From the NCBI GenBank assembly GCA_025356335.1, contig JANXUF010000033.1, positions 1 to 64,000 of the forward strand: 64,000 nucleotides of DNA. The letters run 5' to 3'. The DNA comes from Actinomycetes bacterium (GTDB lineage: Bacteria > Actinomycetota > Acidimicrobiia > Acidimicrobiales > Ilumatobacteraceae). The notes beneath the pieces are model-generated. The model saw nothing but the letters and a program-made list of their open reading frames with translations, made no database searches and had not been told where the DNA came from. Numbering within the stretch: the stretch's first letter is position 1; every line of letters begins with the position of its first letter. A program made the translations under genes and the position numbers. Positions 1 to 64,000 of this stretch are shown one piece after another.

Positions 1-212
1 CCGTCTCCTCCGACCGTTCGGCGCGAGCCCCGCGTCCGGAGGTCCCGAACGACGGCCAGCCGCGTCGCTGGGCCAAGGATGGCGTCATCGATTGGCAGCC
101 GCGTGAGCGTCGTACCGGCGAAGTCGGACCAGCCGGAGGGCGACGCACCTACGGTGCGCCCGCCAGCCGCAACAACGGCTCGGCCGCTGGACATCGTGGC
201 TCCCGCCCGAGT

Positions 213-1064
213 TCAACTGGATTCAGTCGCCCCCGCTGAACCGCCAGGCGACCCCGCACTCAAGCGATGGGTTCTGGAAATCCCCTCGGCAGACCGGATG
301 CTCATCGCTTGAACGGGCTCGTAGTCGCGGTAGTCACGGGCGTGAAAGCGTTTGATCAGGAGCGGTTTCGCCGCTTCGATTCCTGCTCGTGAGGACAGTG
401 CCTCGTCGATTGCCGAACGAACGTCTGCACGTTGTTCGGCACCAAATGACAGCGGCCCGATAATCGGCAGGCAGGGTATGCGAGGGCCTTGCCCGACAAC
501 GACAAGGCCCGCCAGAAGTTCCGGCCGGCCGACGCTGAACTGAGCGATGGACACAGCGTCGACGGCTGCCAGATCGGCGTCGCCCGCCTGCAGCATGGCG
601 AGGCTGTTGGCGTGGGCACCCGTGACGATCACCTGTCCGGGCCAGACGCCGTCGAGCTCCGGAAACGCGCGCACGAGCGAGATCCAACCGGACAGGCTGA
701 CGAGGCTGTTGACGGCAGCGGTCATCGCGCTGAGCGATTCAGGCGTCGGCAACGACGAACCGCAGCGCATCATGATCTGGCTTCGACAGGTCGGGCCGTC
801 TGCCGAGGCGATGTCGTACTCGAATGCCCCGATCGTCGCCACCTTGCCCTGGAGTTCGTCGACGAGTGGCCATCCGCACGACTGACTGAGCAGCAGTTCC
901 TGTTCGTGCCAGAGCGGGTGCGCGTCGTCTCCGTGGGTCAGGGCGCTCGGCACGCCGGTCCAGCCACGCCGAACGAGGCCCTCGGCGATGCCGGACCACA
1001 AGCTGTCATGCGCAGCTTCGAGCCACGGGAAGTCGTACATCGGGAAGCTTGCGCGCCACTCCAT
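213..1064 (-). CDS. PhnD-like phosphate/phosphonate-type ABC transporter substrate-binding protein
   Basis: ORF 213..1145; likely start MEWRASFPMYDFPWLEAAHDSLW at 1064. Type-2 periplasmic-binding-like motifs (GAHANSLAMLQAGDADLAAVDAVS). Confidence 0.65.
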   Translation of the reverse strand: MEWRASFPMYDFPWLEAAHDSLWSGIAEGLVRRGWTGVPSALTHGDDAHPLWHEQELLLSQSCGWPLVDELQGKVATIGAFEYDIASADGPTCRSQIMMRCGSSLPTPESLSAMTAAVNSLVSLSGWISLVRAFPELDGVWPGQVIVTGAHANSLAMLQAGDADLAAVDAVSIAQFSVGRPELLAGLVVVGQGPRIPCLPIIGPLSFGAEQRADVRSAIDEALSSRAGIEAAKPLLIKRFHARDYRDYEPVQAMSIRSAEGISRTHRLSAGSPGGSAGATESS

Positions 1065-1095
1065 CGCCACACAGTGTGGCGGGCAAACGAACGAG

Positions 1096-1135
1096 TTGCT
1101 GACCCGGACAGAAATACGACTAAAGTAGTCAGCAA
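1096..1135. promoter_or_regulatory. Nested palindromes in divergent promoter: TTGCTGAC-N24-GTCAGCAA enclosing GACTA-AAG-TAGTC (1118-1130)
   Basis: Inverted repeats read directly. The core resembles the Rrf2/IscR type-1 consensus GACTRWWWYAGTC. Located between divergent genes. Confidence 0.5.
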
Positions 1136-1160
1136 TACAGCTCACCAGCCGAGAGGTCCG

Positions 1161-1673
1161 ATGTCCACAACCCAGCTCCGCGACGTGCCCGCCGACGAGT
1201 CGACCGACGCACGGTCACTCGATCACCATGACGTCCTCGATACAGAGGAACTCACGGCGATCGTTCAGCGTATTGCTGCGAACGATGCACCGGCACGGAT
1301 CACACCGGGGACGATGCGCCGGTGGACACTTGCCGAGGAAGCGCCGATATATCAGGCGTGGATCATCGCCTGGCCGGCAGGCGCAGGCCTCGGTCTTCAC
1401 GATCACGACGATTCGCGAGCTGCGATCCACGTCGTCGCCGGCCAACTTCGCGAGCGCTATCTCACCGCTGACGGACTCGTTGCCCGCTCGCTCGGCCCCG
1501 GCGTCACGGAGCGATTACCGCACGACCACACCCACGAGGTCGTCAACGTCGGAACGGTCGAGGCGATCTCCGTGCACGCCTATTCTCCACCACTCCTCGA
1601 TCTGAGCTTCCGGGCCGATCCGTCGATCGATCTGCGCGCCGACGCCAACGCCACGGACTCACCGATCGCCTGA
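1161..1673 (+). CDS. Cupin / cysteine dioxygenase-like protein
   Basis: MSTTQLRDVPADES...; cupin motifs GLHDHDDSRAAIHVVAGQL and LPHDHTHEVVNVG. Confidence 0.75.
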   Translation: MSTTQLRDVPADESTDARSLDHHDVLDTEELTAIVQRIAANDAPARITPGTMRRWTLAEEAPIYQAWIIAWPAGAGLGLHDHDDSRAAIHVVAGQLRERYLTADGLVARSLGPGVTERLPHDHTHEVVNVGTVEAISVHAYSPPLLDLSFRADPSIDLRADANATDSPIA

Positions 1674-1677
1674 TGCT

Positions 1678-1703
1678 GTGGCCACGAATGTTTGCGTGGT
1701 CAC
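1678..1703 (+). terminator. Hairpin terminator candidate GTGGCCACG-N8-CGTGGTCAC
   Basis: Near-perfect 9-bp stem (one G.U) 4 nt after the stop at 1673. Confidence 0.45.
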
Positions 1704-1906
1704 TGTGCGGGTGATTCCGGTCGGCATCCGCTGCCCGTCACCGACTCCGTCGGGGGTCCGGGGGCAGTCGCCACTGATCGGCGGCATCGGGACAGCGTGG
1801 CCGCCGTCGTGAGCTCAGCGCGGCGAAACCGCTCCGATTCAATCGACCGACAGGAGTGAGCGAGGTACGAGCGAAGGATGGAGGTCGAAGCACTAGCCTG
1901 TCGGCG

Positions 1907-2932
1907 ATGGCCCCGCCGAGCGAACCGTTCGCCGTCCAGGCCGCTGGTCGGGAGATAGCGATCTCGCATCCCGACAAGATCTTCTTCCCTCAGCATGGCC
2001 AGACGAAGCTCGACCTCGTTCGCTACTACCTCGCAGTCGAGGAACCGCTGCTGCGCGCCATCGGCGGGCGTCCTCTGCTGATGGAGCGATACCCAGACGG
2101 AGCGAGCGGCAAGTCGTTCTTCCAGAAACGTGTGCCGAAGAACCCGCCGGAGTGGTTGCAGACGACCGTCGTCGAGACGCCGAACGGGACGACGTCCGAC
2201 GCCCTCGTGGCTCACGACATCGCCCACATCATCTGGGGTGTGAACCTCTGCTGCCTCGGTTTTCATGTCTGGCCGTACCGCGCCGACGACCCGGCACATG
2301 CCGACGAACTACGCATCGATCTCGACCCGACCCCCGGCGTGACGTTCGCGATGGTCCAGGAGACCGCATTCGAGGTCAAGGCGCTGCTCGACGAACTGGG
2401 CATCGAAGCCAACCCGAAGACGAGCGGCAGCAAGGGCCTGCACATCTATGCACGGCTCGTGCCGGAATGGACATCGTACGAGGTTCGTGCCGGGGCTGTT
2501 GCGCTCGCTCGTGAGCTGGAACGCCGTCGGCCCGACTTGATCACGGCTGCGTGGTGGAAGGAGGAACGCGGCACCCGTGTCTTCGTCGACTTCAACCAGA
2601 ACGCACCGCACAAGACGGTATTCGGGGCGTGGTCCGTGCGCCCGCGTATCGGCGCGCAGGTTTCGACGCCGCTGGCGTGGGACGAGGTCGGGTCGATCAC
2701 GCCCGACCAGTTCACGATGGACAACGTGCCGACCAGGGTCGCTGACGGCGGCGACCCGTGGGCGGCGATGTCGCTGCATCCGCAACGCATCGAACCGCTG
2801 CTGGAGATGTCGGCGCAGGACATGGCCAAGGGGATGATGGACGCACCCTGGCCCCCCGTCTACCCGAAGATGCCGAACGAGCCGCCTCGTGTCGCCCCCA
2901 GCCGCGCCCGAAAGCTGGACGAGACGACGTGA
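1907..2932 (+). CDS. Stand-alone LigD-type polymerase (PrimPol) domain protein
   Basis: ISHPDKIFFPQ, FFQKRVPKNPPEW, LRIDLDPTPGV, KTSGSKGLHIYARL, VFVDFNQNAPHKT: hallmarks of the LigD polymerase domain. No ligase or phosphoesterase domain present. Confidence 0.88.
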   Translation: MAPPSEPFAVQAAGREIAISHPDKIFFPQHGQTKLDLVRYYLAVEEPLLRAIGGRPLLMERYPDGASGKSFFQKRVPKNPPEWLQTTVVETPNGTTSDALVAHDIAHIIWGVNLCCLGFHVWPYRADDPAHADELRIDLDPTPGVTFAMVQETAFEVKALLDELGIEANPKTSGSKGLHIYARLVPEWTSYEVRAGAVALARELERRRPDLITAAWWKEERGTRVFVDFNQNAPHKTVFGAWSVRPRIGAQVSTPLAWDEVGSITPDQFTMDNVPTRVADGGDPWAAMSLHPQRIEPLLEMSAQDMAKGMMDAPWPPVYPKMPNEPPRVAPSRARKLDETT

Positions 2933-3372
2933 GCCAGAAGCACTCGTCGCGCAAGCTCTCCCCGGAACGGACGCTGGCAGCGGACGTCAGACGCAACCCA
3001 CGGCTTTCGCCGGTCGTCGGGCAGGTGCTCGAACTGCTCGGGCCGTACGCCGCGCAACATCCGAACACCCGCTTCCGCCACGTCGAGGAGTTCGCTCGCT
3101 GCCGGTTGCCCGACGGATCCCATCACCGGGCCGGATTCGTCGGCTACACCAGCATCGGCATCGTCGTTGTGTGGAAGGAAGGCTTCATGTGGCGCCAACG
3201 CGGCGCATTCGTGTTGACGAAGACCGACACAGTTTCCACGAGTTGGGACGAAACCGGACTGACCGCACTGCTCGCAGACGGCACGGGCCTGCGGATCGAT
3301 TGGCTGGCCCATTCGCCGGAGCGAATCGGCGCGCACGCCGCGTTCGAGGTGTTCAAACCACTCCCCCGGTGA
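2929..3372 (+). CDS. Hypothetical protein, translationally coupled to LigD-Pol
   Basis: GTG start at 2929 overlaps the TGA of the upstream gene by 4 nt; 148 aa (VSQKHSSRKLSPERTLAADV...). Confidence 0.65.
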   Translation: MSQKHSSRKLSPERTLAADVRRNPRLSPVVGQVLELLGPYAAQHPNTRFRHVEEFARCRLPDGSHHRAGFVGYTSIGIVVVWKEGFMWRQRGAFVLTKTDTVSTSWDETGLTALLADGTGLRIDWLAHSPERIGAHAAFEVFKPLPR

Positions 3373-3414
3373 TGTTGCGCCCGGCCGTGATATCCGGCGG
3401 GCGATGTTGTCCGG

Positions 3415-3966
3415 CTACTTCGTCGGGCCGTGCCCGCTCATCGTGATCGCCGCACCGTCGAGCGCTTGTTGGACGACACCCTCGACATGGGCGAGATCGA
3501 GACCGAGCGCCTCGCCGATATGGATCGACCAGATCTCCGAGCGGATGTTGTTCTCGAAGTCGAGTTGAGTGCGAACGTCCTGCCGCGCCGCCTGGCGGTT
3601 CTGGCTGACCATCACGAATGTCGAGAGGAAGATCGCTTCGAGCGAGACGATCATCGTCAACAGGCCGAAGGGGAACTTGTCGAACGGGTGCCCGAGCGTG
3701 CCCATCAGCCCGACGTTCAGGGCGATCCACACGCCGAACCAGACGATGTGTAGATAGACGAATTTCATCGATCCGGCGAAGGTGGTGATGCCGTCGGCTG
3801 CATGGTCCTGGGCAGCCATCAGCTTGCTTGTCAGCCACCGTTCGTGCTTGGTGAGATAGTGCTCGGTCTTGCCGATCTGGCCGTCTTCGACCCCGTCGAA
3901 ACGATCGATGACGCGGCACGCTTCGCACGTCGCCGGGTCGTGTGAGTGGTCAGTTTCAGTCTCCAT
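3415..3966 (-). CDS. DUF1003 family membrane protein
   Basis: METETDHSHDPATC...KFVYLHIVWFGVWIALN...FLSTFVMVSQNRQAARQD, typical DUF1003 pattern. Confidence 0.8.
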   Translation of the reverse strand: METETDHSHDPATCEACRVIDRFDGVEDGQIGKTEHYLTKHERWLTSKLMAAQDHAADGITTFAGSMKFVYLHIVWFGVWIALNVGLMGTLGHPFDKFPFGLLTMIVSLEAIFLSTFVMVSQNRQAARQDVRTQLDFENNIRSEIWSIHIGEALGLDLAHVEGVVQQALDGAAITMSGHGPTK

Positions 3967-3980
3967 TTCCGGAGTCTTGC

Positions 3981-4265
3981 ATGGGCCAGGTCCATAGAAT
4001 CGACGATCTTGTGAACATCCGAGCCTCACGCCGAACGATGATCGTCGGCAGTGCCATGGTGGTCTTGTTAGCGCTGTTAGCGGTGCTCTACATCTCCTTG
4101 ACACATGGTTCAGTAACGACAGCGGACGGTTCGACGACCACCGACCGAACTGGCACCGTGACGACACTCGGAGCCGATCAGGTCGCATATGCCGACCTGC
4201 CCGCCTTCACCGCACTCGTCGTCGGCGCTCCGAACGGCGACCTCACGGCAGTGACGCCCGAGTGA
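3981..4265 (+). CDS. Small membrane-anchored hypothetical protein
   Basis: One TM segment [24 protein letters not shown] chosen at 3981. Confidence 0.5.
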
Positions 4266-4286
4266 GGGTCGGGACGTGGCCGACCC
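4266..4286 (+). terminator. Hairpin GGGTCGG-N7-CCGACCC
   Basis: Perfect 7-bp inverted repeat directly after the stop at 4265. Confidence 0.45.
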
Positions 4287-4347
4287 GCCGTGGCGAACGA
4301 CGCGCCGTTACAGTTCCTGTGACAACCGAATCCGTAGAAAAGGGAAG

Positions 4348-5778
<1,431 letters not shown>

Positions 5779-5903
5779 CACTCGCTCGACGATGCCTGTC
5801 GCCGTCACCGGATTTCCGCCCCGCCATCACGGAATCCATGTGACTGCGACGCACGTCGTGGCAAATTTCCGTCCTGTCAGCGTGTTCTGCAAGGGTTGAC
5901 CGA

Positions 5904-8651
5904 GTGACAGGGGCGCCCTCGAGAACCTTGGTGGGCCGCGAGGACGAGGTCCTGCGCATTGCCGCCGCACTCACCAACCCAGGCTGCAGGGGCATCGCCT
6001 TCGTCGGTCCGGCGGGCGTCGGCAAGAGCCGATTGGCCGACGAGTGCCGCCAGCTCGGTGAAGCGTCAGGGATGACGGCGATCACCGCATTCGGGACCGC
6101 TGTCTCGGCCTCCATCACCCTCGGCGCCTTGTCGCATATCCTCGCGCCGTTCGGAGATATCGCCGACGTCCATCTCGAACTGCAGCCGGCCCAACTGCTC
6201 CAGGCGGCTCGTCGGACGCTGGCAACTCTCGGCGAAGGCACGCGCCTGATGCTGATCGTCGACGACGCCCATCACCTCGACGCCGTGTCGGCTCATCTCG
6301 TCCACCAGTTGGCGCTCTCGTCGGCGGCCTTCGTCGTTGTCACGATCCGCAGCGGCGAAAAGATTCCGGACTCGATCACCTCACTGTGGAAGGAAGCACT
6401 CGTCGAACGGATCGACACGGCGCCGCTCGATCCAGAGCAGACCAGCGAACTGTCCGCCGCCCTGCTCGGAGCACCCGTCGACGCGCACGTCGCACGATGG
6501 GTGTGGAGAACGAGCAACGGCAACGCACTGTTCGCCCGTGAGCTCGTCATCGGCGGGCGAGAGACGGGTGTCGTGCAGCTGCGTCACGGCGTCTGGCAGC
6601 TGGTCGACGGCGCGGCGATGGTTTCGCCGCGCCTCGCCGAACTCGTCGAATCCCGTCTCGTTCATCTCGACTCGCACGCCAGGCGGGCGCTCGACCTGGT
6701 TGCCATGGCCGAGCCGATCGGACTCGACCTCGCAGAGGAGATCGTCGGGTCAGACGTTCTCACGCACCTCGACGAGGCCGGGCTACTACGTGTCACCGCC
6801 GGCGGGCATCGAGTCGAGCTGCAGACCGTACCTCCGCCGTACGGCGAAGCGCTCCGCCAGCAGCCGCTGACCCTACGGCGACGCAATGATCTGAAGGCGT
6901 TGATCAACGCCGTCGAGCGGCTCGGCGCGCGCCGCCGTGACGATCCGATACGGATCGCCGGGTGGCAGCTGGCGGCCGGTGGGCGGCCAGACCCTGCCAC
7001 GCTCTACCGCGCAGCGCTCGCCGCGCAATACGGTTTCGACGACAACAGTGCAGCTCGCCTCTCGCAGTTGGCCCTCGACCAGCTGACAACGGACGCGCGA
7101 GTGTCAACGGATGCGCACGTGTCAACGGATGCGCAGGTTCCGCATCGACCACGAGCCGTCGACGAGTTGTGCTCGGACGTCGCCCTGTGTTTGGCCACCT
7201 CGCTCGCCAGACTCGGTCAGTTCCAACGGTCCGACGAGGTCCTCGCGCCGTTCGAGCCGTTCGAGCGGGACCCTGATCGGCGTATGCGGATGGTGCTGTT
7301 GATCGCCAGTTGCCGATTCGAGGGCTCCGACGACGTCGCCGGTGCGCTGGAGCTGTTGGCCAGGGCGAGCACCACGCTGCCACAGGGACCCTGGCAAGCG
7401 ACGCTGCAATTTCTCGAGGTCACCACCCTCGCCGACGCCGGCCAGGCCTTCGCCGCAGCAGCGGGGCTCGGCACCGACGCTCCTGATTCGATCGAACCCT
7501 CGAAGCTCGTGCCGTACAACCTTGCCGGGACGGCCACGCTGACGGCGTCCGGTCGTTACCAGGCCGCCATCGCGGCCGCAGCGACGTCGTACGACTTCCA
7601 CCTGGCACATCCGGATGCCGACCCGACGTTCCACCCGATCTCACTGCTGATGTACCGGGCGATCTGCGAGATCCGTGGCGGTTGGATGGAGGCCGGCCGG
7701 CGCCACGCCGCCGAGATCCTGGCGTCCGTCGTCGATCAGCCCCGCCCCATTGCGGCCGTCGCCGCTCGGCTGTGTCTGGCAAGGTGCCTGCTCTCGCTCG
7801 GCGAGATCACCGAAGCACGCAGACTCAGCGAACAAGCAGCAGTGTTGTGCACACCGAACCTGCAGCCGTACCTGTTGCGATCGACAGCGGTGATGCTGGC
7901 GCTCTGCGATCTCGAGGCGGGTGAACCCGCCGCAGCTTTTCATCGAGTCGAGCCGCTGCTCGATGCTTCGATGCTCGGCGTCCTGCTCTTCGGCTGCGAC
8001 CTACCGATCAGTGCCGGATTGGCGCTGATCGGCATCGGTCGCAGCGACGAAGGGCTCCGCCTGCTGATGTCTGCGGGCGAATGCTGTGCAGAGCGCGGTG
8101 ACTACGGCGGCGCAGCGGAACTGTCCGCCAGCGCAGCGCTCCATCGGTCCAGCGTCCATGCTGCGCAACGTCTGCTGCACGTAGCGGGACACGTCGAGGC
8201 GCCGATTGCCGACGCCTACCGCGCGCTCGCCAATGCCGTCATCGATCGCCCCACCGCGTCGCGTGAGATGGCGGCGGGAGCGTTCCGCGCACTCGGCCTC
8301 CTGCCGTTCGCGGCACGCCTCTCGGCGCAGGCTGCGGACCTCGCCCGCACCGAAGGGGACCAACGCGCCGCGACCCGATTGCGACAGCTCGCGGGCGACG
8401 ATGTCCTGCGCTGTGACGGCCTCCGCTCGGCGCTGGCTGTCAGCGCCGACACCGTCGTCTCGTTGACACAGCGGGAGCACGAGATTGCAGCACTCGTCTG
8501 TTCCGGCAAGGCGAGCAAAGATGTCGCCGACATCCTCTTCCTCAGCACCCGGACCGTCGACAACCATCTCCAGCGCATCCATACCAAGCTCGGCGTGACG
8601 AACAGACGGGAGTTGGCAGAGAGCCTCGGGCTCGGTATTCAAAACCGCTGA
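5904..8651 (+). CDS. LuxR-family transcriptional regulator with N-terminal AAA ATPase (LAL-like)
   Basis: Walker A GPAGVGKSRLADECR; Walker B LMLIVDDAHHLD; C-terminal LuxR HTH LTQREHEIAALVCSGKASKDVADILFLSTRTVDNHLQRIHTKLGV. Confidence 0.93.
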   Translation: MTGAPSRTLVGREDEVLRIAAALTNPGCRGIAFVGPAGVGKSRLADECRQLGEASGMTAITAFGTAVSASITLGALSHILAPFGDIADVHLELQPAQLLQAARRTLATLGEGTRLMLIVDDAHHLDAVSAHLVHQLALSSAAFVVVTIRSGEKIPDSITSLWKEALVERIDTAPLDPEQTSELSAALLGAPVDAHVARWVWRTSNGNALFARELVIGGRETGVVQLRHGVWQLVDGAAMVSPRLAELVESRLVHLDSHARRALDLVAMAEPIGLDLAEEIVGSDVLTHLDEAGLLRVTAGGHRVELQTVPPPYGEALRQQPLTLRRRNDLKALINAVERLGARRRDDPIRIAGWQLAAGGRPDPATLYRAALAAQYGFDDNSAARLSQLALDQLTTDARVSTDAHVSTDAQVPHRPRAVDELCSDVALCLATSLARLGQFQRSDEVLAPFEPFERDPDRRMRMVLLIASCRFEGSDDVAGALELLARASTTLPQGPWQATLQFLEVTTLADAGQAFAAAAGLGTDAPDSIEPSKLVPYNLAGTATLTASGRYQAAIAAAATSYDFHLAHPDADPTFHPISLLMYRAICEIRGGWMEAGRRHAAEILASVVDQPRPIAAVAARLCLARCLLSLGEITEARRLSEQAAVLCTPNLQPYLLRSTAVMLALCDLEAGEPAAAFHRVEPLLDASMLGVLLFGCDLPISAGLALIGIGRSDEGLRLLMSAGECCAERGDYGGAAELSASAALHRSSVHAAQRLLHVAGHVEAPIADAYRALANAVIDRPTASREMAAGAFRALGLLPFAARLSAQAADLARTEGDQRAATRLRQLAGDDVLRCDGLRSALAVSADTVVSLTQREHEIAALVCSGKASKDVADILFLSTRTVDNHLQRIHTKLGVTNRRELAESLGLGIQNR
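7089..7142 (+). repeat. 18-bp x3 in-frame tandem repeat in LuxR-type gene
   Basis: acggacgcgcgagtgtca / acggatgcgcacgtgtca / acggatgcgcaggttccg; peptide TDARVS-TDAHVS-TDAQVP. Confidence 0.85.
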
Positions 8652-8692
8652 CTTCCCGGACCTGTCATGGCGATTGAAGCATTACTCAACGA

Positions 8693-8723
8693 CGACTCGA
8701 CTATCCAACGCGTCGATTGAGTA
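8693..8723 (+). terminator. Hairpin TACTCAACGACG...CGTCGATTGAGTA
   Basis: Long inverted repeat (one bulge) about 40 bp after the LuxR-type gene stop. Confidence 0.45.
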
Positions 8724-8809
8724 GCGACTGCTCACGACGCGGCGATGGTCGATGCGTCATTGTGGACTCCGGGTTCGGGCGAACCCTTCCTGATGAAAGC
8801 GAGCACATC

Positions 8810-9979
8810 GTGCAGTACACACACTTCTCCAACTCGAACCGACGCAGCGGCGGGGGGCGTTCCCTCCACCGCATCAGCCGGCTGACGATCGTCGCCGTCG
8901 GCCTCAGCGCTGCCGCCGTGAGCTGCGGCAGTTCATCGAGCGGTCTCTCTGCTGATCAGTTCAAGGTGCAGGCCGACGCCATCTGCCAGCAGGTCCGTGA
9001 CTACTCCGACAAGGTCGCTCCACCGACGGACCTCAAGGACGAGGCGAAGAAGCTCCAGCAGATCCTCGACATCTCCAAGACCGGCGTCTCGAGCATGACA
9101 GCGCTGACGCTGACGGGTGCGCTGAAGACGAGTCGCGACAACATCGTCTCCGCGGCGACCGCGAGCCAGGCACACCTGACCAGCGCCATCGCTGCTGCGA
9201 AGAACAACGATGAGGCCAAGGTCAACCAGGAACTCGCTTCGTACAACGACGAGACGACAAAGCTGCAGGCCGTTTCCAAGGCCGCTGGTCTGACGAAATG
9301 CGCAGGCGACGATCCGACAGCCACGACGACCGCGGCGAACACGACGAACGCTGCAGCGACCAGCGCGCCGACGACAGCTGCGGCAACGACCACCGCTGCG
9401 ACGACCACCGCTGCGACGACCGCTGCGCCGAGAACGACCGCACCGGTCAGGACGACGCCTGTCACCACAGCGGCGACGGCACCATCGACGGGGCCCGTAG
9501 CACCGGCGTTCACGATTCCCGAGGCGACGACGGCCAGCGGCGTCCCGTTCGTCGATCCGGCAACGCTGTTGACACCGTGGGATGGCCAGAAGTTGGTGCC
9601 GTTCACCGACGCCGATGCGCAATCGCTCGTTTCGGCAATCACCAGCACCGGTGGCGTATCGCAGTACCTCGCAGCAATCGGTGCCGTCCAGGCGGTCGAT
9701 GCGACGACCGGCAAGCTCAGCGTCCTGATCTTCATGGAGCTCAAGGCACCGTTGTCGGACGCCGACACCAACGCCTTCTACCAGTCGCTGCTCGAAGGCA
9801 CCTCCAACCAGGAGCAGGGCACCGTCGCCGGCTCGACCGGTTACGCCTTCACCACCAGCGACGAGGAGGAGGGCTTCGCAACCATCCGCAACACCACGGT
9901 GATCCTCGGCGAGAGCAGCGATCAGGCCACCCTTGCGGCGACCATCGGCGGCCTCTTCCAGGCGAACCCCCAGCTGTAG
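8810..9979 (+). CDS. Secreted lipoprotein with Thr/Ala-rich linker
   Basis: Signal peptide with lipobox-like LSAAAVSCG; GTG start inferred; low-complexity TTAAATTTAATTTAATTAAPRTTAPVRTT segment. Confidence 0.7.
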   Translation: MQYTHFSNSNRRSGGGRSLHRISRLTIVAVGLSAAAVSCGSSSSGLSADQFKVQADAICQQVRDYSDKVAPPTDLKDEAKKLQQILDISKTGVSSMTALTLTGALKTSRDNIVSAATASQAHLTSAIAAAKNNDEAKVNQELASYNDETTKLQAVSKAAGLTKCAGDDPTATTTAANTTNAAATSAPTTAAATTTAATTTAATTAAPRTTAPVRTTPVTTAATAPSTGPVAPAFTIPEATTASGVPFVDPATLLTPWDGQKLVPFTDADAQSLVSAITSTGGVSQYLAAIGAVQAVDATTGKLSVLIFMELKAPLSDADTNAFYQSLLEGTSNQEQGTVAGSTGYAFTTSDEEEGFATIRNTTVILGESSDQATLAATIGGLFQANPQL

Positions 9980-10074
9980 CGACCATCGCGACCTCCAACA
10001 CATTCTTGACTCCCACCACCAACCACGACACCAACCACGACACCAACAACCACCCGACACAAGGACTGAAGACG

Positions 10075-10488
10075 ATGATCAACACCACCAACACACTCAC
10101 CGAGAACGTCTGGCTGCTGCAGAACAAGCTCAACCCGTTCCCGGTCGCCGGTCAGCTCACATGGGACGGCAGCGAACTGTCGCTCGTGCTCGGTATCCCC
10201 GCCGCCGAGTCGTTCTCCGGATGGGTCGCCAAACGATTGAACGCCGACGCCGACACGCTCAAAGAGCGTCTCCGCAGCGGCGAATCGATCCAGCTGTTCC
10301 GCAGCAACCGCGAACAGATGTCAGTCAGCTGGCCGAAGTCGATGGCCGGCGCCGCGCTCGAGGTCGAGACGGGCGGGGCCGAATGGCTGATCTGCATGGA
10401 ATACCCGAGCGGCGGGGCGATCCTGCAAACCATCAACCTGCTCTCGGGACGCAAGAAGGCAAAGGCCTGGAAAGCTGCGCTCGACTGA
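10075..10488 (+). CDS. Hypothetical protein (about 137 aa)
   Basis: MINTTNTLTENVWLLQNKLNPFPVAGQLTWDGSELSLVL...; ATG after A/C-rich leader. Confidence 0.65.
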   Translation: MINTTNTLTENVWLLQNKLNPFPVAGQLTWDGSELSLVLGIPAAESFSGWVAKRLNADADTLKERLRSGESIQLFRSNREQMSVSWPKSMAGAALEVETGGAEWLICMEYPSGGAILQTINLLSGRKKAKAWKAALD

Positions 10489-10588
10489 CAGGGTGCTGAA
10501 ATTCAGCAGGCGGATCGGCAGTTGGTCTCGATGACCGACGCTTCGCAGCGACAGCGGCCAGCCGAGCCCCCAATTTCGGCACCCTGTC
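10487..10588. repeat. 102-nt element with 17-nt terminal inverted repeats (MITE-like or structured RNA)
   Basis: GACAGGGTGCTGAAATT (10487-10503) versus AATTTCGGCACCCTGTC (10572-10588); 16/17 pairs Watson-Crick plus one G.U. Confidence 0.7.
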
Positions 10589-10652
10589 GAATCCAAGTCC
10601 AGTTGGCGCTTGGACTGAGCAAATACTGAGGTTCGGCGCGGATCGTACCTTC

Positions 10653-12791
10653 ATGGCTACGACACTGACCCCTCCGCTCACTGATCACCCCGGTCACCCC
10701 GGTCACCCCGATCACGGCGTGCTCGACGAGTCCCACGAGTCACCTCCGGGACGTCGACCCGACCCCGACAAGGTGCCGGACGATGGAGCCGGGCCGGGAT
10801 CCACCTCCCGGCTCCGGCGCCTCGTGCGCGGCCGTCCGGAGGATCCAGGTTGGGTCCGTCCGAGCGTCATCGGTGTGCTGGTCGCCACTGCCGTGCTGTA
10901 CATGTGGGGCCTCGGCGCCTCCGGATGGGCCAACAGTTTCTACACCGCAGCCGTGCAGGCCGGCACGAAGAGTTGGAAGGCAATGTTCTTCGGCTCCTCG
11001 GACGCTGCGAACTTCATCACCGTCGACAAGCCACCAGCGGCACTGTGGATCATGGAGATCTCCGCTCGCATCTTCGGGCTGAACTCCTGGAGCGTGCTCG
11101 TCCCGCAGGCGCTCGAAGGAGTCGCCGCTGTCGGCATCCTGTACACCACTGTTCGCCGGTGGTTCAAACCGTCTGCCGGCTTGATCGCCGCAGCCATCAT
11201 GGCTGTCACGCCGGTCGCCGCATTGATGTTCCGCTTCAACAATCCCGACGCTCTCCTCGTGCTGCTGTTGACGGCCGGTGCCTACTTCATGACACGAGCT
11301 GTCGAAGACGGCAGCACGAAGTGGTTGATGTTCGCCTTTTCTGCGGTCGGCTTCGGGTTCCTCACGAAGATGCTGCAGGCGCTGATCGTCGTCCCGGCGT
11401 TCGCCCTCGTCTACCTGTTCGCCGGCCCACCCAAGCTCGGCAAGCGCCTGTGGCAGCTCGTACTGTCGGGTGTTGCGCTGATCGTCTCCGCCGGCTGGTG
11501 GGTGGCGATCGTCGAGCTGTGGCCGAAGTCCAGCCGCCCGTACATCGGCGGTTCGACGGACAACAGCGTGCTCAACCTCGTGTTCGGCTACAACGGCTTC
11601 GGCAGGTTGACAGGCTCGGAGACGGGCAGTGTCGGAGGAGGCGTCGGCGGGGGCACCAGCATGTGGGGTGCAACCGGCTGGCTGCGGATGTTCAACAGTG
11701 AATTCGGCGGCCAGGCGTCATGGTTGCTGCCATCCGCACTGATCCTGCTCGTCGCCGGCCTGGTGCTGACATTCCGCAGGGCACGCACGAGCCGCACCCG
11801 TGCAGCATTCATCCTGTGGGGCGGTTGGCTCCTCGGCACGGCGATCACCTTCAGCCTCGGAAAAGGGATCATCCACCCGTACTACACCGTCGCCCTGGCG
11901 CCGGCGATCGGCGCGCTCGTCGGGATCGGTGCCGCCGTGTTCTGGAACCGTCGCAACACGCTCATCGGAAGAGCGGTGCTCGCTGCAACGCTTGGTGCTG
12001 CAGTCGTGTGGGCATACGAACTCCTCGATCGCACGCCGAACTGGAACCCGTGGTTGCGCTACGGCATCGTCGCCGTCGGCCTCGTCGGCGAGGTCGCTCT
12101 GCTCGCAGGCCCGAAGGTTCACAAGACCGTCGGCAAAATCGCCGTTGCAGCGGCACTGACTGCTGGCCTCGCCGGACCGACCGCGTACAGCATCGCGACC
12201 GCAGCAACTGCGCACACCGGTTCGATTCCCTCAGCTGGCCCGTCCGGAGGACGCGGCGGCTTCGGCGGCTTCGGCGGCGGCCCCGGCGGCTTCGGTGGCG
12301 GCCCCGGCGGCTTCGGTGGCCAGGGCGGACCCCCCACCGGCGCAACCGGGACTGCGACCGGGGGTACGGCCAGCACCCAAACCGGCGGTCCGAGCTTCGG
12401 TGGCGGTCAGGGTGGCTTCGGCGGTATCGGCGGCCTGCTCAACGCCACAGCGCCGAGCGCCGACGTCGTCACCGCGCTGCAGACCAACGCCGGCAACTAC
12501 ACGTGGGTCTTGGCAACGATCGGAGCCAACAATGGTGCCGGCTACCAGATTGCCAGCGGTGAGCCGGTGATGGCGATCGGTGGCTTCAACGGCACCGACG
12601 CCACTCCGACGCTGACGCAGTTCGAGAGCTACGTCACGGCTGGCAAGATTCACTACTTCGTCGCCGGAGGCACCGGTGGGAACTCCGGGACCTCGAGCCA
12701 GATCACGACCTGGGTGGAGGCGAACTTCAAGACCGTCACGATCGGCAGCACGACGTTCTACGACCTGACCTCACCAACGGCCGCCGCCTGA
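10653..12791 (+). CDS. ArnT/PMT-like glycosyltransferase family 39 membrane protein
   Basis: N-terminal loop DKPPAALWIMEISARIFG plus many TM helices; Gly-rich segment GGRGGFGGFGGGPGGFGGGPGGFGG before the extracytoplasmic C-terminal domain. Confidence 0.85.
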   Translation: MATTLTPPLTDHPGHPGHPDHGVLDESHESPPGRRPDPDKVPDDGAGPGSTSRLRRLVRGRPEDPGWVRPSVIGVLVATAVLYMWGLGASGWANSFYTAAVQAGTKSWKAMFFGSSDAANFITVDKPPAALWIMEISARIFGLNSWSVLVPQALEGVAAVGILYTTVRRWFKPSAGLIAAAIMAVTPVAALMFRFNNPDALLVLLLTAGAYFMTRAVEDGSTKWLMFAFSAVGFGFLTKMLQALIVVPAFALVYLFAGPPKLGKRLWQLVLSGVALIVSAGWWVAIVELWPKSSRPYIGGSTDNSVLNLVFGYNGFGRLTGSETGSVGGGVGGGTSMWGATGWLRMFNSEFGGQASWLLPSALILLVAGLVLTFRRARTSRTRAAFILWGGWLLGTAITFSLGKGIIHPYYTVALAPAIGALVGIGAAVFWNRRNTLIGRAVLAATLGAAVVWAYELLDRTPNWNPWLRYGIVAVGLVGEVALLAGPKVHKTVGKIAVAAALTAGLAGPTAYSIATAATAHTGSIPSAGPSGGRGGFGGFGGGPGGFGGGPGGFGGQGGPPTGATGTATGGTASTQTGGPSFGGGQGGFGGIGGLLNATAPSADVVTALQTNAGNYTWVLATIGANNGAGYQIASGEPVMAIGGFNGTDATPTLTQFESYVTAGKIHYFVAGGTGGNSGTSSQITTWVEANFKTVTIGSTTFYDLTSPTAAA

Positions 12792-12836
12792 CCGTCGGGG
12801 AGCAATCCCGACCGATCGAGCAGTAGCCCACCGAAC

Positions 12837-12862
12837 AGGAGCGGCCCTCATGGGCCGCTCCT
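12837..12862. terminator. Bidirectional hairpin AGGAGCGGCCC-TCAT-GGGCCGCTCCT
   Basis: Perfect 11-bp stem and 4-nt loop between convergent genes. Confidence 0.8.
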
Positions 12863-12921
12863 GCGGCGTTTCCGGGACCCAACCGTCGCAGACGGACCAC
12901 CAAAGGACCGCCGGAGGGGGG

Positions 12922-13380
12922 TCAACGGGCGAGCAGCTTTTCGATGCGTTCCAACGTCGACGTCATTGCTTTGCGGGTGGCAGAACGCATCGGTGCCACC
13001 GCCGATTTGACCCGTTCTTCGCTGATGTCCCACGATTCCCTGACGAGTGTGCCATCGCCCTGCGGCACGAGTTCGTACCGCCAGATCCGCCCACCGATAA
13101 CCTTGCCGAGGAGTGCGACGTTCGGTCGTGTCTGCCACGCCAGCAAGCGATTCTCCTCGTATTCGATCACCGTGCTGATCATCTTGTACGGCAACAGTCC
13201 GATCTTCATGTCCATCCCGAAACTTGCTCCGAGCGCCAGATGGTCTGGCACCGTATTTGCCTGCTGGACCGTCCCGGAGCCATCGAACTCGTGATGGCGC
13301 CGCGGATCGGCGATCAGCGCGAAGATCTTCTCGGCGGGCACCGGCATCAACCGCTCGACCGTCTCGACATCGTTGCTCAT
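12922..13380 (-). CDS. SRPBCC / polyketide cyclase-like protein
   Basis: VERLMPVPAEKIFALIADPRRHHEFDGSGTV...; START-like fold signature. Confidence 0.82.
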   Translation of the reverse strand: MSNDVETVERLMPVPAEKIFALIADPRRHHEFDGSGTVQQANTVPDHLALGASFGMDMKIGLLPYKMISTVIEYEENRLLAWQTRPNVALLGKVIGGRIWRYELVPQGDGTLVRESWDISEERVKSAVAPMRSATRKAMTSTLERIEKLLAR

Positions 13381-13440
13381 CGGGTGCCTCGTTCCTCATC
13401 GTGCCAGTTGGCGTTCCCGCATGTCTAGCCCATGTCCAGT

Positions 13441-14295
13441 TCAGCCCAGGTCGCGGAGTGCTCCTGCACGTTGCCATGCCATTTCGAGGCGATCCAACCG
13501 CTGTGCCGCCGACTTCTTCAGCCGGGCGGCGGCGGCGGTCACGATGGCGTTGAGCAACGCCAAGGTGCCGACGTGGCTGTCGAACGGTCCCGCGCCGGCA
13601 GCGGCGACGGTGAAGGCGGCGACAGCGTTTTCGGCGATCGGCGAGAGCGCGCTGTCCGAGAGGGCGATCACCTCGATCTCGTGCTCACGCGCCCAACGCA
13701 ACGCCTCGACCGTCCAGCGGTCGTAGCGGCGAAGATCGATGGCCACCACCACGTCGCCGGGGCTGAGCAGCGCCAGTTCCCGGAGTACCGCGACCTCGTT
13801 GCCGTCGATCAGCGTCACACCACCCCGTAGCGAGCCGAGTTCGCCGGTGAAATGGGTGGCGATGCCACGGGATGCTTCCCCCGACAGCACGCCGATGCGC
13901 TTCGCGGGATCGACGAGATGGGTGACGGCGATCTCGAAGCCTGCATGACGTGACTGTTCGAGCGTCGCGTGGAGGTTCTCCAATTCGGTGGCAAGCGTCC
14001 TGCCGATGACGTCGTCAGGAGCCGGCTCGCGAATGCGTTGGGCTGCTGGGCGCAGTCGCTTACCCAGTTCGGTTTGGACGGCGTCCTGCAGGCCGGTGAA
14101 TCCGTCGTAGCCGAGCTTGGTCGCCAGCCGAACGACGGTGGCAGCGCCTGCCTGTGACTCCGCAGCCAATTCGGCGACGGTTCCGAAGGCGATGAGTTCC
14201 GGACGGGTCAGCACCTGGTGGGCGACGCGGCGCTCTGCAGGAGTCAGCAGCTCGGCAAGTTCGGCGACCCGGCCGGCGACATCCACATTCCGCAT
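13441..14295 (-). CDS. RpiR/MurR-family transcriptional regulator (HTH + SIS domain)
   Basis: LTPAERRVAHQVLTRPELIAFGTVAELAAESQAGAATVVRLATKLGYDGFTGLQDAVQ, then SIS-like sugar-binding region. Confidence 0.88.
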   Translation of the reverse strand: MRNVDVAGRVAELAELLTPAERRVAHQVLTRPELIAFGTVAELAAESQAGAATVVRLATKLGYDGFTGLQDAVQTELGKRLRPAAQRIREPAPDDVIGRTLATELENLHATLEQSRHAGFEIAVTHLVDPAKRIGVLSGEASRGIATHFTGELGSLRGGVTLIDGNEVAVLRELALLSPGDVVVAIDLRRYDRWTVEALRWAREHEIEVIALSDSALSPIAENAVAAFTVAAAGAGPFDSHVGTLALLNAIVTAAAARLKKSAAQRLDRLEMAWQRAGALRDLG

Positions 14296-14349
14296 CGTAG
14301 GACGTCGCGGCGACCGGCGCTGACGCTTTCAGCATGCCAGGAGGACGCT

Positions 14350-14377
14350 GGAATATCTATTCCGAATCTGCTATAAT
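14350..14377 (+). promoter_or_regulatory. Palindrome GGAATA-TC-TATTCC (14350-14363) next to -10 TATAAT (14372-14377)
   Basis: Perfect 6-bp-arm inverted repeat overlapping the expected -35 position; lies between divergent rpiR-like and oxygenase genes. Confidence 0.6.
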
Positions 14378-14415
14378 TGGCTCCTGTATTCCATTCGACG
14401 AGGGGGTTTTCTGCC

Positions 14416-15375
14416 ATGCTCAGCACGACGCTGCTCCACCCGCTACCACGCACTCTCGATGTCGGTGATCTCGACATCGACCTCGGACACGCTCCCGTCG
14501 ATTGGGATCGTGCCGTTTCGGCTGCCGGACACGCCGGGCGCTTCCTGCCTGGAGGACTGCACGACGCGCTCGTCGACTTCACGGACAGCGGCGAAGTCAG
14601 CGGAGCACTGCTGATCCGCGGCCTGCCGGTCGGCGAACTGCCGCTCACCCCGCAGACGCCCACATCTGCAACCTCAAAGTTCGATCGCATCAGCGAGATG
14701 GTGCTGTTGACGATCGCCCGCCGTCTCGGCCAGCCCGTCGGCTACGAGCCCGAACTCGGCGGTGAACTCGTCCAGAACATCCTGCCGGTCCAGGGGACGG
14801 AGGCCCGTCAGATCAGCACGTCCTCGAAGGTCGAGCTGATGTTCCATACGGAGGCAGCATTCCATCCGCACCGCCCCCGCTACCTCGTGCTGCTGTGCCT
14901 CCGCGGGGACCGCGACGGCATCGCCAGGACCACGCTGTCGTCCATCCGCGTCGTCAGCGAACTGCTACCGGCGGCTGTTCGCAACGTGCTGTTCGAGCCG
15001 AGGTTCCGCACCGCTGTCGACGAGTCCTACCTGCACGGCGCAGAGAGCTATCTCGGCGAACCGGTTGCCGTGCTGAGCGGGGATCCGGTGAACCCGACGA
15101 TGGTGTTCGACGCCGATCTGATGGTCGGCGTCGACATCGTTGCCGAGGCCGCGCTGCGGGCGCTCGGCGAGGCTACAGCCGCCTGCCATACCGGCGTCGT
15201 GCTGACCGCTGGCGATGTGCTGGTCATCGACAACAACTGCGCCGTCCATGGACGCACTCCCTTCGCGCCGAGGTTCGACGGTCGCGATCGCTGGCTACAG
15301 CGCACCTTTGTCGTCGCCGACCTGGCGCCGAGCGCAGCAGAACGAATCGGCAGGGTCATCAACACCCGCTTCTGA
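14416..15375 (+). CDS. Fe(II)/2-oxoglutarate-dependent oxygenase, clavaminate synthase/asparagine-arginine hydroxylase-like
   Basis: HTEAAFHPHRPRYLVLLCLRGD (HxE), DVLVIDNNCAVHGRTPF (distal His), FDGRDRWLQRTFV (2OG-binding Arg). Confidence 0.82.
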   Translation: MLSTTLLHPLPRTLDVGDLDIDLGHAPVDWDRAVSAAGHAGRFLPGGLHDALVDFTDSGEVSGALLIRGLPVGELPLTPQTPTSATSKFDRISEMVLLTIARRLGQPVGYEPELGGELVQNILPVQGTEARQISTSSKVELMFHTEAAFHPHRPRYLVLLCLRGDRDGIARTTLSSIRVVSELLPAAVRNVLFEPRFRTAVDESYLHGAESYLGEPVAVLSGDPVNPTMVFDADLMVGVDIVAEAALRALGEATAACHTGVVLTAGDVLVIDNNCAVHGRTPFAPRFDGRDRWLQRTFVVADLAPSAAERIGRVINTRF

Positions 15376-15402
15376 GGCAGTTGGCCCGTCGGGCGTTTGG
15401 CG

Positions 15403-15690
15403 CTACTTGATGACGTCGACCTTGGCGATGTGTGCTGCAGAGAACCACGAAGGGATGCCTTGGGAGAGGTTTGCCCGTCCGGGCGACGCCAAGTAGTCCG
15501 CCTCGACGGCGTCGAAATCGCCCTCGTGGCTGACGGCCCACGTGAACTCGCTCGATTCGCGGTTGAGATAGGCGAACTCCACCTTGAAGCCGAACTCACC
15601 CCGCACAGCGAGCACATCGTCGAACCAGGCGAGGAACTGGTCGACCACCTCGGGATAGAGCTCATAGCGGCGAAGTTGCACGGTCGTCAT
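15403..15690 (-). CDS. Hypothetical protein, NIPSNAP-like
   Basis: MTTVQLRRYELYPEVVDQFLAWFDDVLAVRGEFGFKVEFAYLNRESSEFTWAV. Confidence 0.65.
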   Translation of the reverse strand: MTTVQLRRYELYPEVVDQFLAWFDDVLAVRGEFGFKVEFAYLNRESSEFTWAVSHEGDFDAVEADYLASPGRANLSQGIPSWFSAAHIAKVDVIK

Positions 15691-15716
15691 CGACCACGTT
15701 CTACACCCTCATCAGC

Positions 15717-16658
15717 TCATGCATTGGGATCGAGCAGCAGTTTGCCGCCGGCGCGTCGCTGCAGAATCCGCGAGAAGGCCTCGTCGGCATCCTCCAACGG
15801 CAGAACATCGCCGAGACGGATGCGCAACGAACCGTCTGCCATCATCGCCAGCAACGTCGACAGCACCTGGCGTTCGTCGGCGGGCGATCCAAGGATGCCA
15901 GAGTAACCGAAGATACTGACCGCCTTGCGGTACATCTGGCGCATGTTGAATGTGACCTGCTCGTTCTCCGACGTCCCGTACACGACGAGGCGGCCGCGGT
16001 TGGACAATGATGTCACCACTGCATCGGTGTACGCACCGCCGAGAGGGTCGAGGACGAGCGTCGGAGCGAAATCGGCGAGCCGAGTCGCAAGGCCCTCAGC
16101 CCCGGACACCACGACGTGATCTGCACCATCACCGGTGATCACCGCAGCGTTGGCGTCCGATCCTGTCTGGCCCCACACCGTCGCTCCGGCGGCTTTGGCC
16201 AACTGCACGGCCACGGAACCGACACCACCACTTGCCCCGAGGACGACGACCCGGTCGTCCGGCTGGACCGATCCGCGTGTATGCAATGCATGCCATGCCG
16301 TGATCCCGACAACTGCGAGCCCGGCCACCTGTCTCAGATCGACGCCGCTCGGGAGCTGCAGCACCGAGTCGGATGGAACGCTCGCCCGGTCGCGGAACAG
16401 GCCCTGTCGGGAGAACCCGAGGCCGCCTCCGCGCACGAGCACCGGCTGTCCATCGACATGGCCGGATGCCTCCGAACCGGGAATCCACGGCAGATTCGCG
16501 CCCGCCATCCCCGGACTGCCATGACTGATCCACACATCGAGCGGGTTGACCGACGCGTACGCGATATCGACGAGCACCTCGCCGTCCGCGGCGACAGGGT
16601 CCTCCAACGAATCCAACTGCAAGGTCCCACCAATGTCGTGAAGTCGAGCGGCGCGCAT
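15717..16658 (-). CDS. Quinone oxidoreductase / zinc-type alcohol dehydrogenase-like (MDR)
   Basis: VDIAYASVNPLDVWI, VVVLGASGGVGSVAVQLAKAAGATVWGQ. Confidence 0.88.
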   Translation of the reverse strand: MRAARLHDIGGTLQLDSLEDPVAADGEVLVDIAYASVNPLDVWISHGSPGMAGANLPWIPGSEASGHVDGQPVLVRGGGLGFSRQGLFRDRASVPSDSVLQLPSGVDLRQVAGLAVVGITAWHALHTRGSVQPDDRVVVLGASGGVGSVAVQLAKAAGATVWGQTGSDANAAVITGDGADHVVVSGAEGLATRLADFAPTLVLDPLGGAYTDAVVTSLSNRGRLVVYGTSENEQVTFNMRQMYRKAVSIFGYSGILGSPADERQVLSTLLAMMADGSLRIRLGDVLPLEDADEAFSRILQRRAGGKLLLDPNA

Positions 16659-16758
16659 ACGTCAACGGTAACGCCGTCCCGAGTCGACGCGCTGCCGTGG
16701 CTCCGTCCGCCATCTGCGCGCTCTCCGTCCCCCGCAGCTCGTGGACGTCGCTCTGCGC

Positions 16759-16806
16759 CAGAGAGTTCTGCTGCCAGAGAGCTCTGCTGCCAGAGAGTTC
16801 TGCTGC
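16759..16806. repeat. 16-bp x3 tandem repeat (GCCAGAGAGTTCTGCT) in divergent intergenic region
   Basis: Three near-identical copies just upstream of the PAP2-like gene. Confidence 0.85.
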
Positions 16807-16821
16807 CATAGAATCGAACAA

Positions 16822-17667
16822 ATGTGGCTCGACCCGACGATTGCCGCGCAGATGGCTGCGTGCCTGCTCCTCGTCGTGCTCATCATCCGCCTGGCGCACC
16901 GACCGTCGCTGAATCCCGTGGTCGCAGTCGCCCGTGAAGCGACCATCGTGCTGGCCCTTTACGCCCTCTGGCAGTACGTGCACGAACATGCCGTCACCAA
17001 GATCGCCGGGGCGACAGAACATGCGCTCGACGTCTGGCACTTCGAGCAACGACTGCATTTCCCCAGCGAACTGACGCTGATGAGAGCATTCCTGCACGTG
17101 CGCTGGTTCATGCAGTTCCTCAACGTCTACTACGCCGTCGTTCACGTCCCGGCCGTGGGGATCATGTTGCTGTGGGTCTTCATCCGCCATCGCCATCGGT
17201 ACGCGTCGATGCGCAACGCGCTCGCGCTGTTGACGGCCGGCTGCCTCGTACTGCAGACGATTCCGGTCGCTCCCCCACGCCTGATGCCGCAACTCGGCTT
17301 CGTCGATGTCGCCGAGATCCTCAAGATGTCGGTGTACGGCACGGGCGGCAGCGGCGTGTCGAATCAGTTGGCGGCGATGCCGTCGCTGCACGTCGGATGG
17401 GCGTTGCTGGTGGGCTGGGCAGTCGTGTCGATCAGTACGAGCAAGCGACGGTGGTGGGTGCTGATGCATCCGGCGCTGACGATTCTCGCCGTCACGGCAA
17501 CGGCCAATCACTGGTGGCTCGACGGTGTCGTCGCCGGCATGATCCTCGCCCTCATTCTCGTACTGCAGCACGCCCTGACACCGTTCTATCTGCGTCTCAA
17601 GGCGAGGTTCTCCCTGACCCGACCGACCGAACTCGCACCGCAGCCGGAGACCGCCAGCATCAGCTGA
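16822..17667 (+). CDS. PAP2 superfamily membrane phosphatase (inositol phosphorylceramide synthase-like)
   Basis: MPQLGFVD...NQLAAMPSLHVGWALLVGWA...ATANHWWLDGVVAGM: PSLH and H-x3-D motifs. Confidence 0.85.
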   Translation: MWLDPTIAAQMAACLLLVVLIIRLAHRPSLNPVVAVAREATIVLALYALWQYVHEHAVTKIAGATEHALDVWHFEQRLHFPSELTLMRAFLHVRWFMQFLNVYYAVVHVPAVGIMLLWVFIRHRHRYASMRNALALLTAGCLVLQTIPVAPPRLMPQLGFVDVAEILKMSVYGTGGSGVSNQLAAMPSLHVGWALLVGWAVVSISTSKRRWWVLMHPALTILAVTATANHWWLDGVVAGMILALILVLQHALTPFYLRLKARFSLTRPTELAPQPETASIS

Positions 17668-17682
17668 GGCGATGCTGGCGGT
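17650..17682 (+). terminator. Hairpin ACCGCCAGCATC-N9-GATGCTGGCGGT overlapping the PAP2 stop
   Basis: Perfect 12-bp stem followed by TCTTC. Confidence 0.75.
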
Positions 17683-17696
17683 TCTTCGGCCCGTTT

Positions 17697-17714
17697 GCCG
17701 CCAATATTGGCGGC
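17697..17714. promoter_or_regulatory. Perfect 18-bp palindrome GCCGCCAATATTGGCGGC
   Basis: Self-complementary sequence in the PAP2-MFS intergenic region. Confidence 0.6.
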
Positions 17715-17775
17715 GTGGTGGACTCAGTTTGGTTTTGGAGTGGGGGATGTGTGGTCAGACGTGCCTCCTGACACA

Positions 17776-17842
17776 TACGAAACACTTGCGTTCCGTAAAG
17801 CATCGGCGTACGTTCAATACGAAACGAAAAGATACCGTTTCG
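17776..17842 (+). promoter_or_regulatory. Two operator-like inverted repeats: TACGAAAC-N6-GTTCCGTA and TACGAAACG-N9-CGTTTCGGA
   Basis: Shared TACGAAAC half-site, one mismatch in each palindrome; immediately upstream of the MFS gene (start 17859). Confidence 0.6.
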
Positions 17843-17858
17843 GAAAGGTGCGACGAAG

Positions 17859-19508
17859 ATGAACGCAGACATGATCTACAAACGGAGGTGGTTGACACTT
17901 GCGGTACTGTGCGTCAGCCTGCTCGTGGTGTCGCTCGACAACACCATTCTCAACGTCGCACTGCCGACGCTCGTCGAGGATCTGCATGCCACGGCCAGCC
18001 AACAACAGTGGCTCGTCGACGCCTACACGCTCGTGTTCGCCAGCCTGCTGCTCACCGGCGGAGCGCTCGGCGACAAGTTCGGACGCCGTGGGGCGTTGAT
18101 GATCGGCCTCGGCATCTTCGGAACCGGCTCGTTGTTCGCCGCCTTCACGACGTCTGCCTGGAGCCTCATCGGCACCCGCGCAGCGATGGGCATCGGCGGC
18201 GCGTTGATCATGCCGGCGACGCTGTCGATCCTCACCAACACCTTCACCGACCCGAAGGAGCGCACGAAGGCGATCGGTATCTGGGCAGGGGTTTCCGGCC
18301 TCGGGGTCGCTATCGGTCCGGTGCTCGGCGGCTGGCTGCTCCACCACTTCTGGTGGGGTTCCGTCTTCCTCATCAACGTTCCGGTCGTCATTGCCGGCAT
18401 CGTGCTCGGCTACCTGCTCATCGCCCCGACCAAAGAAGCCGACGCTCCGCCGCTCGACATCGTCGGCACGGCAATGTCCTTCGTCGGCCTCGCATCGCTG
18501 ATCTACGGCATCATCGAAGCACCCTCCAGGGGCTGGGTCTCCGGAAGCATCCTCGCCGCCTTCGGCCTGGCGATCGTCATGATCGGCTCGTTCGTCTACT
18601 GGGAACTGCACACCGCAAACCCGGTTCTCGACGTCCGTCTGTTCCGCAACCCACGCTTCAGCGGTGCCTCGATCGCCATCAGCCTGACGTTCTTCGCCCT
18701 GTTCGGCTCGATCTTCTTCATCACCCAGTACCTGCAGTTCGTCCTCGGCTATGACGCCCTCGCTGCCGGCATCCGCACCGCGCCGGTTGCGTTGGCGATC
18801 GTCCTCGGTGCCGGCGTCAGCGCCCCACTGACGAACAGACTGGGCTCGAAGATCGTCGTCACCGCCGGATTGACCAGCGTCGGCATCGGCCTGTTCATCC
18901 TCTCACTGGCGAACGTCGATTCCGGCTACACGATCGTCTTCGCGACGCTGATCATCCTCGGCTTCGGGATGGGCATGGCGATGACACCGGCCACCGACTC
19001 GATCATGGGTGCCGTCCCGCCGGAGAAAGCCGGTGTCGGGTCAGCTGTCAACGACACGACCCGTGAACTCGGTGGCGTGCTCGGTGTCGCCATCCTCGGC
19101 AGCATCGCCGCCAACAGCTACCACTCCAACATGCCGGAAGCGACACTGAGGAGCAGCGGCCTCCCGGCAGCTGCTGCCGGTGCGGCTCACGACTCGATCG
19201 GTGGAGCGGTTTCCGTCGCCCGTCAGATCGGTGCCGCCGGCCAGGATCTCGCCCACACCGCCAGTATCCACTACGTGACCGCCATGAGCACGTCGGTCCG
19301 CATCGGCGCCGGCTTTGCGGTGCTCGGAGCGCTCGTCGCCCTGATCTGGTTGCCGGCACGGGCGACGGCCATCGCCCGCAGCGAGTCACTCGACAGCGAC
19401 GGCGACGCAGACAACGCCTTCGGTGTCGACGGCGACTTCGGCGTCGACCTCGATGCAGAACTGGCAGGCGTCGGCGCTGACGAGGCGTCGGAGTTGGCTG
19501 GCGATTGA
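17859..19508 (+). CDS. MFS drug efflux transporter, DHA2/EmrB-QacA type (14 TM)
   Basis: LDNTILNVALPTLVEDLHATASQQQWLVDAYTLVFASLLLTGGALGDKFGRR. Confidence 0.94.
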   Translation: MNADMIYKRRWLTLAVLCVSLLVVSLDNTILNVALPTLVEDLHATASQQQWLVDAYTLVFASLLLTGGALGDKFGRRGALMIGLGIFGTGSLFAAFTTSAWSLIGTRAAMGIGGALIMPATLSILTNTFTDPKERTKAIGIWAGVSGLGVAIGPVLGGWLLHHFWWGSVFLINVPVVIAGIVLGYLLIAPTKEADAPPLDIVGTAMSFVGLASLIYGIIEAPSRGWVSGSILAAFGLAIVMIGSFVYWELHTANPVLDVRLFRNPRFSGASIAISLTFFALFGSIFFITQYLQFVLGYDALAAGIRTAPVALAIVLGAGVSAPLTNRLGSKIVVTAGLTSVGIGLFILSLANVDSGYTIVFATLIILGFGMGMAMTPATDSIMGAVPPEKAGVGSAVNDTTRELGGVLGVAILGSIAANSYHSNMPEATLRSSGLPAAAAGAAHDSIGGAVSVARQIGAAGQDLAHTASIHYVTAMSTSVRIGAGFAVLGALVALIWLPARATAIARSESLDSDGDADNAFGVDGDFGVDLDAELAGVGADEASELAGD

Positions 19509-19542
19509 TGAACCTCCGGTCCACCAGCGGGACCCCACATTT

Positions 19543-19577
19543 GGGAGAATGGTCGCGATGAATGCGACCATTCTCCC
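19543..19577. promoter_or_regulatory. Perfect 14-bp-arm palindrome enclosing tetR start codon(s)
   Basis: GGGAGAATGGTCGC-gatgaat-GCGACCATTCTCCC; ATGs at 19549 and 19558 fall in the left arm and loop. Confidence 0.8.
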
Positions 19578-20163
19578 GCGTGGTCGCCCGCGCAGCGCCG
19601 AGGCGGACGTGGCGATCGCCGAAGCGACGCTCGACCTGCTGATCGAGCACGGCTATGAAGGCACCTCGATGCAGGCCATCGCTCATCGCGCCGGAGTCTC
19701 GACAGCGACGTTGTATCGCCGCTGGCAGAACAAGATCGAACTCGTCCTCCACGTCGTACACGTGCAGACCGACATCACGATGGACATCGACTGCGGTTCG
19801 CTCTACGACGACCTGATGCATATCGCCAAGCGTGCCCAGCAACTGTTCAACGGCAGGCTCGGCAAAGTACTGCGGGCAGTCATCGGCGAAGCGCAGCGCA
19901 ACGAGGAACTCGGCACACTGCTCGCCGACCAATCCGGCGACAACAAGAAGCACGAACTCAACGACGTCGTCGCCAGGGCCGTCGCCCGCGGCGAAATACC
20001 GCCACCCGAGAATGTCGACGTGTTCTGCAACATGCTGATCGGTGCGACGATGGCCCGACTACTGGTCACCGGTGAACCGCTCGACGACGCCTTTTTCGAG
20101 GCGCTGACGCGCTACTGCGTCACCGCCCTCGGCGGAACCTCGCCTGCTCGGTCACCGGCCTGA
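19558..20163 (+). CDS. TetR family transcriptional regulator
   Basis: RPRSAEADVAIAEATLDLLIEHGYEGTSMQAIAHRAGVSTATLYRRWQNKIEL; start may be 19549. Confidence 0.9.
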   Translation: MNATILPRGRPRSAEADVAIAEATLDLLIEHGYEGTSMQAIAHRAGVSTATLYRRWQNKIELVLHVVHVQTDITMDIDCGSLYDDLMHIAKRAQQLFNGRLGKVLRAVIGEAQRNEELGTLLADQSGDNKKHELNDVVARAVARGEIPPPENVDVFCNMLIGATMARLLVTGEPLDDAFFEALTRYCVTALGGTSPARSPA

Positions 20164-20175
20164 CTGCGCCGAGGG

Positions 20176-21381
20176 TCAGAGGCCTGACTTCTCCAACACG
20201 TGGATACCGCAGGCACTGCCGAGTCCGATGACGTGGGCGAGGCCGACCTTGGCACCTTCGATCTGGCGCTGTCCGGCCTCGCCACGTAGGTGGTGGCAGA
20301 CCTCCCAGATGTTGGCGATACCGGTCGCCGCGATCGGGTGGCCCTTCGACTCGAGACCACCGGACACGTTGACCGGCGTCTTGCCGGTACGCCACGTCGC
20401 ACCGGAGTTGAAGAAGTCGACGGCGCCACCTTCTTCGCACAGCCCGAGGTTGTCGTAGTGCACGAGTTCGGCGGTCGCGAAACAGTCGTGCAGTTCGACG
20501 AGGTCGAGGTCGTCCGGACCGATGCCTGCAGCCTCATAGGCGATTTTGGCTGCGTTCTTCGTCAACGTGTTGACGTCTGGCAGTACCTGGCACGATTCCT
20601 GCCACGGGTCGCTCGTCAACACCGATGCCGAGACCTTGATCGCCCTGCGCTGCTGCTCCAGTGACAGCGTCTTCAACTTGGCGTCGGAGACGACGACCGC
20701 AGCCGCAGCGCCATCGCAGTTGGCGGAGCACATCGGGCGGGTGTTCGGGTAGGCGATCATCACGTCGCCCATGATCTGTTCGAGGCTCATCGCTTTGCTG
20801 TACGCCGCAAGCGGGTTGAGTGTCGAGTGCGAATGGTTCTTCTCGGAGATCCTGGCGAACAACTCGAAGGTGGCTCCACCGTACTTGTGGCCGTACTCCA
20901 TCCCGATCTGGGCGAACGTCCCGGGCATCGCATCGGTGCCGATGCGGCCATCGGTCGGCGCAACGGCGCCGAATCGCCCGGACGGCTCCCACGAAGCACC
21001 CTGAGTCTTCGCTTTGCCGCCGCCGCCGAGCAGTCCGGCACCGGAGAGCTTTTCGACGCCGACGGCCAGGCCGTAGTCGACCTCCCCGGCTTTCACCGCC
21101 ATGATCGCCGTGCGCAGTGCCGTCGCCCCGGTGGCGCAGGCGTTGGAGACGTTGTACACCGGGATGCCGGTCTGGCCGATCTGCTTCTGGATCTGCTGAC
21201 CGATTCCGCCGGAACCCATCAGGTTCCCGGCAGCCAGCACACCGATGTCACGCATCGAAACGCCGGCATCCTTCAACGCCGCGCGAGCGGCCTCCGAAGC
21301 GAGATCGACGACGTCCTTGCCGGCATGCTTCCCGAACTTCGTCATCGTGATCCCAAGTATCCAAACCGGGTCAGTATTCAT
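20176..21381 (-). CDS. Thiolase family protein (acetyl-CoA acetyltransferase / lipid-transfer-like)
   Basis: VYNVSNACATGATALRTAIMAV, DLVELHDCFATAELVHYDNLGLC, NVSGGLESKGHPIAATGIA. Confidence 0.93.
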   Translation of the reverse strand: MNTDPVWILGITMTKFGKHAGKDVVDLASEAARAALKDAGVSMRDIGVLAAGNLMGSGGIGQQIQKQIGQTGIPVYNVSNACATGATALRTAIMAVKAGEVDYGLAVGVEKLSGAGLLGGGGKAKTQGASWEPSGRFGAVAPTDGRIGTDAMPGTFAQIGMEYGHKYGGATFELFARISEKNHSHSTLNPLAAYSKAMSLEQIMGDVMIAYPNTRPMCSANCDGAAAAVVVSDAKLKTLSLEQQRRAIKVSASVLTSDPWQESCQVLPDVNTLTKNAAKIAYEAAGIGPDDLDLVELHDCFATAELVHYDNLGLCEEGGAVDFFNSGATWRTGKTPVNVSGGLESKGHPIAATGIANIWEVCHHLRGEAGQRQIEGAKVGLAHVIGLGSACGIHVLEKSGL

Positions 21382-21446
21382 CAGTGGTCGTCCTTGTCAT
21401 TTGCTGGGCGTTCGTCATCATCGAGGCGGGTGTCGCAGCCCGCACG

Positions 21447-21848
21447 TCAGTTCGCAGAAATTGGTTCGTAGCCGAAACCGATGGCCTCGGTTCCGTTCTC
21501 GTCGGTGCCGATCGAGTACGTCGCCAAGCGCACCTTCATCCCCAACGAGACGTGCTCAGGGCTCGCTTCGACATTGATGACGTTGGTGCGCACGCTCGTG
21601 CCATCGCAATCGACGACGCCCGAAACGAACGGCACCGGGACGCCTGGCGCCGCGAAGGTGACGATCGTGAACGTCGTCAACTCGCCCTCTGTCGCCACCG
21701 ACACGGTCTTGAACACATCCTCGAAACAGCTCGCACAGGCGTTGCGGCGATCGAAGTATCGGGCACCGCAGTTGACACACTCGTGCGCCTGCAGGTGCGG
21801 AGCATCGCCGAGCACCAGATAATCGACGAGAGGAACTTGATTGGCCAT
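21447..21848 (-). CDS. Zn-ribbon OB-fold protein (DUF35-like), thiolase partner
   Basis: HECVNCGARYFDRRNACASC zinc ribbon, then OB-fold. Confidence 0.88.
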   Translation of the reverse strand: MANQVPLVDYLVLGDAPHLQAHECVNCGARYFDRRNACASCFEDVFKTVSVATEGELTTFTIVTFAAPGVPVPFVSGVVDCDGTSVRTNVINVEASPEHVSLGMKVRLATYSIGTDENGTEAIGFGYEPISAN

Positions 21849-22004
21849 TCCGCCAATGTAGTGACCACGCAAATCCAACGTTCCATCGGAGCGAACCGGC
21901 TGCGTCCAGCTGACTTCACGGCCGCAGGTCGGCGCGGACGCCGGCGATGAATCTCAGGATGTTCTCAGGGTCTGCGCATCTGCCGCCGATTCAGCTCTGC
22001 TTGA

Positions 22005-22709
22005 ATGCAGGCTGTGAGTGACGAAGCAACCAGAGTGCTCGTCGTCGACGACGAGCCATCCATCCGCGAGCTCGTCTCGACCGTGCTGCGTTACGAGGGC
22101 TTCGAAATCGCCTCCGCCGCCAACGGCCATGAGGCGTTGCGCGAAGTCGAACGATTCAGGCCTCATCTCGTCGTGCTCGATGTGATGCTGCCGGACCTCG
22201 ACGGTTTCGAGGTGCAGCGCCGGCTGACAGAGTCAGGCCGTCGTATCCCGGTCGTCTTCCTCACTGCCAAGGACGCCGTCGAGGATCGCGTCCGTGGCCT
22301 GACCATCGGTGGCGACGACTACCTGACCAAGCCGTTCAGTCTCGAAGAACTCGTCGCTCGCATCCGCGCCGTACTGCGCCGCTCGCACGAGACGACCCGA
22401 TCCGGACAACTCGTGCTCGACGACCTGGCGCTCGACGAGGAGACCTACGAAGTCCATCGCGGCGACGAACTGATCGAATTGACGCCGACCGAGTTCAAGC
22501 TGCTGCGCTATTTCATGCGCAACCCGCGGCGTGTCCTCTCGAAGGCGCAGATCCTCGACCACGTGTGGGAATACGACTTCGGTGGCGACGGCAACATCGT
22601 CGAGACGTATGTGTCGTACCTCCGTCGCAAGGTGGACGCCGGCCGCGCGCCGCTCATCCACACGGTTCGTGGTGTCGGCTACACCATGAAACCGACTGTA
22701 CGCGTCTGA
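22005..22709 (+). CDS. OmpR/PhoB-family response regulator
   Basis: VLVVDDEPSIRELVSTVLRYEGFE, VVLDVMLPDLDGFEV, winged helix LTPTEFKLLRYFMRNPRRVLSKAQILDHVW. Confidence 0.96.
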   Translation: MQAVSDEATRVLVVDDEPSIRELVSTVLRYEGFEIASAANGHEALREVERFRPHLVVLDVMLPDLDGFEVQRRLTESGRRIPVVFLTAKDAVEDRVRGLTIGGDDYLTKPFSLEELVARIRAVLRRSHETTRSGQLVLDDLALDEETYEVHRGDELIELTPTEFKLLRYFMRNPRRVLSKAQILDHVWEYDFGGDGNIVETYVSYLRRKVDAGRAPLIHTVRGVGYTMKPTVRV

Positions 22710-22743
22710 ATTTCATGGACCTCGTGGAGCCGGGGGCCACCTG

Positions 22744-24285
22744 ATGTCGCTGCGCAATCGCCTCACGCTGCTGACGATCGGCGCATTCACCCTTGGACTC
22801 ATCGTGCTCGGGATGGTCGTACCGCGCCTCGTGCGTGGCTTTCTGACAGAACGTCTCGATCAGGATCTGGTGACCTCGGAGGCCCGCGCCACGCGATCGC
22901 TGGATGGGCTGATTCGCACGACGCTGCCATCGACGTCAGGCGTGCGGGTCGGAACATTGAATGGCGACGCCTACTTCGAACTTCGCGACGCAGCAGGCAA
23001 CGTCGTGGCGATGATGAGTCCCGAGCTCAGCCCTCCGAAGTTCGCCATGGACTTCACGAACGCTCAGCTGAGCCACGCCTTCACCGTCAATTCGATCGAC
23101 GGCAAATCTCAGTGGCGCGTTCTTGCGTTTGTCCCACCCGGCAACGAGCAGACGACAGCAAACGGGTTTCTGCTGACCGCCCTTCCGACGACGAGCGTCG
23201 ACCAAACGGTGACGGAGACGGTCAAGGCGGTCACGTTTGCGGCGATAGCAATTCTCGTGGCCCTCGGATGGCTGACGTACATCCTCGTCGGTATCGGGCT
23301 TCGGCCGTTGCGCAAGATGCAGCAATCGGCCGCCGGCATCTCGTCTGCAGGTGATCTGCATCAGCGCGTCGAGCAGCCATCCGACAAGACAGAACTCGGC
23401 CAACTCGGCGCCACGCTGAATGGCATGCTCGGCCGTTTGGAGACGAGTTTCGAAGAGCAGCAGCAGAATCAGGCACGCCTGCGCCGCTTCGTCTCCGACG
23501 CCTCACACGAGTTGCGAACGCCGCTGACCTCGATCCGCGGGTATGCAGAATTGCACCGGCGCGGGTACAAGGATCCGGTGCAGGTCGATCGTTCGATGGA
23601 CCGCATCGAGCAGGAATCCTCGCGCATGAGTCGCCTGGTCGAAGACCTCCTCGCCCTCGCACGCGCTGACGAGAAGCGGGCGGCACAGCAGAAGCCGGTG
23701 CGGCTCGACGAGGTGGTTGCCGGTCTCGTCGAGGACTTCCGCGTGGTGCACACCGACCGCCGGACGAACACCACACTCACCAACGCAACCGTGATCGGTG
23801 ATCAGGCGCTCATCACCCAATCGGTCGCCAACGTGCTGGCAAATGCCGGCATCCACACTCCGCCGGAAACGCCGATCGACATCACGTTGACGGCGGACTC
23901 GTCGAGTGCGGTGTTGACGATTGCGGACCACGGTGTCGGCATCTCACCCGAGGACGCACCCCACGTGTTCGACCGCTTCTATCGCAGCGACGTCTCGCGA
24001 AACCGTGAGTCTGGCGGCAGTGGACTCGGATTGTCGATCACGGCTGCAATCATTGCGGCGCACGGCGGGACGATCACCACATCTCCGACGGCCGGCGGCG
24101 GGGCGACGTTCACGATCTCGCTGCCGTTGGCGCTGCTGACCGAAGCGACGCCAGCCGTTGTGATTGAACCCCTCGAAGCGCCCGCCCCACCCGCTGACAT
24201 CCCGGCCGACAACCGCGCCGACCGGGATACAGCCGCATCGGAACCCACCACTGTCCCAGTCGAGCCAGTTGCACCGATACCGTGA
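22744..24285 (+). CDS. Sensor histidine kinase
   Basis: HAMP-like region, FVSDASHELRTPLTSIRGYAEL H-box, DHGVGISPEDAPHVFDRFYRSD, GGSGLGLSITAAIIAAHGG. Confidence 0.96.
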   Translation: MSLRNRLTLLTIGAFTLGLIVLGMVVPRLVRGFLTERLDQDLVTSEARATRSLDGLIRTTLPSTSGVRVGTLNGDAYFELRDAAGNVVAMMSPELSPPKFAMDFTNAQLSHAFTVNSIDGKSQWRVLAFVPPGNEQTTANGFLLTALPTTSVDQTVTETVKAVTFAAIAILVALGWLTYILVGIGLRPLRKMQQSAAGISSAGDLHQRVEQPSDKTELGQLGATLNGMLGRLETSFEEQQQNQARLRRFVSDASHELRTPLTSIRGYAELHRRGYKDPVQVDRSMDRIEQESSRMSRLVEDLLALARADEKRAAQQKPVRLDEVVAGLVEDFRVVHTDRRTNTTLTNATVIGDQALITQSVANVLANAGIHTPPETPIDITLTADSSSAVLTIADHGVGISPEDAPHVFDRFYRSDVSRNRESGGSGLGLSITAAIIAAHGGTITTSPTAGGGATFTISLPLALLTEATPAVVIEPLEAPAPPADIPADNRADRDTAASEPTTVPVEPVAPIP

Positions 24286-24749
24286 CCATCGTGAACGAGA
24301 CGACCAACGCCCCGGGTCCCGCTGCGATCGACGGCTCGTCGGTCGGGAAGGTAAGGCTCGTCTGCTTCATCGTCGACACCTGCTTCGTGGTCTTCTTCGT
24401 CGCCCTCGGCCGCGATGCCCATAGCGAGGGATCGGCGATCGGCGGAACGTTGACGGTTGCCGCCCCGTTCCTGATTGCCCTTGCCGTCTCGTGGGTCGTG
24501 GTGTTGGCGACGGTGCAACGGACGCCGACTGCCAAGCGGCTCGTGCCGACTGCCGTCGAGTTCGGGCTTCCCGTGTGGATCGGCACGCTGGCGATCGGCA
24601 TGCTGCTCCGTCACACCGCCTTCGACAAGGGGACGGCGTTCTCGTTCGTCGTCGTCGCCTTCCTGTTCCTGGCGTTCTTCCTCATCGGGTGGCGTGCTGC
24701 ATGGAACTGGTATCAGCGACGCAAGGCAGTCCGGCTCGATCCGAGCTGA
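24282..24749 (+). CDS. DUF3054 family membrane protein
   Basis: GTG start overlapping the kinase stop; VCFIVDTCFVVFFVALGRDAHSEG, four TM segments. Confidence 0.8.
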   Translation: MTIVNETTNAPGPAAIDGSSVGKVRLVCFIVDTCFVVFFVALGRDAHSEGSAIGGTLTVAAPFLIALAVSWVVVLATVQRTPTAKRLVPTAVEFGLPVWIGTLAIGMLLRHTAFDKGTAFSFVVVAFLFLAFFLIGWRAAWNWYQRRKAVRLDPS

Positions 24750-24805
24750 GTCCGGTCGGGCCGCATTCGGCGGGACGTCCGAGTTTTCTCGGTACCGTCG
24801 TCGCC

Positions 24806-26017
24806 ATGCCGTCAGCGTTCCTGCATCCCTTCGCCAAACCAGCCCGCGAGTCGTTCATCAAGATCGTTCGCGGCGACGGCGCGTTCGTCTACGACGCGGA
24901 CGGTCGGGAGTACGTCGATGGCATGGCGAGCCTGTGGTACTGCGCAGTCGGGCACGGCCGCGCGGAGATCGCCGAGGCCATCGCCAAACAGGCGATGACA
25001 CTCGCCGCCTACTCGACGTTCGATCCGTTCACCAACGAACCGGTCGAAGCGCTGGCGGAGCGGCTCGTCGGCATCTCACCGATTCCCGGCGCCAGGGTAT
25101 TCTTCACCGGCTCGGGATCGGAATCGGTCGACACGGCGATGAAGCTCTCGCGCCTCGCCCATGTGCTGAACGGTCAGCCGCAGCGGACACTGATCATCAG
25201 CAGGGTTCGCGGCTACCACGGCACCGCGTACGGCGGCACCAGCGCGCAGGGCATCGCTCCGAACCGCGAGAACTTCGGCCCGCTGGTCTCCGATGTCGTG
25301 CAGGTCCCTGCAGACGATGTCGAGGCGCTGGCGTCGTTGATGGCCTCCCGTTCGAACGAGATCGCTGCCGTTCTGACCGAGCCGCTGCAAGGTGCCGCCG
25401 GTGTCTTCCCGCCGCACGACGGCTATCTGGAGAGCTTGCGGCGCCTGTGCGACCAGCACGGAGCGCACCTGATCTTCGACGAAGTGATCACCGGGTTCGG
25501 ACGACTCGGCTCGTGGTTCGCCGCCAACCACTACGGCGTCACACCGGACCTCGTGACCTTCGCAAAAGCGGTCACCTCCGGCTACCAGCCGCTCGGCGGC
25601 GTGTTCGTCGGCCCGGCGATCCGCGGCCCGCTCGAGGCCAACCCGGACTACATCCTGCGCACCGGATTCACGTACTCGGGCCACCCGACGGCGTGCGCAG
25701 CAGCGATGGCCAACCTCGACATCTTCGAACGAGAGCAGTTGATCGATCGGGTGCCGCACCTCGGCGATCGACTCGCCGACGGGCTCCGCTCGCTGGCCAA
25801 GGACGGTCAGATCGATCACGTCCGTGGCGAAGGTGCGGTCTGGGCGATCGGCCTGCGCCCGGACCAGGACGCGCTGGCGATCCGCGACCGCATGCTCGTC
25901 AACGGCGTGATCGTACGGGCGACGTCCGCCGACACGAACACGTTCTGCCCGCCACTCGTCGCCACCGACGCGCAGATCGACCGCATCGTCGACGCCGTCG
26001 ACGAAGCAACCCGCTGA
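24806..26017 (+). CDS. Class-III pyridoxal-phosphate aminotransferase
   Basis: VYDADGREYVDGMASLWYCAVGHG, LIFDEVITGFGRLGSWFAANHYGVTPDLVTFAKAVTSGYQPLGG. Confidence 0.95.
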   Translation: MPSAFLHPFAKPARESFIKIVRGDGAFVYDADGREYVDGMASLWYCAVGHGRAEIAEAIAKQAMTLAAYSTFDPFTNEPVEALAERLVGISPIPGARVFFTGSGSESVDTAMKLSRLAHVLNGQPQRTLIISRVRGYHGTAYGGTSAQGIAPNRENFGPLVSDVVQVPADDVEALASLMASRSNEIAAVLTEPLQGAAGVFPPHDGYLESLRRLCDQHGAHLIFDEVITGFGRLGSWFAANHYGVTPDLVTFAKAVTSGYQPLGGVFVGPAIRGPLEANPDYILRTGFTYSGHPTACAAAMANLDIFEREQLIDRVPHLGDRLADGLRSLAKDGQIDHVRGEGAVWAIGLRPDQDALAIRDRMLVNGVIVRATSADTNTFCPPLVATDAQIDRIVDAVDEATR

Positions 26018-26023
26018 GACCTC

Positions 26024-26074
26024 GCCGCACATCGCGCGCTGCCGCACATCGCGCGCTGCCGCACATCGCGCGCT
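26024..26074. repeat. 17-bp x3 perfect tandem repeat GCCGCACATCGCGCGCT
   Basis: Three exact copies just after the aminotransferase stop. Confidence 0.95.
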
Positions 26075-26250
26075 GCCGCGCACCGTCGACTCAAACCTCA
26101 CCCGGACGTCCGGTCACCGCAGTTGTTCGATGCACGCGCTCGGAGCAGGAGCCTCAGCCGGTCGACGCTCCTGACCGTGCGCTGCCGTTCGTGGCCGAGC
26201 ACTGGTGCAGTCCTCTTCCGGGGATATCTACTTCCCCGTGTTGCGAAGCA

Positions 26251-26547
26251 TCAACGGGAGAGAACCGCGGCGACGGTCACCACTGCGGCGATGCCAACGA
26301 GGAGTGCCAGCCTGAATCCGAGCGTCAATCGAGTACGAGTATGTCGAGCGCTGCCTGCCGCCTTACCGCTGAGAAAGCGCAGGCGGTCGACGCTCCCCTC
26401 GAATGTGAAACCGCTCGACTTCGGAGCCGACTCCCAGGCGGTCAGCTCCCTGTCTCGTCGCCCCTTCGGCTCAGCCACTCGTCGGTCCAGCTCGTTGCCC
26501 CGTATCGACCCGAGAGCGATAGCTCTCGACCTTGTCGTGGCTCGCAC
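26251..26547 (-). CDS. Possible small membrane protein (about 75-98 aa)
   Basis: C-terminal TM LGFRLALLVGIAAVVTVAAVLSR; TTGACT-N17-GAGAAT promoter-like sequence at 26550-26578 on the minus strand. Start uncertain. Confidence 0.35.
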   Translation of the reverse strand: MRATTRSRAIALGSIRGNELDRRVAEPKGRRDRELTAWESAPKSSGFTFEGSVDRLRFLSGKAAGSARHTRTRLTLGFRLALLVGIAAVVTVAAVLSR

Positions 26548-26657
26548 CGATTCTCGCCTTCAGAGTGACGAAAGTCAACATGCGATTGTGAACACCCGAG
26601 TGCGTTGCCACTGTCGCTCCTCCCTCGGCGTTTTTCACAGACCGCGATGATGTGGGC

Positions 26658-27290
26658 TCAGCGAACGAACCCCCTGGTCAATTTCGCGGGGGCGGGGGGC
26701 GGGGGGCGGAGGGGCGGAGGGGCGGCGTGCCAGGCGTGGACGAGTGCACGTGAGCCGTTCGACAACAGCAACTCGAACGCTCGGTCACGTTCGGCGTCGC
26801 CATCGAAACCCCCGTCGTCGAGCCACGCGCAGATACCGTCGTAGTGATACGCCGTCACGGTGCGAACGGCCCAACGGCGTAGTGCCGGCTCGGAGATCGG
26901 TGGCTGCAACAGTGCATCGGCGTATCCTTCGACGCCTGCGTGAAAGGCTGATGCATACTCGCGGAACATCGGCTCGTGCGCAGCGTGCCGCCACAGCAGA
27001 CGAAAGGCGTCCGGTTGACGCCTGGCGACGCCGAGCAACAGGTGGCTGACGCCGCCGTGGGCGGCGAGTTCGGATTGCCTGTCGACGAAGCAGTCGGCGA
27101 GATCGTCGAGCACCGTGTCGAGGACCGCCCGGTACAGCTGTTCCTTCGATTCGAAGATGCGGTAGACGATCAGTCGGGTGACGCCGGCCTGCTTGGCGAC
27201 GTCGTCCATCGACGTGCCGTCGAATCCGGCACGCAGAAAGGCAGCGGCACCCGCAGCGATGATCTGCACCCGGCGTTCGGCCCGCGGCAT
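26658..27290 (-). CDS. TetR family transcriptional regulator
   Basis: IIAAGAAAFLRAGFDGTSMDDVAKQAGVTRLIVYRIFESKEQLYRAVL. Confidence 0.9.
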   Translation of the reverse strand: MPRAERRVQIIAAGAAAFLRAGFDGTSMDDVAKQAGVTRLIVYRIFESKEQLYRAVLDTVLDDLADCFVDRQSELAAHGGVSHLLLGVARRQPDAFRLLWRHAAHEPMFREYASAFHAGVEGYADALLQPPISEPALRRWAVRTVTAYHYDGICAWLDDGGFDGDAERDRAFELLLSNGSRALVHAWHAAPPPLRPPPPAPAKLTRGFVR

Positions 27291-27331
27291 GCGCAGGCGC
27301 TCGCCGGTGACACGTCCACTGATCGTTCCAC

Positions 27332-27359
27332 TTGACAGATGTATACACAGGTGTTTACA
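27332..27359 (+). promoter_or_regulatory. TTGACA -35 (27332-27337) overlapped downstream by TGTATACAC-AG-GTGTTTACA palindrome (27340-27359)
   Basis: 9-bp arms with one mismatch between divergent tetR and SDR genes. Confidence 0.7.
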
Positions 27360-27447
27360 TCAGATCCAGGGAATGCGCAAGCGGACGGCGACCACCGGGT
27401 TGATCGCCGAATGGCGGCCGTCGTGAACAGGAAGCAGGACATACCGG

Positions 27448-28272
27448 ATGAGTGATCGACTCCCCTTCGCCGGCCGCCATGCCATCGTCACCGGAGGCGC
27501 TTCCGGCATCGGTGCGGGGATCGCCCGGCGTCTCATCGCCGAGGGTGCCTCGGTCGTCGTCGCCGACGTCAACGACAAGGCAGGTGAGTTCTTCGCCGAA
27601 CAGGTCGGTGCGCAGTACGCCCACCTCGACGTCGCCGATTCTGCCCAGTGGACCGATGTCGTCAACGGCTTCGGCCCGTTCGATCTCGCCTTCCTCAACG
27701 CCGGGATCACCACTCACCCCGGCATCGACCTCTCCGACATCGGACCCGTGCCGCTCGGCAACCTCGACGACGCCGACTATCGGCGCATCGTCGGCGTCAA
27801 CCTCGACGGAGTCGTCTTCGGAACACGCGCCCTCGTTCCGGCGATGTGTGCAGCGGGTGCCGGCGACATCGTCGTCACCGCCTCACTCGCCGGACTGGTC
27901 GGAACGCCGTTCGATCCGATGTACGGCACGACGAAACATGCAGTCGTCGGCTTCGTCAAATCGATGGCACCGTTGCTCGAACCATTCGGCGTGTGCATCA
28001 GTTCGATCAACCCTGGCTTCGTCGACACGCCGATTCTCGGTGATGACGGCGCAGCGAGGATCAGCGACCTCGGACTGCCACTGTTGCGACCCGCCGACCT
28101 CGGGACCGTCGCAGTGCAGGTGCTCACCGAGCGGATCCATGGTGCGCAATGGGTGCTGTGGGGCGAACCCCCAGCGACGACGTACACCTGGGCTGACCCG
28201 CTCGGCCATCTGCAGGCTCCCGTCGCCGATGGTCAGGAGCAGGTCGATGTGAGCGTCGGACGATCGTCGTGA
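27448..28272 (+). CDS. SDR family oxidoreductase
   Basis: HAIVTGGASGIGAGIARRLIAEGASVVVADVN, LAFLNAGIT, MYGTTKHAVVGFVKS. Confidence 0.93.
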   Translation: MSDRLPFAGRHAIVTGGASGIGAGIARRLIAEGASVVVADVNDKAGEFFAEQVGAQYAHLDVADSAQWTDVVNGFGPFDLAFLNAGITTHPGIDLSDIGPVPLGNLDDADYRRIVGVNLDGVVFGTRALVPAMCAAGAGDIVVTASLAGLVGTPFDPMYGTTKHAVVGFVKSMAPLLEPFGVCISSINPGFVDTPILGDDGAARISDLGLPLLRPADLGTVAVQVLTERIHGAQWVLWGEPPATTYTWADPLGHLQAPVADGQEQVDVSVGRSS

Positions 28273-29564
28273 CCGACATCGCCGCGTCCCCGGACGCAGT
28301 GTCTGCAACGGCTGCCGAGACGGCGTCGTCCGGCCCACTGTTCAACCCGTTCGACCCTGCCTTCCGGGCGAACCCGTATCCGTTCTACGACATCCTCCGA
28401 TCGACAGAGCCGGTGCACGTCAGCCCATTCGGATTCACCGTGTTGACGCGATACGACGATGTCAGCCGGACGTTGCGCGGCGGCGAATTCTCACGCGATG
28501 TGGAGGCGAACGCGACCGAACCATCGGACCCGATCCGCCAGGCGCGGCTCGAGACGCTACGCGAACGACGGGAACAGGGCACCGCTGCGAAGACGATCCT
28601 CAACCTCGATCCGCCCGACCACACCCGCCTCCGTCGACTCGTCAACCTGGCCTTCACGCCGCGCGCGATCGAACGCCTGCGCAGCCGCATCCAGTCGCTC
28701 GTCGACGCCATCCTCGACACAGCTGCAGAGCGCGGATCGATCGAACTGGTCGATGCCCTCGCCTTCCCCGTCCCGTTCCAGGTGATCTCCGATCTCCTCG
28801 ACCTGCCGACCGAACGCTCCGACGACATTCGCGACTGGTCGCAGGCCTTGACCGCTGCGCTCGAGCCGACGTCGTCCACCGAGACGCTGCACGACGCCGA
28901 GCGGGCGAGCAGGCTGATGGGCGCATACCTCGGCGAAGTCATCGAGGACCGCCGACAGCACCTCGGCGACGACGTTCTCTCCGCGTTGATCACCGTCGAA
29001 GAAGCCGGCGAGCGGATGAGCACCGCCGAATTGCTGTCGTTCGTCACCCTGCTGTACGTCGCCGGGCACGAGACGACGGTCAATCTGATCGGCAACGGCA
29101 CATTGGCGTTGCTGAACAACCGCGACGAACTCCGCCGCTGGCGTGACGACCCGACGATCGGATCGGCCGCCGTCGACGAATTGTTGCGGTTCGACGGTCC
29201 GGTTCAGCACACGGTTCGGGTACCGACCGAAACGGTGCGCTACGGCGATGTGACAGTGCAGTCCGGGTCGATGGTCATGACGATCCTCGGTGCTGCGAAT
29301 CACGATCCGTCGGTGTTCGAGAATCCTCACGCCCTGCGGCTCGACAGGCCGAACGCCGGTCGCCACGTCGCTCTGTCCGCCGGTATCCACTACTGCCTCG
29401 GTGCTTCATTGGCGAAGCTCGAAGCGGAGGTCGCCATCGGATCGTTGATCAAACGATTCGAGACGATCGAGATGACGGCGACGCCGACGTGGCGCGACCG
29501 GCTGACGATTCGAGGCGTGTCCAGCCTGCCGCTCGCGCTTGCTCCAGGTCGGCACTCTGCCTGA
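28269..29564 (+). CDS. Cytochrome P450
   Basis: I-helix LLYVAGHETTVNLIGNG, DELLRFDGPVQHTVRV, heme loop VALSAGIHYCLGASLAKLEAEVAI (variant of the FGxGxHxCxG consensus). Confidence 0.95.
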   Translation: MTDIAASPDAVSATAAETASSGPLFNPFDPAFRANPYPFYDILRSTEPVHVSPFGFTVLTRYDDVSRTLRGGEFSRDVEANATEPSDPIRQARLETLRERREQGTAAKTILNLDPPDHTRLRRLVNLAFTPRAIERLRSRIQSLVDAILDTAAERGSIELVDALAFPVPFQVISDLLDLPTERSDDIRDWSQALTAALEPTSSTETLHDAERASRLMGAYLGEVIEDRRQHLGDDVLSALITVEEAGERMSTAELLSFVTLLYVAGHETTVNLIGNGTLALLNNRDELRRWRDDPTIGSAAVDELLRFDGPVQHTVRVPTETVRYGDVTVQSGSMVMTILGAANHDPSVFENPHALRLDRPNAGRHVALSAGIHYCLGASLAKLEAEVAIGSLIKRFETIEMTATPTWRDRLTIRGVSSLPLALAPGRHSA

Positions 29565-29595
29565 CGAGGTGATGTGGCGTGCTACACCTGCTGAC

Positions 29596-30525
29596 ATGAA
29601 TCCGTTGCGCTGGGGCATCATTGGTGCCACCTCGAAGATCTACAACCAGAGCCTCAAGCCAGCGATGCTCGAAGGAGACCGCCACGAGATCGTCGCCGAG
29701 GCGAGCCGCAGCGACGGCGGGCGCGACCCATATTCGGCGCTACTGGAGCGAGCCGATGTCGACGCCGTGTACATACCGCTCCCGAATGACGGCCACAAGC
29801 CGTGGATCCTGAGGGCACTGCAAGCCGGCAAGCACGTACTGTGCGAGAAACCGTTGACGATGTCTGCAACCGACACGATCGACGTCTTCGACGCTGGCGA
29901 ATCCGCTGGCCGAGTGCTGATGGAGGCCTACATGTGGCCACACCATCCGCGCGCCAGACGGGTACTGCAGTGTTGCGCTGACGGCACCATCGGCGCACTC
30001 CGTTCGGTGCGCAGCGTCTTCACCTATCCGTCGTCCGACCCGACGAATCACCGATTCGATGAACGGGGTGCCGGCGCACTGTTCGACGTCGGGATCTACT
30101 GCCTCGGACCGGCGATGCTGATCGCAGGCCGCGACCATGCGGCCGTTGCCGGATCGGCAACACGCAACGCGAAGCACGTCGACGTATCGATGACCGGCTT
30201 CGTCGATTGGGGCGGCGGACTCGGGAGCAGCTTCGATGTCAGTTTCGAAGCTCCGGCCAGACGGGTCCTCGAAGTGTCGGGAACCGAGGGAATCCTGACG
30301 CTGCCCGGGTTTCACGCCCCGGGTCCGCTCGGTTCCTCCGTGATCATGATCGAGCGCCGTGACGGTTCGAAGGAGGTGACCGACGTCGAGGGGGCCAACG
30401 CCTTCGTCGAGATGCTCGATCAGTTCGCCTCCGTCGTCAACGGCGACGCCGCACCAGTGTTCGGGCGTCGAGAAAGCGTGCGATTGGCGGGAGTGATCGA
30501 CGCACTGCACGCCGCGACTCGATAG
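29596..30525 (+). CDS. Gfo/Idh/MocA family oxidoreductase
   Basis: RWGIIGATSKIYNQSL, VDAVYIPLPNDGHKPWILRALQAGKHVLCEKPLTMSATD. Confidence 0.93.
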   Translation: MNPLRWGIIGATSKIYNQSLKPAMLEGDRHEIVAEASRSDGGRDPYSALLERADVDAVYIPLPNDGHKPWILRALQAGKHVLCEKPLTMSATDTIDVFDAGESAGRVLMEAYMWPHHPRARRVLQCCADGTIGALRSVRSVFTYPSSDPTNHRFDERGAGALFDVGIYCLGPAMLIAGRDHAAVAGSATRNAKHVDVSMTGFVDWGGGLGSSFDVSFEAPARRVLEVSGTEGILTLPGFHAPGPLGSSVIMIERRDGSKEVTDVEGANAFVEMLDQFASVVNGDAAPVFGRRESVRLAGVIDALHAATR

Positions 30526-30545
30526 CGAACCCGGCAACCGAGGCT

Positions 30546-30935
30546 CTACCGCGGTCGACGTGCGACGAGTTCGATCTCGACCTTCGCTCCGTACGGCAGC
30601 GCGGCCACTCCGACGGTCGTGCGCGCCGGGTACGGTTCGGCGAACTTCGTCTTGTAGACGGCATTCATCGCCGCGAAGTCGTTCGGCAGGTCCGTCAGAT
30701 AGGCGTTGACCTTGACGACGTCGTCGGCGGTCAGTCCGGCTGCAGCCAGCACCGTGAAGAGATTGTCGAGGACCTGGTTCGTCTGCACATCGATACCGCC
30801 CTCGACGAGTTCCCCCGTCGCCGGATCGACAGGCGTCTGTCCGGCGAGGTAGACGAACGGGTCGGCATCGATCGCCTGCGAGTAGGGCCCGAGTGCAGCG
30901 GGGGCTTCTGCTGAATGGATCGGCATGCGCGACAT
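30546..30935 (-). CDS. RidA family protein (Rid/YER057c/UK114)
   Basis: AALGPYSQAIDADPFVYLAGQTPVDPATGELV, PARTTVGVAALPYGAKVEIELVA. Confidence 0.93.
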   Translation of the reverse strand: MSRMPIHSAEAPAALGPYSQAIDADPFVYLAGQTPVDPATGELVEGGIDVQTNQVLDNLFTVLAAAGLTADDVVKVNAYLTDLPNDFAAMNAVYKTKFAEPYPARTTVGVAALPYGAKVEIELVARRPR

Positions 30936-30996
30936 CAGGCGAGCCTATGCGAAGCCGCCTGCTCGAGCCGGTGGAAACGCAGCGAAGGGTCGGTTC

Positions 30997-31018
30997 GTGG
31001 ACGCCACGTCCACTTTTT
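30997..31018 (+). terminator. Hairpin GTGGACG-CCA-CGTCCAC followed by TTTTT
   Basis: Perfect 7-bp stem with T-tract on the plus strand. Confidence 0.6.
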
Positions 31019-31074
31019 GCTCAAACCTTCTCAGGGCGCGAGTGGCGAGGGGTGAGGGCGGCGCTGCGGCGACG

Positions 31075-31962
31075 TCAGGTGAGCAGGGTGATGAGGCTCG
31101 AGGTGTCCCATCGTTTGCCGCCGTTGGCGACGACCTGCGCGTAGAACTGGTCGACGAGCGCGGTGAGCGGGAGCTTGGCGCCGTTTCGGCGGGCCTCGTC
31201 GAGGCAGAAGCCGAGGTCCTTGCGCATCCATTCGACGGCGAACCCGAATTCGAATTCACCGCGGGCCATCGTCTTCGAGCGATTCTCCATCTGCCACGAC
31301 TGCGCAGCACCCTTGGAGATCACGTCGATCACGTCGTCGGTTTCGAGACCGGCCGCCTGACCGAAGGCGATCGCCTCCGAGAGGCCCTGGACGATGCCGG
31401 CGATACAGATCTGATTGACCATCTTCGTCAATTGGCCGGCGCCGACCTCGCCGAGCCGGCGGCACGATTTGGCGAACGCAGCGATGACCGGAGCGACCGT
31501 GTCGAAGTCGGCCTGCGAGCCCCCGCACATCACGGTCAACGCGCCGTTCTCGGCACCGGCCTGACCACCGGAGACGGGAGCGTCGACGAAACCGACGCCC
31601 GACGCGGCTGCGGCGGCACCGATCTCACGTGCGAGGAGCGCCGAAGCAGTCGTGTGGTCGACGAGCGCCGAACCGCTTGTCATTCCGGCAAGGGCTCCGT
31701 CTTCGCCGAGCACGACCGAACGGACGTCGTCGTCGTTGCCGACGCACATGAAGACGATCGCCGCACCGGAGGCCGCCGATTTCGGGGTCGCTGCCGCGAC
31801 ACCCCCGTTCGCCCGTACCCACGCCTGCGCCTTCGAGGCGGTGCGATTGTAGACGGTGACCTGATGGCCGGCTGCGGCAAGATGACGGGCCATCGGCGAG
31901 CCCATGACCCCCAGGCCGATGAAGGCGACTGGGAGGCCGGTCGAGGAGATCGACTCGCTCAT
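31075..31962 (-). CDS. NAD(P)-dependent beta-hydroxyacid dehydrogenase (3-hydroxyisobutyrate dehydrogenase-like)
   Basis: VAFIGLGVMGSPMARHLAAAGHQVTVYNRT, FVDAPVSGGQAGAENGALTVMCGG, GAGQLTKMVNQICIAG. Confidence 0.93.
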   Translation of the reverse strand: MSESISSTGLPVAFIGLGVMGSPMARHLAAAGHQVTVYNRTASKAQAWVRANGGVAAATPKSAASGAAIVFMCVGNDDDVRSVVLGEDGALAGMTSGSALVDHTTASALLAREIGAAAAASGVGFVDAPVSGGQAGAENGALTVMCGGSQADFDTVAPVIAAFAKSCRRLGEVGAGQLTKMVNQICIAGIVQGLSEAIAFGQAAGLETDDVIDVISKGAAQSWQMENRSKTMARGEFEFGFAVEWMRKDLGFCLDEARRNGAKLPLTALVDQFYAQVVANGGKRWDTSSLITLLT

Positions 31963-32732
31963 TCCGGCGTCACGTATGCGCTCGTGATCCCGCCGTCGAT
32001 GATGAGCGACTGGCCGGTCATCCAACTCGACTCGTCGCTCGCGAGGAAGAGTGCGCCGTTGGCGATCTCGATCGGTTCGCCGAAGCGGCCCATCGGGATG
32101 TGCACGAGGCGTCGGTTGCGTTTGGAATCGTCGGACAGGAACTTGGCGAGCAGAGGCGTCATGATCGGCCCGGGGCACAGTGCGTTGGCGCGGATGCCCT
32201 GACGGGCATAGATCACGGCGATTTCACGAGTCATCGCCAATACGGCGCCCTTCGAGGCGGTGTAGGCGATCTGCGGCGTGGCGGCACCCATATGGGCGAC
32301 GAACGAGGCGACGTTGACGATCGATCCGCCACCGCCGGCGAGCATCGCCGGAATGGCGTACTTGCAGCCGAGCAACACGCCTTTGACGTTGATGTCCATC
32401 GTCCTCTCATACGTCTCGATCGACGTCGACACCGGATCGTCGTCGTCGCCGAGCATCACGCCGGCGTTGTTGTACAGCACGTGCAACCCGCCGAATGTCT
32501 CGACGGCATGCTCGATAGCGGCCTTGATCGAGTCGGGATCGGTCACATCAGTTCGCACATAGGTGGCCTCACCGCCGGCGTCCTCGATCGCCGCAACGAC
32601 CTCATCACCGTCGGACATGTCGGCAATGACGAGCTTGGCACCCTCTGCCGCGAACCGCTCCGCGCCGACGCGCCCGAGCCCCGATGCTGCGCCGGTGATC
32701 AGCGCAACCTTTCCCTCCAACCGACCGGTCAC
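31959..32732 (-). CDS. SDR family oxidoreductase
   Basis: VALITGAASGLGRVGAERFAAEGAKLVIADMS, LYNNAGVM, IAYTASKGAVLAMTREIAV; ATGA overlap with the downstream gene. Confidence 0.94.
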   Translation of the reverse strand: MTGRLEGKVALITGAASGLGRVGAERFAAEGAKLVIADMSDGDEVVAAIEDAGGEATYVRTDVTDPDSIKAAIEHAVETFGGLHVLYNNAGVMLGDDDDPVSTSIETYERTMDINVKGVLLGCKYAIPAMLAGGGGSIVNVASFVAHMGAATPQIAYTASKGAVLAMTREIAVIYARQGIRANALCPGPIMTPLLAKFLSDDSKRNRRLVHIPMGRFGEPIEIANGALFLASDESSWMTGQSLIIDGGITSAYVTPE

Positions 32733-32824
32733 GTGAGGTTCCTTCCATCGATGTGCTGGCGAATGTGCCGGTGCGACGCTAGCCGAGCATCGTCATCGCC
32801 GGATCGATGCCGTGCAGACATTAT

Positions 32825-32893
32825 TTGAACATGTTCAGCAACTGCTTGACGGGAGCGGCCAAAACAGTCATACTCATTATTGAACACGTTCAA
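32825..32893. promoter_or_regulatory. Two operator-like boxes TTGAAC-AT-GTTCAG and TTGAAC-AC-GTTCAA flanking a TTGACG-N17-CATACT promoter
   Basis: Boxes at 32825-32838 and 32880-32893 in the divergent intergenic region; promoter at 32846-32874. Confidence 0.7.
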
Positions 32894-32997
32894 CTTTGCT
32901 GTCGAACATGATCCTCCGACGTGATCCTCGAAGGTCATCGTCGACATTCGAGTCACGAACGTCGGATTGCCGGACCTCTCACCAAGGAGCATCACCC

Positions 32998-33420
32998 ATG
33001 GACTACAAAGTACTGACATATCTGCTGTACCTCGCCGTCACCGTCCCACTGACGATCTTCGTCGCCAGGACGCTGTACGGCAACGGCAAGGTCTTCCTGC
33101 AGGACGTCTTCGATGGCGACGAACGACTTGCCGAGGCGGTGAATCGTCTGCTCGTCGTCGGCTTCTACCTGCTGAACCTCGGCTACGTGGCCCTGTTCCT
33201 CAAGACGGGGAATCGCATCGCCGGCGGCCAACAGATGCTCGAAGTCCTCAGCCAACGCGTCGGCATCGTCGCCATCGTCCTCGGCACCGTCCACCTCGCC
33301 AACGTCTGGGTCTTCAACCTGCTGCGCCGGCGGGCACTCGACGCCGCCGAGATCCACAGCCCGGTCGCCGCGGCCGAGCGGACCACCGTCGTCGCCAACC
33401 CGTGGGGTGCCCCCCGGTGA
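32998..33420 (+). CDS. Hypothetical membrane protein (about 140 aa)
   Basis: MDYKVLTYLLYLAVTVPLTIFVARTLYGNGKVFLQDVF..., multiple TM segments. Confidence 0.75.
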   Translation: MDYKVLTYLLYLAVTVPLTIFVARTLYGNGKVFLQDVFDGDERLAEAVNRLLVVGFYLLNLGYVALFLKTGNRIAGGQQMLEVLSQRVGIVAIVLGTVHLANVWVFNLLRRRALDAAEIHSPVAAAERTTVVANPWGAPR

Positions 33421-33899
33421 TCCAGCAATCCAGTGCGCCTGCCGGGCAACAGCCTGCCCGGCCACAGCCTGCCGGGCTACTCTCCCTCGAGCACCCCGTG
33501 ATCACCGGACTGACGGTGCTCTATGACGGGGCATGCTCGGTGTGCCGGGCCTGTCGCCATTCGATGGAATCGCAGTCGCAACTCGTACCCGTCGACTTCG
33601 TCGCTGCCCGATCCGAAGAGGCGCGCCGACGGTTTCCCGAGCTCGATCATGCCAGGACTGCCGACGAGATCACCGTCGTCTCCGATGACGGTTCGGTCTT
33701 CCGTGGCGACGATGCCTTCATCGTCTGCCTGTGGGCGATGCGCAACACCCGCCATCTCGCCGAGGAAGTCGCCAAGGGCCGCAACCCGTGGGTCGTGCGT
33801 GCACTGTTGGGGACGACCGGGCTGCTGCGAACGCTGTCGAAACCTCGCTGCGACGAGGAGGCATCGTGTCATGCCCCTATGGCAGGCTGGAAGCAATGA
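33417..33899 (+). CDS. DCC-family (DUF393) thiol-disulfide oxidoreductase-like protein
   Basis: LTVLYDGACSVCRACRHSM (DxxCxxC) with downstream DUF393-like region; GTG start overlapping the upstream stop. Confidence 0.8.
   Translation: MIQQSSAPAGQQPARPQPAGLLSLEHPVITGLTVLYDGACSVCRACRHSMESQSQLVPVDFVAARSEEARRRFPELDHARTADEITVVSDDGSVFRGDDAFIVCLWAMRNTRHLAEEVAKGRNPWVVRALLGTTGLLRTLSKPRCDEEASCHAPMAGWKQ
33437..33481 (+). repeat. 15-bp x3 in-frame tandem repeat in the DCC-protein N-terminus
   Basis: gcctgccgggcaaca / gcctgcccggccaca / gcctgccgggctact. Confidence 0.85.
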
Positions 33900-34588
33900 A
33901 TCGCCAAGCACGCGGCCAACTGACGAAGTCGTCGATCATCGACGCGGCCCTGGAACTGTTCGAGGCGGGCGGCTACGAGGCGACGACGATGCGGGCGATC
34001 GCCGAAAAGGCCGAGGTCTCGCTTGGCAGCGCCTACTACTACTTCGATTCGAAGGAACACCTGATCCAGGGCTTCTACGTCCGTGCAGGAGACGAGCAGA
34101 ACGCCGTCGTGCCGGGTCGAGTCGCCGGGGTCTCCGACCTCGCAGCGCGCCTCATCATCTTCATCGATGCATGGGTCGAGATCATGGCGAAGTACCGGGC
34201 GTTCGCCGCTGCGTTCTTCCGCAGCGCGGCGAACCCGCAGAGCCCGCTGAGTCCGTTCAGTCCGGAAAGTGCTCCTGCCAGAGCCGTCGGCATCGATTTG
34301 CTACGACGGGTGATCGACGGATCTGATGCCGAGCTCCCGGAGGCGATCCGTGACGAGTTGCCGGAATTGATCTGGCTCTATCACATGGGCGTCGTGTTGT
34401 TCTGGGTGTATGACGGATCGGAGGACTCGCAAGCGACCAGGCTGCTCGTGCGGCGCACGGTGCCCCTGCTGACCGCAGCGATCAGCCTCGCCCAACTGCC
34501 GGCACTGCGCAGCATGATCACCGACCTGATGGCACTCGTCGGCGATCTCAAACTGCTGCTGACGGCACCCGCAGCCTCGGCGTCGTGA
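33896..34588 (+). CDS. TetR family transcriptional regulator
   Basis: IIDAALELFEAGGYEATTMRAIAEKAEVSLGSAYYYFDSKEHLIQGFY; ATGA overlap with the upstream gene. Confidence 0.93.
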   Translation: MNRQARGQLTKSSIIDAALELFEAGGYEATTMRAIAEKAEVSLGSAYYYFDSKEHLIQGFYVRAGDEQNAVVPGRVAGVSDLAARLIIFIDAWVEIMAKYRAFAAAFFRSAANPQSPLSPFSPESAPARAVGIDLLRRVIDGSDAELPEAIRDELPELIWLYHMGVVLFWVYDGSEDSQATRLLVRRTVPLLTAAISLAQLPALRSMITDLMALVGDLKLLLTAPAASAS

Positions 34589-34592
34589 GCTC

Positions 34593-35990
34593 CTACGCGC
34601 GTTCCCAGTAGCGTCGGAGTTCCCAGTCGGTGACGGTCTGGTTGAACGACATCCACTCCTGTTTGGCCATGTTGAGGATGTGGGCGTGGACATCTTCGCC
34701 AAAACACGCCTTGGCGACGTCGGAGCGCTCCCATAGATCGATGGCGTCGACGATGCTCCATGGAATGCGCGGCAGATCCGTCGATTCGTAACCGTTGCCG
34801 GTGTAGGCGGGTGGTGGTTCGATCTTGTTCTCGATGCCGTGCAGCCCGCCGGCGATCGTCCCGGCGAACGCCAGATAGGAGTTGGCGTCAGCACCGGGGA
34901 TGCGACTCTCGACACGGCTGCCCTTGCCGTGGCCGACCTTGCGGAACCCGAGCGTGCGGTTGTCGAGCCCCCAGCCGACAGCTGTCGGCGCCCACGAACT
35001 CGGCTGGAACCGCTTGTATGAGTTGATCGTCGGACCCCAGAGCAGCGAGAAATCCTGCGCCGTTGCCAGCAATCCGCCGAGCCACCAGCGGAACGTGTCG
35101 CTCATGTGATGATCGGCGCTGTGGTCGTCGAAGACGTTGACCGACTGATCGGCATTCCACAAGGACGAATGAATGTGACACGACGAACCGGTGTCGTTGA
35201 AGTCGTACTTCGCCATGAAGCTGATCGACCGGCCGTTCAGCGCGGCGATCTCCTTTGCCGAGTTCTTGTAGACGGCGTTGCGGTCCGCCATCTCGACGGC
35301 AGTCGTGTAATCGAGGTTGATCTCGTGCTGGCCTCGCCCGGCCTCGCCTTTGGAGAACTCCACAGGGACACCGGCCGCTTCCAGGCCCCTGCGGATCTGA
35401 CCGATGATGTATTCGTCCTTGGTCGTCTGCAACACGTGGTAATCCTCGAGCCACGGCGAATGCGGCTCGAGACCCTTGTAGCCCTTGGCAAACGCCTGCT
35501 CATAGGTGTCGCGGAAAAGATAGAACTCGATCTCGCTGGCGACGAGGGCGACGTAACCGGCATCGGATGCCTTGTTCACCTGATCGCGCAGGATCTGGCG
35601 AGGCGCCACGCGGATCGGCTCACCGCTGTCGACGTCGAACAGATCGCACATCACCATCGCCGTGCCCTTTACCCACGGGATCCTGCGGATCGTCGACCAG
35701 TCCGGCGTCGCCAGCATGTCGCCGTAGCCGAGGTCGTAGTTGGCGAAGGCGTAGCCGGGGACGGCGTTGTTGTCCCAATCGGTGGCGATCAGGTAGTTGC
35801 AGTTCTCGGTGCCGTTGTGCTGCACGTTCTCGAGGAAGAACCGGCCGGTCGTGCGTTTGGCCACCAGGCGTCCCTGAAGATCGGGGAATGCCACGAGGAC
35901 GGTATCGATCTCGCCCGACTCGATTGCGGTGACCAGTTCAGCTTGGGTGACGGTGACTCGTGAACTCATGATGCGAGCGATGGTAGTCAA
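34593..35990 (-). CDS. Glutamine synthetase family protein (gamma-glutamylpolyamine synthetase-like)
   Basis: EFSKGEAGRGQHEINLDYTTAVEMADRN, SFMAKYDFNDTGSSCHIHSSLW, RVESRIPGADANSYLAFAGTIAGGLHGIE. Confidence 0.9.
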   Translation of the reverse strand: MTTIARIMSSRVTVTQAELVTAIESGEIDTVLVAFPDLQGRLVAKRTTGRFFLENVQHNGTENCNYLIATDWDNNAVPGYAFANYDLGYGDMLATPDWSTIRRIPWVKGTAMVMCDLFDVDSGEPIRVAPRQILRDQVNKASDAGYVALVASEIEFYLFRDTYEQAFAKGYKGLEPHSPWLEDYHVLQTTKDEYIIGQIRRGLEAAGVPVEFSKGEAGRGQHEINLDYTTAVEMADRNAVYKNSAKEIAALNGRSISFMAKYDFNDTGSSCHIHSSLWNADQSVNVFDDHSADHHMSDTFRWWLGGLLATAQDFSLLWGPTINSYKRFQPSSWAPTAVGWGLDNRTLGFRKVGHGKGSRVESRIPGADANSYLAFAGTIAGGLHGIENKIEPPPAYTGNGYESTDLPRIPWSIVDAIDLWERSDVAKACFGEDVHAHILNMAKQEWMSFNQTVTDWELRRYWERA

Positions 35991-36022
35991 CGTCCGGCAT
36001 CGGGCAGAACATCGCCGTCGAG

Positions 36023-36568
36023 TCAGCGCTTGCGGGCGACGGGTTCCTTCGGTGGCTTGAGCACGCCTTTGGCGAGTGCGTCGTCGAGGTACTGCTCTGC
36101 GTCTTCTGCGCTGACCTTCAACGCCGGCGCGATCTCCGAGATCAGGTTGATGCGAGCACGCTCGTACATCGTTCGTTCTGCCGCAGACAGCGCAGCATCG
36201 CGGTTACGCGCTGCGAGGTTACGGACAACTTCCGCAACCTGGTAGACGTCACCGGACTTGAGCTTTTCCTGGTGGTTCTTGAAACGGCGTGACCAGTTCG
36301 ACGGGACACGGGGATCGGCCTTCGACAGCACCGAGACCAGGTCTTCGAGTTCGTCGGCGTTGACCGGCGGACGGACACCGACTTCGGCGGTCTTGTTGAC
36401 CGGAACGTTGAGGGTCATCTCATTGATGACCGTCTTCAGGATGAGGTAGTCCTGCGTCTCTCCGAACACTGTGATCTTCTTGTTGCCAACGACGATGCAA
36501 GCACCGTGCTGGGGATAGATGACCGTGTCACCCTTCTTGAACTTCACACAAGACCTCGTTGCAGCCAT
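36023..36568 (-). CDS. carD: CarD family transcriptional regulator
   Basis: VKFKKGDTVIYPQHGACIVVGNKKITVFGETQDYLILK, RRFKNHQEKLKSGDVYQVAEVVRNLAARNRDAALSAAERTMYERA. Start may be the internal GTG. Confidence 0.93.
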   Translation of the reverse strand: MAATRSCVKFKKGDTVIYPQHGACIVVGNKKITVFGETQDYLILKTVINEMTLNVPVNKTAEVGVRPPVNADELEDLVSVLSKADPRVPSNWSRRFKNHQEKLKSGDVYQVAEVVRNLAARNRDAALSAAERTMYERARINLISEIAPALKVSAEDAEQYLDDALAKGVLKPPKEPVARKR

Positions 36569-36633
36569 GGCGATACACCGCCCAGGAGACCGTCCAGGGT
36601 AGGGCCAGAACCGCCATTTTCCGCCGCTGGGCG

Positions 36634-37395
36634 TCAGCCTTGTACCGCCAACTCGTCGCCGATACCGATCTGTCCCTCATGGACGACAAGCGCGCCGACG
36701 CCGAGTTGGTTACCCAAGTCGTTGATGATCGTCCTGAGTACGCCGAGGTCGCGGTCGACGCCGCCCGGCTGCGCCCGCGTCGTCATCACGCATCGCTCGA
36801 TCGGTTTGACGACCTCGAGTTCCGTGCTTCCGGTGCCGACACGCTTGCCTTCCAGAGGTCGCGCCGACCCGCCGGAGACGATCACGTTGAAGCGAAACCG
36901 ACGCGGATCCCAGTCACGGAGTTCGTCGAGCGAACCGATCGACACCCTGGTCTGCGTCGAGTCGTGGTACGTGTCGGTCGGCCCGTCCCAGTGCAGCCAC
37001 GGCGCCGCGTCGACGGAGAAGTCCTCGTGCTCGAAGTCCGGGGCGATCTCGTAGGTGCCGGAACCTCCGCCAGCCCTGCGCAGTTCGACCGGGCGGCCGA
37101 GCCACGCCGACAGTCGAGCGGACGCGTCGTTGGAACTGGACGGGCGCGTCCCGTCCGGCAAGGTGATCTGCACGTTGCCGTCTGGCTGCAGCGCCGCAGA
37201 TGCCCAGAGCAGCAGGGGCTCGCGCCGTCCCGTGAGCGTCATGCCGCTCGTCAGATCGACCACCGCCCACTGGCGGTCGCCGGCGATGCCAAGTCGGTCG
37301 AGGCGTGCCGTTTCGAGGCGCTCCCCCTGCATCGACTTGACCGGATACCGCCACAGCTGCTCGACACGCATCGTCGCAGCGTAAACCGCCGCCAA
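36634..37395 (-). CDS. MOSC domain-containing protein
   Basis: MRVEQLWRYPVKSMQGERLETARLDRLGIAGDRQWAVVD; start probably at the internal ATG (MRVEQLW). Confidence 0.88.
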   Translation of the reverse strand: MAAVYAATMRVEQLWRYPVKSMQGERLETARLDRLGIAGDRQWAVVDLTSGMTLTGRREPLLLWASAALQPDGNVQITLPDGTRPSSSNDASARLSAWLGRPVELRRAGGGSGTYEIAPDFEHEDFSVDAAPWLHWDGPTDTYHDSTQTRVSIGSLDELRDWDPRRFRFNVIVSGGSARPLEGKRVGTGSTELEVVKPIERCVMTTRAQPGGVDRDLGVLRTIINDLGNQLGVGALVVHEGQIGIGDELAVQG

Positions 37396-37454
37396 CGAAA
37401 CGCATCGGTCGAATCACGTCTCGTGCCACTCGAATCATGTCTAGTGTCACCCCG

Positions 37455-37991
37455 ATGACCACCTATGTCGCCCTCCTGCGAGCCGTGAACGTCGGTGGGG
37501 CGAACCGCATCAAGATGGCGGACCTCAAGGCAGCGTTCGTCACCAACGGATTCGTCGATGCGACCACACACATCCAGACCGGAAACGTGATCTTCACCAG
37601 CAAGCTGGCGGAGTCGAAGGTGAAGTCGGCGGTCGAGGCGCTGATCACCGAACACCTCGCTTTGTCGATCACCGCCATCGTCCGCTCGGCGAAGGAGATG
37701 ACGGCGGTGATCGCCGGCGGGCACCCGCTCGGCGGTTCGGAGGAACTCAAGCAGCTGTACGTCTCGTTCCTCGACCAAGCTCCGAAGCAGGACCTGGCAG
37801 AGAGTTTCGGCGCGAGGTCGTTTCCGGACGCCGAGTTCGAGGTGGTCGGCCGCGAAGTCTTCATCCGCTATCACGCTGGCGCCGGCACATCGAAGCTGAC
37901 GAATGGCCTGATCGAGTCGAAGCTGAAGGTGAAATCGACAGCGCGGAACTGGAATGTCACCACCAACCTGACGAGGCTGCTGAACCCGTGA
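37455..37991 (+). CDS. DUF1697 family protein
   Basis: TTYVALLRAVNVGGANRIKMADLKAAFVTNGFVDATTHIQTGNVIFTSK. Confidence 0.9.
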   Translation: MTTYVALLRAVNVGGANRIKMADLKAAFVTNGFVDATTHIQTGNVIFTSKLAESKVKSAVEALITEHLALSITAIVRSAKEMTAVIAGGHPLGGSEELKQLYVSFLDQAPKQDLAESFGARSFPDAEFEVVGREVFIRYHAGAGTSKLTNGLIESKLKVKSTARNWNVTTNLTRLLNP

Positions 37992-38013
37992 TCGACGTCG
38001 CCCGAGCTGTCGG

Positions 38014-39567
38014 TCAGTGGACGAGGACGTTGCGGAACTGCCAGGGATCCGATTCGTCGATGTCCTCCGGGAACAGTCCGCGGCGACCGACGAGTGGCGT
38101 CCAGTCGGTGTAGATGCCTTCGACGGGACCGAGATAGGGGCGCTGCACTTCGAGGCAGCGTTCGAAATCCATGTCGTCGCTCTCGACGATGCCTTCCTCG
38201 GGGTTTTCGAGTGCCCAGACCATGCCGGCAAGCACGGCGGAACTAACCTGCATGCCGGTTGCGTTCTGGTACGGCGCCAACAGACGCGTCTCCTCGATCG
38301 ACAGCCGCGAACCGTACCAATAGGCGTTCTTGGCGTGGCCGTAGAGCAGGACGCCGAGTTCGTCGATGCCGTCGACGATCTCGTCCTCTCCGAGGATGTG
38401 CTGGTGCGGTTGCACACTGCCTGGATGGCCGAACAGTTCGTGCAGCGACAGCACGGCGTCGTCCGCTGGGTGGTAGGCGTAGTGCACCGTCGGGCGGAAC
38501 TCGACGGCACCACCGGCGGCCCCGGCATCAGTAGCAGCGCCACCGGCATCAGCAATAGAAGTCGTGGCGCCACCGTCTGGACCGTGGACCGTGAAGTAGT
38601 CGGCGATCGAGATCGCTTCGTTGTGCGTCACGAGGAAGCCGAACTGCGCACCGGGCGTGGGGCACCACGAACGGACGCGTGTATTGGCACCCGGCTGCAG
38701 CAGGAAGATCGCCGCACCGCAACCGGTCGAATGATGCCGGGCGTTGTCCGGTTCCCACGTCTCGTGGGTCCCCCAGCCGAGTTCCGCCGGCTGCTGGCCC
38801 TCGGACAGAAAGCCCTCGACGGACCAGGTGTTGACGAACGTCCCACGATCCTTCGGCTTCGCCGCCCGCTGGGTGTCGCGCTCGGCGATGTGCACCCCTT
38901 TGACGCCTGTCGCCTGCATCAACGCAGCCCATTCTGCTCGCGACGTCGGAACGGTTGCGAGTGTGCCGGTGTCGCCGGCAATGTCGAGCAGCGCCTGCTT
39001 GACGAACCACGACACCATGCCAGGGTTGGCACCACACGCCGACACGGCGGTGGTTCCGCCGGGGTTGGCGCGGCGCTCGGCGAGCACGGTTTCACGGAGT
39101 GCGTAGTTCGAGCGGTCTGCTGCCGAGGTCGACTCGTCGTAGTAGAAGCCGAGCCACGGTTCGACGACCGTGTCGATGTACAGCGCGCCGAGTGAGCGGC
39201 ACAGTGTGAGGATCGCCAATGATGACGTATCGACCGAGAGGTTGACGCAGAACGCCTGCCCTGGACCCGCCGCCAGCAGTGGTGTCAACGTCTCTTCGTA
39301 GTTCTCGGGCGTGATCGTTGCGACGATCTTGCGGATGCCGCGTTCGGCGAGGATGCCGTCGTTCTCACTGTCCGGGGTGACGACGACGATCTGACTGGGA
39401 TCCACGGTGAAATGTCGTTCGATGAGCGGCAGCGTCGCCCGCCCGATCGATCCGAAGCCGATGATCACGACGGGGCCTTCGAGGCGCCCGTAGTTCGGCC
39501 AGATGGCGGCGGGAGTGGTGTCAGAAGCGGTTGCGGTCGGCCCTACGGGTCGTGAGTCTGCGGTCAT
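38014..39567 (-). CDS. hss: Homospermidine synthase (saccharopine dehydrogenase-like)
   Basis: VVIIGFGSIGRATLPLIERHFTVDPSQIVVVTPD...LYIDTVVEPWLGFYYDES...ACGANPGMVSWFVKQAL. Confidence 0.9.
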   Translation of the reverse strand: MTADSRPVGPTATASDTTPAAIWPNYGRLEGPVVIIGFGSIGRATLPLIERHFTVDPSQIVVVTPDSENDGILAERGIRKIVATITPENYEETLTPLLAAGPGQAFCVNLSVDTSSLAILTLCRSLGALYIDTVVEPWLGFYYDESTSAADRSNYALRETVLAERRANPGGTTAVSACGANPGMVSWFVKQALLDIAGDTGTLATVPTSRAEWAALMQATGVKGVHIAERDTQRAAKPKDRGTFVNTWSVEGFLSEGQQPAELGWGTHETWEPDNARHHSTGCGAAIFLLQPGANTRVRSWCPTPGAQFGFLVTHNEAISIADYFTVHGPDGGATTSIADAGGAATDAGAAGGAVEFRPTVHYAYHPADDAVLSLHELFGHPGSVQPHQHILGEDEIVDGIDELGVLLYGHAKNAYWYGSRLSIEETRLLAPYQNATGMQVSSAVLAGMVWALENPEEGIVESDDMDFERCLEVQRPYLGPVEGIYTDWTPLVGRRGLFPEDIDESDPWQFRNVLVH

Positions 39568-39692
39568 CGGTACCTGTTCTCTCGTGCACGGAGGCTCGCA
39601 CGAATTGCGAAGCAGCGAAGGTACTGACCATCACAGCGGTTCAGATGGAGCCAAGGAGAAATATCTGATCGCCGGCCCTGCTGTTGGGTCCT

Positions 39693-40466
39693 CTACGGAT
39701 TCATCTGGAGTGCGAAGTTGACACCGCGCAGCACGAGATCGGGAACGATCTCGTCGAACAGGCCTGCGTCCTCGAAGAGCCCGGAGAAACCACCGGCACC
39801 GACGACCAGCGGCTGCGTGTCGTCCAGGAAGGCTTCGTCGGTGATGCGCTGCGTCAGCTCCTTGATCATCCCGATCTGGCCGAAGTACAGCCCGGACTGG
39901 ATGTTCTCGACGGTCGAGCGCCCGATCGCCTGCGCCGGTTTGATGATTTCGACGGCCGACAATTTGGCGGTTCCCCTGCCGAGGGCGTCGATCGACAGAC
40001 GTGGGCCGGCAAGAATTGCTCCACCGAGATAGTCGCGGTGACGGGTGATGACATCGAATGTCGTCGCCGTTCCGAAGTCGACGACGATGACGTTGCGGTC
40101 CGGGAAGAGCTGGGTTGCGGCGATGGCGTTGGCGATACGGTCAGCCCCGACTTCGAGCGGGTTGCGGTACTTGATGTTGAGGCCTGTCTTGGCGCCGGCG
40201 CGCAGCACGAACGGGGTCGTATCGAAGTACTTGAGGCAGCAGTTGCGCAGTGAGTGCACGGCATCGGGAACAACGGAGCAATAGGCGATGCGGTCGATGG
40301 TGCGCCAGTCGATTGCGTTCTCGCGCAGGACGGCACGCAGGAAGACGCCGAGTTCGTCACTGGTGGCATGCGATTCCGACGCCCGCCGGAACTCCATCAG
40401 CACCTTGTCGTCATCGAACACCGCACCATGGATCGTGCTGTTGCCGACATCGAGACAGAGGATCAT
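39693..40466 (-). CDS. coaX: Type III pantothenate kinase
   Basis: MILCLDVGNSTIHGAVFD, VDFGTATTFDVITRHRDYLGGAILAGPRLSIDALGRGTAKL. Confidence 0.95.
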   Translation of the reverse strand: MILCLDVGNSTIHGAVFDDDKVLMEFRRASESHATSDELGVFLRAVLRENAIDWRTIDRIAYCSVVPDAVHSLRNCCLKYFDTTPFVLRAGAKTGLNIKYRNPLEVGADRIANAIAATQLFPDRNVIVVDFGTATTFDVITRHRDYLGGAILAGPRLSIDALGRGTAKLSAVEIIKPAQAIGRSTVENIQSGLYFGQIGMIKELTQRITDEAFLDDTQPLVVGAGGFSGLFEDAGLFDEIVPDLVLRGVNFALQMNP

Positions 40467-41944
40467 GCTCGGTGCTCTTGGCCGTCGACGATCGATCGCC
40501 CTGTGAGCTCTGTCAGCCGTGCGGCGATGAGCTGTTCGAGTTGCTGTGCCAATTCCCGCTTGGTGGTAACCGTTCGACACGCATGACCGTTGCGGAAGAT
40601 CGTCGCCGGATGGCAGTCACTGTCCATCTCGGCGATGTCGTTGTGGACGATGAAGTCGGTCCCCGGAGTCACTCGTGCGACAGCCTGCAGTCGTTCAGCA
40701 GGCGTCGCCCCGTTCGTCAGTTTGAAACCGACGACGATGAGCGGATGTGACGTCGCCAGCCTGTTGCTGCCGGCGTTCGACGGTGACGCGTACTGTCCGA
40801 GCCGCGAAAGGATCTTGTGGTTCTTGCGCAAGTGGATCGTCAGCGTCTCGCCGGAGTCGATCTTGCCGAGTGGGTTCGGCACGATCTCCTTCCCGTCGAC
40901 GACGAGATGATCGACGTCGAAATCGCTGACCGCTGCGAGATGGATGACGGCGTCGTACGCGCCGGTGGCGAGCTCGTGACGGAGCACCTCGTCCAGTTCC
41001 GTGAATGTCGTGAACGGAACCAGGCGGATTCGGCCGGAGGTGTCGGAAACGATCTCGTCGGCATCGGTCAGTTGCCGCGGCGGCAGGAGGGCAGTGCGGG
41101 CGTGGACGAGCGTCACGCTGTGGCCGGCACCGGCGAGATGCGCTGCGATCGCCGACCCGGTCGCACCCGTACTGGTGTTGGTGATCGTGCGGACACCGTC
41201 GATCGGCACAGCGGTACCGCCGGCAGTCACGAGGAAACGGTGCCGGGCGCCAGATCGCGCAGCCGGCCAAACGGCGTGCGGCTGCTCAGCGGCGTGCAGA
41301 TCCTCAGCGGCGTGCGGATCCTCAGCGGCGCGCAGACTCTCAGCGGCGTCACGATGGAGTTCCAGGCGATCGAGGCGTTCGACAAGTGCGTCGAGTATCC
41401 GTTCCGGTTCGAGCAGCCTGCCCGCTCCGACCTCACCGCACGCCAGTTGGCCCGAACCCGGCTCGAGCACCTCGACTCCCCACGTACGCAGCTGCCCCAG
41501 TGAACGGCGGGTCGCGGGGTGACGGTACATCGTTGCGTTCATCGCCGGCGCGATCAGATACGGCTTGTCGAAATCGTGCGCCAGGAACATCGTCGAGATG
41601 AGGTCGTCGCCGAGGCCGGCCGCCAGCCGATTGATCGTGTTGGCCGACGCCGGGCAGAGCACGACGAGATCGGCCCAGCGCACGAGGTGGATGTGATCCA
41701 TCGCCCTTCCACGGGCGAAAACGTCAGTGGCGACCGGTCGGCCTGTCAGTCCTTCGAGCGTTGCTTCGCCGACGAATTCCAATGCCGAAGCGGTCGCCAC
41801 CGTCTGTACCTCATAGCCCGCCTGCACGAGTCGGGAGACGACATGGCACGCCTTGTACGCGGCGATCGAACCACTGAGCTGGAACAGCACCCGTGCTCGA
41901 GCGGTAGGGCGCACCGGCGACTCGGTTTCGCTGGAAAGGGTCAT
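40463..41944 (-). CDS. coaBC: Phosphopantothenoylcysteine decarboxylase / phosphopantothenate-cysteine ligase
   Basis: GSIAAYKACHVVSRLVQAGYEVQTVATASALEFVG, PAMNATMYRHPATRRSL, VTAGGTAVPIDGVRTITNTSTGATGSAIA. Confidence 0.96.
   Translation of the reverse strand: MTLSSETESPVRPTARARVLFQLSGSIAAYKACHVVSRLVQAGYEVQTVATASALEFVGEATLEGLTGRPVATDVFARGRAMDHIHLVRWADLVVLCPASANTINRLAAGLGDDLISTMFLAHDFDKPYLIAPAMNATMYRHPATRRSLGQLRTWGVEVLEPGSGQLACGEVGAGRLLEPERILDALVERLDRLELHRDAAESLRAAEDPHAAEDLHAAEQPHAVWPAARSGARHRFLVTAGGTAVPIDGVRTITNTSTGATGSAIAAHLAGAGHSVTLVHARTALLPPRQLTDADEIVSDTSGRIRLVPFTTFTELDEVLRHELATGAYDAVIHLAAVSDFDVDHLVVDGKEIVPNPLGKIDSGETLTIHLRKNHKILSRLGQYASPSNAGSNRLATSHPLIVVGFKLTNGATPAERLQAVARVTPGTDFIVHNDIAEMDSDCHPATIFRNGHACRTVTTKRELAQQLEQLIAARLTELTGRSIVDGQEHRA
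41285..41350 (+). repeat. 18-bp tandem repeat (3 full + 1 partial copy) inside the coaBC interdomain linker
   Basis: ctcagcggcgtgcagatc-type units; peptide (minus strand) AAESLRAAEDPHAAEDLHAAEQPHA. Confidence 0.85.
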
Positions 41945-42033
41945 TCGGTACCTGTCCTTTCGGGATCAAGTCCAGGCCTTGTGGTCGCAGCGCACCCTAT
42001 CGACGTTCACTGTCGAGATGGCGTGCCGGAAGC

Positions 42034-42082
42034 GTCGCTGTCGGCAGACGTCGTATTTTGCGCTACTTCTGCCGACAGCGAC
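42034..42082. repeat. 49-nt hairpin element B: 15-bp perfect arms, 19-nt loop
   Basis: GTCGCTGTCGGCAGA-CGTCGTATTTTGCGCTACT-TCTGCCGACAGCGAC, 3' of the tRNA-Arg gene. Confidence 0.9.
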
Positions 42083-42099
42083 CGCACGCCGAAGCGACA

Positions 42100-42175
42100 T
42101 GGCGCCTCCGGAGAGACTCGAACTCCCAACCGACCGGGTAGAAACCGGTTGCTCTATCCATTGAGCTACGGAGGC
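42100..42175 (-). tRNA. tRNA-Arg(UCU), CCA encoded
   Basis: Minus strand GCCTCCGTAGCTCAATGGATAGAGCAACCGGTTTCTACCCGGTCGGTTGGGAGTTCGAGTCTCTCCGGAGGCGCCA; 7-bp acceptor, anticodon stem ACCGG/CCGGT with loop TTTCTAC. Confidence 0.96.
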
Positions 42176-42244
42176 AACAGTCGACAACGTTAGCGAATCG
42201 GCGCGCAGCCCCCTCCCTACTTCGCGGCGCCATCCAAACCTTCG

Positions 42245-43492
42245 TTATGCGGCAGCCGTTGCGAGCAGGGCCTGACGGAGCACGTCGAGCGCCGAGATCA
42301 CGCTGATCTGGCGCATCTGCTCGCGTTGGCCCGGCAGGCGCAGCAACCGTGCCGTCGTTGGTCGGCCGCCGATCGACAGGCCGACGTACAGCGTTCCCAC
42401 GGGTTGGCCGTCCTGTTCTGCCGGTCCGGCGACACCGGTCAGCGACAATCCGACATCGGCACCGAGGACCCGACGGGCACCGTCCGCCATCTCGATCGCG
42501 GCCCGTTCGCTGACGACCGGGCCGTCACCGACACCGAGGACATCGTGCTTGACGTCGGTGGCGTACGAGACGATCGAACCGCGGAAGACCTCGCTCGCTC
42601 CGGCAATCCCCGTCAATCGGGCACCGACCAGACCACCGGTCACCGATTCCGCAAGGCCGAGCGTCATGCCGCGCTCACGCAACATCTGCAGGACGACCGA
42701 TTCCATCGTGTCGTCGTCGAGGCCGAAGACGAGCGGGCCGACGACCTCGCGAATCGCTGCTTCCCACGGATCGATGATCGCCGCAGCCTCAGCGGCCGTC
42801 GGGGCTTTGGACGTCAGACGGACCTTGATCCCTTCCCAACCGGAGGCGAGGAACGCCAGTGTGGGATTGCCGGCGATGTCGAGTTGGGCGATGACCGGAT
42901 CGAGCCGTTCGTTGAGCCCGCTCTCGCTCTCGCCCCACGTCCGCAGGGTGCGACTGGCGATGACACTCACATCGCCATTGCGGGCCGCCAGATCGGGAAG
43001 GATCGCCCGCTCGAGCATCTCCTTCATCTCGTGCGGAACGCCCGGAACGGCATAGATGACCTTGTCACCGACGGGGCAGATGAGGCCGGGCGCCGTCCCG
43101 CGCCGCTGCGGGATGATCGTCGCGCCGACCGGTACGAATGCCTGGCGCAGGTTGTTCTCCGGCATTCGCCTGCCGCGGGACTCGAACATTTGACGGATTG
43201 CCTCGCCGACTGCCTCGTCCTGGATGAGTGTGACTCCCATGACCTCGGCGATCGCCTCACGGGTGATGTCGTCGTGCGTCGGGCCGAGCCCACCGCACAT
43301 GATCACAGCATCGGCGTCGTCCAACGTCCTGCGGAGCAGCCCGACGATGCGCGCCAGGTTGTCGCCGACTTTGACCTGCACGAGCGAGTCGATGCCATGG
43401 GCGGCGAGTTGTTCACCGATCCAGGACGAGTTCGTGTCGTTGATCTGGCCGAGCAACAACTCGGTACCGACGGCGACAACGTCACACCGCAT
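42245..43492 (-). CDS. cinA: CinA family competence/damage-inducible protein
   Basis: CDVVAVGTELLLGQINDTNSSWIGEQLAAHGID, MCGGLGPTHDDITREAIAEV, LAESVTGGLVGARLTGIAGASEVFRGSIVSYA. Confidence 0.96.
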   Translation of the reverse strand: MRCDVVAVGTELLLGQINDTNSSWIGEQLAAHGIDSLVQVKVGDNLARIVGLLRRTLDDADAVIMCGGLGPTHDDITREAIAEVMGVTLIQDEAVGEAIRQMFESRGRRMPENNLRQAFVPVGATIIPQRRGTAPGLICPVGDKVIYAVPGVPHEMKEMLERAILPDLAARNGDVSVIASRTLRTWGESESGLNERLDPVIAQLDIAGNPTLAFLASGWEGIKVRLTSKAPTAAEAAAIIDPWEAAIREVVGPLVFGLDDDTMESVVLQMLRERGMTLGLAESVTGGLVGARLTGIAGASEVFRGSIVSYATDVKHDVLGVGDGPVVSERAAIEMADGARRVLGADVGLSLTGVAGPAEQDGQPVGTLYVGLSIGGRPTTARLLRLPGQREQMRQISVISALDVLRQALLATAAA

Positions 43493-44072
43493 GTTCGGCC
43501 TGTGAAGCAGCGATTTTGTGGGAAGCGAGGAAGTACTGGGTGCCGGTGATGAGTGTGAGGATAACGGCGGCCCAGAGCAACGTCTGCCATGTCCACTGCG
43601 CTCTCCGTGTGGTGACCGGCGCGAGCGCGAACGCGACGGCGAATTGTTGCGTCACCGTCTTGATCTTGGCCAATTTCTTCGCCGGGACAGTCACGCCGTT
43701 GGCGCCCGCGAAGACGCGATAGATACTGATGGCGACTTCGCGGGCGGCGATGACGACCACCGGCACGATCCAGAAGACACCTTCGTTGACGAGGGTGAAC
43801 ATCGCCCCGAGCACCAGCACTTTGTCAGCGAGCGGATCGAGGAATGCTCCGGAACGCGTCGTTCCATGGCGACGGGCGAGATAGCCGTCGACGCCGTCGC
43901 TCGCGCACAGCAGGAACCACAGCACGAAGGCGGGCCATGAACCGTGGTTGCCGCGGATCAGCACGAAGAGAAACGGCGAGATCAACACCCTGCCGACCGT
44001 GACGGCATTCGCCCATGTGGCGATGGCGCTCGAGTCGTAGGCCACTAGGCCACCTCGGCGCTCATCGAACAC
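43482..44072 (-). CDS. pgsA: CDP-diacylglycerol--glycerol-3-phosphate 3-phosphatidyltransferase
   Basis: CDP-alcohol phosphatidyltransferase motif: LLCASDGVDGYLARRHGTTRSGAFLDPLADKVLVL. Confidence 0.94.
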   Translation of the reverse strand: MFDERRGGLVAYDSSAIATWANAVTVGRVLISPFLFVLIRGNHGSWPAFVLWFLLCASDGVDGYLARRHGTTRSGAFLDPLADKVLVLGAMFTLVNEGVFWIVPVVVIAAREVAISIYRVFAGANGVTVPAKKLAKIKTVTQQFAVAFALAPVTTRRAQWTWQTLLWAAVILTLITGTQYFLASHKIAASQAEHAV

Positions 44073-45420
44073 CTACGGAAGTACTGACGGCGGGAGAGGC
44101 ACCGGCGGTGACGGCGGGAGAGGCACCGGCGGTGACGACGAGAGAGGCACCGGCGGTGACGACGAGATCTGGTCCGAGTGCATCGGTGACGACCACGTCG
44201 TGGAACTGGCCGACAGCGAGGTCGAGCGGCAGGTGGACGATGCCGTCGATTTCCGGTGCCTCGTGATGACTCCGGCCGATTCCCGGAGCATCGACGAGTA
44301 CCCGCTGGGTCGTACCGATGAGATCGTCACGCCGTGAAGCGGTGATGCGGTCCTGCATCTCGCGGAGTTCGCTGAGCCGCTCTGCCATCAGTGCCGCCGG
44401 AACCTGGCCGTCGAGGTCGACCGCGTAGGTGCCATCCTCCGCCGAGTACGAGAAGAAGCCGCACCAGTCGAGCTGTGCTGCCTCGACGAAGGCAAGTAGT
44501 TCGTCGTGGTCGGCTTCGGTCTCCCCCGGGTATCCAACGATGAAGTTGCTGCGAAACGCTGCGTCTGCAGAACGTGCACGGATGTCCTCGATGCGCTTGA
44601 GGAAACGGGTGCCGTCGCCCCACCGTCGCATCCGTCTGAGCAGTTTCTTGGAGACGTGCTGGAGCGACAGATCGAAGTACGGCACGCCGGTGTCGAGCAT
44701 CGCATCGATCAGGTCGTCACTCAGATCTGACGGATAGAGATAGAGCAGCCGCACCCAGTCGGTGCGAGCGGCAACGGCCCGAACGAGCGGGACGATCGAG
44801 CCTGCACCGAGTTCACCGGGGCGATCCTTGCCGTAGGAGGCGAGGTCCTGAGCGACGAGGACGATTTCTCTGACGTCGAGTTGGTCCACTTCGGCGAGGA
44901 TCGAATCAATGGTCCGGCTGCGCTGCGGACCGCGAAAACTCGGAATGGCGCAGAAACCGCACGAGCGGTCGCAGCCCTCGGCGATCTTCACGTAGGCCCA
45001 CGGCATCGTCGACTTCGGGCGGGGCAGGTTGAGCAGGTCGAGTTTCGGCAGCGCCGCCGTTTGTGCAGTGACGGACAGGCCTGCAGGCTTCTTGCCGAGC
45101 GTGATCGGTACGCCGAAACCGGCCACCTGGTCGACTTCCGGCAGCGCCTCCGCGAGTTCGTCGCCGTACCGCTCTGCCATACATCCGGTCACCACGAGGC
45201 GGGCGCCGTGCTTGCGGCGATCAGCGAGCGCAAGGACGGTGTCGATCGATTCACGGCGAGCATCCTCGATGAACGCGCAGGTGTTGACGACAACGAGGTC
45301 GGCCTGTTCCGGGTCGGCTGTTGCCGTCATCCCGTCGGCAAGCAGGCTGCCGATGATCTTGTCCGAATCGACATCGTTCTTGGGGCAACCCAGAGTCTCG
45401 ACGTAAAAGTGCTGTCCCAC
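44062..45420 (-). CDS. rimO: Ribosomal protein S12 methylthiotransferase RimO, with repeated C-terminal extension
   Basis: MGQHFYVETLGCPKNDVDSDKI, VKIAEGCDRSCGFCAIPSFRGPQRSR (radical SAM CxxxCxxC), TRAM region; tail VVTAGASLVVTAGASPAVTAGASPAVSTSVGVR. Confidence 0.95.
   Translation of the reverse strand: MGQHFYVETLGCPKNDVDSDKIIGSLLADGMTATADPEQADLVVVNTCAFIEDARRESIDTVLALADRRKHGARLVVTGCMAERYGDELAEALPEVDQVAGFGVPITLGKKPAGLSVTAQTAALPKLDLLNLPRPKSTMPWAYVKIAEGCDRSCGFCAIPSFRGPQRSRTIDSILAEVDQLDVREIVLVAQDLASYGKDRPGELGAGSIVPLVRAVAARTDWVRLLYLYPSDLSDDLIDAMLDTGVPYFDLSLQHVSKKLLRRMRRWGDGTRFLKRIEDIRARSADAAFRSNFIVGYPGETEADHDELLAFVEAAQLDWCGFFSYSAEDGTYAVDLDGQVPAALMAERLSELREMQDRITASRRDDLIGTTQRVLVDAPGIGRSHHEAPEIDGIVHLPLDLAVGQFHDVVVTDALGPDLVVTAGASLVVTAGASPAVTAGASPAVSTSVGVR
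44089..44160 (+). repeat. 24-bp x3 tandem repeat in the rimO 3' end
   Basis: ggcgggagaggcaccggcggtgac x2, then gacgagagaggcaccggcggtgac. Confidence 0.92.
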
Positions 45421-45466
45421 GGCCGACCAAGCTACCGCCTGGTTACGGACGCTTCCGGGAAACGAC

Positions 45467-46393
45467 TCAGGCTTCGTAGTGCAACTGCAGTCCCGGATAG
45501 GGCCACGGCATCGACAGGAGCTTGCCGAAACCGGACGAGGTGATGAACGCCGTGCCGTACTCCGGGCCGCCGAAGCAGATGTTCGTCGTCATCAGGTCGC
45601 CCGTGGCGATGTGCTCCAGTACCTCGCCTGCCGGGCTGATGACGGTGATCCCTCCGTTGACGAGCGTGGCCACGCACACGTTGCCGGCACCGTCGACTCC
45701 CAGCGAGTCGAACAACTGGAATCCTGGCAGTCCGCAGAGCACAGCGCTCGGGTCGATGGCGGCTGCCTCGGCCAGGACGCCGGGCGAAACGATCGTCCGT
45801 TCGTACACTCGGCCGGTCATCGTCTCCGCCCAGTAGACCTTCGTACCGTCGGGCGACAGCCCGATGCCGTTCGGCGCGTCGACCGGGAAGGCAACCTCGG
45901 TGATCGACGAACCGTCAGGCAGCGCGTAGTAGATCCCGGTGATGTCACTCGTGCGCGCGTGATGGTCGCGGATGCCGTGGTCGGTGAAGTAGAAGCCACC
46001 ATGGGCATCGAAGACGATGTCGTTCGGGGCGCGGAGCGGGTGACCGTCACATTCGGTGTAGAGGTCGGTGACCGAGCCGTCGCCGAGGTCGACGCGTTGG
46101 ATCCGTCCTCCGATGTACAGCGCTGGATCGAAGGCACCCGGAAACATCAATCCGCCGAGATCGACCGGCTGGAAGCAGCCACCGTTGTTGCACAGGTAGA
46201 CCGCACCGTCGGGCCCGATGGCAGCACCATTCGGTCCGCCGGGGATCTCGGCAATCGTCTGCTTCGTACCGTCCGGGAGCACTCGTGTCAGACGCGGCCC
46301 GAACATCTCGACGACGATCACGCTGCCGTCGAGCATTGCAATCGGTCCCTCGGGGAAACGCAATCCGGACGTGATCTCTGTCAATTCAGCCAT
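45467..46393 (-). CDS. SMP-30/gluconolactonase/LRE family protein
   Basis: SGLRFPEGPIAMLDGSVIVVEMF, LRAPNDIVFDAHGGFYFTDHG, PNGIGLSPDGTKVYWAET. Confidence 0.92.
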   Translation of the reverse strand: MAELTEITSGLRFPEGPIAMLDGSVIVVEMFGPRLTRVLPDGTKQTIAEIPGGPNGAAIGPDGAVYLCNNGGCFQPVDLGGLMFPGAFDPALYIGGRIQRVDLGDGSVTDLYTECDGHPLRAPNDIVFDAHGGFYFTDHGIRDHHARTSDITGIYYALPDGSSITEVAFPVDAPNGIGLSPDGTKVYWAETMTGRVYERTIVSPGVLAEAAAIDPSAVLCGLPGFQLFDSLGVDGAGNVCVATLVNGGITVISPAGEVLEHIATGDLMTTNICFGGPEYGTAFITSSGFGKLLSMPWPYPGLQLHYEA

Positions 46394-46463
46394 GAGCGTG
46401 ACAGTACGTCGCCGGGCTTCACGATCTCGGACCGAAGCAATCCGACGTTAGCTTTGAGGCGAT

Positions 46464-47702
46464 ATGACTGAGGCGGAACGGCTGGCGGCATTGCGCCGTA
46501 TGAAGATGTTTGCGACGTCGCTGCTGCTCGCGGCGGCGACGTTGTTCATCGTCATGACACTCGTCGACGACGGTCAGAACTGGGTCGGATATGTCAAGTC
46601 GTTCGCCGAGGCCTCGATGGTCGGAGCACTCGCCGACTGGTTCGCGGTGACGGCGCTTTTCCGCCATCCGCTGGGCATCCCGATCCCGCACACGGCGATC
46701 ATCCCCAACCGCAAGGACCAGATCGGGCGCAGCCTCGGCGAGTTCGTCGAGAGCGAATTCCTCACAGCAGCAGTGATCTCCGAACGCCTCGGCGGCTTCG
46801 GCGTGTCCAAGCGGCTCGGTGCGTGGTTGATCGAAGACGTCAACGCCGACAAGGCCGCAGCGGCGATCGGTGACGCTTTGCGTGCTGCGCTGGAGGTGCT
46901 CGACGACAACGAGGTCCAGGGTGCTCTGGAGCAGGTCGTCGTCAAGCGCGTGCGGTCCACACCGATCGCCCCGTTGATCGGGCGAGCGGTGGACATCGGC
47001 GTCGAAGGTGGGCATCATCAACGCCTCCTCGATTCGGTACTCGTCGGGCTCGGCAACTTCCTGGACGACAACAAGACGGTGCTACGCGAGAAGCTCTCGC
47101 GGGAATCGCCATGGTGGGTGCCGGAGCCGATCGACGATCGGATCTTCAGCAAGATCTACGACGGCGTGAACTCGTTCATCGGTGAGATCGCCGCCAATCC
47201 GGAGCACGACGTGCGTCTGGCGATGGACACCCGCGTCGTCGACTTCGCCAAGCGCCTGCAGGCCGATCCCGAACTGTTGGCCAAGGGCGAGGAGTTGAAG
47301 GACGAGGTACTGGACCATCCCGATGTGCGCGCCTGGCTCGGCTCGCTGTGGGGCGAGTTGAAGACCACCCTGAACTCGGCGAGCAACGATCCGACGAGCG
47401 AACTACGGAAACGGATGAACGCCGGCGTCAAGACGTTCGGCGACAAGCTGTGCACCGACGCTGTGCTGCAGGCGAAAATCGACCACTGGGTCGAGCGGGC
47501 GGTGTCGTACGTCGTCGACAACTACCGCCACGAAGTCGCCGATCTCATCGCCAGCACCGTCTCACGGTGGGACGGCGAGTCGACGAGCCGCAAGATCGAA
47601 CTGCAGGTCGGCCGCGATCTGCAGTTCATCCGCATCAACGGCACCCTCGTCGGCGGCATCGCCGGCGTCCTGATCCACGCCCTCGCCCAACTCATCAGCT
47701 GA
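46464..47702 (+). CDS. DUF445 family protein
   Basis: GYVKSFAEASMVGALADWFAVTALFRHPLGIPIPHTAIIPNRKDQIGRSLGEFVESEFL. Confidence 0.93.
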   Translation: MTEAERLAALRRMKMFATSLLLAAATLFIVMTLVDDGQNWVGYVKSFAEASMVGALADWFAVTALFRHPLGIPIPHTAIIPNRKDQIGRSLGEFVESEFLTAAVISERLGGFGVSKRLGAWLIEDVNADKAAAAIGDALRAALEVLDDNEVQGALEQVVVKRVRSTPIAPLIGRAVDIGVEGGHHQRLLDSVLVGLGNFLDDNKTVLREKLSRESPWWVPEPIDDRIFSKIYDGVNSFIGEIAANPEHDVRLAMDTRVVDFAKRLQADPELLAKGEELKDEVLDHPDVRAWLGSLWGELKTTLNSASNDPTSELRKRMNAGVKTFGDKLCTDAVLQAKIDHWVERAVSYVVDNYRHEVADLIASTVSRWDGESTSRKIELQVGRDLQFIRINGTLVGGIAGVLIHALAQLIS

Positions 47703-47762
47703 GAGCGTCGACCAAGACGTCTGCCCGATCGCGCCAGTCCGTGGACCGATCAGGTGGAAACG

Positions 47763-50297
47763 CTACGCGCCGCGCTCGGCCTGCTCGACGAGTTCCAGTT
47801 CTTCGACGGTCATCAGGACGGTACGCGCCTTGGAACCCTCACTCGGCCCGACGATGCCGCGGTTCTCCATCAGGTCCATGATCCGCCCGGCGCGGGCGAA
47901 ACCGACCTTGAGTTTGCGTTGCAGCATCGACGTCGAACCCAACTGACTTCTGACGACGAGTTCGCGTGCCTGACGCATCAGCGACTCGTCATCGTCGTCG
48001 TCGCCGTTTCCGGAGCTGCCGCTACTGCCGCCCATCGCGTTGGTCCGTGAGGCGTTGTCGTTCTCGTCACCCTCGACACCGGCCACGTAGGTGACCTCCG
48101 GAGCCTGGCGACGCCAGAAGGCGACGACCTTGCGGACCTCTTCCTCGCTGACGAACGATCCCTGGATTCGCTGGGCGACGTTGGAGTTGCCTGGCAGCAA
48201 CAACATGTCGCCCTTACCGACGAGCTTTTCGGCACCCGGTTGATCGAGGATCACGCGAGAGTCGGTCAGGCTGGAGACGGCGAAGGCCATACGTGCCGGG
48301 ACGTTGGCCTTGATCACGCCGGTGATGACATTGACCGACGGCCGCTGGGTGGCGACGATGAGGTGAACGCCGACAGCGCGGGCCTTCTGGGCGATACGGG
48401 TGATGCTCTCCTCGACGTCACGGGCGGCGACCATCATCAGGTCGTTGAGTTCGTCGACGACGACGACGATGTACGGCAACCGCTCGAATGTCTTGTCCGA
48501 ACCCTCTTCTGCCTGCAGTTCGCCACGGTCGAACGCCGCGTTGTAACCGCTGATGTCACGGAACCCGACCTCGTAGAGCAGGTCGTAGCGACGCTCCATC
48601 TCCTTGACGGCCCATGACAGCGCGTTGGCGGCCTTCTTCGGGTTCGTCACCGGTTGCGTCAGCAGGTGCGGCAGCCTGGCGTACTGGCCCATCTCGACCT
48701 GCTTGGGGTCGATGAGAATGAGGCGGACCTGATCGGGCGTTGCGCGCATCAGCAACGAGGTGATGATGCAGTTGATACCACTCGACTTCCCGGCGCCGGT
48801 TGCTCCGGCGATCAACAGGTGTGGCGTGGTTGCGAGGTTGAGGAACACGGCGCGGCCGGCGATGTCCTTGCCGACGGCGACGTCGAGAGGATGGGTGGCA
48901 TCGCGTGCTTCCTGTCCGCCGAGGATGTCTCCGAGGCTGACGAGCTGGCGGGTGTGATTCGGTACCTCGACGCCGATCGCCGAGCGGCCAGGAATCGGGG
49001 CGAGGATGCGGACGTCCGTCGCCGCCATCGAGTAAGCGATGTCGCGCTGCAGCGTGGTGACGCGGGCGACCTTGACACCGGAACCGAGTTCGAGTTCATA
49101 GCGGGTGACGGTCGGGCCGACCGTCGCACCGACGAGACGCGTCTCGACACCATGCGATTCGAGCGCCTCGTGCAACGTGCGACCGCGAGCGTCGACCTCT
49201 GCCTTGTTGATCGTCTGCGCGCCGGTCTTGACGAGGTACGACGCCGGCGGCAACGACCATGCACCGCGCTTGGCGCCTGGGCCGAGTTCCAGCTCGGGCT
49301 GCTTGGCAGTGGCAACAGAAGCGAGCGTCGGCGGCGGCAGCGGACGCGGCGCTTTCGGCCGGGGAGATCGCAGCGACGGCAACGGCAGGGTCGCGGCCTC
49401 CCCAGGGACCGACCAGCCCTCTTCTGAGTCGACGTCGTACACCCTCGGCGCACCCGACGCTGCCGTCCGCTCGCTCGAGAGCGTCGAGACACCTCCGACG
49501 GCCCGGCCGGCAGCCGAACGAATCGGCGACGTGATTCGCGGGATGAACGTCAAGACGCCGGCGATCACTTCACGCAGCGGGCGCCTGGTGATCAACAGCA
49601 ACCCACCGATGATCGCCGCGACCAGCAGCACCACGGCCCCTGCAGGTGCCAGTAGCGCCTTCAACGGCTGGCCGATCAGCGCTCCGATCCAACCCCCGGC
49701 AGTTGAAAGCGAATCGAGATGGACGGTGATCTTGCCGGCACCGCGGGCGATGTGCAACAGCCCGAGTACGGCACCGGCGATGACGGAAACCCCGACCAAC
49801 AGCCGGAAGCGCTGATTGATCTGACCTTTGCGGATGAGGGCGACACCGACGGCGACGAGGGCGATCGGCACGGCAAACCGGCCAAGGCCCGTCAGCCAGC
49901 CGAGCACATTCGAGAGCGCCCTGCCGACGAGCCCGGCGAGTTTGAAGTACAACGCCAGGCCGATGAGGACCCCGCTGGCGATGAAGGCGAGTCCGACGTA
50001 TTCGTGTTCCTGGCCGCTGACGGCAGCGCGCATCTCGTCGTGACGGCTCATCCGTGTCGTCGACCGTGCCGTCGCCGGAGCGGTTCTCGGTGTTGCCTTC
50101 GGTGTCGACTGGGACGAGCGCCGCGACGGTGACGCACGCTTCTGCGAGCCGCTGCCACCGCGACCCCAGCTCGTCTCCTCATCCATCGGCTCGGTGTCGG
50201 CAAACGCCGACGAGCGCGTCGAACGGGTCCCCGGGCGGGATCGGGACGTGCTCGATGAAGAGGGGGGCGGGTTGTTCCGTGCGGGCCTCGAGGCCAT
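47763..50297 (-). CDS. ftsK: FtsK/SpoIIIE DNA translocase
   Basis: PHLLIAGATGAGKSSGINCIITSLLMRATPDQVRLILIDPKQVEM, IVVVVDELNDLMMVA, HLIVATQRPSVNVITGVIKANVPARMAF, C-terminal gamma domain. Confidence 0.96.
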   Translation of the reverse strand: MASRPARNNPPPSSSSTSRSRPGTRSTRSSAFADTEPMDEETSWGRGGSGSQKRASPSRRSSQSTPKATPRTAPATARSTTRMSRHDEMRAAVSGQEHEYVGLAFIASGVLIGLALYFKLAGLVGRALSNVLGWLTGLGRFAVPIALVAVGVALIRKGQINQRFRLLVGVSVIAGAVLGLLHIARGAGKITVHLDSLSTAGGWIGALIGQPLKALLAPAGAVVLLVAAIIGGLLLITRRPLREVIAGVLTFIPRITSPIRSAAGRAVGGVSTLSSERTAASGAPRVYDVDSEEGWSVPGEAATLPLPSLRSPRPKAPRPLPPPTLASVATAKQPELELGPGAKRGAWSLPPASYLVKTGAQTINKAEVDARGRTLHEALESHGVETRLVGATVGPTVTRYELELGSGVKVARVTTLQRDIAYSMAATDVRILAPIPGRSAIGVEVPNHTRQLVSLGDILGGQEARDATHPLDVAVGKDIAGRAVFLNLATTPHLLIAGATGAGKSSGINCIITSLLMRATPDQVRLILIDPKQVEMGQYARLPHLLTQPVTNPKKAANALSWAVKEMERRYDLLYEVGFRDISGYNAAFDRGELQAEEGSDKTFERLPYIVVVVDELNDLMMVAARDVEESITRIAQKARAVGVHLIVATQRPSVNVITGVIKANVPARMAFAVSSLTDSRVILDQPGAEKLVGKGDMLLLPGNSNVAQRIQGSFVSEEEVRKVVAFWRRQAPEVTYVAGVEGDENDNASRTNAMGGSSGSSGNGDDDDDESLMRQARELVVRSQLGSTSMLQRKLKVGFARAGRIMDLMENRGIVGPSEGSKARTVLMTVEELELVEQAERGA

Positions 50298-50367
50298 CGA
50301 ACCAAGCTACCAGCCCAGCCCGCGGCCGTTCCGGACACTGCATCTGCGGCATGACCCCCGCCACGGC

Positions 50368-50416
50368 GACGCAGGCACGAGAGGTCGCATTTTCTGCAAC
50401 ATCTCGTGCCTGCGTC
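50368..50416. repeat. 49-nt hairpin element A: 15-bp perfect arms, 19-nt loop
   Basis: GACGCAGGCACGAGA-GGTCGCATTTTCTGCAACA-TCTCGTGCCTGCGTC between the ftsK start and the lipoprotein gene stop. Confidence 0.9.
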
Positions 50417-50447
50417 AGAATGGAGGTGGACTCGCCGGTCGAACAGT

Positions 50448-51104
50448 TCAGTCGCTGAGGATGCCGGTGACGGTCGTGCCGTCGACGGCGAGGCCGACGA
50501 TGAACTTGGCCTGCTTGGCCCCCTCGACGTACAAGTGCCACACGAACCCGTCCGTGCTGTTGCTGATCAGCACCACCCTGGCGATCGTCGCTCCGGGGAG
50601 TTGTGCGCTGAGCAGGGTCTGGAAGCCGGCGATCTTCTCGAGGTTCACCGTGTCGAGCGAAAAGGTGACTGCCCCTTGCTCCTGCGGCGTCGGCGATGCT
50701 GGAGGACTGAGGGTGCCCGATCGATAGAGGTATGCGAGCTCCGTGCCGTCGCCCTTGGCGACGAACAGGTTGACGTTCTGCACATCGACGTTGATTTCGG
50801 TGTACCGCTGAGGACCACCCAGCGCCTGCTCGACCGCCTTGACCGCCGGTTGGACATCGGTGAGCCTGACCGACGTCTGGCCGACAGCCGTCGCCGCCGA
50901 ATTCCCGGGTGCCGCTGGTGCCGTTCCCAGCGGTGCCCCCGCACGCGTCGTCGAGGCCGAACCATCGAGGCCCCCGAGGCTCACGACGAAAGACGTCGTC
51001 GTCGAGCCTCCACTGGACGATGACGAACCCGAACAGCCCGCGCCGACGACGATCGACGCTGCGACGAACGCTGCGGCTCCTCGGGCGCCGATCCGCCAGG
51101 GCAT
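50448..51104 (-). CDS. Lipoprotein, GerMN-like candidate
   Basis: MPWRIGARGAAAFVAASIVVGAGCSGSSSSS lipobox; LFVAKGDGTELAYLYRSGTL. Domain assignment tentative. Confidence 0.7.
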   Translation of the reverse strand: MPWRIGARGAAAFVAASIVVGAGCSGSSSSSGGSTTTSFVVSLGGLDGSASTTRAGAPLGTAPAAPGNSAATAVGQTSVRLTDVQPAVKAVEQALGGPQRYTEINVDVQNVNLFVAKGDGTELAYLYRSGTLSPPASPTPQEQGAVTFSLDTVNLEKIAGFQTLLSAQLPGATIARVVLISNSTDGFVWHLYVEGAKQAKFIVGLAVDGTTVTGILSD

Positions 51105-51307
51105 CAGCCGCCGAAACCCGAGAGGATCGCGCCGACATCGAATCTGGCGAGCAACGTCGTGGCGAACACGGCGACGACCGTCTCGATGATGTTCACAGCG
51201 CTGCGCCTTTGGTGTCCGCTCGACCCGATGGCAAAAGTCGGCGGAGGATCTGCGGGTGGGTGACTGCGTGTGGTCGAATCGTCGATGGTGGCAACAGACC
51301 GCACGGG

Positions 51308-52969
51308 TCAGGCCTCCATCACCACGGGGACGATCATCGGGCGGCGTTTGGTGCGGTCGCTGACGAACCGACCTGCGGCGCGTCGTACCTCGCGCTCCAG
51401 CGCGTCCACGTCGCGGACTCCCTTGGCGAGCGCCTTTTCGACGGCATCGGCGACGGCGTCGCACGCCTCGTCGAGCAGATCCTCGGCCTCCGGCGCATAG
51501 ACCCAGCCACGAGTGATGATCTCCGGGCCGGTCAGCACCCGTCCGGTCTCGATGTCGACCGTGACGATGGCGACGACGACGCCTTCCTCGGAAAGCACCT
51601 TGCGGTCGCGCAGCACTCCTTGGCCGACGTCACCGACGATGCCGTCGACGTACAGGTAACCGGCAGGAACTCGACCGTCGCGGGTGATTCCCTTGTCGTC
51701 GATCCGCAGACGATCGCCGTCCTCGCACTGCAGCACGTGTTCCGGCTGGACGCCCATCAAACGGGCGAGTTTGGCGTGGGCGAACATGTGGCGATACTCG
51801 CCATGGATCGGAACGAACCACTGTGGCTTGACGATCGACAGGTAGGTCTTCAACTCGTCGGCCTGGGCATGGCCGGTGGCGTGGACATCAGCGATGCCCG
51901 AATGGATCACGTCGACGCCGAGGCGCAGCAGACCGTCGATGACCCGATTGACATTCGACTCGTTGCCGGGGATCGCATGACTCGACAGGATCACCGTGTC
52001 GTCCTTGCCGACCTTGAGCCATTTGCTGTCGCCGCGGGCCAGGAGCGACAACGCTGACATCGGCTCTCCCTGTGAACCGGTCGACAGCACGCAGACCTTG
52101 CCTGGCGGGTATTTGTCGACATCCTCGATATCGACGATCGCCGAATCGGGAACCTTCAGCAGCCCCAACTCGCGAGCCATCCGGATGTTCTTCTTGATCG
52201 ACAGGCCGAGGGTCGCCACGACCCGGCCCTCGCCGATTGCCGCCTCGATCACCTGCTGCATGCGGTGGATGTGACTGGCGAAACTGGCGGTGATGATGCG
52301 CTTGCCGCGATGGCTGGCGAACAGCGCCCGCAACACACCGCCGACGTCGGATTCGCTCGGCGCATGACCGTGTTCTTCGGCGTTCGTCGAATCGGCCATC
52401 AGCAGACGGACGCCTTCCGTCGTGGCGATCGTGCCGAGCCGCGACAGATCGGTACGACGACCGTCGACGGGCGTGAGGTCGAGCTTGAAGTCGCCCGAGT
52501 GCAGCAGCACACCCTGGGGCGTGTGCAGGGCGATGGCGTGAGCCCACGGCACCGAATGCGTCACCGGGATGAACTCGACATCGAACGGGCCGATCATCCG
52601 CCGCTCGCCGTCCTCGATACGGATGAGTTCGGTCTTGCTCAGCAAGCCCGCTTCCTCGATGCGGTTGCGGGCGAGGCCGAGCGTGACGGCCGACCCGTAG
52701 ATCGGGAAACTCAGTTCGCGCAACAGGTACTGCAGACCGCCGACGTGGTCTTCGTGCCCGTGCGTCGCCACACAGCCGACGATGCGGTCGGCGTTGGCGC
52801 GGAGGTAGGTGAAGTCGGGCAGGACGAGGTCGATGCCGTGCATGTCTGCATCGGGGAACATCAGACCGCAGTCGATCAGCAGGAGCTTGCCCTGTTGCTC
52901 GACCACCATGCAGTTGCGGCCAATCTCCCCCAACCCGCCGAGGAAATTGACGTATATCGGATCAGCCAT
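51308..52969 (-). CDS. rnj: Ribonuclease J
   Basis: VNFLGGLGEIGRNCMVVE, THGHEDHVGGLQYLL, HSVPWAHAIALHTPQGVLLHSGDFKLD, CVLSTGSQGEPMSALSLLARG. Confidence 0.96.
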   Translation of the reverse strand: MADPIYVNFLGGLGEIGRNCMVVEQQGKLLLIDCGLMFPDADMHGIDLVLPDFTYLRANADRIVGCVATHGHEDHVGGLQYLLRELSFPIYGSAVTLGLARNRIEEAGLLSKTELIRIEDGERRMIGPFDVEFIPVTHSVPWAHAIALHTPQGVLLHSGDFKLDLTPVDGRRTDLSRLGTIATTEGVRLLMADSTNAEEHGHAPSESDVGGVLRALFASHRGKRIITASFASHIHRMQQVIEAAIGEGRVVATLGLSIKKNIRMARELGLLKVPDSAIVDIEDVDKYPPGKVCVLSTGSQGEPMSALSLLARGDSKWLKVGKDDTVILSSHAIPGNESNVNRVIDGLLRLGVDVIHSGIADVHATGHAQADELKTYLSIVKPQWFVPIHGEYRHMFAHAKLARLMGVQPEHVLQCEDGDRLRIDDKGITRDGRVPAGYLYVDGIVGDVGQGVLRDRKVLSEEGVVVAIVTVDIETGRVLTGPEIITRGWVYAPEAEDLLDEACDAVADAVEKALAKGVRDVDALEREVRRAAGRFVSDRTKRRPMIVPVVMEA

Positions 52970-52974
52970 TGCTG

Positions 52975-53892
52975 CTAGTCAACACCGCGGAACTCCAAGA
53001 ACGCGATTCTGGCCCGCGTCAGGTTGGCGTACACCGTCGTGGCGCGCTCGTGGACCCACGCCGGGGCAGGCCCCATCGGCAGCCTCGCATCGCCGACGTC
53101 GATGCCCAGATGCCGCAACATCGCCTTCGTCGGGAGCGGGTTGGGGGCGTCGTCACCGGTCTCGAAGGCGAAACTCTCGAGCATCCGCGCGTTGACGGCC
53201 CGCGCACCGGCGGTGTCACCCTTCTCCCACAAGGCGAACATCTCCTGGTGGTCGTCGCCGGTCCAGTGGGTCGCCACACCGATCACGCCGACGGCCCCTG
53301 CGGCCAACAACGGAAGCGTCATGATGTCATCGCCGCTGTAGACCTCGAACCCGCCGGGTGCGTGGGCGATCAGTGACGCCGTCTCGCCGGGGTGGCCCGC
53401 CGCATCTTTCAATGCGAGCACGTTCGTCACCTCCCGAGCGAGGCCCAGCAACGTGTTGGTGGTGATCTTGCGGCCCGTTCGAACCGGGATGTCGTAGACC
53501 ACGACGGGCAGGTCCGTCGCCGCCGCCATCGCCCTGATGTGACCGTCGATTCCGGCTTGGGACGGCCGGTTGTAGTACGGGCAGACCGCGAGCACTCCAG
53601 CCGCTCCAAGCGCTGTCGCCTCTTTCGTCAGGTGCACGGAGTGCGCTGTGTCGTTCGTCCCGGTGCCGGCGATGACAGGAATGGTGACGGCGTTGATCAC
53701 CGCTTCGAACAGGCTCAGCCGTTCGTCGTCCGAGAGCACGGGCGCCTCACCGGTCGTCCCGGCGATGACCAACCCGTCGTTGCCGTGGGCCTGCAGGTAG
53801 CGGGCGAGCGTTGCAGCCTTGTCGAGATCGAGCACACCGTCGGCGTCGAAAGGCGTGACCATCGCCGTGAGAACCTTGCCGAAACGAGCCAT
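52975..53892 (-). CDS. dapA: 4-hydroxy-tetrahydrodipicolinate synthase
   Basis: MARFGKVLTAMVTPFDADGVLDLDKA, VIAGTTGEAPVLSDDE, VVVYDIPVRTGRKI, VLALKDAAGH. Confidence 0.96.
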   Translation of the reverse strand: MARFGKVLTAMVTPFDADGVLDLDKAATLARYLQAHGNDGLVIAGTTGEAPVLSDDERLSLFEAVINAVTIPVIAGTGTNDTAHSVHLTKEATALGAAGVLAVCPYYNRPSQAGIDGHIRAMAAATDLPVVVYDIPVRTGRKITTNTLLGLAREVTNVLALKDAAGHPGETASLIAHAPGGFEVYSGDDIMTLPLLAAGAVGVIGVATHWTGDDHQEMFALWEKGDTAGARAVNARMLESFAFETGDDAPNPLPTKAMLRHLGIDVGDARLPMGPAPAWVHERATTVYANLTRARIAFLEFRGVD

Positions 53893-54090
53893 CCGTCTGT
53901 CCTTCCGTTCACGGCCGCCGATGTGGCCGGCAATCGTGTGCTCGTGTGGAGCACCTAGCTGAGAATCTTCGAGCACCATCGTGGCCGATGGACGTGCAGC
54001 ATCCTCAAACATATTCGTTTCGATCGACCCAGGATTGGCACAGCGGTTCCAATCGACCTGCTCGCCCCCTCCACCGCTTCGGCGTCCAGC

Positions 54091-54380
54091 GCGCGGTCAC
54101 CCCGCCACCGCGGAATCCACGTGACCACGACACCTGCCGTACCCGCGCGGTCACCCCGACTCCGCCATCGCCCAATCCACGTGACCACGACACCTCCCGT
54201 CCCCGCGCGGTCACCCCGAATCCGCCACTGCGGAATCCACGTGACCACGACACCTCCCGTCCCCGCGCGGTCACCCCGAATCCGCCACTGCGGAATCCAC
54301 GTGACCACGACACCTCCCGTCCCCGCGCGGTCACCCCGACTCCGCCATTGCGGAATCCACGTGACCACGACAACTGCCGC
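54091..54380. repeat. 60-bp tandem repeat, 4 full units plus degenerate and partial flanking units
   Basis: Units 54121-54180, 54181-54240, 54241-54300, 54301-54360; the second and third are identical. Confidence 0.95.
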
Positions 54381-54423
54381 GTACTCGAATCGACCAGCCG
54401 TCCGTGGCCTTTCGACGCCTGCA

Positions 54424-57400
54424 TCAGATATGCATCTTGCGCCTCCGTGCGAAGATCAGCAGCAGGAACCCGATGATGCTCAGCGCAACCGCGAAGCGCA
54501 GGGACTGGCCGGAATCGGTTCCGGTCGCCGGGAGTTGCACGGGAGGCGTACCGGTGGTGGCCGGGTTCGGCACTGGCGTTGCGGCGCCAGCAGGCGTTGT
54601 CAGCGGCGTTGTCACGAGGGCCGTTCCGGGCGTCGTCGTGACCGTCGTCGTGACCGTTGAATCGAGGATCACCGTGACGTGGAAAATGGACTGTGCCGTG
54701 TTTCCGGCACCGTCCGTCGCCACGCAGGTGACGGGCGTCGTTCCGACTGGGTAGACGATTCCCGTCGCCGGCGTGCAGGAGACCGTCGGGGCGATGCCTG
54801 AGTTGTCTGCAGCAGCCGGTGCGCCGTAGTTCACGACGATTCCAGCCGGGTCGCTGGTGTGCACAGTGATGTCGGGACGCGAGATCGTCGGGGCCTGATT
54901 GTCGACCACCGTGATGGTGAACGATGCGGAGTCCGCTATGAACGGCTGGTGCTGGACGTTCGGCTGCCGTGCTTCCGTGTTCTCGATCACCAACTCCTGC
55001 TGCTGTGCGCTGTCGATCGCTGTGCAACTGACGACGGTCTGGCCGAGCGGGAAGAAGTCGCCGCTGTTCTTCGTGCAGCTGATGGTCACCGGAGGGATGC
55101 CACCCGTCGACGTCGCCGCTGCAAAGGTGACGACTGCGCCGGCCTGACCAGGATCGTTCGGCACGATCTTGTCCGGCGGGACGGCGATCGTCAACGGCGG
55201 AGTGACCCACGACACGAGATTGTCGGTCGAGGTGGACGCCTGCGAGTTGGTGACCGGCAGGCCGATCGTTTGCGCTGCGCCAGCAGGGATCGAGGCGATG
55301 ACCGTGCCGGACGTCGTCATGCCAGTCACCCGTACCTGAAAGTGGCTGCTGTCGATCGAGGCGATCGAGGCTGACAACGCGCCGCCGGCCGTGCCGGAGA
55401 TGGTCGCATCGCTCGCTTCGACACCGAATCCAATGACAGGTGCCGAGAACACGACGTCGAAGGCGATCGGCGATGTCGAGGTCGGATCTGCCTGGCCGAA
55501 AGCCTGGTTGATCGTGACCGTCGGTGCCGAAGGCGGAGCGGCGATCTGGAAGGTGATCGAGTTGTCCGCCGAAGTCGACGCTGCACTGCCGAGGTGTGGC
55601 AGCGCAACGGCCGTCGTGGCGTTCGCCGGGATCGACACCGTGACATCACCGTTCTGGGTCATTCCGGAGATCGTCACATGTTGGTGCGTGCTGTCGATGA
55701 GCGAAACGCCGATCGTGAACCCTCCGACGGGACCGGCCGTCGAGACAATGGTGAGTTGGTTGAACGGGATGAGATTGATCGCCTGGTCCGACACGATGTC
55801 GAAGCCGAGTGGGGAGATGAACGTCGGGTCTGTCTGCGGCAGTGGCGACTGGTTGATCGTCAACACCGGAGGGGTCGGCTTGTTGAAGGTGACGGAAGCG
55901 AGGTTGGAGGAGAGGTTGCCGAGCAGGCTCGTCGTTCCCGTAGCGAGGCCCGGGCCGACGTTCACCTGCACCGAGCCGCTGGATGGCATTCCCGACACCG
56001 CGACCGTGTAGTGAGCGGCGTCGACGGTCGTCACGGTGGCAGCGTTGGCATTCGCCGATCCGGTGAGGGTGACGTCCGTTTGGTCGAAGCCGGAGACCGC
56101 TTCGGAGAACATCACATCGAAGATGATCGGACTGACCGAGGTCGGGTTCACCTGACCGGGATCGACCGACACCGTCGTCGTCGGAGCGACCGGCACAGGT
56201 TTGTTGAAGGTGACGAGCGCAAGGTTCGACGAGAGGTTGCCGAGCAAGCTTGTCGTTCCGTTAGCGAGGCCCGGGCCGACGTTCACTTGCACCGAGCCAC
56301 TGGCGTTCATCCCGGAGACCGACACGGTGTAGTGCGATGCATCGACCATCGTGACTGTCGTGGCATTGGCAATCGCCGAGCCCGTCAGCGTGACGTCCGA
56401 CTGGTCGAAACCGGTGACTCCCTCGGAGAAGATGACATCGAAGACGATGGGGCTGGCCGACGTCGGATTGGCCTGAAGCAGGTCGACCGACACGGTCGTC
56501 GTCGGTGGTACCGGTGCAGCGGGCTTGATCCACTGCAATGTCGCAGTGTTCGACACCGTATTTGCGAGCCCCGTGGCGATCGATGTCACCGAACCAGCGG
56601 CAACCGTCAGATTGACATTGCCAGAATCCGGCATGCCAGACTCGGCGACCGTGTACCGCGACCCGTCCATCGGAGCCACCTGCGTCACGACAGCAGCATT
56701 CGCGCCGGCACTCCCGACGAACGCCACATCGGCAGTATCGAACGTCGCGACCGGCTCGGAAAACGTCACCAGAAACGTCACCGATGCAGCAGACGAGGGA
56801 TCCGTCGTACCCGGATTCAACGTGACCTGGGCACTCGGTGCTGTGGGCTCGACCCACTGCACGTCATTGTCGGTCGATGACGACGCGGAACTGGTCAGCG
56901 CATTGAACGTTGCATCCTGCGCTGCGGCACCCGGGATCGAGGCGATGACATGACCCTGATCGATCGACATGCCGGTGACATGGACGGTGTAGTGCGAACT
57001 GCTGATCGTCGTAACGGTCGCCGCAAGCGTGCCGGCGGTCGATGCCGACAGATCGACATCAGGTGCGGTGAACCCGACGACGGGCCGGGAGAAGATGACG
57101 TCGAAATCGATCGGCGAGAGCGAGGTCGGATCGGTCTGCGGAGGCGGGGACTGATTGATCGTCACCCTCGGATTCGTCAAGAAGGTGACCGTGTGATCAG
57201 TCGAACTCGACGCGGCATTGACAACAACCGGGACAGCGACCTCGTGGGCGGCTCCAGCAGGGACATCGACGATGACCGTCCCACTCTGGGTCATGCCAGT
57301 CACGGCGATGTCGTACGTCTTGGCATCGACCGGGGTGACGACAGCCGTGGTGGCGCCGGCAGTGCCGAAGAGCGTCACGTCCGAATTTGCGTCGCCGAAG

Positions 57401-58719
57401 CCCTGCATGTCATCGGTGAAAGTCGCTGTGAAATGGATCGGCGAATCCGGCGTCGGGTCGGCCTGAGCGGTCGGCGTCGTCTGCTGGTTCACCGTGACCT
57501 GCGGAACGGTGACGACGAAGTCGACAGACGGTGTCGGCAGCGAGAAACCGAGAGCCGGGGCCTCGACACCGGCCGGGTTGAAGCCCGGCGTATTGGTGAA
57601 GTTGAAGTAGTGGCCCGGTAGTCCGTGGTTGCCGAGGTCGCTGAGGAAGTTAGTCATCGTGCAGGTCCCGGCGGTCGTCGGCGGGTTGAACGTGACAGTG
57701 GAGTAGGCGTTCTTGATATCCCCGAGCGTGCCGATTCCGGCGATCGCCGAGACGTTGTCGGTGCTGGAGACGAGCGGGAGGTTCTTCACCGAATCGGGCA
57801 GGGCATCATAGACCAGGTTGATCACCTGCGTGTCGAGCGCCGGATCGATGTTCGACGGGTCGATACCGCTGAAATTCTTCAGCAGATCCTTGATGTCGGT
57901 GCCGAGATGGAAGTTGCCGCTCGGCGAAACGTCGAAGCTTCCGCAGGTCACCCAGGCGATGAACAACATGTTGCCCTGCTCGGAATGGCTGTTGACATCG
58001 GAGTCATTGGCGTCGAAACCGGGGATGACCTGTGGCTCTCCGGCCCTGACGTTGACGGGGCTCGCCGGGTCGGTCATCGACGGGACACTGTCGAGCGTCG
58101 TGATGCGGATGTCGACCGTCGCCTCGTGGTTTGGGGAGCCCGTATTCGTGCTCTCGTGGCCATCGTCGATACTGCTACTGGTGTTGATGGTCAGTTCGGC
58201 TGGCGTGTCATTGAGGTTCGAGTAGTTCGCAGGTGGCGTGTAGGTCAGCGTGCCGAGCGCAGCGTTCAGCTGATCGTTCGTCCCCTGGAACTGGAGAGCC
58301 TGCTGGCCCCCAACGGGGTCCCCCTGCGTCGACATCCCAGGGTCCATAGTCATTTTCAAGATCCCCGTGGTGACCGCAAGCTGGACGTTCGCGCATCCAC
58401 TGGTCACTTGCGGGGTCGTCGTGAGCGTGCAGTCCCCGTCGGTCGACTTGCTGTCGACCTTGATGTCACGCTTCTGCGGAGCTGCGATCGGGTCAGTGCC
58501 CGCAAAGACGACCGGGACCGGCAGTAGAGGATTCAACCCCGAAGGGTCGCCATATACACGCGGCGGCGAGGTGATGACCGGAACAGCGGCACTGGCACTC
58601 CCGGGATCGAACAGGCCGAGAACGACGGTGGTCGTTGCGAGGAGCAACATGACGACGATGACGCGGAACATCGGTTGGCGACGGTGCTTCGATGCGCCTT
58701 GAGTGGTGAAGTTGCTCAT
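54424..58719 (-). CDS. Large secreted LPXTG-anchored surface protein with Ig-like repeats and two HYR domains
   Basis: Signal peptide MFRVIVVMLLLATTTVVLGLFDPGSASAAVP; repeated ~110-aa modules (xPTSxSPIxFDVxFSxxVxGF...); HYR-like modules; C-terminal VQLPATGTDSGQSLRFAVALSIIGFLLLIFARRRKMHI. Confidence 0.92.
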   Translation of the reverse strand: MSNFTTQGASKHRRQPMFRVIVVMLLLATTTVVLGLFDPGSASAAVPVITSPPRVYGDPSGLNPLLPVPVVFAGTDPIAAPQKRDIKVDSKSTDGDCTLTTTPQVTSGCANVQLAVTTGILKMTMDPGMSTQGDPVGGQQALQFQGTNDQLNAALGTLTYTPPANYSNLNDTPAELTINTSSSIDDGHESTNTGSPNHEATVDIRITTLDSVPSMTDPASPVNVRAGEPQVIPGFDANDSDVNSHSEQGNMLFIAWVTCGSFDVSPSGNFHLGTDIKDLLKNFSGIDPSNIDPALDTQVINLVYDALPDSVKNLPLVSSTDNVSAIAGIGTLGDIKNAYSTVTFNPPTTAGTCTMTNFLSDLGNHGLPGHYFNFTNTPGFNPAGVEAPALGFSLPTPSVDFVVTVPQVTVNQQTTPTAQADPTPDSPIHFTATFTDDMQGFGDANSDVTLFGTAGATTAVVTPVDAKTYDIAVTGMTQSGTVIVDVPAGAAHEVAVPVVVNAASSSTDHTVTFLTNPRVTINQSPPPQTDPTSLSPIDFDVIFSRPVVGFTAPDVDLSASTAGTLAATVTTISSSHYTVHVTGMSIDQGHVIASIPGAAAQDATFNALTSSASSSTDNDVQWVEPTAPSAQVTLNPGTTDPSSAASVTFLVTFSEPVATFDTADVAFVGSAGANAAVVTQVAPMDGSRYTVAESGMPDSGNVNLTVAAGSVTSIATGLANTVSNTATLQWIKPAAPVPPTTTVSVDLLQANPTSASPIVFDVIFSEGVTGFDQSDVTLTGSAIANATTVTMVDASHYTVSVSGMNASGSVQVNVGPGLANGTTSLLGNLSSNLALVTFNKPVPVAPTTTVSVDPGQVNPTSVSPIIFDVMFSEAVSGFDQTDVTLTGSANANAATVTTVDAAHYTVAVSGMPSSGSVQVNVGPGLATGTTSLLGNLSSNLASVTFNKPTPPVLTINQSPLPQTDPTFISPLGFDIVSDQAINLIPFNQLTIVSTAGPVGGFTIGVSLIDSTHQHVTISGMTQNGDVTVSIPANATTAVALPHLGSAASTSADNSITFQIAAPPSAPTVTINQAFGQADPTSTSPIAFDVVFSAPVIGFGVEASDATISGTAGGALSASIASIDSSHFQVRVTGMTTSGTVIASIPAGAAQTIGLPVTNSQASTSTDNLVSWVTPPLTIAVPPDKIVPNDPGQAGAVVTFAAATSTGGIPPVTISCTKNSGDFFPLGQTVVSCTAIDSAQQQELVIENTEARQPNVQHQPFIADSASFTITVVDNQAPTISRPDITVHTSDPAGIVVNYGAPAAADNSGIAPTVSCTPATGIVYPVGTTPVTCVATDGAGNTAQSIFHVTVILDSTVTTTVTTTPGTALVTTPLTTPAGAATPVPNPATTGTPPVQLPATGTDSGQSLRFAVALSIIGFLLLIFARRRKMHI

Positions 58720-58913
58720 GCAAGCAAGGTAAGGAAGGTCGGTACCCGTCGTCATGAGTAGTCGAGTACTCATTTGACCTGCGGCGACGGCGCTCCCGTT
58801 GGCCGCTGATCAGCAAGGTCGATGTTAAGAAGATCATCGGTACAGCGGTCGCCCGAGCAGTGGTCATCGGGTATCCACCCATCGGTGCCGTCGCCATTGG
58901 CCGGCAGTGACCG

Positions 58914-59699
58914 TCAACCGAGGCGACCCCACATGAGGATGCGCTTGAACGGAAAGAAGAACGGTGACCGATCGCCGAGTTCGCCAACGAGCCTGCGGGT
59001 GTATTCGTCGACGAATTGTTCGAACTGCTCGGCTGAGAGCAGCCTTTGGAACCGCGTGAGGGATGTTCCCCTCACCCATTCGACCACGTCATTCGTCGAC
59101 TGCAATCGGTGGCCGTAGACCTGCAGTCGCACTGACTGCTGGACATAGCCGAGTGTGTCCAACAGTTCCGCGTACGACTGCGGGCTCAGCACGTTCGCGG
59201 CGACCGGGTCACCGACATCGTGGCCAGCGAACCACGAGCGGTACGGCTCCTCACGGGCAAGAGCGGCGCTGACGGTATGCGAAGGGTAGTCGTGGTTCGC
59301 CGGTACCTGCACCGCCAGTTGCCCGCCCGCCTGCAATGCCATGGTCCACCGGCCGAGCACGAACCGGTGATCCGGCACCCACTGCAACGAAGCGTTGGCG
59401 ATGACGAGGTCGTAGTCCGCGCCTGCGGTCCACTGACCGATATCACCGAGGCTGAAATGGAGATGCTCGGTCCGCAGTGGCATCGCCTGCGCCATCATCT
59501 TCGGAGAGTTGTCGATACCGGTCATCTCGGCGACGTCGAGATGTTCAGCGGCCAGCTTCGTCAGTTTCCCCGGCCCGCAGCCGAGGTCGACGGCGCGCAT
59601 TCGTTGCACCGGCGCAACGAGAGCGAGTAAGTCGTGGAACGGTTGGGCCCGCTCGTCCGCAAAGCGTTGATATTGCGTCGGATTCCATGCGTCGGCCAT
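58914..59699 (-). CDS. Trans-aconitate 2-methyltransferase-like SAM methyltransferase
   Basis: WNPTQYQRFADERAQPFHDLLALV, RAVDLGCGPGKLTKLAAEHLDVAEMTGIDNSPKMMAQA, YDLVIANASLQWVPDH. Confidence 0.9.
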   Translation of the reverse strand: MADAWNPTQYQRFADERAQPFHDLLALVAPVQRMRAVDLGCGPGKLTKLAAEHLDVAEMTGIDNSPKMMAQAMPLRTEHLHFSLGDIGQWTAGADYDLVIANASLQWVPDHRFVLGRWTMALQAGGQLAVQVPANHDYPSHTVSAALAREEPYRSWFAGHDVGDPVAANVLSPQSYAELLDTLGYVQQSVRLQVYGHRLQSTNDVVEWVRGTSLTRFQRLLSAEQFEQFVDEYTRRLVGELGDRSPFFFPFKRILMWGRLG

Positions 59700-59779
59700 A
59701 CTTGTATTTAACTTGTATTAGTAGCACTGTGTCAAGCTGTCCGATCGCTCGTGGGGAGCAACAGAACGGAGCACCAGTC

Positions 59780-61426
59780 ATGGCGGTCGCACAGTCCGAT
59801 CCGGAGATGGCCTCGAAGGGTTTGAAGGGCGGATCACTCGGCCTCGTCGCCGTCACGGTGATCGCCATCGCCTCGACAGCACCCGGATATTCGCTCGCCG
59901 CCGGTATCGGCGGCATCGCCGGTCACGTCGGTGTCCACTCCCCGTTCATCATGATCTTCGCCTTCATTCCGATGGCCTGCATCGCCGCAGCGTTCTTCTA
60001 CATGAACAAGGCCGACCCGGACTGCGGCACGAACTTCACCTGGGGTGTGCGTGCCTTCGGACCGTCCTTCGGCTGGCTGAGTGGCTGGGCGTGCATCATC
60101 GCCGATCTGGTGATCATGCCGAACCTCGCCGGAATTTCGGGGCAGTACCTCGTGCTGTTGTTCGACGAGAAGGCGTCGAACAACATCTACCTGACGACAT
60201 TCATCGGCATCCTCTTCATCGGGGCGATGTGCTGGGTCTGTTGGAAGGGGATCGAACTCTCCGCCCGTTCCCAAGTCGTACTCCTCGGGACCGAAATCAT
60301 TGTGCTGACGATCTTCGCCGTCGTCGCCTTCACCAAGTCGTTCGGCAGCGGCATCTCCAAGAACGGGGGCGTGCTGACCGGTGACGATGCAACCGCCGCC
60401 CAGAGTTCGTACCCAGCGTGTAGCGCAGTCACCAAGTCGACTCAGAGTTGTTTCAACACCGTCCAGGACGGCGTGCAGGTCGTGTACCACTCCGTCAAAC
60501 CCTCGCTGTCGTGGATGTCGTGGAGCGGCGTGTCGTCGAAGGATCTGCTCGCCGGTTTGGTGCTGGCGGTGTTCATCTATTGGGGATGGGATACTGCCGT
60601 CTCGGTCAACGAGGAAAGCACGGACGCCAACCGCACGCCGGGCATCGCCGCAGTCCTGTCGACGTTCCTGCTCCTCGGCATCTACCTGGTCACCGCCTAC
60701 GGGTCGGTCTCCTTGCTCGGACCCGGCTTCACCGCCGACAACTCGGCCGATGCGCTCGGTGCACTCGGTGCCGTCGCGTTGCCGACGATCCTCTACAAAC
60801 TGCTGATCATCGCCGTGCTGACGTCGGCCTCCGCCTCGTGCCAGACGACGATCCTGCCCGCCACCCGGACAATGCTGTCGATGGGCGTCCACAAGGCGGT
60901 GCCGGACAAACTCGCCGAAGTCGACGCCAAACATCTCACGCCAGCGTTCAGCACCTGGGTCTTCGGTTTCGTGTCCGTGCTGTGGTACCTGCTGCTCGTC
61001 GTTGTCAGCCACAACACGAGTACCGATCTCTACAGCTCATCGATCGGCGCCGTCGGGATGGCAATCGCCCTGTATTACGGGTTCACCGGCATCTCGTGCA
61101 TCTGGTACTACCGACGCTGGCTGACGAAGTCGACGAAGAACCTCGTCTTCATCGGCGTACTGCCGCTGCTCGGCGGCATCGTGCTCGTCTATACGTTCTT
61201 CGCGACGATCCGCGACAACGTCGGCACCGATGGCGACCACGCGCTGCTGTTCACCGGTACGGGTCTGCTGATCGCCGGCATCCCGTTCATGATCTGGTGC
61301 CGCCTCAAGTATCCGACCTTCTTCACGTACCGGCCGGACCCGCCGGACACGGTCCCTGACCCGGGTGGCCCGAGTGGGGTCATCGCTGCCGAATTGGGAA
61401 CCTACACACAGGGAGCCAGGAAATGA
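59780..61426 (+). CDS. APC superfamily amino acid permease
   Basis: LKGGSLGLVAVTVIAIASTAPGYSLAAGIGGIAG..., about 12-14 TM segments, IYWGWDTAVSVNEESTDANRTPGIAAV. Confidence 0.92.
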   Translation: MAVAQSDPEMASKGLKGGSLGLVAVTVIAIASTAPGYSLAAGIGGIAGHVGVHSPFIMIFAFIPMACIAAAFFYMNKADPDCGTNFTWGVRAFGPSFGWLSGWACIIADLVIMPNLAGISGQYLVLLFDEKASNNIYLTTFIGILFIGAMCWVCWKGIELSARSQVVLLGTEIIVLTIFAVVAFTKSFGSGISKNGGVLTGDDATAAQSSYPACSAVTKSTQSCFNTVQDGVQVVYHSVKPSLSWMSWSGVSSKDLLAGLVLAVFIYWGWDTAVSVNEESTDANRTPGIAAVLSTFLLLGIYLVTAYGSVSLLGPGFTADNSADALGALGAVALPTILYKLLIIAVLTSASASCQTTILPATRTMLSMGVHKAVPDKLAEVDAKHLTPAFSTWVFGFVSVLWYLLLVVVSHNTSTDLYSSSIGAVGMAIALYYGFTGISCIWYYRRWLTKSTKNLVFIGVLPLLGGIVLVYTFFATIRDNVGTDGDHALLFTGTGLLIAGIPFMIWCRLKYPTFFTYRPDPPDTVPDPGGPSGVIAAELGTYTQGARK

Positions 61427-61866
61427 GTTCGATCGTCGTCGTCGGTATCGGACCAGAAGGTAGCGGGTCGCACGCTGCAGATGTGGCGGCGGGTTACGCG
61501 ACGGCGCTCGGCGCCACCATGATCCTCGTGTTCGGCTACGAACCGTCGTCGCTTGGGCCTCGTGGAGGACCATTTGAAGACCAGATCGAGGAAATCGCCG
61601 ACGAGGTCACCAAGGACGTCCGTTCGGCGCTGTCCGCCGCTCATCCCGATCTTGCCATCACCGTCGAACTCGTTCGCGATCGCCCGGTCGAGAGTCTCAT
61701 TCGTGTCGCCGAAGCGCGCAGTGCGCAGGTGATCGTCGTCGGCCACGGAGGGTCTGGCCCGTTCCGCGCCGCCCTGTTGGGCTCCACCACCTACGAGCTG
61801 GTGCACCGCTCGACGATCCCCGTGCTCGTCGTCCCGGACCCCAAAGCGCCTGACTCCGACGACTGA
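61423..61866 (+). CDS. Universal stress protein (UspA) family
   Basis: SSIVVVGIGPEGSGSHAADVAAGYA, AQVIVVGHGGSGPFRAALLGSTTYELVHRSTIPVLVVP; ATGA overlap with the permease. Confidence 0.93.
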   Translation: MSSIVVVGIGPEGSGSHAADVAAGYATALGATMILVFGYEPSSLGPRGGPFEDQIEEIADEVTKDVRSALSAAHPDLAITVELVRDRPVESLIRVAEARSAQVIVVGHGGSGPFRAALLGSTTYELVHRSTIPVLVVPDPKAPDSDD

Positions 61867-61913
61867 AACCCACCCCACGCAGCGATGTGCCCGTCGGAGC
61901 GACGGAGCAGAAA

Positions 61914-61932
61914 GTGGACTCCACGTCCACGA
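61914..61932. terminator. Hairpin GTGGAC-N5-GTCCAC, member of a two-copy hairpin pair
   Basis: On the minus strand: TTCGTGGACGTGGAGTCCACTTTCTGCTC; near-identical to the 30995 element. Confidence 0.6.
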
Positions 61933-61977
61933 AGTGCCCCATCCCTCCTGGGCTGGCGGGCGCGTGCGAAAACGCAA

Positions 61978-62009
61978 GCAGGCCCAGCGTCTGGCGACGG
62001 TGGGCCTGC
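61978..62009. terminator. Hairpin GCAGGCCCA-N14-TGGGCCTGC between convergent genes
   Basis: Perfect 9-bp stem. Confidence 0.55.
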
Positions 62010-62028
62010 CCGACGCGCTGGCGTGGTG

Positions 62029-63198
62029 CTACTGGCCGGCGACGGGAACCCGTGGACCGGCGTCTGCCGGAGCGTCGGCGTCGAGGGCGAACTTGACGTA
62101 CTCCTCTGCGGTGTCCTCCCAGTCCTCGAACTGGATGACGTTCATCTCCTCGAAGCGGTGACGGAGCCACTTGTCGTTGCGATCGAGCAGACCGAGTTTC
62201 TTGCAGTTCGGGACGATCTTCGAGAACAGCATCTGCTGGAACATCACCCTGGTCGGGTCGGCGAGCACGAGTGGCAGCACGTCCTTGGGGTTGATGCCCA
62301 TCCGGTCCCACACTTCTTGTGAGAGGAAACGGTCGCGCATGCGGACGGCGGCCTCGAAGGCGAACTCCTGGCGGTCCATCATCTCGCGATCGGTCATGCC
62401 GTCGTACACCTCTTTGAGCGACAGCACGCCGAAGGCGACGTGGCGGGCTTCGTCACTCATCACGTAACGCAGGAGCTGCTTGAGCAGCGGCTCGCTCGTC
62501 AACTGCTGCTGGAAGCCGAAGGCGGCAAGTGCCAGACCCTCGACCATGACCTGCATACCGAGATACGTCATGTCCCAGCGGGAATCGTTGACGATGTCGT
62601 CGAGCAGCAACTTCAAGTGGGCGTTGATCGGGTAGTGACCCGACAGCTTGGTGTCGAGGTAGCGGCCGAAGACCTCGACATGACGGGCCTCGTCGACGAC
62701 CTGCGTGGAGGCGTACAGCTTGGCGTCATACCACGGCACCGTCTCGACGATCTTGGCGGTACACAGCAGCGCACCCTGCTCACCGTGCAGGAACTGGCTG
62801 AGCGTCCAGTTGTTCTGCTCGACGCCGAACTGCAGCCATTCCTTGTCGCCCCACTTCTCCACCGGCGTGCCGATGTATTGCGCCGGCTCCATGCCGGTGC
62901 CGATCTGCGCCTGGATCTCGGCGACGACCTTCTCCTGGTCGACCTCGGTATCCCACGGCAGGTCGGTCGAACCGTTCCACTGACCGGTCTTGGCCTTTTC
63001 GTACAACTTGCGCAGATGCGGTCGGGCGAGGGAGTAGTCCCACGTGAAGATGGCGTCTGCGTTGTCCTTGACGACATGCGTGACCTCGTCGACGTCGGTG
63101 TTGACGACGCTGAGGATGGCCTCGATGTCGTTGATCTCGTCGCGGCCGAGCAGTTCTGCGTGCGATGCCCCGATGACGGGATTTTCGGTGATGCTCAT
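62029..63198 (-). CDS. Ferritin-like diiron-domain protein
   Basis: Paired carboxylate/His motifs: HGEQGALLCTAKIVE, VVDEARHVEVFGRYL, YVMSDEARHVAFGVLSLKEVY. Confidence 0.88.
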   Translation of the reverse strand: MSITENPVIGASHAELLGRDEINDIEAILSVVNTDVDEVTHVVKDNADAIFTWDYSLARPHLRKLYEKAKTGQWNGSTDLPWDTEVDQEKVVAEIQAQIGTGMEPAQYIGTPVEKWGDKEWLQFGVEQNNWTLSQFLHGEQGALLCTAKIVETVPWYDAKLYASTQVVDEARHVEVFGRYLDTKLSGHYPINAHLKLLLDDIVNDSRWDMTYLGMQVMVEGLALAAFGFQQQLTSEPLLKQLLRYVMSDEARHVAFGVLSLKEVYDGMTDREMMDRQEFAFEAAVRMRDRFLSQEVWDRMGINPKDVLPLVLADPTRVMFQQMLFSKIVPNCKKLGLLDRNDKWLRHRFEEMNVIQFEDWEDTAEEYVKFALDADAPADAGPRVPVAGQ

Positions 63199-63236
63199 GG
63201 GTTACTCCTTCGTTGATTCGTGGTTAGCACGGAGCG

Positions 63237-63869
63237 CTAGCTGTGCAGGGATGATTGGGTCGAGATGAGTGCGCCGGAATAGGCAGGCAGGATGATCTTG
63301 CGGATGAAGGCGCGGGCATCGACTTCCTTGGTGAAGTCCATCCGCTCCGAGGGTGCAAGGAACCCGGAGATCACCAGGCGAACGAGCAGTTCGACGACTT
63401 CGCCACCCTCGCGTTTGCCGAGGAACGGCTGGACGAGCGGGGTCAGGAACGTCGAAGCGACCCGAATGATGCGCGGGACGCCGTGAACCGTCAACTCATC
63501 GACCGTCTCGCCGGGGGCTGTCGACATCATCACCGCAAGGTGGTGGTCGTCGCGCATGTCCTGCATCGAGAACACCACGGCACGCACGAGGAGTTCCTCG
63601 AAGTCGTCGGTCTCACCGATCGCCGCCAGTAGTCGGCTGAAGAAGTCTTCGAGTTCCTGCAGGCGCATCGCCTCGAACAGCACATCTTTGCCGCCGGGGA
63701 ACAGCCGGTAGAGGGTCGCTCGGGAGACCTTGGCGGTGTTGGCGATGTCGTCGATGGTGACGCGCTCGAATCCCCACTGTTCACAGCACACCTTGGCGGC
63801 ATCGAGGATGCGTTGTTCTGCCGCACTCGGCATGCGACGCGTTTCCAAGGCTGAGCCCGCGTGCTCCAT
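63237..63869 (-). CDS. TetR family transcriptional regulator
   Basis: RILDAAKVCCEQWGFERVTIDDIANTAKVSRATLYRLFPGGKDVLFEAM. Confidence 0.92.
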   Translation of the reverse strand: MEHAGSALETRRMPSAAEQRILDAAKVCCEQWGFERVTIDDIANTAKVSRATLYRLFPGGKDVLFEAMRLQELEDFFSRLLAAIGETDDFEELLVRAVVFSMQDMRDDHHLAVMMSTAPGETVDELTVHGVPRIIRVASTFLTPLVQPFLGKREGGEVVELLVRLVISGFLAPSERMDFTKEVDARAFIRKIILPAYSGALISTQSSLHS

Positions 63870-63872
63870 GAA

Positions 63873-63899
63873 TGAGACATTAAGACTAAAACCGTCTCA
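63873..63899. promoter_or_regulatory. Inverted repeat TGAGAC-N15-GTCTCA upstream of tetR
   Basis: Perfect 6-bp arms starting 4 bp upstream of the annotated start at 63869. Confidence 0.5.
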
Positions 63900-63988
63900 C
63901 TGTCAACCCCCCACTTCGGCCTGTCATCGTGACCGTCGAAGCGGGCGCGGGACTAGCCTGTGGCCACCGTTCACCACCGGAGGTTTCT

Positions 63989-64000
63989 ATGCGTCGCTCA
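63989..64000 (+). CDS. Start of a truncated CDS at the window edge
   Basis: ATG preceded by CGGAGG ribosome-binding-like sequence; only MRRS visible. Confidence 0.35.

Follow-up and report, generated by a model that had tools for sequence, protein, structure and literature searches.

Introduction

REP elements are short, dispersed and mostly extragenic palindromes that occur in many copies. In the REP–RAYT systems (REPtrons), these palindromes are 20–40 bp long and carry an unpaired GTAG tag. Two inverted REPs of the matching type are described as invariably enclosing a RAYT gene, and most REPs are located downstream of genes (PMC2817692, PMC3733652). Some palindromic repeats have no known enzyme, as a 2013 survey states for the REP-like CGTC repeats, which feature an unpaired tag and stems of 8–9 bp, were reported without a dedicated transposase and are, in that survey, not recorded from Actinobacteria (PMC3733652). 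Inverted repeats are also recognized by AbiEi, a component of the type IV toxin–antitoxin system AbiE (AbiEi/AbiEii): AbiEi antitoxins attach to inverted repeats within the promoters of their own genes, and in S. agalactiae the site bound by AbiEi consists of two inverted repeats of 23 bp with 3 bp between them (PMC7319586). Long targets bound by a dimer are also known from the EDxHD homing endonucleases, whose type member I-Bth0305I dimerizes on a target that measures nearly 60 bp (PMC3943268). DUF559, on the other side, figures among the domains of unknown function, and an annotation as antitoxin is common for AbiEi-like proteins.

Here we describe a palindrome family in a genome of the Ilumatobacteraceae, of which two copies, A and B, were noticed in a 64,000-nt stretch of DNA, i.e. 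the window in what follows. The genome, a draft of 5.57 Mb in 156 contigs, is complete to about 94%, and direct reading covered about a quarter of it. The enzyme linked to these repeats is an AbiEi–DUF559 protein, i.e. one other than Y1/RAYT.

Results

Two palindromes of the window and their genome-wide family

When re-read, copies A and B (table 1) proved to consist of 15+19+15 nt with perfectly complementary arms, just as the sequence-only reading had quoted them; the arms differ at 6 of 15 positions, with all six differences compensated in the opposite arm, and the loops have 13 of 19 positions in common. Both 49-mers fold far better than their shuffled versions (z-scores of -6.4 to -9.5 against 200 shuffles). 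The apparent limit of the arms at 15 bp merely reflects a mismatch at position 16. The proposed shared loop is real in so far as the 13 of 19 matches are concerned, but its ATTTT centre is no feature of the family, since the central 5 nt vary across 46 copies, in which the GTTGCA/TGCAAC-type positions flanking this variable centre are retained. At the Rfam gathering score, the window yielded a tRNA match only, with the hairpins belonging to no Rfam family.

Table 1. Family palindromes in the window and the tRNA gene adjacent to copy B.
Feature	Position	Strand	Context
Copy B, 49-bp palindrome, dialect d2 (GTCGCTGTCGGC)	42034..42082	.	18 nt beyond the tRNA-Arg(TCT) 3' end, upstream of coaBC; same-dialect cognate unit at contig C24
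Copy A, 49-bp palindrome, dialect d1 (GACGCAGGCACG)	50368..50416	.	~31 nt beyond the stop codon of a minus-strand gene, upstream of an ftsK-like gene; same-dialect cognate unit at contig C58
tRNA-Arg(TCT)	42100..42175	-	neighbour of copy B; context only
Weaker 53-nt copy, d8-like	5798..5850	.	d8 is a dialect with a cognate unit at contig C29
Tandem array, 4.6 units of 60 bp, with a d8-type palindrome in each (GGTCACGnGGATTCCG...CGGAATnnnnGTGACC)	54102..54379	.

The clustered layout of the tandem array is like that of some REPs, and its d8 dialect, shared with the weaker copy, is the one that brackets a decayed AbiEi–DUF559 gene at contig C29. Close to this array, a large minus-strand gene (54424-58773), which encodes a surface-type repeat protein, contains two tandem 321-bp units that are 80% alike (55880-56505). 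A further candidate, copy C (19543-19577), the loop of which shows two mismatches, was rejected as a family member: it is a perfect 14-bp palindrome with a 7-nt loop, which extends across the probable start codon of a TetR-type gene and is possibly an operator.

A covariance model built from A and B alone, as the sequence-only reading had suggested, detected about 47 separate sites in the genome (5.57 Mb), almost all with a length of exactly 49 nt; in 60 relatives belonging to the same family or order, it gave no match at E<=0.1. With further models the catalogue grew to 113 copies, 106 of which are either 49 nt (76 copies) or 50 nt (30 copies) long. Most copies show a typical form, i.e. a continuous palindrome of 22 bp, a variable 5 nt and another 22 bp. 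The 46 copies mentioned above can be aligned without gaps, and covariation in this alignment is strong, with 85.3% of cells paired, two-sided changes in 16 of 22 pairs and a covariation score of 0.359, whereas shuffles reached 0.176 and slid partners 0.045-0.112.

By their arms, the copies group into sequence dialects, which include d1 (copy A), d2 (copy B), d3a (CCCGAGTCACG), d3b (CCCGTGTCACCG) and several rarer types, and long arm sequences are common to unlinked copies. The 50-nt palindromes of dialect d3b have conserved 18-bp arms around a variable 14-nt middle; for instance, in the copies L016:11989-12038 and L138:10377-10426 the arms are near-identical and the middle is almost free to vary. 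This variable middle is at odds with plain copying of the whole 50-bp element, which should preserve the middle as well. Single arms (with at most 2 mismatches) occur nearly always within paired palindromes, and both a larger IS ended by these arms and unpaired sites of the uptake type were rejected on these grounds. A scan of the genome collection for the d3 core, with the own genome left out, gave a single, unrelated match. Matches of the model termed R2 in other orders (~1e-4 to 1e-5) were also discarded, since several look like chance similarity in coding sequence; the match in genome G294, however, pointed the way to a genuine relative of the arrangement described below.

Position relative to genes

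According to gene calls made with our own simple coding-potential gene finder, 48 of the 113 copies are located between convergent genes, 47 between codirectional and only 10 between divergent genes, even though divergent gaps comprise about twice as many base pairs as convergent ones. Overlap with a called gene was found for only about 6 of the 113. In codirectional gaps, 35 of 47 copies are closer to the end of the upstream gene (p=0.001), and distances from the stop codon are mostly below 40 nt, mainly 5-40 nt past the stop.

Downstream of the palindromes, T occurs at a frequency of 0.06-0.27 against a background of 0.18, and at least four T in 8 nt were found in only 4 of 124 tails. With T thus at background level, these are not canonical intrinsic terminators. 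Non-Watson–Crick pairs in the sense orientation comprise 36 G-U versus 43 A-C pairs, i.e. there is no G-U bias, which makes the earlier suggestion of selection on a folded nucleic acid less likely; taken together, the lack of a T-tract and of a G-U preference fits poorly with either an ordinary terminator or a folded RNA. The matched arm changes are equally well explained by two half-sites bound by one protein. Direct repeats at the borders, as potential target-site duplications, are as frequent as expected from shuffling; no motif is conserved in the 12 nt outside the palindromes, and the ends are paired, without an unpaired GTAG or CGTC tag.

AbiEi–DUF559 genes bracketed by palindromes of the same dialect

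Some pairs of copies are about 970 bp apart, and the intervening gene is repeatedly the same, encoding a protein of 302-320 residues that matches, weakly but consistently, the Pfam models of AbiEi N-terminal domains and of DUF559. The first four intact units carry the same dialect on both sides, i.e. d2 at C24, d3a at C152, d1 at C58 and d3b at C13, an agreement that random draw would produce in these four classified units with P=0.002. Since they were found via their palindromes, these four units by themselves prove nothing. A genome-wide search with their alignment retrieved three more long paralogs, C78, C71 and C29 (the last with one internal stop), plus fragments, and these three also have palindromes on both sides, again of other dialects. 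Altogether, seven long paralogs are thus bracketed, six of which score in an automated flank test, with C78 failing the cut and being bracketed by eye only. In the four intact units, one palindrome lies about 46-54 nt upstream of the start codon. Among the called neighbours of these four units, a reading of the gene calls revealed no AbiEii gene, and no partner gene was identified for the dialects d4, d5 and d6.

The paralogs are only about 55-62% identical to each other, and hence there is no sign that a whole unit has jumped recently. In the C13 unit (L145:2201-3600) the palindromes are doubled on both sides, with the outer left copy holding about 24 nt of the gene's 3' end, and a remnant at C25 has retained a palindrome and a gene fragment. 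A REP-associated Y1/RAYT transposase, which the sequence-only reading had proposed to look for, did not turn up: this genome has no match to PF01797, in a search whose control worked in other genomes.

The N-terminal part matches AbiEi models in all 29 homologs compared (20-62% identity), and the residues M1, L202, E203, D235, E245, H252 and D261 are invariant among them. These include the EDxHD residues E, D, H and D in the right order (E203, D235, H252, D261). The C-terminal part gave profile matches to the PDB entries 3hrl (E=3e-7) and 3r3p (E=3.3e-6), the latter, labelled a mobile intron protein, being I-Bth0305I.

Bracketing in relatives and in another class

Of the 199 genomes of the phylum that were sampled, 48, i.e. 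about a quarter, contain close AbiEi–DUF559 homologs. An earlier bracketing test, which demanded strong hairpins, missed known units and was replaced by a direct flank comparison: homologs in relatives were collected by protein search, and their left and right flanks were compared, with similarity demanded in both orientations, as palindromes give. At the pre-set cut of 18, 27 of 39 homologs passed as compared with 39 of 289 other genes (p=7e-13). With a cut of 24, which was chosen afterwards, the numbers are 22 of 39 versus 7 of 289 (p=6e-18), and one of these seven controls is itself an AbiEi–DUF559 gene. About 40% of the relatives' homologs are without clearly matching flanks. In these other genomes the palindromes are 41-71 bp long; different paralogs have different palindromes, with a weak trend linking protein and flank similarity (rho 0.22, 0 of 2000 permutations). 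Within the parts sampled, genomes G018 and G294 contain further copies of the palindromes that flank their units, and these palindromes are nearly absent elsewhere.

Tsukamurella, which belongs to another class, shows the same bracketing plus solo copies. In T. tyrosinosolvens NCTC13231, the DUF559 protein WP_068740572.1 is encoded between inverted copies of a 42-bp palindrome, further copies of which are found on other contigs; one of these copies is 8 nt away from each of the two stop codons of a convergent gene pair. A second DUF559 gene (WP_170181047.1), flanked by 65-bp palindromes, was the top scorer among 31 genes. The NCTC13231 contigs used were deposited as plasmids; NZ_LR134454.1, NZ_LR134464.1 and NZ_LR134451.1, named plasmids as well, carry the core genes pks13, serS and nrdF and look like pieces of the chromosome. 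No such brackets were seen around the AbiEi genes of two AbiE operons with AbiEii and around one AbiEi-type gene without a DUF559 label, and viral contigs and phages contained no real homolog. A search of relatives for empty sites found none that was informative.

Y1 transposase genes bracketed by palindromes of their own were observed in relatives (L219, L221, L222 and L223 in G011; L215 in G007), with some of these palindromes being dispersed in the same genome. RAYT-type REPs therefore coexist with DUF559-linked repeats in this bacterial family. Additional genome-specific palindrome families near gene ends were noticed in G018 (L174-L183), G011 (L184-L193) and G015 (L206-L212).

Discussion

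Overall, our data probably reflect a REP-like repeat family that is served by a cognate AbiEi–EDxHD (Vsr/I-Bth0305I-like) nuclease, with each main dialect being matched by a gene that is bracketed by two palindromes of this dialect. One of the two options of the sequence-only reading was that A and B belong to a REP-like mobile hairpin family rather than to ordinary terminators. Its REP-like part is borne out by dispersed copies in dialects, located near gene 3' ends and without a T-tract, and by a gene bracketed by the same palindromes. Movement is a different matter: neither empty sites nor strain polymorphism nor target-site duplications came to light, and the mobility we propose is suggested by analogy and by the matching of dialects.

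How could such a system operate? Two monomers may bind the two half-sites of a palindrome through their AbiEi regions, and the nuclease could then nick or cut at the palindrome or at a target and thereby initiate copying via repair, by which the palindrome, either alone or together with the gene, would be copied into new sites. The new copies would survive mostly just beyond stop codons. With both arms having to fit the same protein, a dimer that reads both arms would bring about matched arm changes without any RNA. The span of 49 bp covered by the S. agalactiae AbiEi sites (23+3+23) equals the commonest element length in our genome, which is suggestive only and not general, with palindromes elsewhere extending over 41-71 bp. 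Whether all this amounts to a second, independent spreading route, in which non-autonomous repeats are copied via break repair by an AbiEi-guided, homing-type EDxHD nuclease, without a transposase and in at least two classes of Actinomycetota, seems to us evenly balanced.

An alternative without any mobility is that the palindromes are operators, i.e. that the AbiEi-like protein represses its own gene via the upstream palindrome, with the dispersed copies representing a regulon or decoys. Promoter binding by AbiEi antitoxins (PMC7319586) and the position of a palindrome shortly ahead of the start codon in the four intact units are in line with this idea, which we nevertheless consider unlikely, because it accounts neither for the second palindrome at the end of the gene nor for dispersed copies that lie past stops instead of in promoters—rarely between divergent genes and, in codirectional gaps, nearer to 3' ends—and would not need a conserved nuclease active site.

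Could the palindromes simply be transcription terminators or mRNA 3'-end stabilizers that selection has kept similar, and which merely insulate the DUF559 genes? Their location shortly past stops, often between convergent genes and in the case of copy B directly after a tRNA, would suit this function, and actinobacterial terminators often lack T-tracts. Yet besides a T-tract the palindromes also lack a G-U bias in the sense orientation, and neither the long arms common to unlinked copies nor the paralog-specific match of left and right dialects would be explained. Moreover, REPs of non-terminator origin are placed likewise (PMC3733652). Altogether, this makes a terminator or stabilizer role quite improbable.

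That we are dealing with ordinary REPs of a RAYT that was lost or is hidden in a sequence gap, with DUF559 genes located between REPs by chance, is very unlikely. RAYT-like genes do occur in the same family, where the Y1 genes of G011 have other palindromes on their flanks, and our genome is an incomplete draft; on the other hand, it has no Y1_Tnp match, a separate dialect for each DUF559 paralog is not expected from landing on common REPs, and bracketing is also seen in genomes without a detected Y1 gene. Finally, a coincidental similarity of A and B, for which one could only cite that their common ATTTT centre is indeed no family feature, has a negligible probability, being excluded by the approximately 47 same-genome places of nearly uniform length that the model of A and B alone retrieved.

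The probable system of palindromes and cognate AbiEi–DUF559 nucleases is analogous to REPtrons in several respects, i.e. dispersed dialect palindromes that mostly lie downstream of genes, two copies that bracket a gene belonging to one family, a dialect tied to the paralog, and clustered copies; the 3' end of the C13 gene captured between repeats also resembles the captured rayt 3' ends of BIMEs (PMC2817692). It is not a member of the REP–RAYT group, however, since AbiEi–DUF559 replaces the HUH/Y1 transposase, for which no gene was found in this genome, and since the palindromes, at about 49 bp, exceed those of REPtrons in length and lack an unpaired tag. Copy A, like the CGTC-tagged REPs, ends in CGTC, but in contrast to the unpaired tag and short stems of the latter (PMC3733652), the ends are paired here and the arms comprise about 22 bp. 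The target-site duplication that is a feature of MITE/TIR DNA transposons is absent. With AbiE, the AbiEi of which binds inverted repeats, our system has the AbiEi-like N-terminal region in common, but it features a C-terminal nuclease domain and palindromes on both sides as well as dispersed ones, whereas the AbiE operons checked are unbracketed. The EDxHD homing endonucleases and Vsr-like nucleases are alike in their C-terminal profile and the retained E, D, H and D residues; in contrast to EDxHD homing endonucleases, the genes described here are found outside of introns or inteins and are tied to many dispersed palindromes rather than to one homing site. In the literature searched, i.e. in titles and abstracts, with most subscription papers outside this scope, we found no report that links DUF559 with palindromes, and our claim of novelty is therefore provisional.

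If each gene serves one palindrome dialect, this would assign a testable function to a protein family that about a quarter of the phylum's sampled genomes contain. Furthermore, it would provide a candidate enzyme for orphan repeats as well as naturally diverged protein–DNA pairs—one protein and dozens of sites per genome—from which a recognition code may become readable. With the spreading route considered above, an antitoxin fold would have been turned into a sequence reader of selfish DNA.
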